Part shown: positions 1 through 64,000 of the stretch, one piece after another
How positions within the stretch are numbered: the first letter of the stretch is position 1
Layout: each line of letters begins with the position of its first letter
NCBI RefSeq assembly: GCF_003350475.1
Contig: NZ_QQAV01000001.1
Span: forward strand, 674,836 to 738,835
Length of the DNA stretch: 64,000 nucleotides
Direction of reading: 5' to 3'
Source: Pseudacidovorax intermedius
Lineage (GTDB): Bacteria; Pseudomonadota; Gammaproteobacteria; Burkholderiales; Burkholderiaceae_C
Notes under the pieces: model-generated
Told to the model about the DNA's origin: nothing
Seen by the model: only the letters and a program-made list of their open reading frames with translations
Databases searched by the model: none
Translations under genes and position numbers: made by a program

Positions 1-775
1 GCGCCGCCATGGCCTCGACTTGGCCCGCCTCGACAGTCCCGAGGCGTGGCAGCCCCTGCTGGTCGGCATCGATGCCGTGATCAACGCAGCCGGCATCCTG
101 GTCGAGCAGCAGGGCCAGACCTTCGAGGCTGTGCATGTGCGTGCCCCGCAGGCGCTGTTCGATGCCTGCGCGCGCGCAGGTGTACAACGCGTCGTCCAGA
201 TCTCGGCGCTGGGCGCCGACGGCAGTGCCTTCTCGGCCTACCACCTCAGCAAGCGCGCGGCCGATGACGCATTGCGCCGCCTGCCGCTCGACTGGTTTGT
301 CCTGCGGCCTTCGCTCGTGCACGGGGCGGACGGTCACAGCGCAAGGATCCTGATGCGTTGTGCACGGCTGCCCTGGATCCCGGTGCTGGGCACGGGCCGG
401 CAGCGCATCCAGCCCGTGCTGGTCGAAGACCTGTGCGCCACGGTCCTGGCCTGCCTGCGCGCACCGCAGGCCCGGCAGACGCTGGATGTAGTGGGCCCCG
501 AGCCATTGACGTTCGCCGAATGGCTGCAGCGGCTGCGCGCCGCCCAGGGACGTGCGCCGGCCAGGCTGCTGCACATTCCAACGGCATGGGCCTATGCCGC
601 CGCGGCCGTGGCCGGAGGGCTGAGCCCCCTGTTGCGTCGCGACAACCTGCGCATGCTGGAGGCCGGCAACGTGGCGGACGCCAAGCCGCTCGCGCAGTTC
701 CTGGGCCGACTGCCGGCCACCCTTGCGCCGGCCTCCGGCGCCGGCGCGGCACACGCCGAAGGAGCCGCGTCATGA
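1..775 (+). CDS. NAD(P)-binding SDR-family protein, 5' end outside the window
   Basis: The reading frame is open from base 2, so the gene begins upstream and the first TTG (base 20) is not the true start. The visible part is the second half of an extended short-chain dehydrogenase/NAD-dependent epimerase-like fold: a VINAAGIL strand, a YHLSKRAAD helix with the Tyr-x-x-x-Lys pair, and LRPSLVHG further on. The N-terminal dinucleotide-binding glycine motif would lie off the window. Such atypical SDRs (NDUFA9-like) often act as oxidoreductases or binding proteins; the substrate cannot be told. The stop codon overlaps the start of the DUF2269 gene by four bases (ATGA), so translation is probably coupled with the two genes that follow. 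Confidence 0.85.
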   Translation, partial: RRHGLDLARLDSPEAWQPLLVGIDAVINAAGILVEQQGQTFEAVHVRAPQALFDACARAGVQRVVQISALGADGSAFSAYHLSKRAADDALRRLPLDWFVLRPSLVHGADGHSARILMRCARLPWIPVLGTGRQRIQPVLVEDLCATVLACLRAPQARQTLDVVGPEPLTFAEWLQRLRAAQGRAPARLLHIPTAWAYAAAAVAGGLSPLLRRDNLRMLEAGNVADAKPLAQFLGRLPATLAPASGAGAAHAEGAAS

Positions 776-1251
776 GCTACACGGCCCTCAAGTCGCTGCA
801 CATCCTCAGCATGGTGCTGCTGTTCGGCACCGGCCTGGGCAGTGCCTTCTATAAGTGGATGGCAGACCGCAGCGGCGACGTGCAACACATCGCCATCACC
901 AACCGGCATGTGGTGCTGGCAGACTGGCTCTTCACCACGCCGACCGTGATCTTCCAGCCCCTCAGTGGACTGTGGATGGCCGCCATGGCGGGCTGGTCGT
1001 GGCATTCGCCGTGGCTGGCCACGAGCCTGGCGTTGTATGGCCTGGCCGGCATGTGCTGGCTGCCGGTGGTCGGACTGCAGATCCGCATGCAACGGCTGGC
1101 CGAGGCCGCCGCCAGCGCCCGCGCACCGCTGCCCGCCACCTACTGGCGGCTCGCCCGCTGTTGGTTCTGGCTCGGCGTCCCGGCCTTCATGGCCATGGTC
1201 ATGGTCGTGGTCCTCATGGTGTTCAAGCACCTGCCGGGGGCGTCGTCATGA
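772..1251 (+). CDS. DUF2269 family integral membrane protein
   Basis: A 159-residue protein with four hydrophobic segments (about residues 5-25, 45-70, 80-100 and 130-155), opening with SYTALKSLHILSMVLLFGTG, which resembles the start of DUF2269 membrane proteins. A conserved His in the first helix (KSLHILS) and HVVLADW suggest a heme- or metal-type membrane fold, but this is inference. It overlaps both neighbours by four bases (ATGA at each junction), which is strong evidence for one transcript with the SDR protein and the DUF4166 protein. No function is established for the family. Confidence 0.85.
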   Translation: MSYTALKSLHILSMVLLFGTGLGSAFYKWMADRSGDVQHIAITNRHVVLADWLFTTPTVIFQPLSGLWMAAMAGWSWHSPWLATSLALYGLAGMCWLPVVGLQIRMQRLAEAAASARAPLPATYWRLARCWFWLGVPAFMAMVMVVVLMVFKHLPGASS

Positions 1252-1925
1252 GCGGCCAGCCACCCGCTCCAGGGCCCGGTCCGATGGAGTGCGCGTTGGG
1301 CACGGACTGGGCACGGCTGCCGCCCGCCCTGCAGACACACCACAGCCGCACCACCGCCGCGGACGTCGGCCACATGGACATCGAGTTCCCGACCGCGATG
1401 CGGCCCGTGTTGCGCGTGATGGCCTGGCTGGGCGCGCTGCTCGAGCTGCAGGCCGTCGCCGTGCCAACGCATGTGGTCCGGCACATGGCGGGCGGGCGAC
1501 AGCACTGGCGACGGACCATCCGCTTCGACGACGGCCGCGTCTACCGCTTCGACAGCGTCTGGGAATGCGCCGGCCCCGGTCGGCTGATCGAGTACGTGAA
1601 CCCCTTCCTCGGTCTGGAGATGGCGCCCCGGCTCGACGACTGCCGCCTGTGCTACCGAGGGATTCGCTTCGTGCTGAAACTCGGCCCTGCCAGGATCGGG
1701 ATTCCGCAATGGCTGGGCCCGGGCGTCACGGACATCGTGGAAGAGGCACTCGACGAGCACCGCTTCGCGATGGATTTCCGCATGACCCATCCCTGGTTCG
1801 GTCAGCTGTACCGGTACGCGGGCGTGTTCATCACGGGAGTGCCCGTCTCATCGGCGGAAGAACAAACGTCGCAGGCGGACCCGCCCCCGCCCTCCGGGCA
1901 GGCCAGTGCGGCGGCGGGGCGGTGA
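1248..1925 (+). CDS. DUF4166 domain-containing protein
   Basis: A soluble-looking protein of 225 residues. The region from about residue 15 to 200 fits the DUF4166 family: LPPALQTHH near the start, RTIRF and YRFDSVWE in the middle, and HPWFGQLYRYAG near the end. The last 25 residues are a Pro/Ser/Ala-rich tail of low complexity. The start ATG overlaps the DUF2269 stop. SDR plus DUF4166 fusions or neighbours are familiar in other bacteria, so the three coupled genes probably serve one pathway, but the substrate and reaction are unknown. Confidence 0.82.
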   Translation: MSGQPPAPGPGPMECALGTDWARLPPALQTHHSRTTAADVGHMDIEFPTAMRPVLRVMAWLGALLELQAVAVPTHVVRHMAGGRQHWRRTIRFDDGRVYRFDSVWECAGPGRLIEYVNPFLGLEMAPRLDDCRLCYRGIRFVLKLGPARIGIPQWLGPGVTDIVEEALDEHRFAMDFRMTHPWFGQLYRYAGVFITGVPVSSAEEQTSQADPPPPSGQASAAAGR

Positions 1926-2045
1926 CCTTAAGCCGCACCTAAGGCGGCAGGCGGAAAGTCGAGCGCACTCCCCGGCCGCCACGGCGTCCGCTCCGCCGCC
2001 GGGGATGCGAATCCAGCGGACGGAAAGCCAAGGAAGGACATTGCC

Positions 2046-2522
2046 ATGACCACCCTCACCTCCTCCATCGCTCGCCGTACGGCCCGCCCCCTTGCCGTTG
2101 CACTGCTGCTCGGCATGGGCGCGCTCATGGGCGTGGCGCACGCCGACACCCTGCCCCCCGTGCGCACCGCGCCGACGGGCGTCGAGTACATCAGCGGCGG
2201 CGTGGGCAGCGACGAGGCCCATGCCATGCAACAGGCGGCGACCCGTTGGCCCGCGAGCTTCGAGTTCGCCGTCAAGGACGGCGCCAAGGCCGACTTCGCG
2301 GCCAACGTGCATGTGACGGTGCAGGACGCCCGCACCGGCGCCACGGTGCTGCGCAACGTGAGGGCGGACGGGCCCTTCATGGCCGCCAAGCTGGCCCCGG
2401 GCGTCTACCGCGTGACGGCCTCGCTGGACGGCAAGGCGCTGCAGCGGCAGATCGACGTTGGCGCCAAGGGCCCGGCCCATGCCGTCTTCATGTGGCCGGC
2501 CGGCACGGACATGGCTGGTTGA
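2046..2522 (+). CDS. Small secreted protein with carboxypeptidase-regulatory-like fold (paralog 1)
   Basis: 158 residues. A Sec signal peptide is visible (positively charged N-terminus, hydrophobic LAVALLLGMGALMGVAHA, cleavage after AHA near residue 33). The mature part has an EYISGGVGSDEA motif followed by WPASFEF and a beta-rich domain ending in PGVYRVTASLDGKA, the pattern of transthyretin/carboxypeptidase regulatory-like domains (inference from pattern, not a search). It is clearly paralogous to the next gene and more distantly to a minus-strand gene at 59764-60162. A purine-rich AAGGA lies just before the ATG. Function unknown; a periplasmic or cell-surface role is likely. Confidence 0.75.
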   Translation: MTTLTSSIARRTARPLAVALLLGMGALMGVAHADTLPPVRTAPTGVEYISGGVGSDEAHAMQQAATRWPASFEFAVKDGAKADFAANVHVTVQDARTGATVLRNVRADGPFMAAKLAPGVYRVTASLDGKALQRQIDVGAKGPAHAVFMWPAGTDMAG

Positions 2523-2529
2523 GCAAGAC

Positions 2530-2640
2530 CCCCAGGCTGCGCGCTTCGCGCTCCGCCTCCCCCCTGTAGGGGGCACATCCTGCGGCCCGGCGAAGCCGGT
2601 TCCGCGGATGTTGCTGGCGTGGCCTGCTCCGCGGCCTCCT
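2530..2640 (+). repeat. Dispersed hairpin-rich 3'-end repeat, copy A
   Basis: Sits directly after the stop of the secreted protein gene. It has a CCGCCTCCCCCCTGTAGGGGGC hairpin block (2553-2574; CCCCC pairs GGGGG), a GAAGCCGGTTCCGCGG block (2592-2607) and the block TGGCGTGGCCTGCTCCGCGG at 2615-2634. The same blocks in the same order and orientation occur at 17489-17610 and 54315-54512, each time just after a plus-strand stop codon. Confidence 0.7.
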
Positions 2641-2723
2641 GATCAAACACGAGGTCTGCCGCACCCGTCGCCACCGTGCGGTGGTCCTTTCGAGAAAACG
2701 AACCTGTCACACCTCCGTCCATC

Positions 2724-3230
2724 ATGAACACCCCCACACTCGACCGCTCTATCGCCCGCCCCCTCTCCAACCCGATGGTCGCCGTCGGCAACCTCATGGC
2801 CGCCAGCCTGCTGGCCGTGGTCGCCGGGGCGGCCCATGCCTCGACCACTTACAACCCGCCCATCGAGATGACGAAGGCCGGCATCGAATACATGAGCGGT
2901 GGCACCACGCCCGACGAGGCGAAGCTGATGAAGGTCGTCGAGCCGCGCTGGCCCGCCAGCTTCGAGTTCGACGCCAAGGGCCAGGGTTCCGTGCCCACCG
3001 GCGCGCCCGTCAAGGTGACGGTGCGCGACGCGGGCAGCGGCGCGGTGGTGCTCAACGACGTGACCGCCGGCGGGCCGTACATGGTCGCGCGGCTGGACCC
3101 GGGCCGCTACCAGGTGACGGCCACGCGCGATGGTCAGACCGTCTCGCGCGACATCGAGGTGGGCCGCTACACCACGGCCCACGCGGTGTTCGACTGGAGC
3201 GGCGGCACGGGCGTGGCCAGCAGCCGCTGA
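2724..3230 (+). CDS. Small secreted protein with carboxypeptidase-regulatory-like fold (paralog 2)
   Basis: 168 residues; a signal peptide is visible up to about residue 39 (MAASLLAVVAGAAHA). The mature region parallels its upstream neighbour: IEYMSGGTTPDEA, then RWPASFEF, a variable loop, VKVTVRDAGSGAVVL, PGRYQVTATRDGQ and AHAVFDW. The pair looks like a tandem duplication that has since diverged, separated by a 200-base gap holding repeat copy A. There is no good Shine-Dalgarno sequence before the ATG (CCGTCCATC), so the start is chosen from the signal peptide. No function is known for the family. Confidence 0.72.
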   Translation: MNTPTLDRSIARPLSNPMVAVGNLMAASLLAVVAGAAHASTTYNPPIEMTKAGIEYMSGGTTPDEAKLMKVVEPRWPASFEFDAKGQGSVPTGAPVKVTVRDAGSGAVVLNDVTAGGPYMVARLDPGRYQVTATRDGQTVSRDIEVGRYTTAHAVFDWSGGTGVASSR

Positions 3231-3302
3231 CGAGGCGCTGAGCCAGGTCGCGGCGGAATGAGCGCCGCCGCGGCCAAGGATCACCCCAACGCAGGCGATC
3301 GA

Positions 3303-3374
3303 CCCGTTCGCCCTGCGCTGATCGAAGGCCTTGACCCGCAGTGCCCTGGCTTCGACAGGCTCAGCCCGAACGGG
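3303..3374. repeat. REP-like palindrome, full copy
   Basis: Two inverted arms: CCCGTTCGCCCTGCGCTGAT (3303-3322) and GCTCAGCCCGAACGGG (3359-3374), the latter preceded by CTTCGACAG. Folded together they give a long imperfect hairpin. The right arm is close to a palindromic motif (CTTCGACAAGCTCAGGGCGA-type) that I know as frequent in Burkholderiales genomes. Partial copies occur at 11241-11276 and 55078-55111. Confidence 0.65.
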
Positions 3375-3498
3375 CTGTGCTCAATCAACGGAATGGCATG
3401 TTCCCGGACTCTCCGGCATGGCCCGTGCGTGCGTCGCGGCGGCTTGGCCACAATGGCCCGCTGTCCGACGCAGCATGCCGTCGCAAAGGAGTCTTTCC

Positions 3499-3957
3499 AT
3501 GAGCATGGGCACCCCCATGGCCCGTTATGCCGCCGCCCGCCGGGTGGGCGATTTCGTCTTCATGAGCGGCGTGGTGGCCGTCGATCCGGCCACGCGCCGC
3601 GCCGTCTCGCGCTACGAGGACCTGCCCGAGGCAGCACAGGCCGAGCTGCGTGGCCTGGGCTATGCCACCGGCCAGATGTCGGTGGACGTCTTCGAGGCGC
3701 CCGTCGTGGCGCAGAGCTGGTTCGTGCTGGCCCGCATCCGCGATCTGGCGGCCGAGCACGGCGGCACCATGGACAACGTGGTCAAGCTGGTGCAGTACTT
3801 CCGCCGCCTGCCCGACTACGCCTTGTTCAACCGGGTGCGCGGGCTGTTCTATCCGGGCGAGCCGCCGGTCTCCACCGTGGTGGAGGTCAACCGCTTCCTG
3901 CCCGGCGACGAGGTGCTGATCGAGGTCGAGGCGACGATGTACCTGCCGCGCGGCTGA
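3499..3957 (+). CDS. RidA family protein (YjgF/YER057c/UK114 superfamily)
   Basis: 152 residues. RidA proteins are trimeric deaminases of reactive enamine/imine intermediates or related catabolic enzymes. Visible family features: an N-terminal strand pattern ARRVGDFVFMSGVVAVD, the helix with VVKLVQYFRRLPDY, and the C-terminal GDEVLIEVEATMYLPRG. The ATG at 3499 is preceded by AAAGGA with an eight-base gap, which decides this start over in-frame codons further upstream. It is slightly longer than classical RidA (about 128 residues) because of an inserted segment around residues 25-55, so it may belong to one of the Rid2-Rid7 type subgroups rather than RidA proper. Convergent with the MFS gene. 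Confidence 0.85.
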   Translation: MSMGTPMARYAAARRVGDFVFMSGVVAVDPATRRAVSRYEDLPEAAQAELRGLGYATGQMSVDVFEAPVVAQSWFVLARIRDLAAEHGGTMDNVVKLVQYFRRLPDYALFNRVRGLFYPGEPPVSTVVEVNRFLPGDEVLIEVEATMYLPRG

Positions 3958-3966
3958 GGCGCCGCG

Positions 3967-5604
3967 TCAACCTCGCTGGACGATGTAGCGGTTGACCACG
4001 GGCATCGTCTCGCCCCGGTGGAAGGCCAGCCGCCGCTCGCGCAGCGCCAGGTCGGCCGCGGTGGCGCGGTGGAAGCGGCGCAGGTGCTCCGTCCACGACT
4101 CGTCCACCACCTGCTCCACATAGCGCTCGGGCGCCGACAGGTCATGCAGCAGCTCCCACGCGATGGCGCCCTGACTGAGGCGGGCACGGCGTGTCTCCTG
4201 CATCACGGCGTGGAAGGCGGCGGCGCGGGATGGGTCGATCAGGTATTCGACCGTGATGACCACGCGGCCGTCCTCGCCCGCACTGGCGGGCGGCGGGTTG
4301 AAGGCCCAGTCGGTGCCGGCGGGGCTCATGTCGTCCTCGCCCGGGCCGTCGGGCACCCAGCGCAGCACGGCCAGCATCACCAGCGTGCCGGTCACGGCGG
4401 CCACCAGCAGGCTGGCGCGCAGCGTGCTCAGTTCCGCGATCTGGCCCCACACGGCCGCACCCAGCGCGCCGGCGCCCATGATGGCCATCTGGTAGGTGGA
4501 CATGCCACGCGCGCGCACCCAGTCGGGCAGCGCCAGCTGGGCCGACACCGACAGCGAGTTGGCCACCGTGATCCAGGCCGCGCCGCAGAAGAACACGGCG
4601 AAGGCGGCCAGCCAGAGCGCGGGCGACAGCGCCAGCACGGCCGTGCCCGTCGACAGCAGCATCGAGCCGTAGAGCACGCGGTGGTCGCGGTCGAACATCT
4701 CCCGCAACCGCGGCAGCAGCAGCACCGCGATGATCGAGCCCGCGCCCATCGAGGCCAGCAGCAGCGTGAAGGTGCCGGCGCCACCCTTCGGCCCCTCGTG
4801 GAAGCCGCGCGCCAGCAGCGGCAGCAGCGCCAGCACCGCGCTGGAATGGAAGAAGGAGACGGCCACCCGCGACAGCACGGCGCGCATGCGCTGAGACTGC
4901 CGCACGAACTGAACGCCCACGCGCATCGCGCTCACCAGCCGCTCGCGGCCCAGCGGGTCGACCTTGTGCTCGCGCCGCCAGCGCAGGATGACGAAGCCCG
5001 AGGCAATGCTCAGCACCGCATTGAGCACGAACACCCACACGCTGCCCGCGCTGGCGATCAGCACGCCCGCCACCAGCGGGCCGACGATGCGCGAGGCATT
5101 CATCGCGATGCCGTTGAGGCCCATGGCGGCCGGCAGCAGCGGCCGCGTGACCAGCTCGGGCACGATGGCCGAGAACACCGGCCAGCGCAGCGCCAGGCCG
5201 ATGCCGTTGGCGAAGGTCAGCGCCAGCAGCAGCGGCGCATTCATCTTGTCGAGCCCGATGGCGACGCACAGCACGGTGGCCGAGCCCGCCAGCCAGAACT
5301 GCGTGGCCACCAGCCAGCGGCGACGGTCCAGGATGTCGGCCAGCGCCCCGCTGGGCAGCCCGAGCAGAAAGACGGGCAGCGTCGAGGCCGTCTGCACCAG
5401 CGCCACCCACATGGGCGAGGTGGTGAGCGTGGTCATCAGCCAGGCGGCCGCGACGTCGTTCATCCACATGCAGGTGTTGGCGATGAACCAGGTGCCCCAC
5501 AGCAACCGGAAGACCGGCAGCCGCAACGGCTCCAGGGCCGCGAAGCGCGGTGCGCGCCGGGGTGGCGGGGCGGGGCTGGTCTCTTCGGGGTCGATGGGGG
5601 GCAT
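3967..5604 (-). CDS. MFS_3-type transporter with C-terminal antibiotic-biosynthesis-monooxygenase-like domain
   Basis: 545 residues. Residues 20-420 form a 12-helix major facilitator of the EntS/MFS_3 kind: FRLLWGTWFIANTCMWMNDVA in helix 1, the loop motif GALADILDRRR after helix 2 (equivalent of GxxxDrxGRR), and ASRIVGPLVAG in helix 5. After a short acidic linker (GEDDMSPAGTDW) comes a soluble domain of about 100 residues starting RVVITVEYLIDPSRAAAF and ending NRYIVQRG, which resembles an ABM/DABB-type alpha-beta domain. MFS_3 proteins with this tail are known in proteobacteria. Probable inner-membrane exporter; substrate unknown. Convergent with the RidA gene, divergent from the hydrolase gene. 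Confidence 0.85.
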   Translation of the reverse strand: MPPIDPEETSPAPPPRRAPRFAALEPLRLPVFRLLWGTWFIANTCMWMNDVAAAWLMTTLTTSPMWVALVQTASTLPVFLLGLPSGALADILDRRRWLVATQFWLAGSATVLCVAIGLDKMNAPLLLALTFANGIGLALRWPVFSAIVPELVTRPLLPAAMGLNGIAMNASRIVGPLVAGVLIASAGSVWVFVLNAVLSIASGFVILRWRREHKVDPLGRERLVSAMRVGVQFVRQSQRMRAVLSRVAVSFFHSSAVLALLPLLARGFHEGPKGGAGTFTLLLASMGAGSIIAVLLLPRLREMFDRDHRVLYGSMLLSTGTAVLALSPALWLAAFAVFFCGAAWITVANSLSVSAQLALPDWVRARGMSTYQMAIMGAGALGAAVWGQIAELSTLRASLLVAAVTGTLVMLAVLRWVPDGPGEDDMSPAGTDWAFNPPPASAGEDGRVVITVEYLIDPSRAAAFHAVMQETRRARLSQGAIAWELLHDLSAPERYVEQVVDESWTEHLRRFHRATAADLALRERRLAFHRGETMPVVNRYIVQRG

Positions 5605-5673
5605 GCCCGCTCGATTGTGAAGCAGCAGGCTTGGCCGTAAGCTCGCGCGCTTCGTTCACCACCGCGTGCTCCC

Positions 5674-6510
5674 ATGAATACGACGGCTTCGGCCCCTTCC
5701 GGCCCGGCGCTCTGGCGCGGCATGGACCGCCCCACCCTCGACGCCGCCTACGACAGTTCGGCCGTAGTGGCGGACTTCAAGGCCATCACCGGCCGCTGGC
5801 CCGAACGCAGCGCCCCGTGGCGCGCTCGGCCCGACGCGCGGCTGGATCTGCCCTACGGCGACGGGTCCCGCTGCCGCATCGACCTGTTCGGCCCCGCGGA
5901 CGCCTCGCCGCTGGTCGTCTTCCTGCACGGCGGTTACTGGCAGATGCGCGGACGGGAGCAGTTCTCCTTCCTGGCCGAGGGCCCGCTCGCACACGGGCTG
6001 GGCTTTGCGGCCGTCGGCTACACGCTGGCGCCGGAGGCGAGCATGGACCGCATCGTCGAGGAATGCCGGCAGGCGCTGGCCTTCCTGCGCCGGGAGACCG
6101 GCCGGCCGATCGTGCTGTCGGGCTGGTCGGCCGGCGGACACCTGACGGCCTGCCTGCAGAACGAAGCCGGCGTGATCGGCGGCCTGGCGATCAGCGGGCT
6201 GTACGAGCTGGAGCCGATCCGCCTGGGCCGGCTCAACGACAAGCTGGGCATGGACGCGGCCATCGCGCGGCGCAACTCGCCGCTGCATCATCTGCCGGCC
6301 GGTTCGCCGCCCCTGGTCGTCGCCTGGGGCGAGGCCGAGCAGCCCGAGCTGCGCCAGCAGTCGCTGGACTATGCCGCCGCCCGCGAGGCCGCCGGCCTGC
6401 CCACGCGCCGGCTGCCGCTGGCCGGGCTGCACCACTTCGACGAACTCGACACCTATGCCGATCCGCAAGGCGCGATGGCGCTGGCGCTGGTCGAGCTCGC
6501 ACGCGGCTGA
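5674..6510 (+). CDS. Alpha/beta hydrolase, arylformamidase (kynurenine formamidase)-like
   Basis: 278 residues. The oxyanion-hole motif FLHGGYWQ and the nucleophile elbow GWSAGGH (Ser near residue 150) are characteristic of the alpha/beta-hydrolase type of arylformamidase, which converts N-formylkynurenine to kynurenine in tryptophan breakdown. A late LHHFDELD supplies the probable catalytic His. No other kynurenine-pathway gene (kynA, kynU) is in the window, so related carboxylesterase functions are possible. The start ATG is the first in frame; no strong Shine-Dalgarno is visible. Divergent from the MFS gene, 69 bases apart. Confidence 0.8.
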   Translation: MNTTASAPSGPALWRGMDRPTLDAAYDSSAVVADFKAITGRWPERSAPWRARPDARLDLPYGDGSRCRIDLFGPADASPLVVFLHGGYWQMRGREQFSFLAEGPLAHGLGFAAVGYTLAPEASMDRIVEECRQALAFLRRETGRPIVLSGWSAGGHLTACLQNEAGVIGGLAISGLYELEPIRLGRLNDKLGMDAAIARRNSPLHHLPAGSPPLVVAWGEAEQPELRQQSLDYAAAREAAGLPTRRLPLAGLHHFDELDTYADPQGAMALALVELARG

Positions 6511-6615
6511 ACGACGGCGCCGCTGCGCACGGTGCGCCCGGCGTGTCGGGCGCCCGCCGGGCCCGGCGATGCACTCACCCTCCAACCCTTCCTTCCACCC
6601 TCAGGAGACGTTCCC

Positions 6616-6915
6616 GTGATCCTCGAAACCGCAGACATCCGCATCCAGCCCGGCCGCCAGGCCGACTTCGACGCCGCCATCGTGCAAGGCCTGCAGACCA
6701 TCATCGCCAAGGCGAAGGGCTTCCGCGGCTGGCGTGTCGTCAAGGGCATCGAATCGCCCGAGCGCTACCTGCTGCAGATCGAATGGGAGACGCTGGAGAA
6801 CCACACGGTGGACTTCCGCGAATCGCCCGCCTTCGCTGAATGGCGCGCCATCGTCGGACCCTTCTTTGCGCAGCCGCCGGTGGTCGAGCACTTCACGCTG
6901 GTCGGCGCGGGCTAA
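6616..6915 (+). CDS. Antibiotic biosynthesis monooxygenase (ABM/DABB-type) family protein
   Basis: 99 residues covering a single ferredoxin-like alpha/beta barrel half: an opening strand ILETADIRIQPG, a helix FDAAIVQGLQTIIAKAKG, then the family-typical ERYLLQIEWETLENHT and a terminal FFAQPPVVEHFTLVG. These small dimers can be cofactor-free monooxygenases or merely ligand-binding; no substrate can be inferred. The start is GTG at 6616, chosen because CAGGAG lies nine bases upstream and because the protein then begins exactly at the first strand. It follows the arylformamidase-like gene by about 105 bases in the same direction. Confidence 0.82.
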   Translation: MILETADIRIQPGRQADFDAAIVQGLQTIIAKAKGFRGWRVVKGIESPERYLLQIEWETLENHTVDFRESPAFAEWRAIVGPFFAQPPVVEHFTLVGAG

Positions 6916-6921
6916 GGGCGG

Positions 6922-7398
6922 TTAACCCCCCAGGTGCCCCAGCGGCAGCGCCGAATTCGCCTTCACCTCGCCCAGCGAGAAGCTGGTGTGCAGGTCCTTC
7001 ACGTTAGGCAGCGTCATCAGGCTGTTGAGCGCGAAGCGGGAGAAGGCATCCAGGTCCTGCGCCACCACCTGCAGCTCGAACATGCCGTTGCCGCTGATGT
7101 AGTGGCAGGCCACCACCTCGGGCAGGCAGCGGATGGCTTCTTCCAGCACGCGGGTGGCGTCGCTGGTGGCGCGGTCGGTGTCCACCCGCACGAAGGCCAG
7201 CACGCCCAGGCCGATCTTGCGGCGGTCCAGCTCGGCGTGGTACCCCTTGATGTAACCCGCCGCCTCCAGAGCGCGCACGCGGCGCCAGCAGGGCGCTGCC
7301 GACAGGCCGACGCGCTGGGCCAGCTCGGCGTTGGTGAGCCGGGCGTCGTCCTGCAGCTCGCGCAGGATGGCGAGGTCATATTTATCAATACTTTCCAA
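6922..7398 (-). CDS. Lrp/AsnC family transcriptional regulator
   Basis: 158 residues. An N-terminal winged helix-turn-helix (LAILRELQDDARLTNAELAQ through CWRRVRALEAAGYI, residues 6-50) is followed by the RAM effector-binding domain (about 65-150). An upstream ATG (base 7434) is in frame, but it has no ribosome-binding site, whereas the TTG at 7398 has GGAGAG seven bases before it and gives the usual Lrp length; I therefore prefer TTG. The gene is divergent from the large indolepyruvate oxidoreductase gene, the classical layout for an Lrp protein controlling an amino-acid catabolic neighbour. The ligand is unknown; an aromatic or branched amino acid is a reasonable guess. Confidence 0.88.
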   Translation of the reverse strand: MESIDKYDLAILRELQDDARLTNAELAQRVGLSAAPCWRRVRALEAAGYIKGYHAELDRRKIGLGVLAFVRVDTDRATSDATRVLEEAIRCLPEVVACHYISGNGMFELQVVAQDLDAFSRFALNSLMTLPNVKDLHTSFSLGEVKANSALPLGHLGG

Positions 7399-7576
7399 AG
7401 AGGCACTCTCCGCGCAAGATCCTTTCCCAATCATCCGTTTTCAGCGCATGGAAAGCAAACACCTATCCAACGGCCGGGCATACACTTTGCGTGCATGATG
7501 CCTCGGGGGACTTCCACCCGGAGCCCGCCCACCCCGCCACGGCCCACAAGGCCCCAGCCGACGGAGAGAGACAACG

Positions 7577-10500
7577 ATGAACGCTCCCTTGCCCGAACAC
7601 ATCCGCAAGGCCCTCGAGACGGTCACGCTCGATGACAAGTACAGCCTGGACTACGGCCGCGCCTTCATGAGCGGCGTCCAGGCGCTGGTCAAGCTGCCCA
7701 TGCTGCAGCGCCTGCGCGATGCGCAGCAGGGCCACAACACCGCCGGCTTCGTCAGCGGCTACCGCGGCTCCCCGCTCGGCGGCTATGACCAGGCGCTGTG
7801 GAAGGCCAGCAAATACCTCAAGGCGCAGAACATCGTCTTCCAGCCCGGCGTCAACGAAGAGCTGGCGGCCACCGCGCTGTGGGGCACGCAGATGCTGGGC
7901 TTCTCGCCGAAGGAACAGCAGAAGTTCGACGGCGTCTTCGGCATCTGGTACGGCAAGGGGCCGGGCGTGGACCGCTGCTCCGACGTGTTCAAGCACGCCA
8001 ACATGGCCGGCACCGCGCCGCTGGGCGGCGTGATCGCCATCGCCGGCGACGACCACATCTCCAAGAGCAGCACCGCCGCGCACCAGAGCGACCACATCTT
8101 CAAGGCCTGCGGCACTCCGGTGTTCTTCCCGGCCAACGTGCAGGAGATCCTGGACCTGGGGCTGCATGCCTTCGCCATGAGCCGCTTCGCCGGCATCTGG
8201 TCGGGCATGAAGACGATCCAGGAGATCGTCGAGTCCAGCGCCACCGCCATGATCGACCCCGACCGGGTCGAGATCGTGCTGCCCACCGACTTCGACATGC
8301 CGCCCGGCGGCCTGCACATCCGCTGGCCCGACGCGCCACTGGAGCAGGAGGCGCGCCTCATGCACTACAAGTGGTACGCCGCGCTGGCCTACATCCGCGC
8401 CAACCGGCTCAACCACAACGTGATCGAAGGCCCGCACGACCGCTACGGCATCATGGCCAGCGGCAAGGCCTACAACGACACTCGCCAGGCGCTGGCCGAC
8501 CTGGGCCTGGACGACGCGGCCTGCCGACAACTGGGCATCCGCCTGCACAAGGTGGGCGTGGTCTGGCCGCTGGAGGCGCAGCTCACGCGCGACTTCGCCA
8601 CCGGCCTGCAGGAGATCCTGGTGGTCGAGGAGAAGCGCCAGGTCATCGAATACCAGCTCAAGGAAGAGCTCTACAACTGGCGTCCCGACGTGCGGCCCAA
8701 CGTGCTGGGCAAGTTCGACGAGCTGGCGGGCGACTTCTCCGGCGGCGAGTGGGCCATGCCCAACCCGACGGCCAACACGCTGCTGCGCGCCAATGCCGAC
8801 CTCAACCCGGCGCTGATCGCGCGGGCGCTGGTCAAGCGGCTGAAGAAGACCGGGATCCTGGCCTCGGGCGGCGCCGACATGGTGGCCCGCGTGGAGGCGC
8901 AGATGGCGCTGCTGGAGGCCAAGGAGCGCTCGATGCAGGTGCTCAACGCCGGCGGCGTGCAGGGCGCGGATCGCGTGCCATGGTTCTGCTCGGGCTGCCC
9001 GCACAACACCAGCACGGTGGTGCCCGAAGGCTCGCGCGCCATGGCCGGCATCGGCTGCCACTACATGGCCAACTGGATGGACCGGTCCACCTACGGCTTC
9101 ACGCAGATGGGCGGCGAGGGCGTGCCGTGGGTGGGCCAGGCGCCCTTCACGCACGAGAAGCACCTGTTCGCCAACCTGGGCGACGGCACCTACTTCCACA
9201 GCGGGCTGCTGGCCATCCGCCAGAGCATCGCGGCAGGCGTCAACATCACCTACAAGATCCTCTACAACGATGCGGTGGCCATGACCGGCGGCCAGCAGGT
9301 GGGCGAGCGGCCCGAGGGCCATTCGGTGCTGCAGATCGCCGAGAGCCTGCATGCGGAGGGCGCGACCCAGGTCGTGATCGTCACGGACGAGCCCGCCAAG
9401 TACGACGGCGTGGCCATTCCCGGCAGCTACGGCGGCCAGCCCGTCAAGGTGCGTCACCGCGACGAGCTGGACGCGGTGCAGCGCGAATTCCGCGAGATCG
9501 CCGGCACCACGGCCATCATCTACGACCAGACCTGCGCCACCGAGAAGCGCCGCCGCCGCAAGCGCGGCACGATGGTGGATCCGGCCAAGCGCGTGGTCAT
9601 CAACGACCTGGTCTGCGAAGGCTGCGGCGACTGCAGCGTGCAGAGCAACTGCCTGTCGGTGGAGCCGCTGGAAACGGAGTTCGGCCGCAAGCGCACCATC
9701 AACCAGAGCAGCTGCAACAAGGACATGAGCTGCCTGAAGGGCTTCTGCCCGAGCTTCGTCACCGTCGAGGGCGGCCAGCTCAAGAAGAAGGCCAAGGGCA
9801 AGGCCGGCGCACCGGCCGAGTTGGGCGCATTGCCCGAGCCCGCGCTGCCGGCGCTGGCCGTGGGCCAGGTCTGGGGCATCGTGGTCGCCGGCGTGGGCGG
9901 CACGGGCGTCATCACCATCGGCCAGCTGCTGGGCGTGGCGGCGCACATCGAGGGCAAGGGCATCGTCACGCAGGACGCCGCCGGCCTGGCCCAGAAGGGC
10001 GGTGCCACCTGGAGCCATGTGCTGATCGGCGCGCGGCAGGACGACATCCGCACCACCCGCGTCGGCACCGCCGCGGCCGACCTGGTGCTGGCCTGCGACC
10101 CCATCGTCACCGTCAACGGCGAGACGCTGGCGCGCATGCGCGAGGGACGCACGCACGTGGCCCTGAACACCCACAGCACGCCCACCGCCAGCTTCGTCAA
10201 GAACGCCCAGTGGCAGAACCCGCAGGACGCCTGCGCCGTGCAGATCGGCAAGGCTGTGGGCGAGGCCGGCGTGGGCGCCTTCGACGCCGACGCGGCCGCC
10301 ACGCAGCTGATGGGCGACACGCTCTTCGTCAATCCGATGATGCTGGGCTACGCCTGGCAGAAGGGCTGGATCCCGCTGGCCCACGAATCGCTGATGCGCG
10401 CCATCGAGCTCAACAACGTGGCGATCGAGGCCAACAAGGCCGCCTTCGAGTGGGGCCGCCAGGCCGCACACCGGCCGGCCGAGATGGCCCAGCGCCTGAA

Positions 10501-11185
10501 CCCCGGCCAGGTGATCGAGTTCAAGAAACGCGAGACGCTGGCTTCGCTATTGGCCAGGCGCGTGGACTTCCTCACCGACTACCAGAACGCCGCTTACGCC
10601 GAGGACTACCGCGCCTTTGTCGAGCGCGTGCGCGCGGCCGAGGCACCGCTGGGCAAAACGGCGATGGCCGAGACGGTGGCACGCCAGCTCTTCAAGCTCA
10701 TGGCGTACAAGGACGAGTACGAGGTGGCGCGCCTGCACACGCAGACGGGCTTCCGCGAGCGCATCGACCAGATGTTCGAAGGCGACTACACCGTGCACTA
10801 CCACTTGGCGCCGCCGGCCATCGCCAAGCGCAATGCCAAGGGCGAGCTGGTCAAGCAGCGCTTCGGCCCCTGGATGCACCGCGCCTTCGGCGTGCTGGCG
10901 CGCCTGAAGGGCCTGCGCGGCACCGCCCTCGACCCATTCGGCCGCACCGAGGAGCGCCGCACCGAGCGCGCGCTGATCGGCGAATACCGCGCGGGCATCG
11001 AGGAAGTGCTGCAGGGCCTGGACGCCGAGCGCCATGCGCTGGCGCTGGAGATCGCCGCCCTGCCCGACGGCATCCGCGGCTACGGCCATGTGAAGGAGCG
11101 CAACCTCGCCGCCGTGCGCACGCGGTGGCAGGCCCTGATGGCGCGCTGGCGCGGCGGCGAGCCGGCGGCCCGCGCGGCGGCCTGA
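7577..11185 (+). CDS. Indolepyruvate ferredoxin oxidoreductase family protein, fused alpha-beta-gamma form
   Basis: 1202 residues. This thiamine-diphosphate enzyme class decarboxylates aryl or branched 2-oxo acids (from transaminated amino acids) to acyl-CoA, passing electrons to ferredoxin. Visible in order: an N-terminal pyrimidine-binding domain with FVSGYRGSPLGGYD; a TPP-binding segment around residues 530-575 (NLGDGTYFHSG, LYNDAVAMTGGQ); two Cys clusters at about 680-720 (CEGCGDCSVQSNC and CNKDMSCLKGFCP) for iron-sulfur centres; a gamma-type domain from about 770 (VAGVGGTGVITIGQLLG); and a long C-terminal extension. Archaeal homologs are split into IorA and IorB; fusion is usual in proteobacteria. 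GGAGAGAGA precedes the ATG. Probably regulated by the divergent Lrp. Confidence 0.93.
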   Translation: MNAPLPEHIRKALETVTLDDKYSLDYGRAFMSGVQALVKLPMLQRLRDAQQGHNTAGFVSGYRGSPLGGYDQALWKASKYLKAQNIVFQPGVNEELAATALWGTQMLGFSPKEQQKFDGVFGIWYGKGPGVDRCSDVFKHANMAGTAPLGGVIAIAGDDHISKSSTAAHQSDHIFKACGTPVFFPANVQEILDLGLHAFAMSRFAGIWSGMKTIQEIVESSATAMIDPDRVEIVLPTDFDMPPGGLHIRWPDAPLEQEARLMHYKWYAALAYIRANRLNHNVIEGPHDRYGIMASGKAYNDTRQALADLGLDDAACRQLGIRLHKVGVVWPLEAQLTRDFATGLQEILVVEEKRQVIEYQLKEELYNWRPDVRPNVLGKFDELAGDFSGGEWAMPNPTANTLLRANADLNPALIARALVKRLKKTGILASGGADMVARVEAQMALLEAKERSMQVLNAGGVQGADRVPWFCSGCPHNTSTVVPEGSRAMAGIGCHYMANWMDRSTYGFTQMGGEGVPWVGQAPFTHEKHLFANLGDGTYFHSGLLAIRQSIAAGVNITYKILYNDAVAMTGGQQVGERPEGHSVLQIAESLHAEGATQVVIVTDEPAKYDGVAIPGSYGGQPVKVRHRDELDAVQREFREIAGTTAIIYDQTCATEKRRRRKRGTMVDPAKRVVINDLVCEGCGDCSVQSNCLSVEPLETEFGRKRTINQSSCNKDMSCLKGFCPSFVTVEGGQLKKKAKGKAGAPAELGALPEPALPALAVGQVWGIVVAGVGGTGVITIGQLLGVAAHIEGKGIVTQDAAGLAQKGGATWSHVLIGARQDDIRTTRVGTAAADLVLACDPIVTVNGETLARMREGRTHVALNTHSTPTASFVKNAQWQNPQDACAVQIGKAVGEAGVGAFDADAAATQLMGDTLFVNPMMLGYAWQKGWIPLAHESLMRAIELNNVAIEANKAAFEWGRQAAHRPAEMAQRLNPGQVIEFKKRETLASLLARRVDFLTDYQNAAYAEDYRAFVERVRAAEAPLGKTAMAETVARQLFKLMAYKDEYEVARLHTQTGFRERIDQMFEGDYTVHYHLAPPAIAKRNAKGELVKQRFGPWMHRAFGVLARLKGLRGTALDPFGRTEERRTERALIGEYRAGIEEVLQGLDAERHALALEIAALPDGIRGYGHVKERNLAAVRTRWQALMARWRGGEPAARAAA

Positions 11186-11240
11186 GCCCGACCCGCTCGC
11201 AGCGCCGCCTCCTGGCCCAGCGCCGGTCGCTTAGCCAAAG

Positions 11241-11276
11241 GCTGTTCGGGCTGAGCTTGGCCTCTCCAGCCCGGGC
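11241..11276 (-). repeat. REP-like palindrome, partial copy
   Basis: GCTGTTCGGGCTGAGCTTGG (11241-11260) is the reverse complement of the right arm of the element at 3303-3374 (CCAAGCTCAGCCCGAACAGC), followed by a degenerate partner arm CAGCCCGGGC. It lies in the 294-base gap between the oxidoreductase gene and yajC. Confidence 0.5.
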
Positions 11277-11340
11277 ACGCCGGCGTGCAATATCCCGCGC
11301 CGCGTGCCGGCTTGACGCCAGCGCGTCAAGACCCCCCGCA

Positions 11341-11346
11341 TACAAT
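11341..11346 (+). promoter_or_regulatory. Possible -10 hexamer for yajC-secDF
   Basis: TACAAT lies 133 bases upstream of the yajC start. TTGACG occurs at 11312-11317 but the spacing of 23 bases is too long for a standard sigma-70 promoter, so the -35 assignment is open. Confidence 0.25.
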
Positions 11347-11479
11347 CCGCCGGTTGTGCGAAGCCCTCCCCTCGTGGGCCTCTTCGCGCACCGGCGGCCC
11401 CGCTTCCAGCGATCCGGCCGCCCCGGAACCGCGGGCACCGCCTGCGGTCAGACCCCATCCGCTCTCCTGGAGACCTCCC

Positions 11480-11809
11480 TTGTTCATTTCCTCCGCTTTC
11501 GCCCAGACCGCACCTGCCGCCGGTGGCGGCGACATGATGTCTTCGCTCACCAGCATGCTGCCGCTGGTGCTGATGTTCGTGGTGCTGTACTTCGTGATGA
11601 TCCGGCCCCAGATGAAGCGCCAGAAGGAAACGCGCGCCATGCTGGACGCCCTGGCCAAGGGCGACGACGTGGCCACCGCCGGTGGCGTCGTCGGCCGCAT
11701 CAGCGCGCTCGGCGACCAGTTCCTGACGATCGAAATCTCGAGCGGCGTGGAGATCAAGGTGCAGCGTAGCGCCGTGGTCCAGGTCCTGCCCAAAGGCTCC
11801 TACAAGTAA
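11480..11809 (+). CDS. yajC: Preprotein translocase subunit YajC
   Basis: 109 residues, one transmembrane helix (LPLVLMFVVLYFVMIRPQMK) followed by a cytoplasmic domain with the hallmark KRQKETRAMLDAL and GDDVATAGGVVGRIS. YajC associates with SecDF and YidC at the SecYEG translocon. The start is TTG at 11480: the sequence reads CTGGAGACCTCCCTTG, giving an SD-like GGAGA six bases upstream, and the product then begins with the FISSAFAQ seen in betaproteobacterial YajC. Longer frames starting upstream would cross the intergenic repeat region and are not supported. First gene of yajC-secD-secF; the tgt/queA genes that often precede it are absent here. Confidence 0.93.
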   Translation: MFISSAFAQTAPAAGGGDMMSSLTSMLPLVLMFVVLYFVMIRPQMKRQKETRAMLDALAKGDDVATAGGVVGRISALGDQFLTIEISSGVEIKVQRSAVVQVLPKGSYK

Positions 11810-11819
11810 GCTGCGCAAT

Positions 11820-11848
11820 GGCTGCCCCTGAGGCAGCCTTGCTTTTTT
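11820..11848 (+). terminator. Rho-independent terminator or attenuator between yajC and secD
   Basis: Perfect seven-base stem GGCTGCC (11820-11826) / GGCAGCC (11832-11838) with loop CCTGA, followed by TTGCTTTTTT. Lying inside the yajC-secD-secF order, it may make secDF expression lower than yajC. Confidence 0.75.
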
Positions 11849-11886
11849 GAGCGCATCCGGCGTCTCGATTCCTTAGGTATCCAGCG

Positions 11887-13773
11887 ATGAACCGCTATCC
11901 GGTCTGGAAGTACGCGATCATGGTGATCGTGCTGCTGGTGGGGCTGATCTACACCCTGCCCAATCTCTTCGGCGAAGCGCCGGCCGTGCAGGTCTCGCCC
12001 GCCAAGTCCACCGTCAAGGTGGATGCCTCGACGCAGCAGCGCGTGGAGACGGCACTCAAGGCCGCCAACCTCGCGCCCGACATGCTGACGCTGGATGCCA
12101 ATTCCATCCGCGCCCGCTTCGGCAGCACCGACGAGCAACTGAAGGCCCGCGACGTGCTGCAGCATGCGCTGGTGCCCGATGCCAACGACCCGCCCTACGT
12201 GGTGGCGCTGAACCTGGTGTCGCGCTCGCCCACCTGGCTGTCGGCACTGCATGCCTTCCCGATGTACCTGGGCCTGGACCTGCGCGGTGGCGTGCACTTC
12301 ATGCTGCAGGTGGACATGCAGGGTGCCCTGGACAAGCGCGCCGAGACCTTCGCCAGCGACCTGCGCACCGCGCTGCGCGACAAGAACATCCGCGGCGCCG
12401 CCGTCACGCGCAACGGCCAGGCCATCGAGGTGCGGCTGCGCGACGCGGCCGCCCAGCAGGCCACGCAGAACCTGATCCAGGACCAGTTCACCGACCTTGC
12501 GGCCACCGCCAGCCAGGACGGCAGCGACTACAAGCTGGCCGTGACCATCAAGCCCGAGGCGGCCCGCCGTCTGCAGGACAACGCGCTCAAGCAGAACATC
12601 ACCACGCTGCACAACCGGATCAACGAGCTGGGCGTGGCCGAGCCGGTGATCCAGCAGCAGGGCCTGGACCGCATCATCGTGCAGCTGCCCGGCGTGCAGG
12701 ACACGGCCAAGGCCAAGGACATCCTGGGCCGCACGGCCACGCTGGAACTGCGCCTGGTGGACGAAAGCGCCGAAGGCCGCGCCGCCGAGCTGGGCACCGG
12801 CCCGGTGCCCTTCGGCTCCGAGCGCTTCATGGACCGCGAAGGCCGTCCGGTGATCGTCAAGAAGCAGGTGGTCATCACCGGCGAGAACCTCACCGACGCG
12901 CAGCCCGGCTTCGACTCGCAAACGCAGCAGCCCAAGGTCGACCTCACCGTCGACGCCAAGGGCGGCCGCATCATGCGCGACGTCAGCCGCGACAACTACC
13001 GCAAGCGCTTGGCCATCCTGCTGTTCGAGAAGGGCAAGGGCGAGGTGCTGACAGCGCCCTCGATCAACGGCGAGCTGGGCACGCGCTTCCAGATCTCCGG
13101 CTCGATGAACGTGGTCGAGGCCAACGACCTGGCCCTGCTGCTGCGCGCCGGCTCGCTGGCCGCACCGATGGAGATCATCGAGGAGCGCACCATCGGCCCG
13201 AGCCTGGGCGCCGACAACATCGCCATGGGCTTCAAGAGCGTGGCCTACGGCTTCCTGGCGATCATGGTGTTCATGTGCGTGTACTACGCGCTGTTCGGCG
13301 TGTTCTCGTCCATCGCGCTGGGCGTGAACCTGCTGCTGCTGGTGGCCATCCTGTCGATGCTGCAGGCCACGCTCACGCTGCCGGGCATCGCCGCCATGGC
13401 GCTGGCCATCGGTGTGGCCATCGACTCCAACGTGCTGATCAATGAGCGGGTGCGCGAAGAGCTGCGCAACGGCGCCTCGCCGCAGGCCGCCATCCACGCC
13501 GGCTACGACCGCGCCTGGGGCACCATCCTCGACTCCAACGTGACCACGCTGATCGCGGGCCTGGCGCTGCTGGCCTTCGGCTCGGGCCCCGTGCGCGGCT
13601 TCGCGGTGGTGCACTGCATCGGCATCGTCACCTCGATGTTCTCGGCCGTGTTCTTCTCGCGCGGGCTGGTCAACCTTTGGTACGGCCGCAAGAAGAAGCT
13701 CAAGACCGTGTCCATCGGCACCGTCTGGCGTCCGGGCCAGGCCGACGAGACCTCCCTGGCCAAGGCCAAGTAA
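11887..13773 (+). CDS. secD: Protein translocase subunit SecD
   Basis: 628 residues. SecD works with SecF and the proton gradient to pull exported proteins out of the translocon. It begins with one membrane helix (residues 8-26), then a large periplasmic region with LGLDLRGGVHFMLQVDMQ (about 138-155), and ends with a five-helix block: GFKSVAYGFLAIMVF, the conserved IGVAIDSNVLINERVREEL that carries the proton-relay Asp, and LALLAFGSGPVRGFAV. The length agrees with betaproteobacterial SecD. It starts 77 bases after yajC, with a terminator hairpin between, and is 24 bases from secF. Confidence 0.97.
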   Translation: MNRYPVWKYAIMVIVLLVGLIYTLPNLFGEAPAVQVSPAKSTVKVDASTQQRVETALKAANLAPDMLTLDANSIRARFGSTDEQLKARDVLQHALVPDANDPPYVVALNLVSRSPTWLSALHAFPMYLGLDLRGGVHFMLQVDMQGALDKRAETFASDLRTALRDKNIRGAAVTRNGQAIEVRLRDAAAQQATQNLIQDQFTDLAATASQDGSDYKLAVTIKPEAARRLQDNALKQNITTLHNRINELGVAEPVIQQQGLDRIIVQLPGVQDTAKAKDILGRTATLELRLVDESAEGRAAELGTGPVPFGSERFMDREGRPVIVKKQVVITGENLTDAQPGFDSQTQQPKVDLTVDAKGGRIMRDVSRDNYRKRLAILLFEKGKGEVLTAPSINGELGTRFQISGSMNVVEANDLALLLRAGSLAAPMEIIEERTIGPSLGADNIAMGFKSVAYGFLAIMVFMCVYYALFGVFSSIALGVNLLLLVAILSMLQATLTLPGIAAMALAIGVAIDSNVLINERVREELRNGASPQAAIHAGYDRAWGTILDSNVTTLIAGLALLAFGSGPVRGFAVVHCIGIVTSMFSAVFFSRGLVNLWYGRKKKLKTVSIGTVWRPGQADETSLAKAK

Positions 13774-13797
13774 AGCGCGGCACGGAGCACAACGACC

Positions 13798-14754
13798 ATG
13801 GAATTCTTCCGCATCCACCGCACCATCCCGTTCATGCGCTATGCGAAGGTGCTGAACGCGATCTCGATCGTCACCTTCATCCTGGCGGTCTTCTTCCTGT
13901 TCCACCGCGGGCTGCACCTGTCGGTGGAATTCACCGGCGGCACGGTGATGGAAGTCAACTACCCGCAGGCGGCCGAGCTCGACAAGGTGCGCAGCGCCGT
14001 CAGCGGCCTGGGCTACCAGGACGTGCAGGTGCAGAACTTCGGCAGCTCGCGCGACGTGATGATCCGCCTGCCCGCCCAGAAGGGCGTGAGCTCGCAGGAG
14101 CAGAGCAACCGCGTGCTGACCGCCCTCAAGACGGTCGACCCGACGGTGCAGCTGCGCCGCAACGAGTTCGTCGGTCCGCAGGTGGGCGACGAGCTCACCA
14201 CCAACGGCCTGAAGGCGCTGGGCATGGTGGTCGTCGGCATCATGATCTACCTGGCCTTCCGCTTCGAATGGAAGTTCGCGCTGTCCACCGTGCTGGCCAA
14301 CCTGCACGACGTGGTCATCATCCTGGGCTTCTTCGCCTTTTTCCAGTGGGAGTTCTCGCTGGCGGTGCTGGCGGCAGTGCTGGCGGTGCTGGGCTATTCC
14401 GTGAACGAGTCGGTGGTGATCTTCGACCGGATCCGCGAGAACTTCCGGCGCTACCGCAAGATGGACACGGTCGAGATCATCGACAGCGCCATCACCGGCA
14501 CCATCAGCCGCACGATCATCACGCACGGTTCCACCCAGCTGGTGGTGCTGTCGATGTTCTTCTTCGGCGGCCCGACGCTGCACTACTTCGCGCTGGCGCT
14601 GACCATCGGCATCTGCTTCGGCATCTATTCCTCCTGCTTCGTGGCGGCCTCGATTGCCATGTGGCTGGGCGTGAAGCGCGAGGACCTGATCAAGGGCGGC
14701 CCGGCCAAGCGCGACGAGGATCCGAACGATCCCAACGCCGGCGCCACGGTGTAA
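13798..14754 (+). CDS. secF: Protein translocase subunit SecF
   Basis: 318 residues. An N-terminal helix (residues 18-38), the periplasmic EFTGGTVMEVNYPQA motif, and the five-helix core with AFRFEWKFALSTVLANLHDV and the signature YSVNESVVIFDRIRENFRR. Partner of SecD in the same operon; ACGGAG upstream of the ATG is a fair Shine-Dalgarno. A strong terminator follows directly after the stop. Slightly acidic C-terminal tail (DEDPNDPNAG). Confidence 0.97.
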   Translation: MEFFRIHRTIPFMRYAKVLNAISIVTFILAVFFLFHRGLHLSVEFTGGTVMEVNYPQAAELDKVRSAVSGLGYQDVQVQNFGSSRDVMIRLPAQKGVSSQEQSNRVLTALKTVDPTVQLRRNEFVGPQVGDELTTNGLKALGMVVVGIMIYLAFRFEWKFALSTVLANLHDVVIILGFFAFFQWEFSLAVLAAVLAVLGYSVNESVVIFDRIRENFRRYRKMDTVEIIDSAITGTISRTIITHGSTQLVVLSMFFFGGPTLHYFALALTIGICFGIYSSCFVAASIAMWLGVKREDLIKGGPAKRDEDPNDPNAGATV

Positions 14755-14778
14755 GCGCGCACCGGCCCCCACGTCCAA

Positions 14779-14804
14779 CCCGGCCCCGGCCGGGTTTTTT
14801 CTTT
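14779..14804 (+). terminator. Rho-independent terminator after secF
   Basis: CCCGGC (14779-14784) pairs with GCCGGG (14789-14794), followed by TTTTTTCTTTT. It closes the yajC-secD-secF unit. Confidence 0.85.
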
Positions 14805-15043
14805 TCTGGACAGGGCATGACGCATGCAGCGCCGCGCGTATCTGTGCAGCCTGTCGCCTTGTCGACGCTTTTCTGACCCGCGCTTCGGGACTTGGGCGGA
14901 CCCCGCATACGGTGCAGTGGCGGCCTCCGTTACATTCGAACCAGTTGGAATTAACAACAATTCACTATCTTTCGTTCCGCTTGTCTTGCCCCCTGCGTGA
15001 ACGCCCTGCCCGCTGCCGGCGCTGATGCGCCCTCCCTGTCGCC

Positions 15044-17479
15044 ATGAGCCCTTCGCTCCCCCGCGAATCTGCCCTGCTGCTCGCGCGCGAGTCGCGCGAG
15101 CGCTTCGTGCACGCCATGGAGGCGGCGGTGCTGCGCACCACCCAGGCCGTGCGCGACCGGCTACTGGCCTTGGCCGGCGAGGTGGGCACGGCCCGCAAGA
15201 TGCAGGAGAACCGCGATCACCTCCTCGCCTGGGAGGCCGACCACGCGCGCTGGCTGGAGGCGGTGCGCGAGCGCTGGTCGCAGGCCCTGTCGCAGGCCCC
15301 GGCCGCGGGCACCTCGACCAGCGGGTCGCTGCGGCTGGAGCTGGTGGGCGACGAGGTCGTGGAGAACAGCATCCTGGTCTCCCGGCTGGCGATGGCGCTC
15401 CAGGACCGCTCGCCCTTCGAGCTGAACGAGCTGAAGCTGCGCATCCAACATCTGGAGGGCAGCAGCGGGGCCGATTGGTCGACCGGCGACGTGCTGCGAC
15501 CGGAGACCCTGGCCGCCATCCTCGTCGAGGAATGGACCTCGACCGGATTGCCGCGCGCGCTATGGTCGCAGGTGCAGGACGTCCTCGCGGGCCACCTGGG
15601 CGATGCCGCCAGCAAGGGTTACGAGGCCCTGAATGCCTTCCTGATCGCGCGCGGCGTCATGCCCGAGATCGAATTGCGCAGTCTGGTCCGGCGCGGGGCC
15701 GACAGCGCCGCGTCCCCGCTCGGCCCGGCCAGCGGGAGCACGCTGTCCGGCCGCCAGGGAGCCACAGGCCCGTGGGACCGCACGCGGGCCATGGCCGATC
15801 TGGCCCAGTTCGCAGGCCCCGGCCCCGGCGCCATGGCTTCCGCGCGGCAGCAGGCCAGCGCCGTGCTCGGGCGGCTCCGGCGCATCATCGGTGGCGTGGT
15901 GGCAGGCGGGGGCGATGGCGGCACGGCCTATGTCGGAGGAGCAGGCGGAACCGGGCTGCCCACCGCGCCTGGCGGGCACAGCGGCCGCGGCGGAGCTCCC
16001 GGTCCCGCCTACGGCCAGAGCCACACGGGCGGCCCGATTCCCATGGGGGCCACGGGAGCCCTGGCGGAGCGGCGCGGCTGGGCCTCCCACACCGGGTCCG
16101 AGGCCTTCACGGCCGCCATCGCCGATGTGGAAGCCGCCTACCCTTTCAACGTGGGCGTGTACGTGGACGTTGCCGAGCCCGGCCTCATGCAGCGCGCCGC
16201 CAGCGACCTTCGGCGCCAGAGCGGCGAACTCAAGCGTCGTGCGCCCACGTCGGCCGACAAGGCGACGGTGGAAGTGGTGGCGCTCATGTTCCAGTCGATC
16301 CTGGCCGAGGAGCGCATTCCCTTTTCCGTCCGCGTCTGGTTCGCCCGGCTGCAGATGCCCGTGCTGCGGGTGGCGGTGGCCGATGCGGAATTCTTCGCCT
16401 CCCTGCAGCATCCGGCGCGCATGCTGATCGACCGCATGGGCTCGGTGGTGATGGGCTTCGACGCAGCCGCCATCTCGGGCAGCGCCCTGGAAGGCGAGAT
16501 CCGCCGCGTGGTGCAGGTGATCGAGCAGTACCCCGAGACCGGCCAGCGCGTCTTCAAGCTCGTGTACGACGAGTTCGTCGCCTTCCTCTCCAAGTACCTG
16601 ACGCAGAACGATGCCACCCAGAAGGTGATGAGCGTCGCCCAGCAGGTCGAGCAGAAGGAGACGCTGGCCATCCAGTACACCATCGAGCTTCGCAAGATGC
16701 TCAACGACATGCCGGTGCGCGAGGAGATCCGCGAGTTCCTGTTCAAGGTGTGGGCAGAGGTGCTGGCCATCGGCGCGCTCAAGTACGGCGCGCAGGACGA
16801 GCAGACGGCGCAGCTGCGCCGGGTGGCGTCCGAGCTGGTCTGGGCTGCGAGCGCCAAGCCCAGCCGCAGCGAGCGCGCCCGCATGATCCAGGCCCTGCCC
16901 TCGCTGCTTCAGCGCCTGCGCCAGGGCATGGACCTGATGGGCCTGACCGGGCAGCCGCAGGAGGACCACATCCGGACGCTGGGTCGCACGCTCTCGGACG
17001 CCTTCACGGCCAAGACCGAGAGCATTCCCGCAGCGCAGATCGAGAACTTGGCAGGCCGGCTGGCCAATCTGGAGGCGGTTATCGCGGACGAAAGCGCCGA
17101 GCCGCTGGCCCTGGACTCCGCCCATCTGGAACTGCTGCTGGGCATCGACGTGTCGTCGATGGAGGTGTTGGCCAACAACGGGGCCGAGGCGCCGCCGGAA
17201 GCGCTGGCATGGGCCAACGCACTGCAGGTGGGCGCCTGGTTCCTGCTCGACCACAACGGGCGGCCCAGCCAGGTGCAGTTCGTGTGGCGCAGTAAGCACC
17301 GCCAGCTGCACCTGTTCGGCTCGCCCGATGGTCGGCAGTTCCTGATCCAGGCGCAGCGCCTGGCGGCCTACCTGCACGGCGGCCTGCTCGTGCCGGCGGA
17401 AGAGGAGACGCTGACCGTGCGCGCCACCCGCGAGGCACTGGCCAAGATCGATGCCAATCCGGAGCGGCTGCTGAGCTAA
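15044..17479 (+). CDS. DUF1631 family protein
   Basis: 811 residues of mostly helical, soluble sequence typical of the DUF1631 family, large proteins found in beta- and gammaproteobacteria. Two conserved-looking halves (about 1-225 and 345-811) are joined by a flexible stretch from about residue 283 to 345 that is extremely rich in Gly, Ala, Pro and Ser (for example GGGDGGTAYVGGAGGTG). The C-terminal half contains FKLVYDEFVAFLSKYL and ends in a beta-rich PilZ-like region (LDHNGRPSQVQFVWRS then LFGSPDGRQFLIQ), so nucleotide second-messenger binding can be suspected but not shown. Monocistronic, convergent with dprA; repeat copy B follows its stop. Confidence 0.85.
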   Translation: MSPSLPRESALLLARESRERFVHAMEAAVLRTTQAVRDRLLALAGEVGTARKMQENRDHLLAWEADHARWLEAVRERWSQALSQAPAAGTSTSGSLRLELVGDEVVENSILVSRLAMALQDRSPFELNELKLRIQHLEGSSGADWSTGDVLRPETLAAILVEEWTSTGLPRALWSQVQDVLAGHLGDAASKGYEALNAFLIARGVMPEIELRSLVRRGADSAASPLGPASGSTLSGRQGATGPWDRTRAMADLAQFAGPGPGAMASARQQASAVLGRLRRIIGGVVAGGGDGGTAYVGGAGGTGLPTAPGGHSGRGGAPGPAYGQSHTGGPIPMGATGALAERRGWASHTGSEAFTAAIADVEAAYPFNVGVYVDVAEPGLMQRAASDLRRQSGELKRRAPTSADKATVEVVALMFQSILAEERIPFSVRVWFARLQMPVLRVAVADAEFFASLQHPARMLIDRMGSVVMGFDAAAISGSALEGEIRRVVQVIEQYPETGQRVFKLVYDEFVAFLSKYLTQNDATQKVMSVAQQVEQKETLAIQYTIELRKMLNDMPVREEIREFLFKVWAEVLAIGALKYGAQDEQTAQLRRVASELVWAASAKPSRSERARMIQALPSLLQRLRQGMDLMGLTGQPQEDHIRTLGRTLSDAFTAKTESIPAAQIENLAGRLANLEAVIADESAEPLALDSAHLELLLGIDVSSMEVLANNGAEAPPEALAWANALQVGAWFLLDHNGRPSQVQFVWRSKHRQLHLFGSPDGRQFLIQAQRLAAYLHGGLLVPAEEETLTVRATREALAKIDANPERLLS

Positions 17480-17488
17480 AAAAAGGGG

Positions 17489-17610
17489 GCCCCCCATGCC
17501 GCTTCGCGGCTCCCCCCTCTCTGTCGCCTTCGGCTCGGAGGGGGGCGCACCCGCAGGCCTGGCAGAGCCAGTTCCTGGGGTGCCCTGGCATGGCCTGCTC
17601 CGCGGCCGCT
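17489..17610 (+). repeat. Dispersed hairpin-rich 3'-end repeat, copy B
   Basis: Begins ten bases after the DUF1631 stop. GGCTCCCCCCTC (17509-17520) pairs with the later GAGGGGGGC; GGCAGAGCCAGTTCCTGGGG follows (17561-17580), then TGGCATGGCCTGCTCCGCGG (17586-17605). Same block order and orientation as copies at 2530 and 54315. Lies between the convergent DUF1631 and dprA genes and might contribute to termination. Confidence 0.7.
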
Positions 17611-17643
17611 CGACTGGACCGCTGAGCGCCTCCCCTGACTTAT

Positions 17644-18825
17644 TCAGCCGAGTTCGATGCGCTGGAACAGACCGCCGGGGAGTCGGCCGACGCGGCCGTC
17701 CAGTTCCAGCTCCAGAAGCCGGGCCTGCAGCAGCGGCGTGGGCAGGCCGGTGCGGGCGCAGAGCGCATCCAGGGTGGCGGGCGCGTGGCCGAGGTGCTCC
17801 AACAGCACGTCGCGGTCCTCCGGCCCGCGCCCGGACGCATCTTCAAGTCCGCGCTCGCCTTCGTTCTCGAAGAGCGAGCCGGTGGCGGGGGCGGATGCCA
17901 CGGCGGGCCGGCGCAGTTCCTCCAGCACATCTGCGGCGGTTTCCACCAGCTTGGCGCCCTGGCGGATCAAGGCATGGCAGCCCCGCGACTGCGGCGAGTG
18001 GATGGAGCCGGGAATGGCGAACACCTCCTTGCCCTGCTCGACCGCGCAGCGCGCCGTTATCAGCGAGCCGGAGGCCAGCGCCGCCTCCACCACGAGCGTG
18101 CCCTGCGACAGCCCGGAGATCAGCCGGTTGCGGCGCGGGAAGTTGGCCGTGAGCGGCGGCGTGCCCAGCGGCTGTTCGCTCAGGATCACGCCCCGGGCCG
18201 CGATGCGGTGGGCCAGCGACCGGTGGCGCGCCGGGTAGACGCGGTCCAACCCCGTGCCCACCACCGCGATGGTGCTTAGCCGGCCATCCGCCGCCATGGC
18301 AGCCTCCAGCGCGCCCTCGTGCGCCGCCCCGTCCACGCCCAGCGCCAGGCCCGAGACGATGGGCAGGCCGGCCTCGGCCAGCGCGCGGGCGAAAAGGCGT
18401 GCATCGACGGCGCCCTGCGGTGTGGGATTGCGGCTGCCCACGATGGCCAGCCCGTCGCCGGGCAACGGCGCATCCACCAGCCCGGCCGGGCCGAGCAGGT
18501 AGAGGATCAGCGGCGGATCGGCAATCTCCAGCAGCCCCGGCGGATAGGCGGCATCGCCCAGGGCGACGATGCGGTGCACGGCGCCCTCGGGGCCCGTTGC
18601 GTCCAGCCATTCGCGGGTGCGGTCGAGCATGGCCGCGAAGCCTTCCTGCTCGTCGAGTAGCGCCCGGGCCTGGGCCGGGCTGCACAGCGCCTCCAGGGCG
18701 GCGGCCGGTTGCGCGAACACCGCGTCGGGCCATCCGAAGGCCGTGAGCAGCCTTCTTGCGGTACCAGCCCCTACACCGGGGGCCAGGGCCAGCCGCAGCC
18801 AGCCCGCCAGATCCTCCCTCTCCAC
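17644..18825 (-). CDS. dprA: DNA-processing protein DprA (Smf)
   Basis: 393 residues. DprA protects incoming single-stranded DNA during natural transformation and loads RecA. N-terminal helix-hairpin region (residues 5-70), a Rossmann-like core with GLAIVGSRNPTPQG (about 125), SGLALGVDGAAH (about 157), and the signature LSEQPLGTPPLTANFPRRNR and VVEAALASGSLITA, then a C-terminal winged-helix domain (residues 325-390) ending near the stop, the usual full-length architecture. It starts on ATG and lies 16 bases after the stop of the LysM gene, so the two form one unit reading left. Presence of dprA alone does not prove competence. Confidence 0.95.
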   Translation of the reverse strand: MEREDLAGWLRLALAPGVGAGTARRLLTAFGWPDAVFAQPAAALEALCSPAQARALLDEQEGFAAMLDRTREWLDATGPEGAVHRIVALGDAAYPPGLLEIADPPLILYLLGPAGLVDAPLPGDGLAIVGSRNPTPQGAVDARLFARALAEAGLPIVSGLALGVDGAAHEGALEAAMAADGRLSTIAVVGTGLDRVYPARHRSLAHRIAARGVILSEQPLGTPPLTANFPRRNRLISGLSQGTLVVEAALASGSLITARCAVEQGKEVFAIPGSIHSPQSRGCHALIRQGAKLVETAADVLEELRRPAVASAPATGSLFENEGERGLEDASGRGPEDRDVLLEHLGHAPATLDALCARTGLPTPLLQARLLELELDGRVGRLPGGLFQRIELG

Positions 18826-18841
18826 CCCGCGCCCTTGTTGT

Positions 18842-20023
18842 TCAGGGATTGGCGAGGCGGTCGCCCGCGCGGGGCGTGTCGGTGATCTCGAGCACCAGCG
18901 CGTACGAGACCCGCTCGAAGGGACGGAACACCATCAGCAGGCCGATGCGCTCGTCGGGCAGCTTGAGCGTTTCCTTCTCGCCGCCGGTGCGGTCGACGAT
19001 GGTCTGGCCGTTCTTGAGGATGGCCAGCACATTGCCGCTCTCAATGCCGTCGCGCAGTCCCTTGTTGATGGCCACGACCTGATTCTGGCCGGCGTACTGC
19101 ACGCCGTTGCCATAGACCGAGATGATGCGGCCGCCTTCCACCGGCTGGGCCGGCGCGCGGGGCACGTAGCTGATCAGTTGCTCGGGCGGCTCGGGCAGCA
19201 GGCGGTCGCCGGCGCGCATCTCCTCGCGGGCGGCAATCACGTCGACCGTGGCCGGCACGGCGACGCCGGGCGCCGAGTCGGTGGCCGGCGTCTGGGATTC
19301 ACCGCGCACCAGCCGCACCCGGCCCACGTACTGGGCCTCGTAGCCGAGGATCTCGCCGGTGCCCGGATCCTTGAGCGGCGTGGCATTGCGGAAGACGCGG
19401 AACTGCGGCAACGGCCCGGGCGGCTCGACCAGCGGCGCGCCGGGCTGGCCGCGGACATAGGCGCGATCGCCACGCGACAGCAGCACGCGCTCGTCATTGC
19501 CCGCCACGATGCGGGGCGCGCCGGCCAGCGTGTCCTCCTCGACCACCAGGGGCTCGGTGAGGAAGGCGTCGATGCGGCTGGGGTCGAGGGTGGGCAGCGC
19601 GAGGTTGGACGCCGAGTCGTAGCGCGTGCGCGGCGACAGCTTGACCGTGTCGCCGCTGCCACCCGCCCCGCGGCGCAGACTCAAGCGGGCGCGGCCACCG
19701 GTCTTGTCGAGGTAGAGCACCTGGCCGGGATAGATGCGGTGCGGATTGGCGATCTCGCCGAGGTTCATGCCCCACAGCTCGGGCCACCGCCAGGGCTTGA
19801 GCAGGTACATCTTCGAGATGGCCCAGAGCGTGTCGCCACGCTTGACGGTGTATTCGTCGGGCGCGTTGGGCGCCAGTTCGGACAGGGGCACGCCCTGCTG
19901 GGCCGTCTGCTGCGCGACGGCCCGCTGAGCCGGCGTCACCGGATAGTTCTGCGCGTGGGCGGCGAAATGACCGAGCAGGGCCGCGGCAGCAAGGGGGATG
20001 GCAGGCAGTCGAAGGTGGTACAT
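18842..20023 (-). CDS. LysM peptidoglycan-binding domain protein (exported)
   Basis: 393 residues from the ATG at 20023, chosen because it gives a clean signal peptide (LPAIPLAAAALLGHFAAHAQ); frames extending upstream run into the def promoter region. A single LysM domain (about residues 57-106: DEYTVKRGDTLWAIS, PGQVLYLD) is followed by a long region with VGRVRLVRGESQ and a C-terminal beta-rich domain (KETLKLPDERIGLLMVFR) of the type found in LysM proteins next to dprA in Burkholderiales. Role in cell wall binding or envelope stress is inferred. Divergent from def with 161 bases between. Confidence 0.88.
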   Translation of the reverse strand: MYHLRLPAIPLAAAALLGHFAAHAQNYPVTPAQRAVAQQTAQQGVPLSELAPNAPDEYTVKRGDTLWAISKMYLLKPWRWPELWGMNLGEIANPHRIYPGQVLYLDKTGGRARLSLRRGAGGSGDTVKLSPRTRYDSASNLALPTLDPSRIDAFLTEPLVVEEDTLAGAPRIVAGNDERVLLSRGDRAYVRGQPGAPLVEPPGPLPQFRVFRNATPLKDPGTGEILGYEAQYVGRVRLVRGESQTPATDSAPGVAVPATVDVIAAREEMRAGDRLLPEPPEQLISYVPRAPAQPVEGGRIISVYGNGVQYAGQNQVVAINKGLRDGIESGNVLAILKNGQTIVDRTGGEKETLKLPDERIGLLMVFRPFERVSYALVLEITDTPRAGDRLANP

Positions 20024-20184
20024 GGTCGGCGCGCCATCCTGCCACGGCGCGGGCGGGAGTAGCGAATACTCACAATTTGCAACGATTTTGCGCGCAAGCC
20101 CTGCCGGCAGCAACGTCATCCGGCCGCAGCGGCGTCGGGCGGGGGTCGAAATGGCGAAAATAGCCACAACTTTCCGTAAGAGAC

Positions 20185-20715
20185 ATGGCCCTGCGAACCA
20201 TCCTGAGCTATCCCGACCCGCGCCTGCACACCGTGGCCAAGCCCGTGCAGGCCGTCGACGCGCGCATCCGCACCCTGGTGGCCGACATGCTCGAGACCAT
20301 GTACGAAGCCAGCGGCATCGGCCTGGCCGCCACGCAGATCGACGTGCACGAGCGCCTGGTCGTGATCGACGTGTCGGAAGAGCGCAATGAGCCGCTGGTG
20401 CTGATCAATCCCGAGATTGTCTGGGCCAGCGACGAGAAGGTCATGAACGAAGAAGGCTGCCTGTCGGTGCCCGGCATCTACGACGGCGTGGAGCGTTCCA
20501 CCGCCGTGCGCGTGCAGGCGCTCGATGCCGAAGGCAACCCGCGCACCATCGAGGCCGAGGGCCTGCTGGCGATCTGCATCCAGCACGAGCTGGACCACCT
20601 GCTGGGCAAGGTGTTCGTCGAATACCTGTCACCCCTCAAGCGCAACCGCATCAAGACCAAGCTGCTGAAGGCCCAGCGCGACGTGCAGCGCGAAGGCGGA
20701 CGGCGCAGCGCATGA
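20185..20715 (+). CDS. def: Peptide deformylase
   Basis: 176 residues. Removes the N-formyl group from nascent proteins using an active-site metal (Fe2+ or similar). All three family motifs are present: GIGLAATQ (motif 1), EGCLSVPG (motif 2, Cys ligand) and QHELDHL (motif 3, two His ligands and the catalytic Glu). Preceded by AAGAGA before the ATG. Its stop overlaps the start of the lipoprotein gene (ATGA), and fmt follows, so the formylation and deformylation enzymes lie in one operon as in many bacteria. Confidence 0.97.
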
Positions 20716-21209
20716 ACACCGGCCGTCGCCTCGCCCTCGGGTGCGCACTGGCCGCCGCCGCCTGGCTGGTGGGCTGCGCCAGCGAGCCGCAATGGGTGCC
20801 GGCGGGCGCCTCTCGCGCCGAGGTGCTGCAGCAGCTGGGTGCGCCCACCGCCACCTACGCACTGCCGACCGGCGAGCGGCTTCAGTACTCGCGCCAGCCC
20901 GCCGGCTTCGAAGTCAACAACGTCGACCTGGATGCCAGCGGCCGCGTGGTCGCCGTGACCCAGGAACTCCAGGAGATCCGCTTCGGCCAGATACTCGTCG
21001 ACCAATGGCGGGTGGCCGACGTGCTGCGCACCTTCGGCCGGCCGGAAGAGATCTCGCGCGTCTGGTCGTTCCAGGGCGAGGTGTGGCAGTGGCGCTACCG
21101 CCAGCTGAACACACCCCGGCTGCTCTACATCTACATCGACCCCCAGGGTGTGGTTCGCCGTTACCACACGGGTGACGACCTGCGCTTCGTGCCGCCCAAC
21201 CGTCCTTGA
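20712..21209 (+). CDS. Putative lipoprotein, SmpA/OmlA-like
   Basis: 165 residues with a lipoprotein signal: [16 protein letters not shown], lipobox LVGC near residue 22, followed by ASEPQW (no Asp at +2, so outer-membrane sorting is expected). The mature part has [27 protein letters not shown], the pattern of small SmpA/BamE-like outer membrane lipoproteins, and a second half with [10 protein letters not shown] repeating the same theme ([10 protein letters not shown]), i.e. two similar BLIP-like units. Translationally coupled to def by a four-base overlap. Function in envelope assembly is only a guess. Confidence 0.8.
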
Positions 21210-21225
21210 AAGCATTTCCCCACCG

Positions 21226-22221
21226 ATGAGGATCGTCTTCGCGGGCACGCCCGAATTCGCCCGCGTGGCGCTCGAAGCCCTGGATGCCGCCGGCATCGAG
21301 ATCGCCCTGGTCCTGACCCAGCCAGACCGCCCCGCCGGCCGCGGCATGAAACTGCAGGCCTCTCCGGTCAAGGTACATGCCCTGAGCCGGGGATGGCCGG
21401 TGGCCCAGCCCCGCAGCCTGCGCCTGGATGGCAAGTACCCCGAGGACGCGGCCGCAGCCCGTGAAGCGCTGGTCGCCGCCCGCGCCGATGCGATGGTGGT
21501 CGCCGCCTACGGCCTGATCCTGCCGCAGTGGGTGCTGGACCTCATGGCCGGCCGGGGGGAAGGCGCGCCCACCGGCACCCAGGCCCTGGGCTGCCTCAAC
21601 ATCCACGCCAGCCTGCTGCCCCGCTGGCGCGGCGCGGCGCCCATCCACCGCGCCATCGAGGCCGGCGACGCCGAAACGGGCGTGACCATCATGCAGATGG
21701 ACGCCGGCCTGGACACGGGCGACATGCTGCTGGCCGAATCCCTCGCCATCGGCGCCCAGGAAAGCACCGGCCAGTTGCACGACCGCCTGGCTTCGATGGG
21801 CGGGCGGCTGATCGTGCAGGTGCTGCGCCAGGCCGAGGTCAGCCCACTGCCGCGCACGCCGCAGCCGGCCGAGGGTGTGACCTATGCGCACAAGATCGAG
21901 AAGGCCGAGGCCCGCATCGACTGGACGCAGGACGCAGCCGCCCTCGCCCGCCGGGTGCGTGCCTTCGACCCCTTCCCGGGGGCCGTGGCCGAACTGGACG
22001 GCCAGCCGCTGAAGATCTGGGCCGCGCATGCGCAGCCCGCAGAAGGCGGCACCTCTCCGGCGCCTGGCACCGTGCTGCGCGCCGACGCCGATGGTGTCGT
22101 CATCGCGGCCGGCACCGGCACGCTGGTGGCGACTCAGTTGCAGCGCGCTGGCGGCAAACGGCTTGCCGCAGCCGACTTCCTGCGCGGGGCTCCCCTCGCG
22201 GCCGGCACGGTGCTGGCCTGA
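21226..22221 (+). CDS. fmt: Methionyl-tRNA formyltransferase
   Basis: 331 residues. Uses 10-formyl-tetrahydrofolate to formylate initiator Met-tRNA. Visible motifs: [19 protein letters not shown] at the start, the loop [15 protein letters not shown] near residue 40, the catalytic [15 protein letters not shown] (Asn-His pair) near 125, and [11 protein letters not shown] near 160, followed by the C-terminal OB-like tRNA-binding domain (about 220-325). The length is normal. The start ATG at 21226 lies 16 bases after the lipoprotein stop. The stop overlaps the azlC start by one base. Confidence 0.96.
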
Positions 22222-22967
22222 TGTTCTGGTCGTCCGCCATCCGCCGGCGGCCGGCTTTCCGCGACGGCGCCCGGCTGATGACGCCGGTGGCGCTGGGGAT
22301 CGGCGCCTGGGGGCTGATGACCGGCGTGGCCATGGTCAAGGCCGGTCTGTCGCCCCTTGAAGCCGTGCTGATGACACTGCTGGTCTATGCCGGCAGCGCC
22401 CAGCTGGCCGCCGTGCCGCTTCTGGTGGCCGGCGCACCCGCCTGGGTGATCCTGGCCACCGCCTTCTGCGTCAATCTGCGCTTCGTCGTCTTCAGCCTGC
22501 ACCTGCGCCATTACCTGATGCACATGCCGCGCTGGCGCCGCCTGGTGCACGGCTACCTGACCGGCGACCTGAGCTATGCCGTCTTCACCCGCCGTTATCC
22601 GCAGCCACCCACGACCCAGGACGAGCGCGACGACCAGGAGGCGTACCTCGTGGGCGGCTACACCGTCAACTGGAGCTGCTGGATCCTGCTCAGTCTGGCC
22701 GGCGTGGCGTTGGCTGAGCTGATTCCCCAGCGCTGGGGCCTGGGCTTCGCCGGTGTGCTGGCGCTGGTGGGTATCCTGGCGTCGATGGTCACCACCCGGC
22801 TGCAGGTGCTGGCGCTGCTCATCGCCAGCGCCACCGCGGTCGCGGCCTACGCCCTGCCCCTGCGGCTGAACATCGTGGTGTCCATCGGCCTGGCGGTTCT
22901 GGCCTGCTTCTGGCTCGAGCAGCAGTTGGGTCGCCTGACCCGCGGCCGCACCGGAGAGGCGGGCTGA
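22221..22967 (+). CDS. azlC: AzlC family branched-chain amino acid exporter, large subunit
   Basis: 248 residues, 7-8 hydrophobic segments, with the AzlC hallmarks LGIGAWGLMTGVAMVKAGLS near the N-terminus and VYAGSAQLAAVPLL, plus NLRFVVFSLHLRHYL in the middle. AzlC with AzlD forms an efflux system for branched-chain and related amino acids. The start ATG shares one base with the fmt stop and the stop overlaps azlD by one base, so the four genes def to azlD appear to be one transcription unit; the tie between amino acid export and formylation is probably only positional. Confidence 0.9.
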   Translation: MFWSSAIRRRPAFRDGARLMTPVALGIGAWGLMTGVAMVKAGLSPLEAVLMTLLVYAGSAQLAAVPLLVAGAPAWVILATAFCVNLRFVVFSLHLRHYLMHMPRWRRLVHGYLTGDLSYAVFTRRYPQPPTTQDERDDQEAYLVGGYTVNWSCWILLSLAGVALAELIPQRWGLGFAGVLALVGILASMVTTRLQVLALLIASATAVAAYALPLRLNIVVSIGLAVLACFWLEQQLGRLTRGRTGEAG

Positions 22968-23299
22968 TGCAGACCGATCCGTGGACCGTCGCCATCATCC
23001 TGGGCCTGGCCGTGGTGACCGTGATCACGCGCTGCTTCTTCTTCATCAGCGAGCGCAGCCTGCCTCTGCCGGCCTGGGTGCACCGCGCTCTGCGCTACGC
23101 ACCGGTGGCCGCGCTGGCCGCAGTGGTGGCGCCCGAGGTGGTGATGAGCGGCGGGCACCTGATCCCCTCCTGGCAGGATGCGCGCCTGTTCGCCGCCGCC
23201 GTGGGCGCGGCGCTGTACTTCTGGCGGCGCAGCACCCTCATCACGATGGCCGGCGGCATGGCGGTGTACCTGCCGCTGCACCTGGGATTGGGCTGGTAG
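22967..23299 (+). CDS. azlD: AzlD family branched-chain amino acid exporter, small subunit
   Basis: 110 residues with four membrane helices; the family pattern ITRCFFFI near residue 20, then [17 protein letters not shown] and an ending [12 protein letters not shown]. Partner of AzlC, with which it overlaps by one base. It is the last gene of this run before pgk, from which it is separated by 82 bases carrying a possible promoter. Confidence 0.9.
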
Positions 23300-23317
23300 C
23301 GGCAGGGCCGCTCCCTA

Positions 23318-23323
23318 CAATGC
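23318..23323 (+). promoter_or_regulatory. Possible -10 hexamer for pgk
   Basis: TACAAT about 60 bases before the pgk ATG; no convincing -35 at normal spacing. Confidence 0.28.
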
Positions 23324-23381
23324 CCTGTTGCCCGTTCGGCCTCCGGACGGCGCCCCGTCAACTTCCTCCCAAGCCGCAACC

Positions 23382-24575
23382 ATGAACGTCATCCGCTTCT
23401 CCGATCTGTGTGCACAAGGCAAGGCCCAGGGCCGCCGGGTCTTCATCCGCGCCGACCTGAACGTCCCCCAGGACGACGCCGGCCGCATCACCGAAGACAC
23501 GCGCATCCGCGCCTCGGTGCCCTGCATCCAGATGGCGCTGGACGCGGGCGCGGCGGTGATGGTCACCTCCCACCTGGGCCGCCCGACCGAGGGCGCCTTC
23601 AAGCCCGAGGATTCGCTGGCCTCCGTCGCCACGCGCCTGGGCGAGCTGCTGGGCCGCGAAGTGCGCCTGGTGGCCGACTGGACCGACGGCGTGAACGTCG
23701 CGCCCGGCGAGGTGGTGCTGCTGGAGAACTGCCGCCTGAACAAGGGCGAGAAGAAGAACGACGAGGCGCTGGCCCGCAAGATGGCCGCCCTGACCGACAT
23801 CTACGTCAACGACGCCTTCGGCACCGCCCACCGCGCCGAGGCCACCACCTACGGCATCGCCCAGTTCGCGCCCGTGGCCTGCGCGGGCCCGCTGCTGGCG
23901 GCCGAGATCGACGCCATCACCAAGGCCCTGGCCGCGCCCAAGCGTCCGCTGGTCGCCATCGTGGCCGGCTCCAAGGTGAGCACCAAGCTGACCATCCTCA
24001 AGAGCCTGTCGGCCAACGTGGACCAGCTGATCGTGGGCGGCGGCATCGCCAACACCTTCATGCTGGCCGCCGGCCTGCCCATCGGCAAGTCGCTGGCCGA
24101 GGCCGACCTGGTCGGCGAGGCCAAGGCCGTGATCGAGGCCATGCGCGCCCGCGGCGCCGCGGTGCCGATTCCGGTGGACGTGGTGACGGCCAAGAGCTTC
24201 TCGGCGGATGCCCCCGCCACCGTCAAGCCCGCCACCGAGGTGGCCGAGGACGACCTGATCCTCGACATCGGCCCGCAGACCGCCGAGCAACTCGCCGCGC
24301 AGCTGCGCGAGGCCGGCACCATTGTCTGGAACGGCCCGGTGGGCGTGTTCGAGTTCGACGCCTTCGCCAAGGGCACCGAAGCCATCGCCCGCGCCATCGC
24401 GGCCAGCAGCGCCTTCTCCATCGCCGGCGGCGGCGACACCCTGGCGGCCATCGCCAAGTACGGCATCGAGAAAGACGTGGGCTACATCTCCACCGGCGGC
24501 GGCGCCTTCCTGGAAGTGCTGGAAGGCAAGAAGCTGCCGGCTTTCGAGATCCTGGAAAAGCGCGCGGCAGGCTGA
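23382..24575 (+). CDS. pgk: Phosphoglycerate kinase
   Basis: 397 residues, the normal bacterial length. Transfers phosphate between 1,3-bisphosphoglycerate and ADP in glycolysis. Key elements: [10 protein letters not shown] (substrate loop), SHLGRPTEG (hinge and substrate binding), [17 protein letters not shown], then in the nucleotide-binding C-lobe [26 protein letters not shown] and GGGDTLAAI, ending in [21 protein letters not shown] at 23382 chosen from family alignment; frames upstream extend into azlD. Followed by a strong bidirectional terminator. Confidence 0.97.
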
Positions 24576-24680
24576 GCCGAGCGCCCGCAGCCCGCGCAGC
24601 GCCCGACCGGGCGCTGCCGACGTTGCGGTCGCGGCCGCGACGCAGGGCTGGCGTCTTCCACGCCCGACTCGCCCAACAAA

Positions 24681-24715
24681 AAACCCGGCCCGCATCGCTG
24701 CGGGGCCGGGTTTTT
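24681..24715. terminator. Bidirectional Rho-independent terminator between pgk and desaturase
   Basis: AAACCCGGCCC (24681-24691) pairs with GGGCCGGGTTT (24703-24713), with A-runs on the left and T-runs on the right, so it can stop transcription from both sides of the convergent pgk and desaturase genes. Confidence 0.88.
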
Positions 24716-24765
24716 CGTTGTCCCGTCGCATGCGGCGCCAGGCCGCCGCGAGGGCTCGGGCGGTG

Positions 24766-25902
24766 TCAGGCCGGACGGGCGGCGGCGTCGGCCGCCTGGG
24801 GCGGCACCAGCGCGCGCAGTTCGCTCGTGGCTCGGCCCTTGAAGTCGGTCCAGCATTGGCGCGTGAAGTCGTACAGCTTGCAGGCGCGGGCGGTGTCGAA
24901 GTACCACTTCCAGGAGAAGCGCTGGATGATGATGCGGCCGGGCAGCATCTGCTCGAGCACCTTCTGCGTTTCCTTCAGCTTGTAGAGCGGGATGCTCATG
25001 TCCACGTGGTGGGCGGTGTGCTCCATGATGTGGTGCATCAGCGCGCCGATCCGGAACGGGAAGGTCAGGTGCACGGTGGTGGAGACGAAGGGCTGGGCGC
25101 GCTGCCAGGCGGCCTTCTCGTTGTGCCACTGCACCCTGACGTGGGTGTGGTGGCCGTAGATGACGAAGCCCATCATGTTGAACCAAAACACCATCGGCAC
25201 CACGAAGCCCAGGAGCACCAGCAGCCAGGCCGACTGGCCGGTGGCGAAGGCGGCGCCGACCAAGGCGGCGATCCACAGCAGCGCGAAGCCGCTGACCAGC
25301 AGGCAGTCGCGGGTGAAGACCGGGCGGTAGGTGTTGCCCATGGTCTTCTTGCTGGGGAACATCATCTTGGCCCACCAGATCTCCACCGCGTAGTAGAGAC
25401 CCGGGCCCCAGCCGCTGCGGTAGATGCGCTCGGCCACGCGCCGCATCGGCGACATGGCGCGGTACTCGTCCTGCGTCATGGGGGCCCAGACGAAGTCCAC
25501 GCCCTTGAGGTTGGTGAAGCCGTGGTGCACCACGTTGTGGCCCATGTCCCACAGGCTGTAGGCGGTGAGCGAAGGCAGGAAGGCGATGCGGCCCAGCCAC
25601 TTGTTGAGGCGACGGTTCTCGGTCAGGCTCTGGTGGCAGCCGTCATGCCCAATGATGAACAGGCGGCCGATGACGAAGCCGGCGGCCAGCGCGGCCAGCA
25701 GCTTGAGCCAGACGGAATCGACCAGCACCACGGCGGCCATCAGGCCGAAGAAGAGGATGTAGTCGAGCGTGATCAGCGCGAAGGCGCGCCAGGTGCTGCG
25801 CTGCGCCAGGGGCGTCAGCCAGCTGCGGATGATCTTGCGGTGCGGCAGCGGCGCGCTGGGCTCAAGCGGCTCGGGCAGCGAGAGTTCGGGTCTGTAAGCC
25901 AT
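24766..25902 (-). CDS. Membrane fatty acid desaturase
   Basis: 378 residues. The three histidine boxes of integral-membrane di-iron desaturases are present: HDGCHQS (about residue 80), HNVVHHG (about 117) and HTAHHVD (about 297), with four to six hydrophobic helices between them. Such enzymes place double bonds in acyl chains, using oxygen and a reductant. The C-terminal 30 residues are Ala/Pro-rich and not typical. The start at 25902 has no Shine-Dalgarno (the bases before it read CTATTTTTCA) and a TTGTCC/TATTTT promoter-like pair lies right before it, so translation start is uncertain. Divergent from pyk with 213 bases between. Confidence 0.9.
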   Translation of the reverse strand: MAYRPELSLPEPLEPSAPLPHRKIIRSWLTPLAQRSTWRAFALITLDYILFFGLMAAVVLVDSVWLKLLAALAAGFVIGRLFIIGHDGCHQSLTENRRLNKWLGRIAFLPSLTAYSLWDMGHNVVHHGFTNLKGVDFVWAPMTQDEYRAMSPMRRVAERIYRSGWGPGLYYAVEIWWAKMMFPSKKTMGNTYRPVFTRDCLLVSGFALLWIAALVGAAFATGQSAWLLVLLGFVVPMVFWFNMMGFVIYGHHTHVRVQWHNEKAAWQRAQPFVSTTVHLTFPFRIGALMHHIMEHTAHHVDMSIPLYKLKETQKVLEQMLPGRIIIQRFSWKWYFDTARACKLYDFTRQCWTDFKGRATSELRALVPPQAADAAARPA

Positions 25903-26115
25903 TGAAAAATAGGCGGTTTTCGAATCTGGACAACCGCCGACGATAACCGATGCGGCTTTCCCGAGGATGACGTCCGTCAAATCGGCCCCGCATGCCATGC
26001 CGATAAGCGCTATTCCTTGACGGCATGGGCGCAGCGCCGGGCACCTCCGGGGCTTTGGGTGAGAATTCTTTGCCGCCCGGGCTTTTCGGACGGCGCGACC
26101 TGGAGACTCCCGCAC

Positions 26116-27561
26116 ATGGCCCCCCGCATTCCCCGCCACGCCACCAAGATCGTCGCCACGCTCGGCCCGGCGTCCAGCACGCCGGCATTGATCGAGCAGA
26201 TGATCATCCACAAGGTGAGCGTGGTGCGTCTGAACTTCAGCCATGGGCAGGCCCAGGACCACATCGACCGGGCCGCCATGGTGCGCGAGGCCGCGCGCCG
26301 CGCCGGCCGTGAGGTGGCCATCATGGCCGACCTGCAGGGCCCCAAGATCCGCGTCGGAAAGTTCGCCGAGGGCAAGGTCTGGCTGGAGCCCGGCGCGCCC
26401 TTCGTGCTGGATGCCGCCCGGCTGGAACCCGGCGACGGCCACGCCGTGGGCCTGGACTACAAGGACCTGCCCCGCGACGTGAAGGCTGGCGATCGCCTGC
26501 TGCTCAACGACGGCCTCATTGTTCTGCTGGTCGACGGCGTGCGCGGCGACGCGGTGCACACCACTGTGCTGGTGGGCGGCGAGCTGTCCAACAACAAGGG
26601 CATCAACAAGGAAGGCGGCGGCCTCACGGCCCCGGCGCTCACGGCCAAGGACATGGAGGACATCAAGACCGCCATGAGCTTCCAGGCCGACTACGTGGCG
26701 GTGAGCTTTCCCAAGAACGCCACCGACATGGAGATGGCCCGCCAGCTGTGCAACGTGGCCGGCGCCGAGTGGGGCCACAAGCCGGGGCTGATCGCCAAGA
26801 TCGAGCGCGCCGAAGCCATTCCCCGCCTGGAGGAGATCCTGCGCGTCAGCGACGGCATCATGGTCGCGCGTGGCGACCTGGCGGTCGAGGTGGGCAACGC
26901 GGCCGTGCCGGCGCTGCAGAAGAAGATGATCCGCATGGCGCGCGAGATGGACCGTGTGGTCATCACCGCCACGCAGATGATGGAATCGATGATCGCCAAC
27001 CCCGTGCCCACCCGCGCCGAGGTGAGCGATGTAGCCAACGCCGTGCTGGACGGGACCGACGCCGTCATGCTCTCGGCCGAGACGGCCTCCGGCCGCTACC
27101 CGCTGGAGACGGTCAAGGAGATGAGCCGCATCTGCGAGGCGGCCGAACAGGCCGAGGACACCTCGCGCGACCTGGACTTCAGCGGCCAGCACTACACCCG
27201 CATCGACCAGTCCATCGCCATGGGCGCGCTGTTCACGGCGCACCACCTGGGCGCCAAGGCCATCGTGGCGCTGACCGAATCGGGTTCCACGGCGCTGTGG
27301 ATGAGCCGCCATGCGGCGCACATCCCGGTCTATGCCCTGACCGCACGGCTGACGACGCAGCGGCGCATGGCGCTCTACCGGAACGTGCGCCCGCTGCTGA
27401 CGGAGACGCAGAACGACCGCGATGCCGCCCTGCACCAGGCGGAGGAACACCTCAAGAAGCGCGGCATCGTCCAGAGCGGCGACGTGTACGCCATCACCTG
27501 CGGCGAGCCGATGGGCGCGCCGGGCGGCACCAACATGCTGCGGATCTGCACGGCGTCCTGA
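26116..27561 (+). CDS. pyk: Pyruvate kinase
   Basis: 481 residues. Converts phosphoenolpyruvate and ADP to pyruvate and ATP. Conserved parts seen in order: KIVATLGPASSTP (N-terminal), VVRLNFSHGQ, MADLQGPKIRVGKF, the B-domain, VARGDLAVEVG, ITATQMMESMI with the catalytic Thr region, and VMLSAETASGRYPLETV, then a C-terminal allosteric domain (from about 355). CTGGAGAC precedes the ATG with a suitable gap. Lies near pgk and fba, so three lower and central glycolytic genes cluster within 6.5 kb on the same strand. Confidence 0.97.
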   Translation: MAPRIPRHATKIVATLGPASSTPALIEQMIIHKVSVVRLNFSHGQAQDHIDRAAMVREAARRAGREVAIMADLQGPKIRVGKFAEGKVWLEPGAPFVLDAARLEPGDGHAVGLDYKDLPRDVKAGDRLLLNDGLIVLLVDGVRGDAVHTTVLVGGELSNNKGINKEGGGLTAPALTAKDMEDIKTAMSFQADYVAVSFPKNATDMEMARQLCNVAGAEWGHKPGLIAKIERAEAIPRLEEILRVSDGIMVARGDLAVEVGNAAVPALQKKMIRMAREMDRVVITATQMMESMIANPVPTRAEVSDVANAVLDGTDAVMLSAETASGRYPLETVKEMSRICEAAEQAEDTSRDLDFSGQHYTRIDQSIAMGALFTAHHLGAKAIVALTESGSTALWMSRHAAHIPVYALTARLTTQRRMALYRNVRPLLTETQNDRDAALHQAEEHLKKRGIVQSGDVYAITCGEPMGAPGGTNMLRICTAS

Positions 27562-27649
27562 ACGCCGGCCAGCCGCGCCGCCACGCCGGCCGCGTAGGAC
27601 AGCGGCGCGCGCCGGAAACCAAAGCGGCGGCGCCTGCGTATGGGAAGGC

Positions 27650-28570
27650 ATGCCTTCCCACCTTCCCCTGCTGCGCACCGTCGCGGCCGCGCTCGCCGTC
27701 GTGGCCGGCGCGCTCAGCCTGGGCGCCTGCTCCCCCATCAAGCTGGTCGACCGGCTCACGCCCACCGACACCTACACCGTCCAGAACGACATCGCCTACG
27801 GCAGCGAGCCGCGCCAGCGGCTGGACGTGTACCAGCCGCTGGCGCGCACGGCGCCCGCAGTCGGCCACCGGCCGCTGGTGGTGTTCTTCTATGGCGGCAC
27901 CTGGACCACGGGCGAACGGGCCCAGTACCGTTTCGTCGGCGAGGCGCTGGCCTCGCGCGGCGCCATCGTGGCCGTCGCCGACTACCGGCTCTCGCACGAA
28001 GTGCGCTATCCGGCCTTCGTGCAGGACAGCGCACGGGCCGTGAAATGGGGGCTGGACAACGCCGCCCGCCTGGGCGCGGACCCGGCCCAGGTCTATGTTA
28101 TGGGACACAGCTCGGGCGCCTACAACGCGGCCATGGTGGCGCTCGACCCGCGCTGGCTCCAGGCGCTCGGGCCGAGTCCGCGGCAACTGGCCGGATGGAT
28201 CGGCCTGGCCGGGCCCTACGACTTCCTGCCCATCGGCGACCCGGACGTGAAACGCGCCTTCGACTGGCCGCGGACGATGCCCGAGTCGCAGCCGATCAAC
28301 CATGTCTCGGCCGCCGCGCCGCGCACGCTGCTCATGGCGGCCAGCCGGGACAACCTGGTCGACCCGCAGCGCAACACCGCCCAGATGGCGCACAAGCTGG
28401 AGGCGGCGGGCGTGCCGGTGGAGGTCCACGCCTTCGACAACCTCAGCCACGTCACGCTGATGGGCGCCGTCGCGACCCGCGTGCAGTGGATCGGCGGACC
28501 GGTGATGCCGCCGCTTCTGCGCTTCCTCGGACTGGCGCCGTCGGACCCGTCCCACAGGGCCCCTCAGTAG
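27650..28570 (+). CDS. Lipoprotein alpha/beta hydrolase (esterase family)
   Basis: 306 residues. The N-terminus is a lipoprotein signal, LAVVAGALSLGAC, with the lipobox Cys near residue 26. The hydrolase core shows VVFFYGGTW (oxyanion hole, Tyr replacing the His of HGG), a VYVMGHSSGAYNAA nucleophile elbow (Ser near residue 155), and NLSHVTLMG supplying the likely catalytic His. It resembles carboxylesterase/BD-FAE type hydrolases. GGGAAGG lies directly before the ATG, closer than usual. It sits between pyk and fba, 89 bases after pyk, but has no obvious metabolic link to them. Confidence 0.82.
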   Translation: MPSHLPLLRTVAAALAVVAGALSLGACSPIKLVDRLTPTDTYTVQNDIAYGSEPRQRLDVYQPLARTAPAVGHRPLVVFFYGGTWTTGERAQYRFVGEALASRGAIVAVADYRLSHEVRYPAFVQDSARAVKWGLDNAARLGADPAQVYVMGHSSGAYNAAMVALDPRWLQALGPSPRQLAGWIGLAGPYDFLPIGDPDVKRAFDWPRTMPESQPINHVSAAAPRTLLMAASRDNLVDPQRNTAQMAHKLEAAGVPVEVHAFDNLSHVTLMGAVATRVQWIGGPVMPPLLRFLGLAPSDPSHRAPQ

Positions 28571-28573
28571 AAT
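28568..28573 (+). promoter_or_regulatory. Possible -10 hexamer for fba
   Basis: TAGAAT overlaps the stop codon of the esterase gene (TAG at 28568-28570), 50 bases before the fba ATG. The same hexamer lies upstream of two other genes in the window (40193, 55170). The -35 is weak. Confidence 0.35.
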
Positions 28574-28623
28574 CGTTGGAATTTTTTCGCACTTTTCCAC
28601 GTTCAATTTAAGAGGACTTCACC

Positions 28624-29688
28624 ATGGCACTTGTCTCGATGCGCGAGTTGCTGGACCACGCCGCCGCCAACGGTTACGGCATTCCAGCCTTCAACGTGAA
28701 CAACCTGGAGCAAGTGCAGGCCGTGATGGCAGCCGCCGACGAAGTTGGCGCCCCGGTGATCCTGCAGGCCAGCGCCGGCGCCCGCAAATATGCCGGCGAG
28801 CACTTCATCAAGCATCTGATCCAGGCGGCGACCGAGGCCTACCCTCACATTCCGCTGGTGATGCACCAGGACCACGGCACCAGCCCCAAGATCTGCGCTG
28901 GCGCCATCGATCTGGGCTTCGGCTCGGTGATGATGGACGGCTCGCTGCGTGAAGACGGCAAGACCCCGGCCGACTTTGCCTACAACGTGGAAGTGACGCG
29001 CAAGGTCGTCGAGATGGCCCACAAGGTCGGCGTGACCGTCGAAGGCGAACTGGGCTGCCTGGGCAACCTGGAAACCGGCGACGCCGGCGAGGAAGACGGC
29101 ATCGGCGCCGAAGGCAAGCTGGACCACAGCCAGATGCTGACCGACCCCGAAGAGGCCGCCCAGTTCGTCAAGGCCACCCAGCTGGACGCCCTGGCCATCG
29201 CCATCGGCACCAGCCACGGCGCCTACAAGTTCAGCCGTCCGCCCACGGGCGACATCCTGGCAATCAGCCGCGTGAAGGAAATCCACGCCCGCATCCCCAA
29301 CACCCACCTGGTGATGCACGGCTCGTCGTCGGTGCCACAGGAGCTGCGCGCCATCATCAACCAGTACGGCGGCCAGATGAAGGAAACCTACGGCGTGCCC
29401 GTCGCCGAGATCCAGGAAGCCATCAAGTACGGCGTGCGCAAGATCAACATCGACACCGACATCCGCATGGCGATGACCGGTGCCGTGCGCAAGTTCATGG
29501 CCGAGAACCCCGAGAAGTTCGACATGCGCGAATGGATGAAGCCGGCCCGCGAGGCCGCCAAGGCCGTCTGCAAGCAGCGCTACCTGGAGTTCGGCTGCGA
29601 AGGCCAGGCCGGCAAGATCAAGGGCGCGGGCCTGCAGGTGATGGCCGCCAAGTACGCCCAGGGCGAGCTGGCGCAGGTCGTCCAATAA
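28624..29688 (+). CDS. fba: Class II fructose-bisphosphate aldolase
   Basis: 354 residues. Zinc-dependent aldolase splitting or forming fructose 1,6-bisphosphate. Recognisable parts: [17 protein letters not shown] (start), [17 protein letters not shown] (zinc His), [51 protein letters not shown] (zinc His), [15 protein letters not shown] (zinc His) and [19 protein letters not shown]. The sequence belongs to the class IIB group with long insertion typical of proteobacterial autotroph-type (CbbA) aldolases. AAGAGGAC upstream of the ATG is a good Shine-Dalgarno. A terminator follows. Confidence 0.97.
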
Positions 29689-29722
29689 ACCAGCGGACAG
29701 GCGCCCGGCGCCCTCCGGACCG

Positions 29723-29749
29723 GCCACCGCCCGCGCGGTGGCTTTTTTT
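29723..29749 (+). terminator. Rho-independent terminator after fba
   Basis: Perfect stem GCCACCGC (29723-29730) / GCGGTGGC (29735-29742) with loop CCGC, followed by seven T. Confidence 0.9.
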
Positions 29750-29771
29750 CGCGCGCGACGCGCATACAGGC

Positions 29772-29804
29772 GGTGACACCGGCCTGTCACCACCCGCGGA
29801 TAAT
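29772..29804 (+). promoter_or_regulatory. Inverted repeat and -10-like hexamer upstream of purC
   Basis: GGTGACA (29772-29778) and TGTCACC (29785-29791) form a perfect seven-base inverted repeat with six bases between. GATAAT follows at 29799-29804, the position expected for a -10 box. The placement resembles an operator over a promoter, but no regulator can be named. Confidence 0.4.
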
Positions 29805-29846
29805 CGCGCGCTGCTTTCCTCCTTCACCCTGCCGCCCGGCAACTCC

Positions 29847-30755
29847 ATGGCCACGACCGTCCATACCTCCTCCATCCAGAGCCTGCCCCTGCTTGCACGC
29901 GGCAAGGTGCGCGACAACTACGCCGTCGGCGAGGACCGCATTCTCATGATCGCCAGCGACCGGCTGTCGGCCTTCGACGTCATCATGGGCGAGCCGATCC
30001 CGGGCAAGGGCGAGATCCTGACGAAGATGGCCCTGTGGTGGTTCGACCGCCTGGGCGGCATCTGCCCCAATCACCTGACCGGCGAGGCGCCCGAGAGCGT
30101 GGTGCGCCCGGAAGAGGTGGCGCAGGTCACGGGCCGCTCGATGCTGGTCAAGCGCCTCAAGCCCATTCCGGTCGAGGCCGTGGTGCGCGGCTACCTGGCC
30201 GGCAGCGGCTGGAAGGAATACCAGGAGAACCGGGAGGTCTGCGGCGTGCCGCTGCCCGAAGGGCTGATCAATTCGGCCAAGCTGCCGCGCGCCATCTTCA
30301 CGCCCGCCGCCAAGGCCGCCGTGGGCGAGCACGACGAGAACATCAGCTACGAGCGCGTGGTCGAGATGATCGGCCCGCAGCTGGCCCAGCAGATCCGCGA
30401 GACCAGCATTGCGCTGTACGAGACAGCGGCCGAGATCGCGCTGCAACGCGGCATGATCATTGCCGACACCAAGTTCGAGTTCGGCCTGGACGAAACCGGC
30501 CAGCTGGTGCTGATGGACGAGGTGCTCACGCCCGACAGCTCGCGCTACTGGCCGGTGGAAGGCTACGAGGCCGCACTGGCCGCCGGCACCAACCCGCCGA
30601 GCTACGACAAGCAGTTCGTGCGCGACTGGCTGGAGTCGGTGCGCATCAACGGCAAGCCCTGGGACAAGACGCCGCCCGCACCGCGCCTGCCCAACGACGT
30701 GACCGAACGCACCGCGGCGAAGTACCGCGAGGCGCTGGAGCGCCTGACCGGCTGA
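29847..30755 (+). CDS. purC: Phosphoribosylaminoimidazole-succinocarboxamide synthase (SAICAR synthetase)
   Basis: 302 residues. Joins CAIR and aspartate in purine biosynthesis. Motifs: [50 protein letters not shown], then [11 protein letters not shown] and [15 protein letters not shown], characteristic of the family's eukaryote/proteobacterial longer type. The ATG at 29847 is chosen because it matches the family start; upstream in-frame codons run through the terminator. It is preceded by its own regulatory region and is convergent with the META-domain gene. purE and purK are not adjacent here. Confidence 0.96.
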
Positions 30756-30786
30756 GCAGCCGGCGGCAGGGCGACAGGCGCAGCGC

Positions 30787-31230
30787 TCAGCGCTGCAGCA
30801 TCGCCACCGTGCGCCCGCTGCCGTCGAGCAGCACAAGGCGCGCCGGCGCCTGCAGGCGGTAGCTCGCCGTGGACTGCAGGGCCTGGAAGAACTGCATCTC
30901 GCGCTGCCCGCGCTCGGGTGCGGCGCAGGCCATGCGGGTGGCCGCCAGCTGCCCGATGCGCAGTTGGCTGGCCGTGCGGCTGTAGGTGCCCGAAAAGCGG
31001 TTGCAGCCGCCGCTGCCGACGGCCCGGCCGTCGCTGCCGAACTGCACCGAGGGCGTGCCCTGCGGATCGCCACCGCCGTCCACCATCTCGCCCTGCAACT
31101 GGACCAGGCGCCACGACGGCCCCTCGATGGGCTCGTCCAGGCTGACGCCGCTGCCGCAGGCCGCGAGCGACAGGACGGCAGGCAGTGCGAAGGCCAGAAG
31201 GAGTCGGTGTCGGCGAGCGATGGCGGGCAT
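30787..31230 (-). CDS. META domain-containing lipoprotein (HslJ-like)
   Basis: 147 residues. A lipoprotein signal (LLAFALPAVLSLAAC, lipobox Cys near residue 25) is followed by one META domain: GPSWRLVQLQG, VQFGSDGRAVGSGGCNRFSGTY with the family GCNxxxG motif, and LAATRMACAAPERGQREMQFF. META-domain proteins such as HslJ are associated with novobiocin and heat stress; the exact role is unknown. Start at 31230 is chosen for the signal. Followed by purC convergently, 31 bases apart. Confidence 0.87.
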   Translation of the reverse strand: MPAIARRHRLLLAFALPAVLSLAACGSGVSLDEPIEGPSWRLVQLQGEMVDGGGDPQGTPSVQFGSDGRAVGSGGCNRFSGTYSRTASQLRIGQLAATRMACAAPERGQREMQFFQALQSTASYRLQAPARLVLLDGSGRTVAMLQR

Positions 31231-31358
31231 GGAGGGTGCGTCCTTTCGGCGGGAAGTGGGGCCGCGGCATCGTACCCGGGGGCACCGTGTCGCCGCGTCG
31301 GCGCAGGCCGGCAACCGCGAGGCCTGGCCGTATGGCGGAGCGGGCCGGAACAGCCTCC

Positions 31359-32018
31359 TCAGGCTGGCGCGCCCGAATGCCAGAGCACGGCAAAGAAGTG
31401 GCACACGCTGCCACCCAGCACGAACAGGTGCCACGCGAAGTGGGCGTAGCGCAGCTTCGAGTCGAAGAGGAACACGACGGCCCCCGCCGTGTACGAGACG
31501 CCGCCGGCCACCAGCCAGGCCAGGCCGGCGCCCGACATGCGCTCGACCAGCGGCACCGCCGCCACGATGGCCACCCAGCCCATCGCCACGTACAGGCCGG
31601 TGGACCACAGCGGGTGCTTGAGCCGGTCGAAGAGCTTGGCCGCCACCCCCACCGCGGCCGCGGCCCAGACGATGGCGAACAGCGTCCAGCCCCAGGTGCC
31701 GCGCAGCACGCCCAGCACGAAGGGCATGTAGCTGCCGGCGATGAAGAGGTAGATGGAGGCATGGTCCAGCCGGTTGAACCACAGCTTGGCCCGGCCCGCC
31801 GGCAGCGCGTGGTACAGCGTGGAGACCAGGTACAGCACGATGGCCGTGCCGGCGAACAGGCTGGCCCCCACCACCTCGGCGGTGCGGCCGCGTGCCGCGG
31901 CATGCTGCACCAGGATCGGCAGCGAGGCCATGGCAAGCAGGGCGCCCAGGCCGTGGCTCAGGGCGTTGGCGATCTCCTCGCCGAGGGTCTGGTCACGCAG
32001 TTCGCTGAGAAGGGACAT
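31359..32018 (-). CDS. trhA: TrhA / hemolysin III family membrane protein
   Basis: 219 residues with seven predicted membrane helices. PAQR-type family markers are present: ANALSHGLGALLAMA, VSTLYHALPAGRAKLWFNRLD (first His), DHASIYLFIAGSYMPF and a final FAWHLFVLGGSVCHFFAVL with two His, the putative metal-binding site. Named hemolysin III historically; the E. coli homolog TrhA affects membrane energetics and not hemolysis. Ends 128 bases before the META gene, likely in one leftward unit with it and the M48 gene. Confidence 0.9.
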   Translation of the reverse strand: MSLLSELRDQTLGEEIANALSHGLGALLAMASLPILVQHAAARGRTAEVVGASLFAGTAIVLYLVSTLYHALPAGRAKLWFNRLDHASIYLFIAGSYMPFVLGVLRGTWGWTLFAIVWAAAAVGVAAKLFDRLKHPLWSTGLYVAMGWVAIVAAVPLVERMSGAGLAWLVAGGVSYTAGAVVFLFDSKLRYAHFAWHLFVLGGSVCHFFAVLWHSGAPA

Positions 32019-32055
32019 GGAGGCAGTTCAAGCAAGGGCCGGACCGCGCTCCGCA

Positions 32056-32937
32056 TCAGCTGCGGCGCGCGGCGCGGTAAAGGCCCTCCACCTTCGGCAC
32101 GTTCTGCTCCAGCACGCGGATGCGATCGGGCCCGGTCGGGTGGGTGGACAGGAAGCTCAGGCCGCCCTGGCTCTTGGAAACCTGGGCCATCTTGGTCCAG
32201 AGGCTGACGGCGGCCTGGGGTTGGAAGCCGCCGCGGGCGGCGAGTTCCAGGCCCACCAGGTCCGCCTCGGTCTCGTCGTCGCGGCTGAACTTGAGAGAGA
32301 TCAACTGCGTGCCGGCGCGTGCGCCCATGTCGCCCAGCTGGCCCAGCCCCAGCAACTGGGCGCCCAGCTGCAGCGCCATGCCGGTGCCGGCCGTCTTGGC
32401 CATGCGCTCGCGCGCATGCTCGCGCAGGGCATGAGCCATCTCGTGGCCCATCACCATCGCCGTCTCGTCGTCGCTGAGCTTGAGCTGGTCGAGGATGCCG
32501 GTGAAGAAGGCGATCTTGCCGCCCGGCATGCAGAAGGCGTTGACCTGCTTGCTGCCGATCAGGTTGACCTCCCACTTCCAGCCGGCGGCCCGGTCGTTCC
32601 ATTGGCGCGTGTAGGGGATGAGGCGCTGTGCAATGCCGCGCAGACGCACCAACTGCGGATGCTCAGGGCCGGCCAGCGCGCGCTGGCTGCGGGCCTTGGC
32701 GATCAGGTCGCCGTACTGCTGGACGGCCGCGCCCTCGATCTGATCGGCCGGCACCAGGTTGCGGGCGGCCGAAAGTGGACCCACGTCGACCTGGGCCAGG
32801 GCTGGCAGCACGGTACCGGCCGCCACCGCGGCACCAGCCAGCAGGAAGGCGCGGCGGGGCTGCCAGCGAGGCTGCGCAGGCCCCTCTTCGGCAGCAGGGG
32901 CAGCGTAGGCGGTACGCAGGTCGCAGAGCAGGCACAT
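32056..32937 (-). CDS. M48 family metallopeptidase
   Basis: 293 residues from the ATG at 32937. The zinc motif HEMAHALREHARERM (HExxH) and the third ligand in DDETEADLVGLELAARGG are intact, so it should be an active metalloprotease of the BepA/LoiP or Oma1-like type. The N-terminus is odd: MCLLCDLRTAY, a CxxC pair, comes before a twin-arginine-like PRRAFLLAGAAVAAG signal at about residues 27-43, so export may go via Tat after an unusually long charged N-region. Ends close to trhA (37 bases). Divergent from the AmpG-like permease with 37 bases between the starts. Confidence 0.87.
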   Translation of the reverse strand: MCLLCDLRTAYAAPAAEEGPAQPRWQPRRAFLLAGAAVAAGTVLPALAQVDVGPLSAARNLVPADQIEGAAVQQYGDLIAKARSQRALAGPEHPQLVRLRGIAQRLIPYTRQWNDRAAGWKWEVNLIGSKQVNAFCMPGGKIAFFTGILDQLKLSDDETAMVMGHEMAHALREHARERMAKTAGTGMALQLGAQLLGLGQLGDMGARAGTQLISLKFSRDDETEADLVGLELAARGGFQPQAAVSLWTKMAQVSKSQGGLSFLSTHPTGPDRIRVLEQNVPKVEGLYRAARRS

Positions 32938-32974
32938 GGTGGGCGGAATAATAAGGTTGCAACCCTTCTCTTCC

Positions 32975-34309
32975 ATGTCCAATCCCCCAGCCGCCACTCC
33001 CGAATTGCCCAAGCAGCCCTGGCGCGAGACCCTGCGCGTCTACCTGGAGCCGGCCTCGCTGCGCATGTTCGCCCTCGGCTTCGCGGCCGGCCTGCCGCTG
33101 CTGCTGGTGCTGGGCACGCTGAGCTTTCGCCTGCGTGAGGCCGGCATCGACCGGGCCACCATCGGCTATCTGAGCTGGGTGGGCCTGGCCTACGGCTTCA
33201 AGTGGGTGTGGGCGCCGCTGGTCGACCGGCTGCCGCTGCCGCCGCTGACCACGCTGCTGGGCCGGCGCCGCGGCTGGCTGCTGCTGTCGCAGGCCATGGT
33301 CATCGCCGGCCTGGTGGGCATGGCCCTGAACGATCCGCGCGCCGGACTGGAGCCGCTGGTGCTGTGCGCCGTGCTGGTGGCCTTCGGCTCGGCAACGCAG
33401 GACATCGCGCTGGACGCCTTCCGCATCGAGTCGGCCGAGGCGCGCAAGCAGGCCGCCCTGGCCGCGGCCTACCAGACGGGCTACCGCCTGGCGATGATTT
33501 GGGCCGGTGCCGGCGTGCTGTGGGTGGCGGCCTGGGCCGAGGGCAGCGCCACCGGCGCCTACCAGAACGGCGGCTGGCGCACGGCCTACCTGGTGATGGC
33601 CGGCTCGATGGTGGTGGGCGTGCTGACGGTGCTGCTCTCGGCCGAGCCGGCGCGGGTGCCGCTGCCGCCCGCCCGCTCGGCCGGCGAATGGCTGCGCAAC
33701 ACGCTGGTGGAGCCCTTTGCCGACTTCCTGCGCCGCTACCGCTGGCAGGCGGTGCTGATCCTGTCGCTGATCGCCATCTACCGCATCAGCGACGTGGTGA
33801 TGGGCATCATGGCCAACCCCTTCTATGTGGACATGGGCTTCACCAAGGACGAGGTGGCCACGGTCAGCAAGGTCTACGGCGTGATCATGACGCTGGTGGG
33901 CGCCTTCGTCGGCGGCGTGCTGGCCATGCGCCTGGGTGTGATGCGGGTGCTGATGCTGGGCGCCGTGCTCAGCGCCGCCAGCAACCTGCTGTTCGCCTGG
34001 ATGACCACCCGTGGCCACGACGTGACGGCGCTGGTGGCCGTGGTGTCGGCCGACAACTTGGCCGGCGGCATCGCCTCCGCTGCCTTCATCGCCTACCTCT
34101 CCAGCCTGACCAACGTGAGCTACTCGGCCACGCAGTACGCGCTGTTCAGCTCGCTGATGCTGTTGCTGCCCAAGTTCGTGGCCGGCTTCTCGGGCGCCTT
34201 CGTCGAGGCCTACGGCTACGCCACCTTCTTCACCGGGACGGCCCTGCTGGGCCTGCCGGTGCTGGTGCTGGTGGCGCTGGCGATGCGGGCCGCACGCGTG
34301 CGGACGTAG
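32975..34309 (+). CDS. AmpG-like MFS permease
   Basis: 444 residues, 12 hydrophobic helices. Start region MFALGFAAGLPLLLVLGTLSFRL and SWVGLAYGFKWVWAPLVDRLPLP match AmpG muropeptide permeases, as do GSATQDIALDAFRIES and RISDVVMGIMANPFY. AmpG imports anhydro-muropeptides for cell-wall recycling. ATG at 32975 is preferred over an earlier in-frame ATG (32936) because the latter overlaps the divergent M48 start. It is 74 bases from the ketosynthase operon; a shared transcript is possible but not needed. Confidence 0.88.
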   Translation: MSNPPAATPELPKQPWRETLRVYLEPASLRMFALGFAAGLPLLLVLGTLSFRLREAGIDRATIGYLSWVGLAYGFKWVWAPLVDRLPLPPLTTLLGRRRGWLLLSQAMVIAGLVGMALNDPRAGLEPLVLCAVLVAFGSATQDIALDAFRIESAEARKQAALAAAYQTGYRLAMIWAGAGVLWVAAWAEGSATGAYQNGGWRTAYLVMAGSMVVGVLTVLLSAEPARVPLPPARSAGEWLRNTLVEPFADFLRRYRWQAVLILSLIAIYRISDVVMGIMANPFYVDMGFTKDEVATVSKVYGVIMTLVGAFVGGVLAMRLGVMRVLMLGAVLSAASNLLFAWMTTRGHDVTALVAVVSADNLAGGIASAAFIAYLSSLTNVSYSATQYALFSSLMLLLPKFVAGFSGAFVEAYGYATFFTGTALLGLPVLVLVALAMRAARVRT

Positions 34310-34383
34310 GTGGCGGCCTGCAGGACGGTGGCCCCCGCGGCTGTTACGCTCCCTCCTCGTTCCTGAAACCTGCCCGCCGCACC

Positions 34384-35583
34384 GTGCCGCAGAAGATCCC
34401 GCCCCTCGTCATCACGGCCTACACGGCCACCACCGCCCTGGGCACCGGCCTGGAGGCGCTGCGCAGCGCCCTGGCCGCCTCGCGCAGCGGCCTGCGTCCC
34501 AACGACTTCGGCGAGCCGGCCGAACAGCGCCTGCCCACCTGGATCGGCCGCGTGCCCGGCGTCGAGGACGTCGCCCTGCCGCCCGAACTCGCGCCCTGGG
34601 ACTGCCGCAACAACCGCCTGGCCTGGATGGGCCTGAGCGCCGACGGTTTCCTGGCCGCCGCGCTGGCCGCGCGCGAGCGCCACGGCGCCGACCGCGTGGC
34701 CGTGATCATCGGCACCTCCACCTCCAGCATCGGCGAGACCGAGCAGGCCTACACCCGGCTGGACGCCGACGGCCGCTTTCCCGAAGCCATGCGCAACGCG
34801 CAGGTCCACACGCCGCATGCACCCGGCCTGTTCGTGCAGCGCGCCCTGGGGCTGACGGGGCCGTGCGAGACGATCTCCACCGCCTGCTCCTCCAGCGCCA
34901 AGGTCTTCGCCTCGGCCGAGCGGCTGATCCGCCTGGGCCTGGCCGACGCGGCCGTGGTGGGCGGCGCCGATTCGCTGTGCGGCAGCGTGCTGTTCGGCTT
35001 CAACTCGCTGGAGCTGGTGTCGCCCGAGCCCTGCCGGCCCTTCGACGCCGAGCGCCGCGGCATCAGCCTGGGCGAGGCGGCCGGCTTTGCGCTGCTCGAG
35101 CGCAGCGGCACCGGGCCGCGCCTGCTGGGCCACGGCGAAGCCAGCGACGCACACCACATGTCCACGCCCCACCCCGAAGGCGCCGGGGCCGAACGGGCGC
35201 TGAACGACGCGCTGGCGCGCGCCGGTCTGGCCACCGACGACATCGACTACATCAACCTGCACGGCACGGCCAGCAGCAAGAACGACGAGGTCGAGGCCGC
35301 CCTGGTGGCGCGGCGCTTCCCGGCCCGCACCCATGCCAGCAGCACCAAGGGCTTCACCGGGCACACGCTGGGGGCGGCCGGCATCGTCGAAGCCGCCGTC
35401 AGCCTGCTGGCACTGGAGACGGGGCTGATGCCGGGCAACATCAACGCGCGGACGTTCGACGCCATCTGTGGCCCGCAGCTGCGCCGCGAGCCGGCCCAGG
35501 GGGAGGTGCGGCACGTGCTGTCCAACTCCTTCGGCTTCGGCGGCAACAACTGTGCGCTGATCTTCGGAAGGGCCGTGCAATGA
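34384..35583 (+). CDS. Beta-ketoacyl-ACP synthase, aryl-polyene (ApeO/FabF-like) type
   Basis: 399 residues. Condenses malonyl-ACP with an acyl chain. The catalytic set is intact: Cys168 in STACSSSAKV, His293 in NLHGTASSKND, Lys322 and His327 in STKGFTGHTLGAAG, plus GGADSLCGSVLFGFNSLEL and SFGFGGNNC at the end. CRNNRLAWMGL near residue 75 is the style of ketosynthases in aryl polyene clusters. Start is GTG at 34384, as no ATG is near; no clear Shine-Dalgarno is seen. The stop overlaps the next gene by four bases. Together with the next two genes it forms a compact operon. Confidence 0.88.
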   Translation: MPQKIPPLVITAYTATTALGTGLEALRSALAASRSGLRPNDFGEPAEQRLPTWIGRVPGVEDVALPPELAPWDCRNNRLAWMGLSADGFLAAALAARERHGADRVAVIIGTSTSSIGETEQAYTRLDADGRFPEAMRNAQVHTPHAPGLFVQRALGLTGPCETISTACSSSAKVFASAERLIRLGLADAAVVGGADSLCGSVLFGFNSLELVSPEPCRPFDAERRGISLGEAAGFALLERSGTGPRLLGHGEASDAHHMSTPHPEGAGAERALNDALARAGLATDDIDYINLHGTASSKNDEVEAALVARRFPARTHASSTKGFTGHTLGAAGIVEAAVSLLALETGLMPGNINARTFDAICGPQLRREPAQGEVRHVLSNSFGFGGNNCALIFGRAVQ

Positions 35584-36386
35584 GCCGGCTGCCCACGCTC
35601 TACGTCGAAGGCCCGGCCTTCTGGCATCCGCTGCTGCCTGGCTGGGAGGCGGCCCGCGCCGCCTTCCGTGGCGAAGCGGGCCTGGCCGAAGCTCCGGCCC
35701 GCCGCCCGGCGCCGCAGATCCTGGCGCCGGCCGAGCGCCGCCGCGCACCCGACACGGTGGCGCTGGCGCTGGAAGTGGCCAGCGCCGCCGTGGCCGGCTC
35801 CGGCCGCGCGGCCGTCGACCTGCCCTGCGTCTTCACCTCGGCCCAGGGCGACCTGGCCATCAGCGACTACATGTGCGCCACGCTCGCGCAGGCGCCCACG
35901 CAGCTGTCGCCCATCAAGTTCCACAACTCGGTGCACAACGCCGCCGTGGGCTACTGGACCATCGGCACCGGCTGCCAGCAGGCCAGCAATGCGATCAGCG
36001 CCTCGTCGCACAGCTTTGCCGCCGGCCTGCTCGAAGCCGCCACCCAGTGCGCCGCCGACCATCAGGCCGTGCTGCTGGTGGGCTTCGACGCCGAGTCCGC
36101 CGGCCCCCTGGCGCAGGTGCACGACACGCACGGCCTGCTGGCCGGCGCCGTGGTGCTGGCCCCCGAGGCCAGCGAGCGCACCGTTGCCACGCTGTCCATC
36201 GCACTGCACAGTGGCGCAGCCATCCCCACGGACCTGCAGTCCGAGGCGGCCCGTGCGCTGCCGGCCAACGCCATGGCCGATGCGCTGCCCTTCTTCGAAG
36301 CCCTGGCCCGCGGGCCCGACCCGAGCGGCCAGCCGCTGGTCCTCGCGCTGTCCGACACGCTCGCGCTGCACCTCACGCTAGGCTGA
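35580..36386 (+). CDS. Beta-ketoacyl synthase chain-length-factor-like protein
   Basis: 268 residues, half the size of a full ketosynthase. The sequence SAQGDLAISDYMCATLAQAP, KFHNSVHNAAVGYWTIGTG and ASSHSFAAGLLEA is the pattern of the ketosynthase-like N-terminal domain family that accompanies aryl-polyene ketosynthases as chain length factors. No Cys-His-His triad equal to that of the partner is visible, as expected for a non-condensing partner. Translationally coupled to the ketosynthase (ATGA). Presumed to form a heterodimer with it that sets chain length; product unknown. Confidence 0.85.
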   Translation: MSRLPTLYVEGPAFWHPLLPGWEAARAAFRGEAGLAEAPARRPAPQILAPAERRRAPDTVALALEVASAAVAGSGRAAVDLPCVFTSAQGDLAISDYMCATLAQAPTQLSPIKFHNSVHNAAVGYWTIGTGCQQASNAISASSHSFAAGLLEAATQCAADHQAVLLVGFDAESAGPLAQVHDTHGLLAGAVVLAPEASERTVATLSIALHSGAAIPTDLQSEAARALPANAMADALPFFEALARGPDPSGQPLVLALSDTLALHLTLG

Positions 36387-36409
36387 GCGCCCCTTTTCCA
36401 GGAGAGTCC

Positions 36410-38062
36410 ATGCACCCCACGCCTGCCACCCACGACGTCATCATCATGGGGGGCGGCCTGGCAGGACTCACGCTGGCGCTGCAGCTCAAACGGCGCTTCG
36501 GCGACATCGACGTGCTGGTGCTCGAGCGCCGCAGCCACCCGGTGCCGCATGCCACGCACAAGGTGGGCGAATCGTCGGTGGAGATCGGCGCCCATTACTT
36601 CGACACGGTACTGGGCCTCAAGCAGCACCTGGACGAGGCACAGCTGCGCAAGTTCGGCTTCCGCTTCTTCTTCTCCGAAGGCCGGCGCGACCTGGACGCC
36701 GTGACCGAGGTGGGCGCCAGCCGCCCGCTGGCCATTCCCAGCTACCAGATCGACCGGGGCATCTTCGAGAACCACCTGGCCGAGGTGGCCGCTGCCCAGG
36801 GCGTGCGCTTTGTCGACAACGCCCTGGTCCGCCGCATGGCGCTGGACCCGTCCCCGCAGGGCCTGCACCGCATCGAATGGACCGAGGCCGGCGAGCCCCA
36901 TGCCGCGCAATGCCGCTGGATGGTGGACGCCTGCGGCCGCGCCGGCCTGCTCAAGCGCCAGCTGGGCCTGGTTCAGCCCAACGACCACCAGGCCCATGCC
37001 GTGTGGTTCCGCATCGGCAACCGGCTCATGCTGGACGACTGGGGGCAGGACCCGGCGTGGCGCGCCCGCTGCACCCCGGCCGCGCGCTGGCTGTCGACCA
37101 ACCACCTGGTGGGGGCGGGCTACTGGGTGTGGCTGATTCCGCTGGCCTCGGGCTCCCACTCGGTCGGCATCGTGGCCGACCCGGCCTTCCATCCGCTGGA
37201 GCGCATGGACAGCTTCGACAAGGCCATGGACTGGCTGGCCGAGCACCAGCCCGTGCTCTTCGACGTGCTCGACGGCCAGCGCGACAAGCTGCAGGACTTC
37301 GCCTTCATGCGCAAGTTCTCCTATGGCTGCAAGCAGGTCTTCAGCGGCGAGCGCTGGGCGCTGACGGGCGAGGCGGGGCTGTTCCTCGACCCGTTCTACT
37401 CGCCCGGCAGCGACTTCATCGCGATGAGCAACACCTTCATCTGCGACCTCATCACGCACGACCGGGGGGGCCGCTCGGTGCAGGCGCGCGCGCAGCTGTA
37501 CGACCACATCTATCACTCCTTCTACGACAGCACGCTGGCGCTCTACCAGGGGCAATACGGGCTGTTCGGCGACCCCGAGGTGTTGCCGGTGAAGGTGGTT
37601 TGGGACTACACCTACTACTGGGGCGTGCTGTCGCAGCTGTTCTTCCACGAGCGGCTCACCGACGTCGCCACGCTGGGCAACCTGCGCGAGGAACTGCAGC
37701 ACTGCCAGCAGCTGAACATCGCGATGCAAGGCTTCCTGCGCGCCTGGTCGTCGGTGAGCGAGCGCCGCAATCCGGCCCGCATGCTCGACCAGGCGGCGCT
37801 GCCGTGGTTTGCCGAACTCAACGCCAGCCTGCGCGATGCACTGCCCGACGCGATCGCCTTCCAGGCCCGCCTGCGTGCCTGCGTGGCGCAGTTGCGCACG
37901 CTGGCCCACCAGATCCACGCACAGGCGCTGGCGCAGCATCCCCGCCTGGACGACGCGGCGCTGGCGGCACTGCTGGCCCAGCCGATGCCGCGCACGCCCA
38001 TCGACCGCGACGCAGCGCCGATGCTGTTCGAGCAGTTGGCACGCGTGCCGGCGACCGCCTGA
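36410..38062 (+). CDS. Flavin-dependent halogenase-like FAD monooxygenase
   Basis: 550 residues. FAD-binding GGGLAG at residues 14-19; HKVGES with Lys51, where the catalytic lysine of flavin-dependent halogenases is expected; DACGRAGLL around 183; the signature WVWLIP (Trp239, Trp241, Ile243, Pro244), matching the WxWxIP motif of halogenases; and GEAGLFLDPFYSPGSDFI near residue 325, the second flavin region. The C-terminal 150 residues are helical. AGGAGAG lies four bases before the ATG. As the third gene after a ketosynthase pair, it most likely modifies an acyl-ACP or polyene product, perhaps by halogenation as known for xanthomonadins; the enzyme could instead be an oxygenase or dehydrogenase. 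Confidence 0.82.
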   Translation: MHPTPATHDVIIMGGGLAGLTLALQLKRRFGDIDVLVLERRSHPVPHATHKVGESSVEIGAHYFDTVLGLKQHLDEAQLRKFGFRFFFSEGRRDLDAVTEVGASRPLAIPSYQIDRGIFENHLAEVAAAQGVRFVDNALVRRMALDPSPQGLHRIEWTEAGEPHAAQCRWMVDACGRAGLLKRQLGLVQPNDHQAHAVWFRIGNRLMLDDWGQDPAWRARCTPAARWLSTNHLVGAGYWVWLIPLASGSHSVGIVADPAFHPLERMDSFDKAMDWLAEHQPVLFDVLDGQRDKLQDFAFMRKFSYGCKQVFSGERWALTGEAGLFLDPFYSPGSDFIAMSNTFICDLITHDRGGRSVQARAQLYDHIYHSFYDSTLALYQGQYGLFGDPEVLPVKVVWDYTYYWGVLSQLFFHERLTDVATLGNLREELQHCQQLNIAMQGFLRAWSSVSERRNPARMLDQAALPWFAELNASLRDALPDAIAFQARLRACVAQLRTLAHQIHAQALAQHPRLDDAALAALLAQPMPRTPIDRDAAPMLFEQLARVPATA

Positions 38063-38160
38063 CCCGGGAGCGCCTGCGCGGCGCTGCCGGTCGCCACGGC
38101 CGCGATGCGCGTGGCGCGTGGCGGTCCATGCGCCGCCGGCCCGGCGTGCGGCCATCACGG

Positions 38161-38175
38161 TTTACCCAACTTTAC
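38161..38175 (+). promoter_or_regulatory. TTTAC direct repeat upstream of the OmpR-type regulator
   Basis: TTTAC at 38161-38165 and again at 38171-38175, ten bases apart (one helix turn), 49 bases before the regulator start. Direct repeats with this spacing are typical binding sites of OmpR-family regulators and suggest autoregulation. Confidence 0.45.
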
Positions 38176-38223
38176 GAAGACTTCAACCGCCCTTGCCGGC
38201 GGGCTGCGAGCATTCCCTTCACC

Positions 38224-38943
38224 ATGACGACCCCACAGCTGCTCATGATCGAGGACGACCAGCGCCTGGCGCAGATGGTCGTCGAGTACCTGGCCCAGTC
38301 CGGTTTCGCCGTCAGCCATGCCGGCGACGGCGCGCGCGGCATGGCAGCGCTGGAGCAGCAACTGCCTGACCTCGTCATCCTCGACCTCATGCTGCCGGAC
38401 GCCGACGGCCTGGACCTGTGCCGCCGCATCCGCGCCCTGCCCGGCGCCGCCGGCAAGGTGCCGGTGCTGATGCTCACGGCCAAGGGCGACCCCATGGACC
38501 GCATCATCGGCCTGGAGCTGGGCGCCGACGACTACCTGCCCAAGCCCTTCGAGCCGCGCGAGCTGCTGGCCCGCATCCGCGCCGTGCTGCGCCGGCGCGG
38601 CGAGGGCGGCCTGGCGGCCGGGCCCGAGCCGGCGCGCGGCATGCGCTTCGGCTCACTGGAAATCGACCGCGATGCTCGCACCGTGACCGTCGCCGGCCAG
38701 ACGGCCGAACTCACCTCCTACCAGTTCGACCTGCTGGTGGCGATGGCCGAGCGCGCCGGCCGGGTGCTCACGCGCGACCAGATCATGGAGGCCGTGCGCG
38801 GCCGTGAATTGGAAGCCTTCGACCGTTCCATCGACGTGCACATGGGCCGCATCCGCGCCGCCATCGAGGCCGACCCCAAGAATCCCAAGCGCATCCTCAC
38901 CGTGCGCGGCGTCGGCTACGTCTTCGCCAAGCAACAGGACTAG
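38224..38943 (+). CDS. OmpR-family response regulator
   Basis: 239 residues. Receiver domain (residues 5-118) with phospho-acceptor Asp54 in VILDLMLPD, the conserved Lys in YLPKPFEPRELLARI; then a linker and a winged-helix C-terminal domain with ELTSYQFDLLVAMAERAGRVLTR and the DNA-contact RSIDVHMGRIRAAIE and RTVRGVGYVF-type end (TVRGVGYVFAKQQD). Nine bases separate it from the kinase gene, so they are a cognate pair. RstA/PhoP-like by pattern. A TTTAC repeat upstream suggests it controls its own operon. The stimulus is unknown. Confidence 0.95.
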   Translation: MTTPQLLMIEDDQRLAQMVVEYLAQSGFAVSHAGDGARGMAALEQQLPDLVILDLMLPDADGLDLCRRIRALPGAAGKVPVLMLTAKGDPMDRIIGLELGADDYLPKPFEPRELLARIRAVLRRRGEGGLAAGPEPARGMRFGSLEIDRDARTVTVAGQTAELTSYQFDLLVAMAERAGRVLTRDQIMEAVRGRELEAFDRSIDVHMGRIRAAIEADPKNPKRILTVRGVGYVFAKQQD

Positions 38944-38952
38944 CAACGGCTC

Positions 38953-40137
38953 ATGGTCGGCCTGTTCACCCGCCATCTCTACGTACGCATCTGGCTGGCC
39001 GTGCTGGCCGGCGTGGCCGTGGTCGTGATGGCGGCGGGCTGGGCCTGGAAGGTGGCGGACGACCAGCGCAGCGCCCCGCTGCCGCGCGACGTGACGCTGC
39101 GAGACACGCAGAACAACGCCTTTGCCAACGGCAAGTCGGTGCGCACCAGCCGGCCGGGCGAGCCGCTGGAATTCGCCATCTCGCTGGACAACGGGCAGCA
39201 GTTCACCATGGAACTGGGCCCGCGCATCGACCGCCGGCCCACGCCGCCGCCCTGGCTCCATCCGCATACCGGCATCTTCTGGCTGCTGGGCATGGTCGGC
39301 CTGGCCACCGGCCTGGGGCTGTACCCCATCGTGCGCCGGCTGACGCTGCGCCTCGAAGGCCTGCAGCGCAGCGTGCAGCGCTTCGGCGAAGGCGACCTCT
39401 CGGTGCGCGTCGACGACCGCGGCGAGGACGAGGTGGCCGACCTGGCCCGCCGTTTCAACGATGCCGCCACCCGCGTGGAGCAGCTGGTGCGCTCGCACAA
39501 GTCGCTGCTGGCCAATGCCTCCCATGAGCTGCGCTCGCCGCTGGCGCGCATCCGCATGGGGCTGGAACTGATGGGCCCCCAGGCCAACAGCGCGGCCCGC
39601 GCCGAGATCTCGCGCAACATCGCCGAGCTGGACCAGCTGATCGACGAGATCCTGCTGGCCAGCCGCCTCGACGCCCGCGAGGCCGACGTCGGCACCATCG
39701 AGACGGTGGACCTGATGGGCCTGGCCGCCGAGGAATGCGCCCGCGTGGATGCCGACCTGGGCCTGGCCGAGGGCACGGCACTGGACGCGGTGACGGTGCA
39801 TGGGGTGTCGCGCCTGCTGCGCCGGGCCCTGCGCAACCTGCTGGAGAATGCGCGCCGGCATGGCGGCAGCGGCACGGTGGCTGTCGAGCTGGCGTCCGAG
39901 CCGGGCTGGGCGCTGCTGCATGTGGACGACCAGGGCCCCGGCGTGCCCGAGGCGCTGCGCGAGCGCATCTTCGAGCCCTTCTACCGCCTGCCCGGTGCCA
40001 GCGAGCGCGACGGCGGCGTAGGCCTGGGGTTGGCGCTGGTCAAGTCCATTGCGGAACGGCATGGCGGCGGGGTGCGCTGCACGCGCAGCCCGGCGGGCGG
40101 CGCCCGCTTCACCATCCGGCTGCCACGGCCCGCCTGA
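38953..40137 (+). CDS. Sensor histidine kinase
   Basis: 394 residues. N-terminal helix (residues 10-32), a short periplasmic part of about 75 residues, a second helix (GIFWLLGMVGLATGLGLYP), HAMP (LEGLQRSVQRFGEGDLSVRV), H-box with His191 in ASHELRSPLARIRMGLEL, N-box NLLENARRHG, G1 DDQGPGVPEAL, F-box EPFYR and G2 GVGLGLALVKSIAERHGG. All boxes are intact. The small periplasmic domain of about 75 residues resembles RstB/CpxA-type kinases. Overlaps none of its neighbours; a terminator is not seen before the O-antigen ligase gene. Confidence 0.94.
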   Translation: MVGLFTRHLYVRIWLAVLAGVAVVVMAAGWAWKVADDQRSAPLPRDVTLRDTQNNAFANGKSVRTSRPGEPLEFAISLDNGQQFTMELGPRIDRRPTPPPWLHPHTGIFWLLGMVGLATGLGLYPIVRRLTLRLEGLQRSVQRFGEGDLSVRVDDRGEDEVADLARRFNDAATRVEQLVRSHKSLLANASHELRSPLARIRMGLELMGPQANSAARAEISRNIAELDQLIDEILLASRLDAREADVGTIETVDLMGLAAEECARVDADLGLAEGTALDAVTVHGVSRLLRRALRNLLENARRHGGSGTVAVELASEPGWALLHVDDQGPGVPEALRERIFEPFYRLPGASERDGGVGLGLALVKSIAERHGGGVRCTRSPAGGARFTIRLPRPA

Positions 40138-40192
40138 CACGCGCCCGACGGGCCGCCGGCAGGGTCTGCACGATCCTGCCACGGTCGCTTCC

Positions 40193-40198
40193 TAGAAT
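40193..40198 (+). promoter_or_regulatory. Possible -10 hexamer for O-antigen ligase gene
   Basis: TAGAAT 84 bases upstream of the gene, matching the hexamers before fba and the DUF2946 operon; -35 not clear. Confidence 0.3.
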
Positions 40199-40281
40199 CG
40201 GCAGCCTTTCTCCGGCCCCCCGCGTCCCTGTGCTGCCTGGCGGCCCGCGCGGGCCGACGCCGCGACCAACCAACCATTCCG

Positions 40282-41535
40282 ATGCGCCTTCCCCTTCTTC
40301 CCCGCGCCGCCGCCTGCCTGTGGGGCGCGGTGGTCTTCATGCCGGTGGGCCTGAACTACATGGCCTTCCTGCTGCTGCTGGCGACGATGCTGGTGGCAGG
40401 CGACTGGCGCGAGCGCGTGCAGCGCCTGATGGCCCATCCGCTGCGCTGGCCCTTGGCGGCGCTGGTGCTCTGGCAACTGGTCGTGCTGGTCATCGGGCCG
40501 CACTATGCCGAGACCGGCGTCAACCTTTGGCATGGCATCCGCATCCCGCTGACCATCCTGCTGGCCCTGATGCTCACCCGCGAGGAGGCGGTATGGGCGA
40601 TGCGCGGCTTCCTGGGCATCGCCTTCTTCAACATCGCCTACACGGCGGTCTTCTACTTCATCCTGCTGAAGTTCGGCGTGATGCCGCCCATGGGCGTGCT
40701 CAAGCCGATGATCATGCTGGTGGGCAACAAGTCGATCAACGATGCGCTGCTCTACACCGTGCTGGGCGCCGCCTCGGCCGCATGGGCGCTGCAGCGCCTG
40801 GTGGAGCACCGGCCTTACCGCGCGGTGGCCGGCTTCGCGCTGACGGCGGTGACGGTCTTCATCGTCAACTGGAACCTGCCTTCGCGCACCTCGCTGCTGG
40901 CCATGCTGGTCGTGCTGCCGCTGCTGTGCGTGCACCAGTGGCGCAGCCACTGGCGCGGCATGGCCTTGGCGCTGGCGGCCGTGGTGGTGGTGCTGGGCCT
41001 CGCGTTGCGGGAGGCGCCGCCCATGGTCGAGCAGAAGCTGGCCCAGGGTGTGTCGGAGATCGAGGCTGCGCGCGCGGGCGCCGTCTCCGAGGGCAGCTGG
41101 GTGGTGCGCTACCACATGTACACCGTCACCGGCCGCATGATCGCCGACCAGCCGCTGGCCGGATGGGGCATCGGCGCCTGGAACCAGATCTGGCGCGAGC
41201 GCGGCCCGGCACTGCTGGCCAACTACAACATGCCGCACAACGACTTCCTGTGGATGGGCTCGCAGACCGGTCTGCCCGGCGTGGCCGCGCTGCTGGCCGT
41301 GATGCTGTGCGCCGTGTGGCAGGCCTGGAAGCGGCCCGATCTGGCCGGGCGCGTGGCCTTCGCCGCCACGCTCATCGCGCTGCTGGCCAGCTGCGTCAAC
41401 TCGGCGCTGCGCGACGCGCAGATCGGGCTGTCGCTGCTGTGGGTGGCGATGGTGTTCCTGCGCCTGGCGCGCGAGCCAGCGCGCGCGTGGCAGGAGGTGC
41501 TGCCGCGGCGCTGGCGAGGCACCGCCACGGACTGA
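40282..41535 (+). CDS. O-antigen ligase (WaaL/RfaL)-like membrane protein
   Basis: 417 residues with about ten or eleven hydrophobic segments. The Wzy_C/WaaL pattern is seen in the large periplasmic loop and after it: WVVRYHMYTVTGRMIADQPLAGWGIGAWN and NYNMPHNDFLWMGSQTGLPG (the PHNxxL motif common to O-antigen ligases and polymerases). It may attach O-antigen to lipid A core, but such proteins also act as polymerases or on other glycans, and no other LPS gene is in this window. Followed by a hairpin before the convergent zinc-finger gene. Confidence 0.82.
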   Translation: MRLPLLPRAAACLWGAVVFMPVGLNYMAFLLLLATMLVAGDWRERVQRLMAHPLRWPLAALVLWQLVVLVIGPHYAETGVNLWHGIRIPLTILLALMLTREEAVWAMRGFLGIAFFNIAYTAVFYFILLKFGVMPPMGVLKPMIMLVGNKSINDALLYTVLGAASAAWALQRLVEHRPYRAVAGFALTAVTVFIVNWNLPSRTSLLAMLVVLPLLCVHQWRSHWRGMALALAAVVVVLGLALREAPPMVEQKLAQGVSEIEAARAGAVSEGSWVVRYHMYTVTGRMIADQPLAGWGIGAWNQIWRERGPALLANYNMPHNDFLWMGSQTGLPGVAALLAVMLCAVWQAWKRPDLAGRVAFAATLIALLASCVNSALRDAQIGLSLLWVAMVFLRLAREPARAWQEVLPRRWRGTATD

Positions 41536-41552
41536 TTGCGACGCCACAAACG

Positions 41553-41587
41553 ACAAGGCCGCCCGGGACTTCAGGCGGCCTTGTTTC
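41553..41587. terminator. Bidirectional terminator
   Basis: Perfect 11-base stem ACAAGGCCGCC (41553-41563) / GGCGGCCTTGT (41574-41584) followed by TTTC, lying between the convergent O-antigen ligase and zinc-finger genes. The T-tails are short on both strands. Confidence 0.7.
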
Positions 41588-41632
41588 ATTCAAGGGGCCG
41601 GGCCCGGCCAGGGGCCCAAGGCGATGCGGGCC

Positions 41633-41842
41633 TCAGTGGCCGCCGGCCACCACCTCGCCCGCCTTCAGGCGGTACAGCGTGCCGCAGTACGGGCACTTGG
41701 CCTCGCCCGTGCGGGCAACATCCAGGTACACCTTGGGATGGGTGTTCCACAGCTTCATGTCGGCCTTGGGGCTGGGACAGAAGACGCCGCCCTGGTGGTT
41801 CAGGTCCTTGGCGGCGAGTTCGACGACGGCGGAAGTGGACAT
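41633..41842 (-). CDS. Zinc-finger (zf-CHCC) domain protein
   Basis: 69 residues, one zinc site: FCPSPKADMKLWNTHPKVYLD gives the first Cys and the His, and KCPYCGTLYRL the last two Cys, the zf-CHCC arrangement related to mitochondrial complex I subunit NDUFS6. Small soluble protein of unknown role in bacteria. It lies five bases after the ilvE stop, so they share a transcript, a pairing I know from other Comamonadaceae. Confidence 0.9.
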   Translation of the reverse strand: MSTSAVVELAAKDLNHQGGVFCPSPKADMKLWNTHPKVYLDVARTGEAKCPYCGTLYRLKAGEVVAGGH

Positions 41843-41847
41843 GGCGA

Positions 41848-42783
41848 TCAGACCTTGGTGAGCCAGTGGGCGTACTTGGGATTGCGGCCGTTGACGATGT
41901 CGAAGAAGGCGTTCTGCACCTTCTCGGTCACGGGGCCGCGGCTGCCGATGCCGATCTGCACCCGGTCCAGCTCGCGGATGGGCGTGACTTCGGCGGCGGT
42001 GCCGGTGAAGAAGGCCTCGTCGGCAATGTAGACCTCGTCGCGGGTGATGCGCTTCTGCACCACCTCGATGCCGAGGTCCTTGGCGATGTGCAGGATGGTG
42101 TTGCGCGTGATGCCGTTGAGCGCGCCGGCCGACAGGTCGGGCGTGTAGATCACGCCGCTCTTGACCACGAAGATGTTCTCGCCCGCGCCTTCGGAGACGA
42201 AGCCGGCGGCGTCCAGCAGCAGGGCCTCGTCGTAGCCGTCTTCCGTGGCTTCCATGTTGGCCAGGATGGAGTTGCTGTAGTTGGAGACCGCCTTGGCCTG
42301 CGTCATCGTGATGTTGACGTGGTGGCGGGTGTAGCTGCTGGTCTTGACGCGGATGCCACGCTTGAGGCCCTCTTCGCCCAGGTAGGCGCCCCAGGCCCAG
42401 GCCGCGACCATGGCGTGGATGGTGTTGCCCTTGGGGCTCACGCCCAGCTTCTCGGAGCCGATCCAGACCAGCGGGCGCAGGTAGCAGCTTTCGAGCTTGT
42501 TGGCCCGCACCACTTCCTTCTGCGCCTCGTTGAGTTGCTCCTTGCTGAACGGGATGTTCATGCGCAGGATCTTGGCGCTGTTGTAGAGGCGCTCGGTGTG
42601 CTCTTCGAGGCGGAAGATGGCGGTGCCGTCGACGGTGTTGTAGGCCCGCACCCCTTCGAAGGCGCCGCAGCCGTAGTGCAGCGTGTGGGTCAGCACATGG
42701 ATCTTCGCGTCGCGCCAGTCGACGAGTTCACCGTCCATCCAGATCTTGCCGTCACGGTCGGCCAGCGAGGGGATCGCGCTCAT
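41848..42783 (-). CDS. ilvE: Branched-chain amino acid aminotransferase
   Basis: 311 residues, class IV fold. Interconverts Leu, Ile, Val and their 2-oxo acids with glutamate. The family markers are visible: DGKIWMDGELVDW at the start, HTLHYGCGAFEGVRAY, the PLP lysine in TMTQAKAVSNY, LLLDAAGFVSEGAGENIF, and NTILHIAKDLGIEVV, with a C-terminal PLP-ring contact TGTAAEVTPIRELD. Complete length. Leading gene of a unit with the zinc-finger gene, divergent from rdgC. Confidence 0.95.
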   Translation of the reverse strand: MSAIPSLADRDGKIWMDGELVDWRDAKIHVLTHTLHYGCGAFEGVRAYNTVDGTAIFRLEEHTERLYNSAKILRMNIPFSKEQLNEAQKEVVRANKLESCYLRPLVWIGSEKLGVSPKGNTIHAMVAAWAWGAYLGEEGLKRGIRVKTSSYTRHHVNITMTQAKAVSNYSNSILANMEATEDGYDEALLLDAAGFVSEGAGENIFVVKSGVIYTPDLSAGALNGITRNTILHIAKDLGIEVVQKRITRDEVYIADEAFFTGTAAEVTPIRELDRVQIGIGSRGPVTEKVQNAFFDIVNGRNPKYAHWLTKV

Positions 42784-42939
42784 GTCTTGCTTGTCCTTGC
42801 AGGGAGAAATGCGGGGAGCCGGCGATTTTAAGGTGCCGACCCGCCCTGGCTTTTACTCGGGCTTACAGGCGCCGCGGGCGGTGCCGGGCACACGGCGCAC
42901 GCACAATCGCCCGCTTCGCGTTTTTCCCGCCGACCTGCC

Positions 42940-43980
42940 GTGCCCCGTTTCAAGAACGTCATCAGCTTCCGCATCGAGCCCGCCTGGGCGCCCGACTTCG
43001 ACGCCGCCCAGCAGCAGCTGGAGAAGGAGCGCTTCGTGCCCTGCGGCGCGACGCAGGAATCGTCCGCCGGCTGGGTCGAGCCGCGCGGCCAGGCCGAGGG
43101 CCCGCTGCTGGAGTCGGTCGGCGGCCAGTGGCTGCTCGAATACATGGTCGAGAGCAAGACGCTGCCCGCCTCGGTGGTGCGCCGCAAGCTGGACGAGCGC
43201 TGCGCGCAGATCGAGCAGCAGACCGGCCGCCAGCCCGGCAAGAAGGAGAAGAAGCAGCTCAAGGAAGACATCACCCAGGAGCTGCTGCCCATGGCCTTCA
43301 CCCGTCACGCGCGCATCGCCGTGTGGATCGACCCCACGGCCCGCCGGCTGACGCTCGACACCTCCAACCAGGCCCGCGCCGACGGCGTGGTGACGGCCCT
43401 GGTGAAGGCGCTGGACGGCTTCGGCGTGTCGGCCTTCCACACGCAGGTGGAGCCCGGCAGCGCCATGGCCGGCTGGCTGGCCACGCAGGAGCCGCCGGCG
43501 GGCTTCTCCATCGACCGCGACTGCGAGCTCAAGGCCACGGACGATTCCAAGGCCGTCGTGCGCTATGCCAAGCATCCGCTCGACATCGAGGAGGTGCGCG
43601 AACACATCGCCCAGGGCAAGCGGCCGACGCGCCTGGCGCTCACCTGGGAGGACCGCGTGTCGTTCGAGCTGACCGAGGGCATGCAGCTGCGCAAGCTGCA
43701 GTTCCTGGAAGGCGTGTTCGATGGGGCCGGCAGCGATGCGCAGGCCAAGGACGAGGGCTTCGACACCGATGCCGCCATCGTGACCGGCGAGCTGGGCCAG
43801 CTGTTGCCGGCGCTGCTGGAGGCGCTGGGCGGCGAGATGGAGCCGGGGATGGCGGCTGCGGTACCGGCATCGCCGGCGGCGCCGCAGGCCGAATCGCAGA
43901 CGGCGGCCCCGGCAGCGAAGGCCGCGACACCGACGGCTGCGACGGTCGCCGCGGCAGACGACGACGGCCCACCGTTCTGA
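42940..43980 (+). CDS. rdgC: Recombination-associated protein RdgC
   Basis: 346 residues. RdgC binds double-stranded DNA as a ring dimer and limits RecA-mediated strand exchange. The start MPRFKNVISFRIEPAW and conserved KKEKKQLKEDITQELLPMAF and MQLRKLQFLEGVF are typical. The start is GTG at 42940. A C-terminal tail of about 60 residues rich in Ala, Pro and Thr, ending DDDGPPF, has a typical acidic tip like SSB-interaction tails; such endings are known to contact partner proteins but here this is only a suggestion. Confidence 0.93.
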   Translation: MPRFKNVISFRIEPAWAPDFDAAQQQLEKERFVPCGATQESSAGWVEPRGQAEGPLLESVGGQWLLEYMVESKTLPASVVRRKLDERCAQIEQQTGRQPGKKEKKQLKEDITQELLPMAFTRHARIAVWIDPTARRLTLDTSNQARADGVVTALVKALDGFGVSAFHTQVEPGSAMAGWLATQEPPAGFSIDRDCELKATDDSKAVVRYAKHPLDIEEVREHIAQGKRPTRLALTWEDRVSFELTEGMQLRKLQFLEGVFDGAGSDAQAKDEGFDTDAAIVTGELGQLLPALLEALGGEMEPGMAAAVPASPAAPQAESQTAAPAAKAATPTAATVAAADDDGPPF

Positions 43981-44082
43981 TGAGTGGGCGCTTCTGCCCT
44001 CACGGGCGAGGGCGCCAGTCACACGTCATCCGTTGCTGAAGACGTGCCGGCCATCCGCCACGCCTTTCGGAGACGCGCCAGC

Positions 44083-44550
44083 TCAGCGAAGGTCCGGCGC
44101 TGCCTCTGTCGGGGCGCCTGCAGCGGCCGGCGCCGCAGGCTCGGCCAGGGCCTCCTCCACCTGCACCGGCCGCGTCAGCTTCCATTCCCGCAGCTTTCCT
44201 TCGTGGAAGGTCGCGTCCACATAGGACTCGCTGTTGTCGGTCCAGCGGAAGACTTCGGGCTGCACGCCTTCGGGCGTCTGCGCGGCGCCGATCGAGCGGG
44301 TCATGGCGATCACGTGCAGCAGCGTCATGCGCGGCTTGAGCTTGGCATTGAGCATCACGGCGCTGTCCACATAGCCCATCGGCCGGTTGCCAGCGCGGCG
44401 AAGCACCGTCATCGTGCGGGTGAAGTGCAGCAGCAGGAACATCATGATGCCGCCGGCCACGCCGACGACACCCGCCAGGCCATAGCTGCGCCAGCCGATC
44501 ACCAACAGGGCCAGTCCCGCGACCGGGACGAGGATTTTCGAGAGAGTCAT
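44083..44550 (-). CDS. Uncharacterised small membrane protein
   Basis: 155 residues from the ATG at 44550, chosen as it begins with a proper membrane helix (ILVPVAGLALLVIGW) and a second helix (LAGVVGVAGGIMMFLLLHF). The rest is soluble: MTVLRRAGNRPMGYVDSAVMLNAKL, then MTRSIGAAQTPEGVQPEVFRWTDNSESYVDATF, and a Pro/Ala-rich tail. No known domain is recognised. It follows the BCCT gene by 77 bases on the same strand, so co-transcription is plausible. Convergent with rdgC. Confidence 0.65.
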   Translation of the reverse strand: MTLSKILVPVAGLALLVIGWRSYGLAGVVGVAGGIMMFLLLHFTRTMTVLRRAGNRPMGYVDSAVMLNAKLKPRMTLLHVIAMTRSIGAAQTPEGVQPEVFRWTDNSESYVDATFHEGKLREWKLTRPVQVEEALAEPAAPAAAGAPTEAAPDLR

Positions 44551-44627
44551 GGCGGCGGATTGTCCCTGCTCCCGCCGCCGGGCCGCATTGCGGACATCCG
44601 CAGCCCGCAACTCCGGGTCAACCCGGA

Positions 44628-46142
44628 TCAGCGGACCATCTCGCGCATGCGCCGGCGCAGGGCGCGCTCGCGTTTCTGCTCTTCCTCCCAGTCGTGGCGG
44701 ATCGCCAGGGTCACCGAGATCGCCATCAGCACCAGCACCACCGCAAAGGGCAGTGCGAAGACGATGGTGGCCGTCTGCACCGCACTCAGCCCGCCGGCCA
44801 GCAACAGGCTCAATGCAATGGCCGCCACCAGCACGCCCCAGGTGATCTTGATCCGGTTGGGCGGGTTGGGATTGCCCTGCGTGCTCATGGTGCCCAGCAC
44901 CAGCGTGGCCGAATCGCCCGAGGTGACGAAGAAGACGAACACCAGGAGGGTGGCCACCACGGACAGGATGGCGCCGCCCGGCATGGCGTCAAACATCACG
45001 AACATCGCGCTCGACACGTTCGAGGCCACGGCTTCGGCCAGCGGCACGCCGCGGAAGATCTCGAAGTTGAGCGCCGTTCCGCCGAAGACCGCGAACCACG
45101 CGAAGCCCACCAGACTGGGCGCCAGCACCGTGCCCACCAGGAACTGACGCACCGTGCGCCCGCGCGAGACCCGCGCGATGAACAGGCCCACGAAGGGCGA
45201 CCAGGCCAGCCACCAGGCCCAGTAGAAGATGGTCCAGTCGCCGATCCACGAGCTCTCGCGGAAGGGCGTCATGCGCAGGCTCATGCGCACGAAGTCGCTG
45301 AGGTAGGAGCCCAGCGTCGCCGTGAAGGTGTCGATGATGGCGATGGTCGGTCCCAGGCACAGCACCACCAAGGCGAGAAGGCCCGCCACGATCAGGTTGC
45401 CGATGGACAGCCACTTCACGCCCCGCTCCACGCCGCTCACGGCCGAGGTGATGAACAGCACCGTGGTCACCACGATGATGGCCGACTCCGTCCACTGGCT
45501 GTCGGGCAGGCCGAAGGCCTGCTGCAGCCCGGCGCCGATCTGCGTGGCGCCCATGCCCAGCGAGGCGGCGACGCCGAAGGCCGTGGCCACCACGGCCAGG
45601 ACATTGACCACCGGCGACAGCCGCTTGGCCCAGCTCCAGGGCAGTGCCTCCGTCGCGGAACTCACCAGGGGCAGCGCCTTGCGCCGGAAGGTGAAGAAGC
45701 TGATCGCCAGACCCACGATGCCGTAGATGGCCCAGGGATGGAAGCCCCAGTGGAAGAAGGAATAACGCATGGCCGCACCTGCGGCGTCCGCCGTGTTGGG
45801 CGCGATGCCCGGCGGCGGCGTGACGTAGTGCGACACCGGTTCGGCCACGCCCCAGAACACGAGGCCGATGCCCATGCCGGCGGCGAACAGCATCGAGAAC
45901 CAGGCGCCCACCGAGAACTCGGGCTCGTCGTCCTCGTCGCCGAGCTTGAGGTCGCCATAGCGGCTCACGGCCAGGAAGAAGGCCAGCAGCACCAGGCCCA
46001 ACACCACCCACAGGTAGAACCAGCCGAAGGTGCGGGTGATGTCCGAAAGCAGCGTGCCGAAGACGCTGTCCAGTGTGCGGGGCGAGATCAGGCCCCAGAG
46101 CACCACGGCCCCGATGATGGCCGCGGAAACGATGAGTTGCAT
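44628..46142 (-). CDS. BCCT family transporter (betaine/carnitine/choline type)
   Basis: 504 residues, twelve membrane helices. The family signature FYWAWWLAWSPFVGLFIARVSRGRTVRQF region is present, plus MGIGLVFWGVAEPVSHY near residue 90. BCCT carriers import compatible solutes such as glycine betaine, driven by sodium or protons; in this family the cytoplasmic tails sense osmolarity, and here the C-terminus is short but charged (EEEQKRERALRRRMREM). GAGGAG lies seven bases before the ATG. Substrate not determinable. The 368-base stretch upstream may hold its promoter. Confidence 0.93.
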   Translation of the reverse strand: MQLIVSAAIIGAVVLWGLISPRTLDSVFGTLLSDITRTFGWFYLWVVLGLVLLAFFLAVSRYGDLKLGDEDDEPEFSVGAWFSMLFAAGMGIGLVFWGVAEPVSHYVTPPPGIAPNTADAAGAAMRYSFFHWGFHPWAIYGIVGLAISFFTFRRKALPLVSSATEALPWSWAKRLSPVVNVLAVVATAFGVAASLGMGATQIGAGLQQAFGLPDSQWTESAIIVVTTVLFITSAVSGVERGVKWLSIGNLIVAGLLALVVLCLGPTIAIIDTFTATLGSYLSDFVRMSLRMTPFRESSWIGDWTIFYWAWWLAWSPFVGLFIARVSRGRTVRQFLVGTVLAPSLVGFAWFAVFGGTALNFEIFRGVPLAEAVASNVSSAMFVMFDAMPGGAILSVVATLLVFVFFVTSGDSATLVLGTMSTQGNPNPPNRIKITWGVLVAAIALSLLLAGGLSAVQTATIVFALPFAVVLVLMAISVTLAIRHDWEEEQKRERALRRRMREMVR

Positions 46143-46510
46143 GGCGCACTCCTCCTCGATCGGTGCGCCTGCTCACTCCAGCGCCTCCGATGGGAGACGC
46201 CGTCGAGGCGGTCGCCATGCATGGAGCACGGCGGCCAGGGCGCTGATGGATGAAACACCCGCGGGTCATGGCACCGCACCCGGCGATGCGATTCCTGTCC
46301 ACGGACGAGGGGCAGGCGGCAGTCGGGCCGCCCCGGAGCCCAGACTACCGGCGCGGATGGCCGGATAGGGCGAAACGAAGGCGCGGATTCTAGTCGGCGA
46401 GCATCCGGTGTGTCTGTAGGTGCAAGCCGCGCAGCACGCAGGCCGGACGCGGTTCAGCGTTACTGCCGGCGGCCGATTCGGCTCCGGCGCGTGTCTTCAC
46501 GCCGGAAGAC
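46143..46510. other. Non-coding stretch between radA and the BCCT gene
   Basis: Apart from the BCCT Shine-Dalgarno at its left edge, I see no gene, tRNA, riboswitch core or clear terminator here. It should contain the BCCT promoter. Several short inverted repeats of GC-rich bases are no better than expected at this composition. Confidence 0.6.
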
Positions 46511-47893
46511 TCAGTCCAGCTGCCGCACCACCGCCATTGCCTCGTCCACCCGGTCGACGGCATGGATGGTCAGCCCCTCGATGGGCTTCTTCGGCGCATT
46601 GGCCTTGGGCACCAGCGCCACCGAGAAGCCCAGCTTGGCCGCCTCGCGCAGCCGCTCCTGTCCGCGGGGCGCGGGCCGCACTTCGCCGGCCAGGCCAACC
46701 TCGCCGAAGGCCACGAAGCCCTTGGGCAGCGCCTTGCCGCGCAGGCTGGAGCTGATGGCCAGCATCACCGCCAGGTCGGCCGCCGGCTCGGTGATGCGCA
46801 CGCCGCCCACGGCGTTGACGAACACGTCCTGGTCCATGCTGGCCACGCCCGCATGGCGGTGCAGCACCGCCAGCAGCATGGCCAGGCGGTCGCGCTCCAG
46901 GCCCACCGACAGGCGACGCGGGCTCGGGCCGCCGTCGTCCACCAGCGCCTGGATCTCCACCAGCATCGGCCGTGTGCCCTCCAGCGTCACCAGCACCACG
47001 CTGCCGGGCACCGGCTGCGCATGCTGACTCAGGAAGATGGCGCTCGGGTTGGCCACGCCGCGCAGGCCGCGCTCGGTCATGGCGAAGACGCCGATCTCGT
47101 TGACGGCGCCAAAACGGTTCTTGATGGCGCGCACCAGGCGGAAGCTGGAATGCGTGTCGCCCTCGAAGTACAGCACCGTGTCCACCATGTGCTCCAGCAC
47201 GCGCGGACCGGCCAGCGCACCTTCCTTGGTCACATGGCCCACCAGCACCACCGCGGTGCCGCTGGCCTTCGCGAAGCGCGTCAGGTGCGCGGCGCATTCG
47301 CGCACCTGCGCCACCGAGCCGGGCGCCGAAGTGAGCTGGTCGGAATACACGGTCTGGATCGAGTCGATGATCGCGATGGCGGGCCGGTGCGCATCGAGCG
47401 TGGCGAGGATCTTCTCCAGCTGGATCTCGGCCATCAGCTGCACCTGCGAGCGCTCGAGCCCCAGCCGGTGGGCGCGCAGCGCCACCTGGGCGCCGCTTTC
47501 CTCGCCGGTCACGTACAGGGCGATCTGCCCGGCGTTCTGCAGCGCGTCGGCCGCCTGCAGCAGCAGGGTCGACTTGCCGATGCCCGGGTCGCCGCCGATC
47601 AGCGTCACGCCGCCCGGCACGATGCCGCCGCCGAGCACGCGATCCAGCTCTTCCAGGCCGGTGGCCGTGCGCGCCACGTCGGTGGCCTCGATCTCGGCCA
47701 GCACCGCCAGCTCGGAGGCGCCGCCCAGCGCGGCGAAGGTGTTGCCGAAGCGGTTCTGCGCCGCGCCAGGCGCCGCGGCCGGCGCCTGCTCGACCAGCGA
47801 GTTCCACGCGCCGCAGGAGGGGCATTTGCCGAGCCACTTGGGGCTGGTGCCTCCACATTCGCTGCACACGTACTGGGTCTTGTCCTTGGCCAT
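46511..47893 (-). CDS. radA: DNA repair protein RadA
   Basis: 460 residues. A RecA-related helicase assisting branch migration. An N-terminal C4 zinc finger (CSECGGTSPKWLGKCPSCGAW), Walker A GGDPGIGKSTLLLQAA, the RadA-specific AIKNRFGAVNEIGVF (KNRFG motif) and a C-terminal Lon-like domain with DVFVNAVGGVRITEPAADLA and GFVAFGEVGLAGEVRP are in order and complete. The ATG at 47893 is chosen because it begins exactly before the zinc finger. Divergent from the Bug gene. Confidence 0.96.
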   Translation of the reverse strand: MAKDKTQYVCSECGGTSPKWLGKCPSCGAWNSLVEQAPAAAPGAAQNRFGNTFAALGGASELAVLAEIEATDVARTATGLEELDRVLGGGIVPGGVTLIGGDPGIGKSTLLLQAADALQNAGQIALYVTGEESGAQVALRAHRLGLERSQVQLMAEIQLEKILATLDAHRPAIAIIDSIQTVYSDQLTSAPGSVAQVRECAAHLTRFAKASGTAVVLVGHVTKEGALAGPRVLEHMVDTVLYFEGDTHSSFRLVRAIKNRFGAVNEIGVFAMTERGLRGVANPSAIFLSQHAQPVPGSVVLVTLEGTRPMLVEIQALVDDGGPSPRRLSVGLERDRLAMLLAVLHRHAGVASMDQDVFVNAVGGVRITEPAADLAVMLAISSSLRGKALPKGFVAFGEVGLAGEVRPAPRGQERLREAAKLGFSVALVPKANAPKKPIEGLTIHAVDRVDEAMAVVRQLD

Positions 47894-47989
47894 CGGTCGA
47901 GTGTAGGGACCCCCATCGCGCGGCCCCGGGGCTCGCGTAAACCAGAAGGTCCGATGGCGGGACGCGCTGGAACAATGTCGGCCATCCAC

Positions 47990-48013
47990 CGGGCGCGTCG
48001 CGCCCGTTTTTTT
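47990..48013 (+). terminator. Hairpin with T-run in the leader of the Bug gene
   Basis: CGGGCG (47990-47995) / CGCCCG (48001-48006), loop CGTCG, then seven T. It lies 22 bases before the start of the binding-protein gene, in its presumed leader, so it could be an attenuator or a chance hairpin. Confidence 0.45.
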
Positions 48014-48035
48014 CCTCTCGTTCCGGAGACATCCC

Positions 48036-49022
48036 ATGCAGATCACCCGCCGCCACCTGCTGCAGACCACGGGCGCCTCGGCGCTGCTCGCCGGCATCGG
48101 CCAGCAGGCCTTCGCCCAGGCCGCGCTGGAAAACGCCACCATCGTCACCGGCTTCGCGGCCGGCGGCACCTCCGACACCATCTGCCGCCGCGTGGCGCAG
48201 AAGCTGCAGCCCGACTACGCCAAGGCCGTGGTGGTGGACAACCGCACCGGCGCGGGCGGCCAGATCGCCATCAACTACATCAAGGCCCGCCCGGCCGACG
48301 GCACGACGATGCTGCAGACGCCCACGTCGATGCTGACGATCTATCCGCACATCTACAAGAAGCTGTCGTACGACCCGCAGACCGACCTCACGCCCGTGAG
48401 CCTGGGCTGCGTGTTCGACTTCGGCTTCGCCGTGGGCCCGGCCGTGCCGGCCAGCGTCAAGACCGTGGCCGACTTCCTGGCCTGGGCCAAGGCCAACCCC
48501 ACGGGCGCCAACTTCGGCTCGCCCGCCGCCGGCTCCACGCCGCACTTCGTGGGCGTGCTGATCGGCAAGAGCGCCGGCGTCGAGCTCAAGCACGCCGCCT
48601 ACCGCGGCACGCAGCCGGCCATGCTGGACCTGCTGGGCGGCAACATCTCGGCCGTGTCGGGCCCCATCGGCGACATCACGCAGCACCTGTCCACGGGCAA
48701 GGTCCGCATCCTGTCGGTCTCGGGCACCAAGCGCAGCCGCTTCGCACCCGACGTGCCCACGCTGATGGAGCAGGGCATCAACATGGCCCACAGCGAGTGG
48801 TTCGCCTTCTTCCTGCCGCCCAAGGCCAACCCGGAGCTGGTGGCCCGCCTGAATGCCGGCATGAAGAACGCCCTGGCGCAGAAGGACGTGATCGACGGCC
48901 TGGGCACCTTCGGCCTGGAAGCCATGTCCTCCACCCCCGCCGAACTGGCCGAGCTGATCAAGAAGGACACGGCCAAGTGGGGCCCCATCGTCAAGGAAGT
49001 CGGCTTTACGGCCGAGGCCTGA
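48036..49022 (+). CDS. Bug/TctC-type tripartite tricarboxylate transporter substrate-binding protein
   Basis: 328 residues. The signal RRHLLQTTGASALLAGIG carries twin Arg, consistent with Tat or Sec export. The family pattern follows: TIVTGFAAGGTSDTICRRVA, VDNRTGAGGQIAINYIKA, DGTTML, and AYRGTQPAMLDLLGG. Such Bug proteins are expanded in Burkholderiales and often lack a TctA/TctB partner nearby, as here. The ligand is often a carboxylate. CGGAGAC lies before the ATG. It heads a unit with the class II aldolase and the PanE-like enzyme. Confidence 0.93.
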   Translation: MQITRRHLLQTTGASALLAGIGQQAFAQAALENATIVTGFAAGGTSDTICRRVAQKLQPDYAKAVVVDNRTGAGGQIAINYIKARPADGTTMLQTPTSMLTIYPHIYKKLSYDPQTDLTPVSLGCVFDFGFAVGPAVPASVKTVADFLAWAKANPTGANFGSPAAGSTPHFVGVLIGKSAGVELKHAAYRGTQPAMLDLLGGNISAVSGPIGDITQHLSTGKVRILSVSGTKRSRFAPDVPTLMEQGINMAHSEWFAFFLPPKANPELVARLNAGMKNALAQKDVIDGLGTFGLEAMSSTPAELAELIKKDTAKWGPIVKEVGFTAEA

Positions 49023-49047
49023 TGAGGCCGCAGCGGGACGGATCGCC

Positions 49048-49827
49048 ATGACCTCGCCGGCCTCGTCGCTGGTCCATCCCAACCTGCATCCCGACGAGCG
49101 GGCCGCCCGCGTGGAACTGGCGGCCTGCTACCGCGTCTTCGCCATGCTGGGCTGGACGGAGATGATCTACAACCACATCACCGTCCGGCTGCCCGACAGC
49201 GTCACGGGCGGCGAGAAGCAGTTCCTGATCAACCCCTTCGGCCTGCACTACAGCGAGGTCACGGCCAGCAACCTGGTCAAGATCGACCTGGCGGGCCGGG
49301 TGCTGGACGGCTCGGCGCATCCGGTCAATCCGGCCGGCTTCACGGTGCACGCCGCCATCCACGACGGGCTGCCGGGCGCCCACTGCGTGATGCACACCCA
49401 CACCACCGCCGGCATGGCGGTGGCCTGCGTGCAGGGCGGGTTGTCGCTGTCCAACTTCTACGCTGCGCAGCTGCATGGCCGGGTGGCATACCACGACTTC
49501 GAAGGCGTGACGGTGCATGCCGACGAGGGCCCGCGCCTGCTGGCCAGCATCGGCGACAAGCCGGCCGTCATCCTGCGCAACCACGGCCTGCTGGTCTGGG
49601 GCCAGACGCTGCCGCAGGCCTTCGTCACGCTGTGGACGCTGCAGCGTGCCTGCGAGGTGCAGCTGGCGACGATGAGCATGGGCACGCCGATCCCCGTGGC
49701 CGAGGCCATCGCCGAGCAATGCAAGCGCGACGCGCTGCAGTTCCACCCCAGGCAAGGCGCTGGCCAGGACGTCTTCGACGCGCTGGTGCGGCAGGTGGAC
49801 CGTCTGGACCCCGGCTACCGCGCCTGA
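49048..49827 (+). CDS. Class II aldolase/adducin family protein
   Basis: 259 residues. One aldolase class II domain: NHITVRLPDS, EVTASNLVKIDL, HAAIHDGLPGAHCVMHTHT with two zinc His, and a later ILRNHGLLVWG (third His). These enzymes are fuculose-phosphate/ribulose-phosphate-type aldolases or related decarboxylases, here of unknown substrate. It starts 26 bases after the Bug gene stop, in the same direction, and the three genes likely serve catabolism of a small hydroxy- or keto-acid. Confidence 0.9.
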   Translation: MTSPASSLVHPNLHPDERAARVELAACYRVFAMLGWTEMIYNHITVRLPDSVTGGEKQFLINPFGLHYSEVTASNLVKIDLAGRVLDGSAHPVNPAGFTVHAAIHDGLPGAHCVMHTHTTAGMAVACVQGGLSLSNFYAAQLHGRVAYHDFEGVTVHADEGPRLLASIGDKPAVILRNHGLLVWGQTLPQAFVTLWTLQRACEVQLATMSMGTPIPVAEAIAEQCKRDALQFHPRQGAGQDVFDALVRQVDRLDPGYRA

Positions 49828-49928
49828 GCAACCACGGTCCGGCCACGCCTACGCGGGCGTGGGCACGAAGCCGCCCAGGCGACTAGCATCGTCGCCCATC
49901 GCGGCTTCGCGACTTTCGGACCCATCCC

Positions 49929-50909
49929 ATGAAGATCTGCATCTACGGTGCCGGCGCCATCGGCGGCTGGCTGGGCGTGGCCCTGGCCCAGGCGGGCGAG
50001 CGGCTGAACGTGGTGGCGCGCGGCGCCACGCTCGAAGCATTGCAAGCGGGCGGCCTGCAGCTGGTGCGCCAGGGCGGCGTGGCCACGCGCGTGCCGGTGA
50101 AGGCGGTGGCGGACCCCGCTGAACTGGGTCCGCAGGACGTGGTGATCGTCGCCGTCAAGGCGCCCGCCCTCGCCGCCGTGGCCGAGCGCACCGGCCCGCT
50201 GCTGGGGCCGGACACCGTCGTGCTCACCGCCATGAACGGCGTGCCGTGGTGGTTCCTCGACGGCGGCTTCGGCGGCCCGCTCGCGGGGCGGCGGCTGTCG
50301 GCCGTCGATCCCGACGGGCGCATCGCCGCGGCCATTCCAGGTCATCACGTGATCGGCGGCGTGGTGCATGCCAGTTGTTCGCTCGACGGGCCCGGCGTGG
50401 TGCGCCACCACTTCGGCAACGGCCTGATCGTCGGCGAGCCCTCGGGCGAGCCGACCGAGCGGGTGCAGCGCCTGGCCGACCTGCTGCAGCGCGGCGGCAT
50501 CGACGCCCGCGTGTCGCCGCAGATCCAGAAGGACGTCTGGTACAAGCTCTGGGGCAACATGACGGTGAACCCCATCAGCGCGCTGACGGGCGCGACCACC
50601 GACCGCATCCTGGCCGACGACCTGCTGCGCGGCTTCATCTCGGCCGTCATGCTGGAGGCCCGCACCGTGGGCGAGCGCATCGGCGTGCCCATCGCCGAGA
50701 TGCCGGAGGACCGCCATGCCGTCACGCGCAAGCTGGGCGCCTTCAAGACCTCGATGCTGCAGGACGTGGAGGCCGGCCGGCCGGTGGAGCTCGACGCGCT
50801 GGTCAGCGCCGTGCGCGAACTGGCCGAGGGCGTCGGGATGGCCACGCCCTTCACCGATGCGCTGCTGGGCCTGGCCCGGGTGCAGGCGCGCGGGCTGGGG
50901 CTGTACTGA
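49929..50909 (+). CDS. 2-dehydropantoate 2-reductase (PanE/ApbA) family protein
   Basis: 326 residues. The N-terminal Rossmann motif ICIYGAGAIGGWLGVALAQAGE binds NADPH; the catalytic Lys region is in KDVWYKLWGNMTVNPISALTG with the K-x-x-x-N pattern typical of ketopantoate reductases, and the second domain follows with EARTVGERIGVPI. Pantothenate synthesis is possible, but the operon context (Bug protein, class II aldolase) makes reduction of another 2-oxo acid as likely. Convergent with the membrane protein gene at only 20 bases. Confidence 0.9.
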   Translation: MKICIYGAGAIGGWLGVALAQAGERLNVVARGATLEALQAGGLQLVRQGGVATRVPVKAVADPAELGPQDVVIVAVKAPALAAVAERTGPLLGPDTVVLTAMNGVPWWFLDGGFGGPLAGRRLSAVDPDGRIAAAIPGHHVIGGVVHASCSLDGPGVVRHHFGNGLIVGEPSGEPTERVQRLADLLQRGGIDARVSPQIQKDVWYKLWGNMTVNPISALTGATTDRILADDLLRGFISAVMLEARTVGERIGVPIAEMPEDRHAVTRKLGAFKTSMLQDVEAGRPVELDALVSAVRELAEGVGMATPFTDALLGLARVQARGLGLY

Positions 50910-50929
50910 GTGCGAGGTTGCGGGGCCGT

Positions 50930-51739
50930 CTAGCGCCGGCCCGCGATGATCCGCAGCGCCTCGGGCAGCGTGTGGGCCTGGGGCACGAAACGGTCGACCG
51001 CGGCGCCCAGCAGCACGGCGCACAGCAGGGCACCCAGCAGCGGCTTCCAGGTCAGGCGCACGGCGGCCATCAACCAGCCTTCACGGGCCAGGCGCCGGGT
51101 GGTGCGAACCGCCGCATAGGAGAAGGCCACCTCGACCGCGACGGCCAGCAGCGCCTCCGAGCCGAAGTACAGCCACAGCAGCGAGCCGGCCCCCAGCAGC
51201 AGCGCCACACCGATCAGGAAGACGGCGACGACGGGCACCACCACGATGGCGCCCTCGTCCGCAGCGCCGGCGGCCTCGAGCGCCCCCGAGGCCAGGTCGC
51301 CCAGCGCGTTGCTGTCGGCCGCAGCCGGTGCCGCGAAATCTCCCTGCGCCCCCGCGCCCGCGAAGTCACCGCCGCCCGCGCGGGGCACCGATGGGCCCGC
51401 GCCACCGCGACCGGCCGGCAGGTCGAGCCCCGGGAGGTCGAACGCATCGCCCCAGTCCCCGCCTTCGCCTTCGCGCCGCTCACCCAGCAGCCGACGCGCC
51501 CACAGGCGCAGCAGGCCCAGGTAGGCCAGGTAGCCCGCGCCCAGGGTGAGCAGGTAGCGCAGGGCCAGCGAATCGACCTCGGCCCCATGCCGCAGCAGGG
51601 CCGAACAGGCCCACATCGTGAGCAGCACGAGGCTGCCGATCAGCCAGCCGTGCATGCGCAGGCTGTGGCGCCGGTGCAGCGCCTGCTCCAGCGCCGATTC
51701 CTCCAGGCGCACGGAGCGCCAGGTCGAGCGGACCTTCAT
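50930..51739 (-). CDS. Uncharacterised membrane protein coupled to alr
   Basis: 269 residues from the ATG at 51739. Two helices in the first third ([20 protein letters not shown] and [19 protein letters not shown]), a 60-residue spacer rich in Gly, Ala, Asp and Pro (about 95-155), then two or three further helices ([36 protein letters not shown]). No domain is recognised. The start overlaps the alr stop (ATGA on the minus strand), which indicates translational coupling with alanine racemase. Possibly wall-related by context; not more can be said. Confidence 0.7.
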
Positions 51740-52836
51740 TCCAGCGCTTCGACCACGACCGGCACGCGCGGCGCCACGGCGCACATCAGCTCGTAACCCA
51801 CGGTGCCGCTGGCGCGGGCCACCTCGTCGATGGGTAGCAAGGCGCCGTGCTGCGCGCTGCGTCCCCACAGCACCACCTCGCTGCCGAAGCCGGCCTGGGG
51901 CACGGGCGTGAGGTCGACGGTGACCATGTCCATGCTCACGCGGCCCACCACCCGGGTCCGCACGCCATCGACCAGCACCGGCGTGCCGGTGGGCGCATGG
52001 CGCGGATAGCCGTCGGCATAGCCCACGGCGGCGATGCCGATGCGCATGGGCTGCCCGGCCACGAAGCTGGAGCCATAGCCCACGGTGTCGCCCGGCTGCA
52101 GCGACTGCACGCCGATGAGCCGCGTGGCCAGCGTCATGCCGGGCTGCAGCTGCCAGTGGGCCGCGTCGTGCTCGGGAAAGTCGGGCGCGCTGCCGTAGAG
52201 CACGATGCCCGGCCGCACCCAGTCGGCCCGGGTACGCGTCGCATGGCGCAGCACGGCGGCGCTGTTGGCGATGCAGCGCTCGCCCGGCAGATCGGCCGTG
52301 GCCTCATCGAAGGCGGCCATGGCCGCGTCGATGCCGCGCGGGCCGTCGGCATCGCTGAAATGCATCATCAGCGAGACCTCGTCCACCTGCGGCAGGGCCG
52401 TGAGGCGCGTCCATGCAGCGCGCATGCGGCCTGGCGCGAAGCCCAGGCGGTTCATGCCCGAGTTCATCTTGAGGAAGACGCGGTGCGGCGCCTGCGTCTT
52501 GTGCGCGGCCAGCCAGTCGATCTGCTCGTCGCAGTGCACCGTGTGCCACAGGCCCAGGCGCGAGCACAGCTCCAGGTCGCGGGCGTCGAACACGCCTTCG
52601 AGCAGCAGGATGGGCCCGCGCCAGCCCAGCGCGCGCACGCGCTCGGCCTCGGCCAGGTCCAGCAGCGCGAAGCCATCGGCGGCCCGGAAGGCCTCGAACA
52701 CCCGCTCGATGCCGTGGCCGTAGGCATTGGCCTTGACCACCGCCCACACGCTGGCCGGGGCCGCCCCGCGGCGAGCGCGCTCGAGGTTGTGGCGCAGCGC
52801 GCCGGGGTGGATGGTGCAGAGGATCGGGCGGGGCAT
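51736..52836 (-). CDS. alr: Alanine racemase
   Basis: 366 residues. PLP enzyme making D-alanine for peptidoglycan. The cofactor Lys35 lies in [10 protein letters not shown]; the second catalytic Tyr is in [27 protein letters not shown] and [10 protein letters not shown] are also canonical. Complete length. It overlaps the downstream membrane-protein gene, and is divergent from lplT with 173 bases between. The duplication of alr versus dadX cannot be judged from this window. Confidence 0.96.
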
Positions 52837-53009
52837 GGACGGCCAGGAGTCGAAGCGGGATGACGCCCATGTCGGACGCGGACGGGCCGCCTGCGGCAGG
52901 GTTATGGGTCATTTTGGCATCGCACCTGCGTGCTATAACCACGGGCCCCCGACCCCGGGGATTTTTTGTATACAGCTTCGAGCCTGCACATGGCCAGCCA
53001 GCCCCATCG

Positions 53010-54314
53010 ATGAAGCGCGGCTTCTACACCATCATGTCGGCCCAGTTCTTCTCGTCGCTGGCCGACCAAGCGCTCTTCGTGGCTGCCGTCGAACTGCTGC
53101 GGACCGCGGGCGCACCGGAGTGGCAACGGGCGGCACTGGTGCCGATCTTCGCCATCTTCTATGTGGCCCTGGCGCCGCTGGTCGGCGCCTTCGCCGACGC
53201 GCTGCCCAAGGGCAAGGTCATGTTCATCAGCAATGCCATCAAGGTGGTGGGCTGCCTGATGATGCTGTTCGGCAGCCACCCCCTGGCCGCCTACGCGGTG
53301 GTGGGCCTGGGCGCGGCGGCCTACTCGCCGGCCAAGTACGGCATCCTGACCGAGCTGCTGCCCGCCTCGCAGCTCGTCAAGGCCAACGGCTGGATCGAGG
53401 GGCTGACCATCGCCTCGATCATCCTGGGCATCGTGCTCGGCGGCCTGCTGGTGGGCGAGCCTGTCTCCAGCCGGCTGCTGGCGCTGGATGTGCCGCTGAT
53501 CGACACCGGCATCAACACCCCGCCAGAAGCCGCCATCAGCGTGTTGATTGCGGTGTATGCGCTGGCCGCCTGGTTCAACACCCGCATCCCGCACACCGGC
53601 GTGGCCATGCGTCCGCTGCGCGCCGATCCGCACCGCAGCTTCGTGGGCAACCTCGTGGCGCTGCTGCCCGACTTCTGGCAGTGCAACGCACGGCTGTGGC
53701 GCGACAAGCTCGGCCAGATCTCGCTGGCCACGACCACGCTCTTCTGGGGCGCGGGCGGCAACCTCAAGTACATCGTGCTGGCCTGGGCCTCGCTGGCGCT
53801 GGGCTACAGCACGCCGCAGGCCTCGGCGCTGACCGGCGTGGTGGCCATCGGGACCGCGGTGGGTGCCGTCGTGGCCTCGGTGCGCATGCGGCTGGACATG
53901 GCGACGCAGGTGATTCCGCTGGGCATCGGCATGGGCCTGCTGGTGATCGCGATGAACTTCATCTCGAACGTGTGGGTGGCGGTGCCCTTCTTGATCCTGC
54001 TGGGCGGCCTGGGCGGCTTCCTGGTGGTGCCGATGAATGCACTGCTGCAGCACCGTGGCCACAACCTGATGGGCGCGGGCCGTTCGATCGCCGTGCAGAA
54101 CTTCAACGAGCAGGCCTGCATCCTGCTGCTGGGGGCCTTCTACAGCGCCTGCACGGGCCTCGGGCTGTCGGCCTTCGGCGCGATCACCGCCTTCGGCATC
54201 GTGGTCGCCGGCTTCATGGAACTCATCCGCCGCTGGCACCAGCGCAACCTGAAGGTGCATGGCGAAGAGGTGCAGCGCCTTCTAGAAATCGCGCGCAGCG
54301 ACAAGCATCATTGA
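53010..54314 (+). CDS. lplT: Lysophospholipid transporter LplT
   Basis: 434 residues, 12-helix MFS. The N-terminus MKRGFYTIMSAQFFSSLADQ, ALFVAAVELL, and YSPAKYGILTELLPASQLVKANGWIEG match LplT, which flips lysophospholipids back across the inner membrane. The ATG at 53010 is chosen for this N-terminus; an earlier ATG (52860) in frame would overlap the alr start region and adds a non-homologous extension. In gammaproteobacteria lplT precedes aas; here aas is not adjacent. Repeat copy C follows the stop directly. Confidence 0.92.
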   Translation: MKRGFYTIMSAQFFSSLADQALFVAAVELLRTAGAPEWQRAALVPIFAIFYVALAPLVGAFADALPKGKVMFISNAIKVVGCLMMLFGSHPLAAYAVVGLGAAAYSPAKYGILTELLPASQLVKANGWIEGLTIASIILGIVLGGLLVGEPVSSRLLALDVPLIDTGINTPPEAAISVLIAVYALAAWFNTRIPHTGVAMRPLRADPHRSFVGNLVALLPDFWQCNARLWRDKLGQISLATTTLFWGAGGNLKYIVLAWASLALGYSTPQASALTGVVAIGTAVGAVVASVRMRLDMATQVIPLGIGMGLLVIAMNFISNVWVAVPFLILLGGLGGFLVVPMNALLQHRGHNLMGAGRSIAVQNFNEQACILLLGAFYSACTGLGLSAFGAITAFGIVVAGFMELIRRWHQRNLKVHGEEVQRLLEIARSDKHH

Positions 54315-54512
54315 CCACCCCCGTTGCTTGCTCACTACGCGCAAGCCGCCTCCCCCCTCCAGGGGGCCGAGCCCGTACAGAGAAGGTCCGGTGGACCTTC
54401 TCAGACTGGCGAGGAGCTGCGCCACTGGCGCAGCGCGGTCTGCAAGACCTACCCGGCGGCCCGGCGGAGCCGGTTCCGCGGGTGCATTGGCATGGCCTGC
54501 TCCGCGGCCCAC
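54315..54512 (+). repeat. Dispersed hairpin-rich 3'-end repeat, copy C with insertion
   Basis: Begins at the lplT stop. GCCTCCCCCCTCCAGGGGGC (54348-54367), GGAGCCGGTTCCGCGG (54466-54481) and TGGCATGGCCTGCTCCGCGG (54488-54507) match copies A and B. Between the first two blocks is about 75 bases more, containing a perfect ten-base hairpin GAGAAGGTCC / GGACCTTCTC (54380-54402) and a second one GCTGCGCC / GGCGCAGC near 54416-54434. Confidence 0.7.
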
Positions 54513-54560
54513 TGAACGGGCAAGCCATCCATAGGCCAACCATACGCACCGACCGAGGAG

Positions 54561-55055
<495 letters not shown>

Positions 55056-55077
55056 GCGGGCAGGCAGGCCTGCGCGC

Positions 55078-55111
55078 CGTTCTGCCCTTCGCCAAGCTCA
55101 GGGCGAACGGG
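55078..55111 (+). repeat. REP-like palindrome, partial copy
   Basis: CCGTTCTGCCC (55078-55087 region) and CAGGGCGAACGGG (55099-55111) form an imperfect hairpin around CTTCGCCAAGCT, the same motif as at 3303-3374. Lies 23 bases after the glutathione peroxidase stop. Confidence 0.55.
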
Positions 55112-55169
55112 TAGAACCCGTGCAACACCCTCGGACAAAAAGTCCGCCGCATCGCGCAAAGCCCACTCC

Positions 55170-55175
55170 TAGAAT
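55170..55175 (+). promoter_or_regulatory. Possible -10 hexamer for the copper operon
   Basis: TAGAAT 14 bases before the ATG of the DUF2946 gene, implying a very short leader; same hexamer as before fba and the O-antigen ligase gene. Confidence 0.3.
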
Positions 55176-55188
55176 CGCGCGCTCGCCC

Positions 55189-55566
55189 ATGCGCTCCTTC
55201 GCACGCACCCTCCATCGCCTTGCCCGCGGCCTGCTCGGTCGCGCGGTGCTGCTGTGGTTCGCGCTGTCGATGGGTGCAGCCATCGCCTCGCCGCTGGTGC
55301 ATCCGCAGGCCATGGAACTGGTCTGCTCGGCGATGGGCGCCGTCAAGGTGGTGGTGAAGACCGACGACGGCGTCCAGGAGATGGGCGCCACGCACATGGA
55401 CTGCCCGCTGTGCGTCTCCATGGGCGCACCGCCGCCCGTGGCACCCCTGCTGCAGCTGCCCCAGGCCCAGCCCCTGGGCGCGGCCCTGCAGCCCATCGAG
55501 GCCGCCCGCCTGGCGGCGGCCACCGCCGCGCCCCTGCCGGCGCGCGGGCCGCCGGCACTGCGCTGA
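55189..55566 (+). CDS. DUF2946-like small protein, first gene of a copper-linked operon
   Basis: 125 residues. An N-terminal hydrophobic signal or anchor (GRAVLLWFALSMGAAIASP) is followed by VCSAMGAVKVVVKTDDG and ATHMDCPLCVSMGAPPP, a Cys/Met/His pattern (HMDCPLC) typical of the DUF2946 family, which is found beside copper-related TonB receptors. The rest is Pro/Ala-rich. Start at 55189 chosen for the signal; an in-frame ATG at 55120 would extend over the promoter-like region. It precedes the receptor gene by 178 bases in the same direction. Metal handling is inferred from residues and context only. Confidence 0.78.
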   Translation: MRSFARTLHRLARGLLGRAVLLWFALSMGAAIASPLVHPQAMELVCSAMGAVKVVVKTDDGVQEMGATHMDCPLCVSMGAPPPVAPLLQLPQAQPLGAALQPIEAARLAAATAAPLPARGPPALR

Positions 55567-55744
55567 GCTGTTCCCTTCCCGTTCGCCCGCCGCGTTGACC
55601 GGTGGCGCGACGGCCCCGGCCCCCGCGGGCCGGCCGTCTGCGTCCGACCGCCGAACGCCCGGCGTGAACCCGAACCACAGATCGCCGCGCAGGCCCGGGC
55701 CGGACCGACTCCGGCCATCGGCTGCGCGGATGCCAGGCCTCTCC

Positions 55745-58102
55745 ATGAATCCTTCATTGCACCCGCGCGCTGCCGAGCGCGCCCGCTTGTCCCGGCTCGC
55801 CTTGCGCGCCGGCCTTTCGCTGCCGCTGGCCCTGCCTTTGGGCACGTGGGCGCAGCAGGCCGGCACCACCGCAGCCGACACGCCCGAGCGCGTCAAGTCG
55901 CTGGGCGTGGTCACCGTCACCGGCGGCCAGCCCACTTCACTGCCCACGCAGATCCCGACCACCATCGAAGGCGTCACGCGCGAGGAGATCGCCACGCGCA
56001 TCAATGCCACCGACAGCGAGGACGCGCTCAAGTACCTGCCCAGCCTGCTGGTGCGCAAGCGCTACATCGGCGACTACAACCACGCGATCCTCTCGACCCG
56101 CGCCTCGGGAACCGGCAACAGTGCGCGGTCCGCGGTGTATGCGGACGGCATCCTGCTGTCCAACTACCTGGGCAACGGCATCGCCAACGGCACCAACTTC
56201 GCGCCGCGCTGGGGCCTGGTCTCGCCCGAGGAGATCGAGCGGGTGGACGTGATGTACGGGCCCTTCTCGGCCGCCTACCCGGGCAATTCGGCCGGCGCGG
56301 TGGTCGACTACGTCACGCGCATGCCGACGAAGCTCGAAGCGCATGTGAGCGCCGGCTATTCGTCGCAGCCCAACCAGCTCTACAACACCAGCAAGACCTT
56401 CAACGGCTGGCAGACCAGCGCCTCCCTGGGCAGCCGCGCCGGCGACTGGTCGTGGTGGATCCACCTCAACCGCACCCGCAGCGAAGGCCAGCCGCTGACC
56501 TTCACCACGGCCACCGTCGCCTCGGGCACGCCCGGCCGTGCCGGCACGCCCGTCACGGGCTGGGTGGGCGGACTCAACACCACCAACACACCCTGGTACA
56601 TCCTGGGCACGGGCACGGCCTACCAGACGGTGCAGGACCAGGCCAAGCTCAAGCTGGCCTACGACATCACGCCGACGCTGCGCGCCAGCTACACGCTGGG
56701 CTGGTGGCAGAACAGTTCGGAAGGCCGCCCGGCCAGCTACCTGACGGGGCCCAACGGCCTGCCGGTGTACAGCGGCACGGTCAACATCCTCGGGCGCAGC
56801 TACACGCTCGCGCCGACGGCCTTCCCGCTGACCAACGACGACCAGACGCACCTGATGCACGGCCTGTCGCTCAAGAGCCGCACCGAGGGCGTGTTCGACT
56901 GGGAACTCGCCGCCAGCCTGTACGACTACCGCAAGGACCAGCAACGTGCGCCCACGGTGGCGCTGCCGCTGGCCGCCTACGGCGGTGCGGGCACGCTGCA
57001 GGACCAGGACGGCACCGGCTGGCACACGCTGGCCGCCAAGGGCACCTGGCGACCGCAAGGCCTGCACGGCGCGCACATCGTGGACTTCGGCGTCGGCCGC
57101 GATGCCTACAAGCTGGCCATCGCCAAGAACAATGTCGTGGGCAGCTGGATCGACGGGCCGGTCAACCCGCTCTCGCTGGTCAGCAACGTCGGCGGCCGCA
57201 CGCAGACCGTGAGCGCCTGGGCGCAGGACGCCTGGCGCTTCGCCCCGCGCTGGAAGGCTGTGCTCGGCCTGCGCTGGGAGGACTGGCAGGCCGAGGACGG
57301 CCTGAGCGCCAGCGCCACCAGCACCCTGCGCTATGCACGCCGCAGCGAGTCGCACCTCTCGCCCAAGGCCGCCCTCGCCTTCCAGGCGACCGACGACACG
57401 GTGATCAAGGCATCCGTGGGCCGCGCGGTGCGCTTTCCGACGGTGGGCGAGCTGTACGGTGCCACCAGTGGCACGCTGTCCTTCGTCAACGACCCGACGC
57501 TCAAGCCCGAGAAGTCCTGGACCGGCGAACTCAGCGCCGAGAAGGACCTGGGCAACGGCCTGCTGCGCGCCACGCTCTTCCACGAGACCACGCGCGATGC
57601 GCTCTTCAGCCAGCTGGTGCCCGGCACCACCACCTCGCGCGTGCAGAACGTGGACAAGGTTCGCACCACCGGCGTGGAGCTGGCCTACACCGGCACCGAT
57701 GTGCTGATGCGCGGGCTGGACCTGGGCGGCAGCCTGACTTTCGCTGACTCGCGCACCGTGGCCAATGCGGCCAATCCGGCGAGCGTGGGCAAGTGGCAGC
57801 CGCGCGTGCCGCGCTGGCGCTCTACGGTGTATGCCACCTACCGCCCGGACGACCGCTGGTCCTTCACCGTGGCGGCGCGCTACAGCGGCCGCCAGTACTC
57901 CAACCTGGACAACAGTGACGTCAATGCCGATGCCTACTTCGGCGCCAGCAAGTACTTCACCGTCGACACCCGCGTGCGCTGGCAGATCGACCGGCACTTC
58001 TCGGCCGCCTTCGGCATCGACAACCTCAACAACGCCCAGTACTGGAACTTCCACCCCTACCCGCAGCGCACCTACACCGCGTCGCTGCAGTGGGACCTGT
58101 GA
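55745..58102 (+). CDS. TonB-dependent outer membrane receptor, probably for copper
   Basis: 785 residues from the ATG at 55745. Signal peptide LRAGLSLPLALPLGTWAQ; TonB-box-like VVTVTGG; plug domain with ATDSEDALKYLPSLLVRK, RSAVYADGILLSNYLGNG and GAVVDYVTRMP (plug Gly-rich motif); then a beta-barrel with repeated aromatic strands and the C-terminal TASLQWDL. Another ATG (55730) lies five codons upstream and cannot be excluded. Substrate is proposed as copper because of the flanking DUF2946 and YcnI/PCuAC genes, resembling known OprC/NosA-type systems; other metals or chelates remain possible. Confidence 0.88.
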   Translation: MNPSLHPRAAERARLSRLALRAGLSLPLALPLGTWAQQAGTTAADTPERVKSLGVVTVTGGQPTSLPTQIPTTIEGVTREEIATRINATDSEDALKYLPSLLVRKRYIGDYNHAILSTRASGTGNSARSAVYADGILLSNYLGNGIANGTNFAPRWGLVSPEEIERVDVMYGPFSAAYPGNSAGAVVDYVTRMPTKLEAHVSAGYSSQPNQLYNTSKTFNGWQTSASLGSRAGDWSWWIHLNRTRSEGQPLTFTTATVASGTPGRAGTPVTGWVGGLNTTNTPWYILGTGTAYQTVQDQAKLKLAYDITPTLRASYTLGWWQNSSEGRPASYLTGPNGLPVYSGTVNILGRSYTLAPTAFPLTNDDQTHLMHGLSLKSRTEGVFDWELAASLYDYRKDQQRAPTVALPLAAYGGAGTLQDQDGTGWHTLAAKGTWRPQGLHGAHIVDFGVGRDAYKLAIAKNNVVGSWIDGPVNPLSLVSNVGGRTQTVSAWAQDAWRFAPRWKAVLGLRWEDWQAEDGLSASATSTLRYARRSESHLSPKAALAFQATDDTVIKASVGRAVRFPTVGELYGATSGTLSFVNDPTLKPEKSWTGELSAEKDLGNGLLRATLFHETTRDALFSQLVPGTTTSRVQNVDKVRTTGVELAYTGTDVLMRGLDLGGSLTFADSRTVANAANPASVGKWQPRVPRWRSTVYATYRPDDRWSFTVAARYSGRQYSNLDNSDVNADAYFGASKYFTVDTRVRWQIDRHFSAAFGIDNLNNAQYWNFHPYPQRTYTASLQWDL

Positions 58103-58130
58103 TTCACCCCATCCTCCGGAGACCCGAACC

Positions 58131-59018
58131 ATGAGCCGCTTCAATCGCCCCCTTCTCGCCCTCGCCCTGCTGACCGGCACCGGCAGCGCCCTCGCCCATG
58201 TGACCCTGCCGCCCGGCGGCGCCACCGTCGGCACCGACTACGAGGCCGCCTTCCGCGTCGGCCATGCCTGCCAGGACGCCAAGCTCACCAACGCCCTCAC
58301 CGTGCGCCTGCCGCAGGGCTTTGCGCTGAAGGACGTGCCCGCGCGCCCCGGCTGGACCATCGAGCAGACGCGCAGCGGCAGCGAAGCCGTGGTGCGCTGG
58401 ACCGCCACCAGCGCGGCCACCGCCGTGCCCGCCGACCAGAAGACCGAATTCATCCTGCGCGGGCGTCTGCCCGACAAGCCGGGCCCGCTGTACTTCAAGG
58501 TGCTGCAGGGCTGCGACGTGGGCAGCAGCGACTGGGCCCAGCTGCCCACGGGCGCGGCCGACGAGAAGCTGCCCCTGCCCGCCGCGAAGCTCGACGTACT
58601 CCCGCGTGGCGTGGCCGCCGTGGACGTGCGTGACGGCTGGGCCCGCATGGCCGTCGCCGGCCAGAGCGGCACCGGCGCCTTCATGAAGCTGCAGGCGCCC
58701 TCGGGCGCGCGCCTGGTGGGCGCCAGCACGCCGGTCGCCGGCATCGCCGAGGTGCACGAGATGTCGATGCAGGGCGACCACATGCAGATGCGCGCTGTCG
58801 ATGGTCTGACGCTGCCCGCACGCCAGACCGTGGAGCTGAAGCCCGGCGGCCTGCATGTGATGCTGATGGACCTGAAGCAGCCCCTGCCCGTGGGCAGCAC
58901 GCTGCCGCTGACGCTGCGCTTCAAGGACGCGCAGGGCAACGAGTCGACGCGCGAAGTGCAGCTGCCGGTGCGCGCCGCGCCCGCCGCGGCCACGGGCGGC
59001 GGCGGGCATCAGCACTGA
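58131..59018 (+). CDS. YcnI (DUF1775)-PCu(A)C fusion, periplasmic copper-binding protein
   Basis: 295 residues. Signal peptide ending TGSALA, so the mature protein begins with His (HVTLPPGG), as in YcnI-type proteins whose first His binds copper; GHACQDAK and PARPGWTIEQ (conserved Trp) support DUF1775 for residues 22-165. Residues 180-275 form a PCu(A)C chaperone domain: EVHEMSMQGDHMQMR, then GLHVMLMDLKQPL, the His-Met pattern H-x-M ... H-x-M of copper(I) binding. A Gly-His tail (GGGGHQH) may add metal affinity. Separated from the receptor gene by 28 bases, with GGAGA before the ATG. Confidence 0.88.
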   Translation: MSRFNRPLLALALLTGTGSALAHVTLPPGGATVGTDYEAAFRVGHACQDAKLTNALTVRLPQGFALKDVPARPGWTIEQTRSGSEAVVRWTATSAATAVPADQKTEFILRGRLPDKPGPLYFKVLQGCDVGSSDWAQLPTGAADEKLPLPAAKLDVLPRGVAAVDVRDGWARMAVAGQSGTGAFMKLQAPSGARLVGASTPVAGIAEVHEMSMQGDHMQMRAVDGLTLPARQTVELKPGGLHVMLMDLKQPLPVGSTLPLTLRFKDAQGNESTREVQLPVRAAPAAATGGGGHQH

Positions 59019-59112
59019 GGCTCGTTTCCTCTCCCCTCTCCTGCAAGGGGAGTGGGAGCAAATACCGGTCGTGCGCCGTCCTTCGACGACGTCGACGCAA
59101 GCCCCAATGCAA

Positions 59113-59132
59113 AGAGGCCCCGAAGGGCCTCT
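59113..59132. terminator. Terminator hairpin between the copper operon and HU gene
   Basis: AGAGGCCC (59113-59120) / GGGCCTCT (59125-59132), loop CGAA. On the minus strand TTTGCATT follows the stem, so it best serves the HU gene, but it can serve both convergent units. Confidence 0.65.
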
Positions 59133-59172
59133 CGTTGTCTGCGCCGGCACCGCATCCGGTGCCGAAGCACCA

Positions 59173-59541
59173 TCAGGCCTTCTTGGCCTTCTTGGCAGCG
59201 GGCTTCTTGGCAGCCGGCTTGGCGGCGGCGGCCTTCTCGGCCTTGTCGGCCTTGCGCTTGGCGGCCTTCGGGTCCACGGCGGCCTTGAAGGCGGCGCCCG
59301 GCACGAACTTCGGCACCTTCTGGGCGGCGATCTTGATCTTCTCGCCGGCTTGCGGGTTGAAACCGGTGCGGGCGGCGCGGGCCACCTGCTTGAAGGTGCC
59401 GAAGCCCACCAGGGTCACGCTGTCGCCCTTCTTGACGGCGGTGACGATGCTGCTGGTGATGGTCTCCAGGATGCGGCCGGCTTCGGCCTTGGAGACGTCA
59501 TGGGCGGAGGCGATCTTTTCGATGAATTCGAGACGGTTCAA
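59173..59541 (-). CDS. HU-family DNA-binding protein with lysine/alanine-rich tail
   Basis: 122 residues from the TTG at 59541, with AGGA eight bases upstream. The first 90 residues are HU: MNRLEFIEKIASAHDVSKAE, GDSVTLVGFGTFKQVARAARTG, and GEKIKIAAQKVPKFVPGAAFK (with a DNA-binding beta-arm core). The last about 35 residues are a basic repeat of Lys, Ala and Pro (KAAAAKPAAKKPAAKKAKKA), like histone H1 tails and mycobacterial HupB. Nucleoid compaction is expected. The long upstream frame continues without a good start. Probably a single-gene unit. Confidence 0.88.
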   Translation of the reverse strand: MNRLEFIEKIASAHDVSKAEAGRILETITSSIVTAVKKGDSVTLVGFGTFKQVARAARTGFNPQAGEKIKIAAQKVPKFVPGAAFKAAVDPKAAKRKADKAEKAAAAKPAAKKPAAKKAKKA

Positions 59542-59763
59542 GATTGTGTTCCTAGAGTTGCTTCGATCTGCGCCGGGGCCGGCGCGCAATGCGCGCCCCC
59601 GAGCGAGGCGCGAAGTGTAGTGGAGCCGCATGACCCCGTGCAGCGGGCTGCACGGGCGCATCGCACCGAAACCCCACTCGTCAGCGGATCGACGCGCTGC
59701 ATGCCGAGGACGCGCGTCGCGGCATCCGCGGCCCGCGCGGCGCGGTCGGGCCGCCGAGCCCAC

Positions 59764-60162
59764 TCAGAAGCGGAAGTCGGCCGTCTTCGGACCCCCGCCC
59801 AGGCTCAGCTCGCGCCGCTGGGTACGGCCTTCGAAGGTGGCTTCCACCACATAGGCACCGGAGGGCAGGTCCACCAGACAGACCGGGCCATCGGCGCGCA
59901 GCGAGAGGCCGGCGCCGCCCTGGGCACCCCGGATCTCCACCGCGACCGCTGCGAGGTAGGCGCCGTCGGCCCGTGCGAACAGCAGCGACAGCGGATGCGA
60001 CTTCATCGCCGAGCGCATGGCGGTGGATTCGTCCGAGCCGATACCGCCGCACACGTAGCGGCCCTGGCCGGCCTCGGTCCACGGTGGCATCTGGGCATGG
60101 GCCAGGCCCGCGGTGCAGGCCGCGGCGAGCGCGGCAGACATCAGGAATTGACGTGAAGGCAT
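59764..60162 (-). CDS. Small secreted protein with carboxypeptidase-regulatory-like fold (paralog 3)
   Basis: 132 residues with a Sec signal (LMSAALAAACTAGLAHAQ). The mature part has GRYVCGGIGSDESTAM, then SLLFARADGAYLA, and PSGAYVVEATFEGR, aligning with the pair at 2046-2522 and 2724-3230 (GG-x-x-x-DE motif, a two-residue Gly loop, and PG/SG-x-Y-x-V before the end). It contains a Cys in the VCGG motif that the others lack. GAGGAG lies seven bases before the ATG. Function unknown. Confidence 0.72.
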   Translation of the reverse strand: MPSRQFLMSAALAAACTAGLAHAQMPPWTEAGQGRYVCGGIGSDESTAMRSAMKSHPLSLLFARADGAYLAAVAVEIRGAQGGAGLSLRADGPVCLVDLPSGAYVVEATFEGRTQRRELSLGGGPKTADFRF

Positions 60163-60273
60163 GGAAGGTCTCCTCGAAAAAACGGAAGAGATGCTGGCCT
60201 CGAAAAGCGCCGGCCGGCTGTCGGACCGCAGCGCCCGCCTGCGTGCGGCGGCGCCGGAAGACGCTCGGGACGC

Positions 60274-61506
60274 TCAGGCCCGCGGCTGCAGCGCCTCATC
60301 CAGCCACTCCACCCAATGCCGCACCGGCAGCTCGGTGCCGGCCTGCAGATGGGTGATGCAGCCGATGTTGGCCGAGGCCACGGCCTCGGGCTGCAGCCTC
60401 TGCAGATGGCCCAGCTTGCGTTCGCGCAGTTGCGTCGACAGTTCGGGCTGCAGCACCGAGTAGGTGCCGGCCGAGCCGCAGCAGAGGTGACTTTCGGTCT
60501 GCGTCACGCGCACGTCGAAGCCCAGCGCGCGCAGGCCCGATTCGACACCCCCACGCAGCTTCTGGCCGTGCTGCAGCGTGCAGGGCGGGTGGTAGGCGAT
60601 CACGCCCTGCGGCGCCTTCACGCGCTCGCGCAGCAGCGGCACGAGGGCCGGCAGCAGCTCGCCCAGGTCGCGGGTGAGTCGCGAGACTTCGCGCGCCTTG
60701 TCGGCATAGGCGCTGTCGTGCCCCAGCGCATGGCCGTAGTCCTTCAGCGCGGCGCCGCAGCCCGAGGCATTGCTGACGATGGCCTCCACGCCGCCGCCCT
60801 GCAGCAGCGGCCACCAGGCGTCGATGTTGGCGCGCATCTGGTCCAGCGCACCAGCCTGGTCGTTGAGGTGGAAGCGGATGGCGCCGCAGCAGCCCCCCGC
60901 CTGCGGCACCACGGCCTCGATGCCGGCCGCGTCGAGCACGCGGGCCGTGGCGGCATCGATGGACGGCGCCATGGCCGGCTGCACACAACCCACGGGCAGC
61001 AGCACCTTGCGCGCATGACTGTTGCGCGGCCAGGCGCCGGCGGCGCGCGGTGCGGGCACCTTGGCCTTGAGGCTGGGCGGCAGCAGGCCGCGCACCGCCT
61101 GGCCGAGCTTCATGGCGGGCGCGAACAACGGCGAGTTCAGGCCTTCCTTGAGCAGCCAGCGCGTGGCCCGCTCACCGGCCGGCCGCGGCACCTGCTCGTC
61201 CACGATCTTGCGGCCGATGTCCACCAGGTGGCCGTACTGCACGCCGCTGGGGCAGGTGCTTTCGCAGTTGCGGCAGGTCAGGCAGCGGTCCAGGTGCTGC
61301 TGCGTGGCGCGCGTGGGCGTGCGGCCTTCGAGCACCTGCTTGATGAGGTAGATGCGGCCCCGCGGTCCATCGAGCTCGTCGCCCAGCAGCTGGTAGGTGG
61401 GGCAGGTGGCGGTGCAGAAGCCGCAGTGCACGCACTTGCGCAGGATGGCCTCGGCCTCGCGGCCTTCGGTCGTGCCCTGGTACTGGGGGGAGAGTTCGGT
61501 CTGCAT
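60274..61506 (-). CDS. glcF: Glycolate oxidase iron-sulfur subunit
   Basis: 410 residues. Two 4Fe-4S clusters in CVHCGFCTATCPTYQLLGDE (first) and CLTCRNCESTCPSGV (second), followed by two CCG domains (GCCGAIRFHLND; LCCGSAGTYSVL), typical of GlcF, which passes electrons from glycolate oxidation to the quinone pool. Complete. It is the last gene of this leftward unit; glcE is two genes upstream and glcD is not seen. Confidence 0.93.
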   Translation of the reverse strand: MQTELSPQYQGTTEGREAEAILRKCVHCGFCTATCPTYQLLGDELDGPRGRIYLIKQVLEGRTPTRATQQHLDRCLTCRNCESTCPSGVQYGHLVDIGRKIVDEQVPRPAGERATRWLLKEGLNSPLFAPAMKLGQAVRGLLPPSLKAKVPAPRAAGAWPRNSHARKVLLPVGCVQPAMAPSIDAATARVLDAAGIEAVVPQAGGCCGAIRFHLNDQAGALDQMRANIDAWWPLLQGGGVEAIVSNASGCGAALKDYGHALGHDSAYADKAREVSRLTRDLGELLPALVPLLRERVKAPQGVIAYHPPCTLQHGQKLRGGVESGLRALGFDVRVTQTESHLCCGSAGTYSVLQPELSTQLRERKLGHLQRLQPEAVASANIGCITHLQAGTELPVRHWVEWLDEALQPRA

Positions 61507-61552
61507 CGTGTCTCGTCGTGGGTGTCTGTCGTGGGGCGGGGCAACGCGTCGC

Positions 61553-62389
61553 TCAGGAGGGGGGCCGCTGCGGCGGCTGCGTCCCGGTGGCGGCGGTGCC
61601 CCGCCTGCGCAGCCGCAGCCGGCTCAGCCAGCCGAAGGTCCACGCCCGCAGGGCCTGGTTGTGGCGCAGGTCGTCCAGATAGGGCGGCAGCGAGAGCCAC
61701 AGCAGCAGCGCGGCCAGCGGCAGCACGCAGATGAAGCCCAGGTACTTGAAGCCCGTGGCCCCGGCAAGCCCGCCCGTCACGAAGGCCAGGATCAGGCCGC
61801 CGAAGATGCGCACCCGCTCCAGATTGGGCCGCACCCGCGTGGCATCGGTGCGCCGGCGGTTCCAGTACAGCGCCTTGCCCAGCTCGATGCCCAGGTCGGT
61901 GAAGTTGCCGGTCATGTGCGTGGTGCGGATCTTTCCGCCGGAGATCTTGGACGCCAGGGCGTTCTGCAGCCCCATGATGAAGGACAGCAGCAGCACCGTC
62001 AGCGGCACGGCGAAGGGCGTGTGCCAGCCCAGCGTGAGCGCGCCCATGAGACCGAAGGGCAGCATGAGCGCGGCCTCCAGCAGCAACGGCAGCGCGTAGA
62101 CATGGGCCAGCCGGTAGTGGCGGCCCCAGTTGATCTGGATGGCCGCGGTGGCCGCCCCGGCCAGGAAGGCCAGGATGGCGCCCAGCGCGCCCAGCAGCAA
62201 TGTCATGTCGCCCATCACCAGCGAATCGGCCACCTGCGAGGTGAAGCCCGTCATGTGCGAGGTGTAGCGATGCAGCACCAGGAAGCCGCCCGCGTTGATG
62301 GCGCCGGCATTGAAGGCCAGGAGCAGGCCCAGCGCACGGTTGGTCGACGGGGCGCGGTGGCGGCCGGTCAGGTGGCGCAGGCGGCGCAT
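61553..62389 (-). CDS. DUF1275 (YoaK) family membrane protein
   Basis: 278 residues with about six hydrophobic helices: LGLLLAFNAGAINAGGFLVL and TSHMTGFTSQVADSL (the SHMTG pair typical of DUF1275), then MTGNFTDLGIELGK in the middle. The function of the family is not established. It lies between glcE and glcF, 17 bases after the glcE stop and 46 bases before glcF, so it is presumably co-transcribed with them. The C-terminal 40 residues are Arg-rich. Confidence 0.85.
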   Translation of the reverse strand: MRRLRHLTGRHRAPSTNRALGLLLAFNAGAINAGGFLVLHRYTSHMTGFTSQVADSLVMGDMTLLLGALGAILAFLAGAATAAIQINWGRHYRLAHVYALPLLLEAALMLPFGLMGALTLGWHTPFAVPLTVLLLSFIMGLQNALASKISGGKIRTTHMTGNFTDLGIELGKALYWNRRRTDATRVRPNLERVRIFGGLILAFVTGGLAGATGFKYLGFICVLPLAALLLWLSLPPYLDDLRHNQALRAWTFGWLSRLRLRRRGTAATGTQPPQRPPS

Positions 62390-62405
62390 GAAGAAGGGAC
62401 GGGGC

Positions 62406-63509
62406 TCAGAGTCCGGCCACCAGCCGGCCCGGATTGAAGATGCCGGCGGGATCGAAGGCAGCCTTGAGCGCGCGGTGGATGCCCATCAGCGCAGGCGGCA
62501 GCGACGCAGGCTCGGCCCGCCGGCCTGCCGCGGGGCGAAAGGCGGCCGCCCAGCCACCGGCGGCGCGCACCGCCTCGGTCAGATCCGCGGCACCGCCAGA
62601 GGGCACGGCGTACCAGCGCTGTGCGCCATGCCATTCGATCAGCGGCGCGGCCAGGCCGGCGGCCGCCAGCACGGGCGCCGTCTGCGGCACGCTGGCACGC
62701 CAGAGGTCCAGGCCCTGCGCCGCGGCATCGGTGAAGAAGGCATGGCGCTGGTCGCGCAGGCTGCGCCACAGGGCGTCGGCCGCATCGGGCGGCAGCACCT
62801 CGCCGCCGAGCTGGCGTCCCGCGGCCTGCACGGCGGCGATCGCGCCGCGCAGCCGCAGGTGCAGCCGACCGACGGCCGCGCCCGGCCCGGCCTGCCAGAC
62901 GCTGGCATTCAGCGGCAGCGGTTGCCCACCCCAGGCATTGAGCAGTCGAAGGGCTTCGGCCTGGCTGCAATCGAAGACGCGCGTGACCTCCGCAGGGGCC
63001 ACTGGCAGCACCTTGAGGCTGAGTTCGGCGATCACACCCAGCGTGCCCCAGGCGCCGGCCAGCACGCGCGAGACGTCGTAGCCCGCCACGTTCTTCATCA
63101 CCTGGCCGCCGAAGGTGAGCAGTTCGCCACGGCCGTTGATCAGGCTGGCCCCCAGCACATAGTCGCGCACCAAGCCGACGCTGGCACGGGCCGGGCCGGC
63201 CAGTCCGGCCGACACCATGCCGCCCACGGTGCCGCCTTCGCCGAAGTGCGGCGGCTCGAAGGGCAGGCACTGGCCGTGGGCCTGCAGCAGTGCCTCCAGC
63301 TCGGCCAGCGGCGTGCCGGCCTGCACGGTCACCACCAGCTCGCTGGGCTCGTAGCTGGTGAGGCCCGCCAGTGTGTCGAGCGTCAGCAGCTCGCCATCGA
63401 GCGGCCCGCCGTGGAAATCCTTGGTGCCCGCGCCGCGCAGGCGCAAAGGACGCTTCTGGGCCGCCGCGGCGCGCACGCGCTCGGCGATCTGGGACTGGGC
63501 GGGGGTCAT
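62406..63509 (-). CDS. glcE: Glycolate oxidase FAD-binding subunit GlcE
   Basis: 367 residues. A FAD-binding type-4 domain: LRLRGAGTKDFHG, VVTVQAGTPLAELEALL, FGEGGTVGGMVSAGLAGP and GGQVMKNVAGYDVSRVLAG are seen in order, then a substrate-like C-terminal part. GlcE is the second flavin subunit with GlcD. The start ATG is chosen from the family N-terminus (MTPAQSQIAERVRAAAA). Upstream in the direction of transcription is a truncated SMP-30 gene; glcD is not adjacent. Confidence 0.92.
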   Translation of the reverse strand: MTPAQSQIAERVRAAAAQKRPLRLRGAGTKDFHGGPLDGELLTLDTLAGLTSYEPSELVVTVQAGTPLAELEALLQAHGQCLPFEPPHFGEGGTVGGMVSAGLAGPARASVGLVRDYVLGASLINGRGELLTFGGQVMKNVAGYDVSRVLAGAWGTLGVIAELSLKVLPVAPAEVTRVFDCSQAEALRLLNAWGGQPLPLNASVWQAGPGAAVGRLHLRLRGAIAAVQAAGRQLGGEVLPPDAADALWRSLRDQRHAFFTDAAAQGLDLWRASVPQTAPVLAAAGLAAPLIEWHGAQRWYAVPSGGAADLTEAVRAAGGWAAAFRPAAGRRAEPASLPPALMGIHRALKAAFDPAGIFNPGRLVAGL

Positions 63510-63570
63510 CCGCGGGATGGTACGTCAGGGTCTCTCTTGGAAGTCTTGATTCGCACCGTCCCCTGACCTG

Positions 63571-64000
63571 TCAGTCCTCGAAAAAGGCGACGGGCCGGCC
63601 GGGTGCGTCCATACGCCGCCAGAGCACCTGCCCGGCCATCGGCTGCCGTGCCAGCTCGTCGGCCGGGCGGCCCTTGCGGGCGGTGGTGACGAAGAGCGTG
63701 CACAGGTCGTCGCCCCCGAAGCAGGGCATGGTGGGGCAGCGCGCGGGCACCGGCAGCACGTCGGTGGTGCGGCCCTGCGCGTCCAGCGCCTGCAACTGGC
63801 CGCCCTCGAACATGGCCACCCAGTAGCGGCCATCGGCGTCCATCGTCGCGCCGTCCGGACGGCCGTCGTAGGGCTGGGCTGAGCCGGGGGTCCAGCCGGC
63901 CGGCTTGGGATCGAACTGGCGGAACAGGCGCTCGCCCGCCAGCCCGTGCGGCTCGGCCACCCAGTCGTACTGCCGCACGGCATGGGCATTGGTGTCGGCC
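63571..64000 (-). CDS. SMP-30/gluconolactonase family protein, 5' end outside the window
   Basis: The frame stays open to the window edge (ADTNAHAVRQYDW is read at the end), so the gene starts beyond base 64000. The visible part is the C-terminal half of the beta-propeller: DGATMDADGRYWVAMFEGG, and CFGGDDLCTLFVTTARKG, features of SMP-30/regucalcin-like lactonases with calcium- or zinc-binding Asp and Asn residues. It probably belongs to the same leftward run as glcE (61 bases apart). Lactonase or sugar acid metabolism is inferred. Confidence 0.85.
   Translation of the reverse strand, partial: ADTNAHAVRQYDWVAEPHGLAGERLFRQFDPKPAGWTPGSAQPYDGRPDGATMDADGRYWVAMFEGGQLQALDAQGRTTDVLPVPARCPTMPCFGGDDLCTLFVTTARKGRPADELARQPMAGQVLWRRMDAPGRPVAFFED

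Follow-up and report, generated by a model that had tools for sequence, protein, structure and literature searches.

A ketosynthase, chain length factor and halogenase-like flavoprotein operon of Pseudacidovorax intermedius as a probable part of a dispersed aryl polyene pathway

The window is a 64,000-nucleotide stretch of Pseudacidovorax intermedius DNA that features a compact run of three genes on the + strand, all with intact reading frames. The first gene (34384..35583) has a GTG start and encodes a beta-ketoacyl-ACP synthase (KS) of 399 aa, which is of the aryl polyene (APE) type and is placed in a halogenase-linked lineage by its tree position. It is joined by an ATGA overlap to the second gene (35580..36386), which encodes a half-size chain length factor (CLF) of 268 aa, and 23 bases separate the CLF from the third gene (36410..38062), which encodes an FAD-dependent halogenase-like flavoprotein of 550 aa, a probable tailoring enzyme. 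The trio is flanked by an MFS (AmpG-like) permease and by a response regulator/histidine kinase. The first-pass annotation had described this compact run and its flanks, an AmpG-like permease and a two-component system, in the same way, and the coordinates and the annotation agree with it.

The KS scores 505 bits against the NCBIfam beta-ketoacyl-ACP synthase model PRK09185 (cut-off 407), and C168, H293, K322 and H327 are invariant in 87 of 87 aligned KS. The CLF scores 84.7 bits against Pfam PF13723 (cut-off 25), is the single PF13723 match detected in the P. intermedius genome, and has a residue, Q156, that is kept in 84 of 89 CLF in an alignment free of Lysobacter sequences. In Lysobacter the CLF residue Q166 is described as required for pigment (PMC3691225). 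The first-pass annotation had named an intact aryl-polyene-type KS with Cys168, His293 and His327, a half-size CLF-like partner and a halogenase-family flavoprotein, and the three identities are supported by PRK09185, PF13723 and PF04820, respectively. The half size of the CLF, however, is no oddity, as it is given as the norm in such systems, where the KS always has one alongside (PMC3691225).

The entire operon is present at 55 of the 56 loci found to share this chromosomal site, and the remaining locus starts within the operon at a contig end; the arrangement is therefore not due to chance. Comparison with three Pseudacidovorax relatives (L039-L041) gave dN/dS values of 0.04-0.22 for the KS, CLF and flavoprotein genes, so that all three are under purifying selection. 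The values are higher in Xenophilus/Variovorax pairs (0.26-0.64; L045, L047, L068) and were set aside, as synonymous sites in DNA this rich in GC have probably reached saturation. Fisher p-values computed alongside assume that related genomes are independent and were not taken as probabilities. In one congener (G005) the flavoprotein alone is cleanly lost, so it is dispensable. Control of the pathway by the neighboring two-component system was considered and no evidence for it was found: all 58 loci have a TTTAC-N5/6-TTTAC repeat (21 N6, 37 N5) ahead of the response regulator, but no copy was found before the trio or within the C4, C15 and C17 stretches described below. A search of 34200-38350 revealed no sigma-70-like promoter.

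The flavoprotein scores 51 bits against PF04820 (cut-off 21). Flavin-dependent halogenases are described as having the motifs GxGxxG, WxWxIP and Fx.Px.Sx.G (PMC8407142), and all three occur in the flavoprotein as GGGLAG (G14-G19), WVWLIP (W239-P244) and FLDPFYSPG (F325-G333), which are kept in its homologues. The first-pass annotation pointed to the WxWxIP motif and to the lysine of HKVGES. The motif is in place, and all 90 homologues aligned share this lysine, K51. The second Lys of the KK pair in CmlS and ChlB4, however, has K81 (LRKFGF) as its aligned counterpart, which all 90 homologues share as well and which is presumably the catalytic residue. The flavoprotein is predicted to have a halogenase fold, and in the VIA-align list the model is closest to PltM, Bmp2, ChlB4, CtcP and PltA, to which it shows 15-19% identity in alignments that end before its last 60-100 residues. 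The score against the curated CmlS halogenase model NF033113 (72.5 bits vs. a cut-off of 900) means only that the protein is not CmlS.

The window flavoprotein is slightly more likely to halogenate than to hydroxylate, and this is the least certain part of the model. There is a real possibility that, within the aryl polyene pathway, it is instead a hydroxylase or other oxygenase and no halogenase. The low PF04820 and CmlS scores favor such an oxygenase, and the QhpG monooxygenase is among the weak matches of the flavoprotein (52.3 of 240). Additionally, 3nix, a structure with no assigned activity, carries WIWVIP and FLDPIFSSG, so that these motifs also occur outside the proven halogenases. Arcuflavin, the pigment of Azoarcus sp. 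BH72, is reported to lack bromine, even though one gene of its cluster is annotated as a halogenase (PMC3949708).

Genes for the remaining pathway are found elsewhere in the same genome. The C4 locus (contig C4, 213453-223253) encodes, in order, a ketoreductase, a dehydratase, a methyltransferase, a deacetylase, an MMPL exporter, a LolA-like protein, an acyltransferase, an AMP-ligase/dehydratase fusion, a membrane protein and an acyl carrier protein (ACP), with no KS-CLF pair between the dehydratase and the methyltransferase. The intact cluster of G083 (L151) has the same gene order plus a KS-CLF pair at that position, and the window trio therefore most likely supplies elongation. The C4 ketoreductase scores 336 bits on the NCBI general FabG model (cut-off 273) and falls under the cut-off of flexirubin FlxB (258.6 bits vs. 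340), so that its dedication to APE synthesis is assigned from position and from homology to APE loci. No curated family match was obtained for the C4 dehydratase and membrane protein, nor for the acyltransferase in the part scanned, and the methyltransferase gave weak family matches only; for these four, the names come from homologues in other APE loci. The C15 locus encodes a glycosyltransferase (71% identical), an acyltransferase, a second halogenase-like flavoprotein and a XanB2-type chorismatase (C15:104240-104608), which matches PF21168 with 139.5 bits (137.7 bits as protein). Candidates for the ketoreductase, dehydratase, ACP, aryl AMP-ligase, chorismatase, MMPL exporter, LolA-like protein, acyltransferase, glycosyltransferase and methyltransferase of a xanthomonadin/arcuflavin-type pathway are all in the genome.

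A further KS lies with an acyl carrier protein on C17; it groups with the single KS of the APE clusters L107 and L151 (SH-aLRT 100) and is 74% identical to its G083 counterpart. A PF00109 search of the genome gave 13 matches, 4 strong and 9 weak and partial. That another KS marks a hidden second cluster was rejected, as annotation of stretches of 20 kb (L009) and 19 kb (L011) revealed a KS and an ACP on C17, and a KS, an ACP and a hydrolase on C5, with no ketoreductase/dehydratase cluster. The C5 KS forms a long branch in the KS tree and was left unplaced, and C3:123221 looks like an ordinary FabF from its match and first residues. The first-pass annotation had called the operon an orphan and a minimal tailoring module that could borrow a carrier protein and reductase from elsewhere. 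The borrowing is borne out by the C4 set, as is the genome search it proposed for an aryl-polyene ACP, ketoreductase and dehydratase, to which C15 adds the chorismatase and glycosyltransferase; the term orphan does not hold and that of a minimal module is not supported, since the remaining pathway genes are on C4 and C15 of the same genome.

Similar systems have been characterized. The arcuflavin (arc) genes of Azoarcus sp. BH72 are described as two unlinked loci that are both essential for pigment (PMC3949708). The arcM-V genes (methyltransferase, deacetylase, exporter, LolA, acyltransferase, dehydratase, AMP-ligase and ACP) follow the C4 order, and arcA-arcE (halogenase-annotated protein, chorismatase, MipA, acyltransferase and glycosyltransferase) resembles C15 (PMC3949708). 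In Azoarcus the KS-CLF pair (arcK-J) adjoins a dehydratase and a reductase (arcI-H) (PMC3949708), whereas here the pair has only a further flavoprotein beside it, and the ketoreductase and dehydratase sit with the arcM-V-like set. The KS-CLF pair of Lysobacter enzymogenes (ORF17/ORF16) likewise features a half-size CLF, in which a Gln is needed for function; it is part of a single locus of 17 ORFs with no halogenase, unlike the dispersed layout here (PMC3691225). The Acinetobacter and E. coli ApeO-ApeC pair, which elongates the polyene, is likened to that of the trio, and ApeR, a second, homodimeric KS that assists, is comparable to the C17 KS, but these APE genes form a single cluster (PMC8358021, PMC8253772). 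No halogenase is mentioned for these clusters in the available text of the two papers, and the word is absent from that of PMC8253772. The Figure 5 legend of a 2013 paper states that a halogenase gene is conserved near KS-CLF except in L. enzymogenes and Xylella, and lists Variovorax paradoxus among the genomes drawn (PMC3691225); V. paradoxus S110 genes are also listed in the supplementary tables of PMC3949708. The suggestion of an undescribed system is therefore not supported. Precedents are already in print both for split loci (Azoarcus) and for halogenase genes next to KS-CLF (Variovorax, Xanthomonas), and the operon departs little from known biology, apart from the unusual scatter of the pathway genes. 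A literature search recognised no description of such a layout for Pseudacidovorax and found nothing on Pseudacidovorax and polyenes.

The 15 sampled genomes of the genus group all have the KS-CLF pair apart from the remaining pathway, and each of the 14 other genomes has one CLF, as does P. intermedius. The Pseudacidovorax, Xenophilus and Variovorax genomes that were reached by way of the loci also gave one CLF each (12 of 12), and three of these genomes are, by their coordinates, G001, G008 and G014 again. In Xenophilus G008 the C4 and C15 gene sets form a single cluster with no KS-CLF and the trio is on a different contig. Among 199 relatives, which are not independent observations, the APE dehydratase (E <= 1e-10) occurs in 51, P. 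intermedius included, all of them among 69 CLF-positive genomes (E <= 0.001), and the flavoprotein (E <= 1e-30) occurs in 21, all within the 51. Many of the 18 CLF-positive genomes that lack this dehydratase type score high for PF13723 and may carry another APE type. Across the class, few genomes have the flavoprotein (8 of 369 sampled, P. intermedius included). Since the C4, C15 and trio loci are unlinked, their cooperation is deduced from co-occurrence.

It is very unlikely that the trio is an independent module that borrows fatty-acid carrier protein and reductases for a small halogenated acyl product of its own, apart from aryl polyenes. The trio is compact and alone at the AmpG site, it occurs in Rhizobacter (L093), Schlegelella (L094) and Methylibium (L095) with no other APE genes in the stretch, and G019, which has the L095 operon, holds a second CLF beside a dehydratase; however, the Pseudacidovorax, Xenophilus and Variovorax genomes tested yield no other CLF for their KS-CLF-less APE locus, and among the 199 relatives the flavoprotein was found only in genomes that have the APE dehydratase (21 of 21). 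The trio lies inside full clusters in Steroidobacter (in L115 its CLF is the sole CLF of the genome), Rubrivivax and others, which the first-pass annotation would have taken as the sign of a remnant, but a decaying remnant of a lost cluster is highly improbable: the distance from the other pathway genes and the clean loss in G005 fit decay, whereas the frames, the catalytic residues, the low dN/dS within Pseudacidovorax, the conserved site and order and the retained partner genes do not.

The gene content and order, the co-occurrence, the single CLF and the conserved residues observed here make it very probable that the trio is an elongating KS-CLF heterodimer plus one tailoring flavoprotein of a dispersed xanthomonadin/arcuflavin-type APE pathway whose genes occupy at least three, and probably four, separate sites in the genome. 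The enzymatic steps and the pigment itself are extrapolated from published homologues. The C15 chorismatase would form hydroxybenzoate, which the C4 AMP-ligase would load onto the ACP of the same locus. The chain would then grow as the window KS-CLF condenses malonyl units repeatedly, with each added unit converted to a double bond by the C4 ketoreductase and dehydratases. Decoration of the ring or chain may fall to the C4 methyltransferase and to the two halogenase-like flavoproteins (window and C15), and the acyltransferases, LolA-like protein and MMPL exporter would carry the product, presumably a yellow antioxidant pigment, to the outer membrane.

Phylogenetic analysis points to two paralogous KS-CLF lineages, halogenase-linked and dehydratase-linked, with labels that were set by best BLAST hit and not by adjacency; only the former was detected in P. 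intermedius. The KS tree has 55 rows, drawn from 41 chosen sources and from the two other KS of the P. intermedius genome. In it the halogenase-linked KS form one side of a branch with a support of only 31, and their main clade (30 rows, support 98) omits the distant L156-L158. The dehydratase-linked clade (10 rows) has a support of 90, and an eleventh row with this label, L107, is a mislabelled single KS. In the CLF tree (41 rows), in which L041 and L157 have no row under the ORF and score limits used, a branch of 99 separates the two lineages. A tentative and rather doubtful extension is that the two lineages are old, that the halogenase-linked pair replaced the other in the Pseudacidovorax/Xenophilus/Variovorax lineage and moved off with the flavoprotein, and that elongation and carrier-bound halogenation would be inherited as a portable cassette that alters polyene chain length or decoration. 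Against a cassette, the flavoprotein is not always next to the halogenase-linked pair: it is in or near an APE cluster with a dehydratase-linked KS-CLF in L097, L098, L108, L112, G078, G083 and G087, a KS fragment alone adjoins it in L103, and the L089 stretch yielded neither a KS nor a CLF.

The new observations are the separation of KS-CLF from the remaining pathway throughout the genus group and the presence of just the halogenase-linked one of two paralogous lineages. Cluster-based mining could misreport both halves of such a pathway, the trio as an orphan and C4 as an APE cluster with no ketosynthase. The G005 genome, which lacks the flavoprotein, and G008 and others, which have it, provide a natural experiment on the contribution of the halogenase-like enzyme to the polyene pigment. 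Additionally, Hydrogenophaga and Rubrivivax genomes, in which both KS-CLF lineages occur, allow one to ask why the pathway keeps two.

The operon consists of three genes that encode a ketosynthase (KS; 34384-35583; NCBIfam PRK09185, 505 bits), a half-size chain length factor (CLF; 35580-36386; PF13723, 84.7 bits), and a halogenase-like flavoprotein (36410-38062; PF04820, 51 bits), and the positions that the first-pass annotation had assigned to them are confirmed. In alignments of the fetched loci, Cys168, His293, Lys322, and His327 of the KS are unchanged in 87/87 homologues and K51, K81, W239, W241, I243, P244, P328, S331, and G333 of the flavoprotein in 90/90. The three genes have dN/dS values of 0.04-0.22 within Pseudacidovorax, and the nearest named relatives (Pseudacidovorax loci L037-L041) feature flavoproteins that are 92-97% identical to that of the window, in line with a probable origin in that genus. 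The legend of Figure 5 of PMC3691225 (2013) describes a KS and a half-size CLF with a halogenase gene near, with Variovorax paradoxus among the genomes drawn. Unlinked aryl polyene (APE) loci, both essential, were reported in Azoarcus in PMC3949708 (2014), which names V. paradoxus S110 among the carriers of such clusters, and APEs guard Variovorax against oxidative stress, as cited in PMC8253772. The trio and its pathway are a known kind of system with an unusual layout.

A search of the genome for an acyl carrier protein, ketoreductase, and dehydratase of APE type, proposed by the first-pass annotation, finds such a set on another contig, C4. Proteins of Hydrogenophaga APE clusters served as queries and matched two genes about 6 kb from each other, for an AMP-ligase (48% identity) and for an APE dehydratase (50%), and both are present in 22 of 22 genomes tested. 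The minus strand of C4 encodes a ketoreductase (213453-214184), the dehydratase (about 214249-214713), a methyltransferase (ends about 215456), a polysaccharide deacetylase (215631-216446), an MMPL exporter (216443-218845), a LolA-like protein (218842-219435), an acyltransferase (219428-220462), the AMP-ligase (220583 to about 222307), whose C-terminal domain is FabA-like, a membrane protein (222304-222927), and an acyl carrier protein (222933-223253). In this aryl AMP-ligase fusion (583-2523 of locus L140) the FabA-like domain scores 21.4 bits and so falls short of Pfam's cut-off (23). From the methyltransferase to the acyl carrier protein, C4 has the gene order of Azoarcus arcM-arcV as given in PMC3949708, to which it adds the dehydratase and ketoreductase; a counterpart of arcO was not noted on C4. 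On C4 the dehydratase and methyltransferase reading frames meet directly, with no KS-CLF pair between them. Genome G083 of the same family (locus L151) features the same gene row, but there a KS-CLF pair sits between these two genes. A partial literature search found no account of a C4-type cluster lacking KS-CLF, of a dehydratase-methyltransferase junction from which the pair is missing, or of the two KS-CLF lineages described below.

Contig C15 carries a glycosyltransferase (71% identity), an acyltransferase, a XanB2-type chorismatase (PF21168), and, beside the chorismatase, a second halogenase-like flavoprotein (104830-106287; locus L161). Its PF04820 score of 111 bits is higher than the 51 bits of the window flavoprotein, and by gene order it is the counterpart of arcA in the Azoarcus cluster of PMC3949708. 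Contig C17 features a KS and an acyl carrier protein whose relatives lie within full APE clusters, and on C5 (186887-188497; locus L011) a further KS and acyl carrier protein stand isolated beside a hydrolase. Xenophilus G008 has both sets, C15-type and C4-type, joined in a single cluster that lacks KS-CLF, and carries the trio on a separate contig. The contigs measure 1.5 Mb (C1, which carries the trio), 387 kb (C4), 139 kb (C15), and 107 kb (C17); because the trio lies ~710 kb into C1, it is hundreds of kb from the other loci in any contig order.

A profile search of the genome found one PF13723 protein, the CLF of the trio. One CLF each was found in 15/15 genomes of the genus group, always on a contig other than that of the dehydratase, and in 12/12 Pseudacidovorax, Xenophilus, and Variovorax genomes reached through loci, the two sets overlapping by three. 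Outside the group, 36 further relatives have the dehydratase, and in 31 of them it shares a contig with a CLF, the two starts lying within 0.9 kb in 30 and 6.4 kb apart in one. The dehydratase occurs in 51 of 199 relatives, all among the 69 with a CLF, and the flavoprotein in 21 of 199, all among those 51. The single CLF per genome and these co-occurrence counts therefore leave the trio as the sole candidate found that could supply the elongating pair to an APE pathway that is otherwise complete in the genus group.

The genes neighbouring the trio encode an AmpG-like MFS permease, the response regulator and histidine kinase of a two-component system, and a member of the O-antigen-ligase family. 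Among the best 80 of 129 confirmed flavoprotein loci, 56 share the AmpG/response-regulator site, and these belong to Pseudacidovorax, Xenophilus, Variovorax, and closely placed MAGs or unclassified strains. The whole trio is kept in 55 of the 56; the remaining locus (L079) starts within the operon at a contig end. The site is old. The other 24 of the 80 loci lie elsewhere, 18 with other APE genes in the stretch and six (L089, L092-L095, and L105) in which none were found. In Variovorax L087 the flavoprotein and response regulator genes are ~6.5 kb apart (11620-18119) versus the usual ~0.1 kb, probably owing to an insertion, and at 10783-10927 of L141 (G005, same genus group) the flavoprotein is lost while KS, CLF, and both flanks are kept. 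A direct repeat, TTTAC-N5/6-TTTAC, precedes the response regulator gene (window 38161-38175). It is present in 58/58 loci with this gene, was not found elsewhere in the 2.08 Mb searched, and is probably an autoregulatory box of the PhoB/OmpR-type regulator.

Flavoprotein-linked KS-CLF pairs split from dehydratase-linked pairs in both trees, with a branch support of 99 for CLF and only 31 for KS, although the main flavoprotein-linked KS clade (30 rows, three distant ones outside it) has 98 and the dehydratase-linked one (10 rows) 90; the lineage labels denote best BLAST match, not adjacency. Both kinds occur within one stretch in Hydrogenophaga L104, Rubrivivax L114, and G067 (L154). Steroidobacter L113, L115, and L116 feature a full cluster with the flavoprotein-linked kind only, and the L115 genome has just one CLF. 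The flavoprotein accompanies a dehydratase-linked pair in G078, G083, and G087. The dehydratase-linked pair is absent from the P. intermedius genome, where PF13723 finds the trio CLF only. The simplest history would be that one of two redundant KS-CLF pairs was lost.
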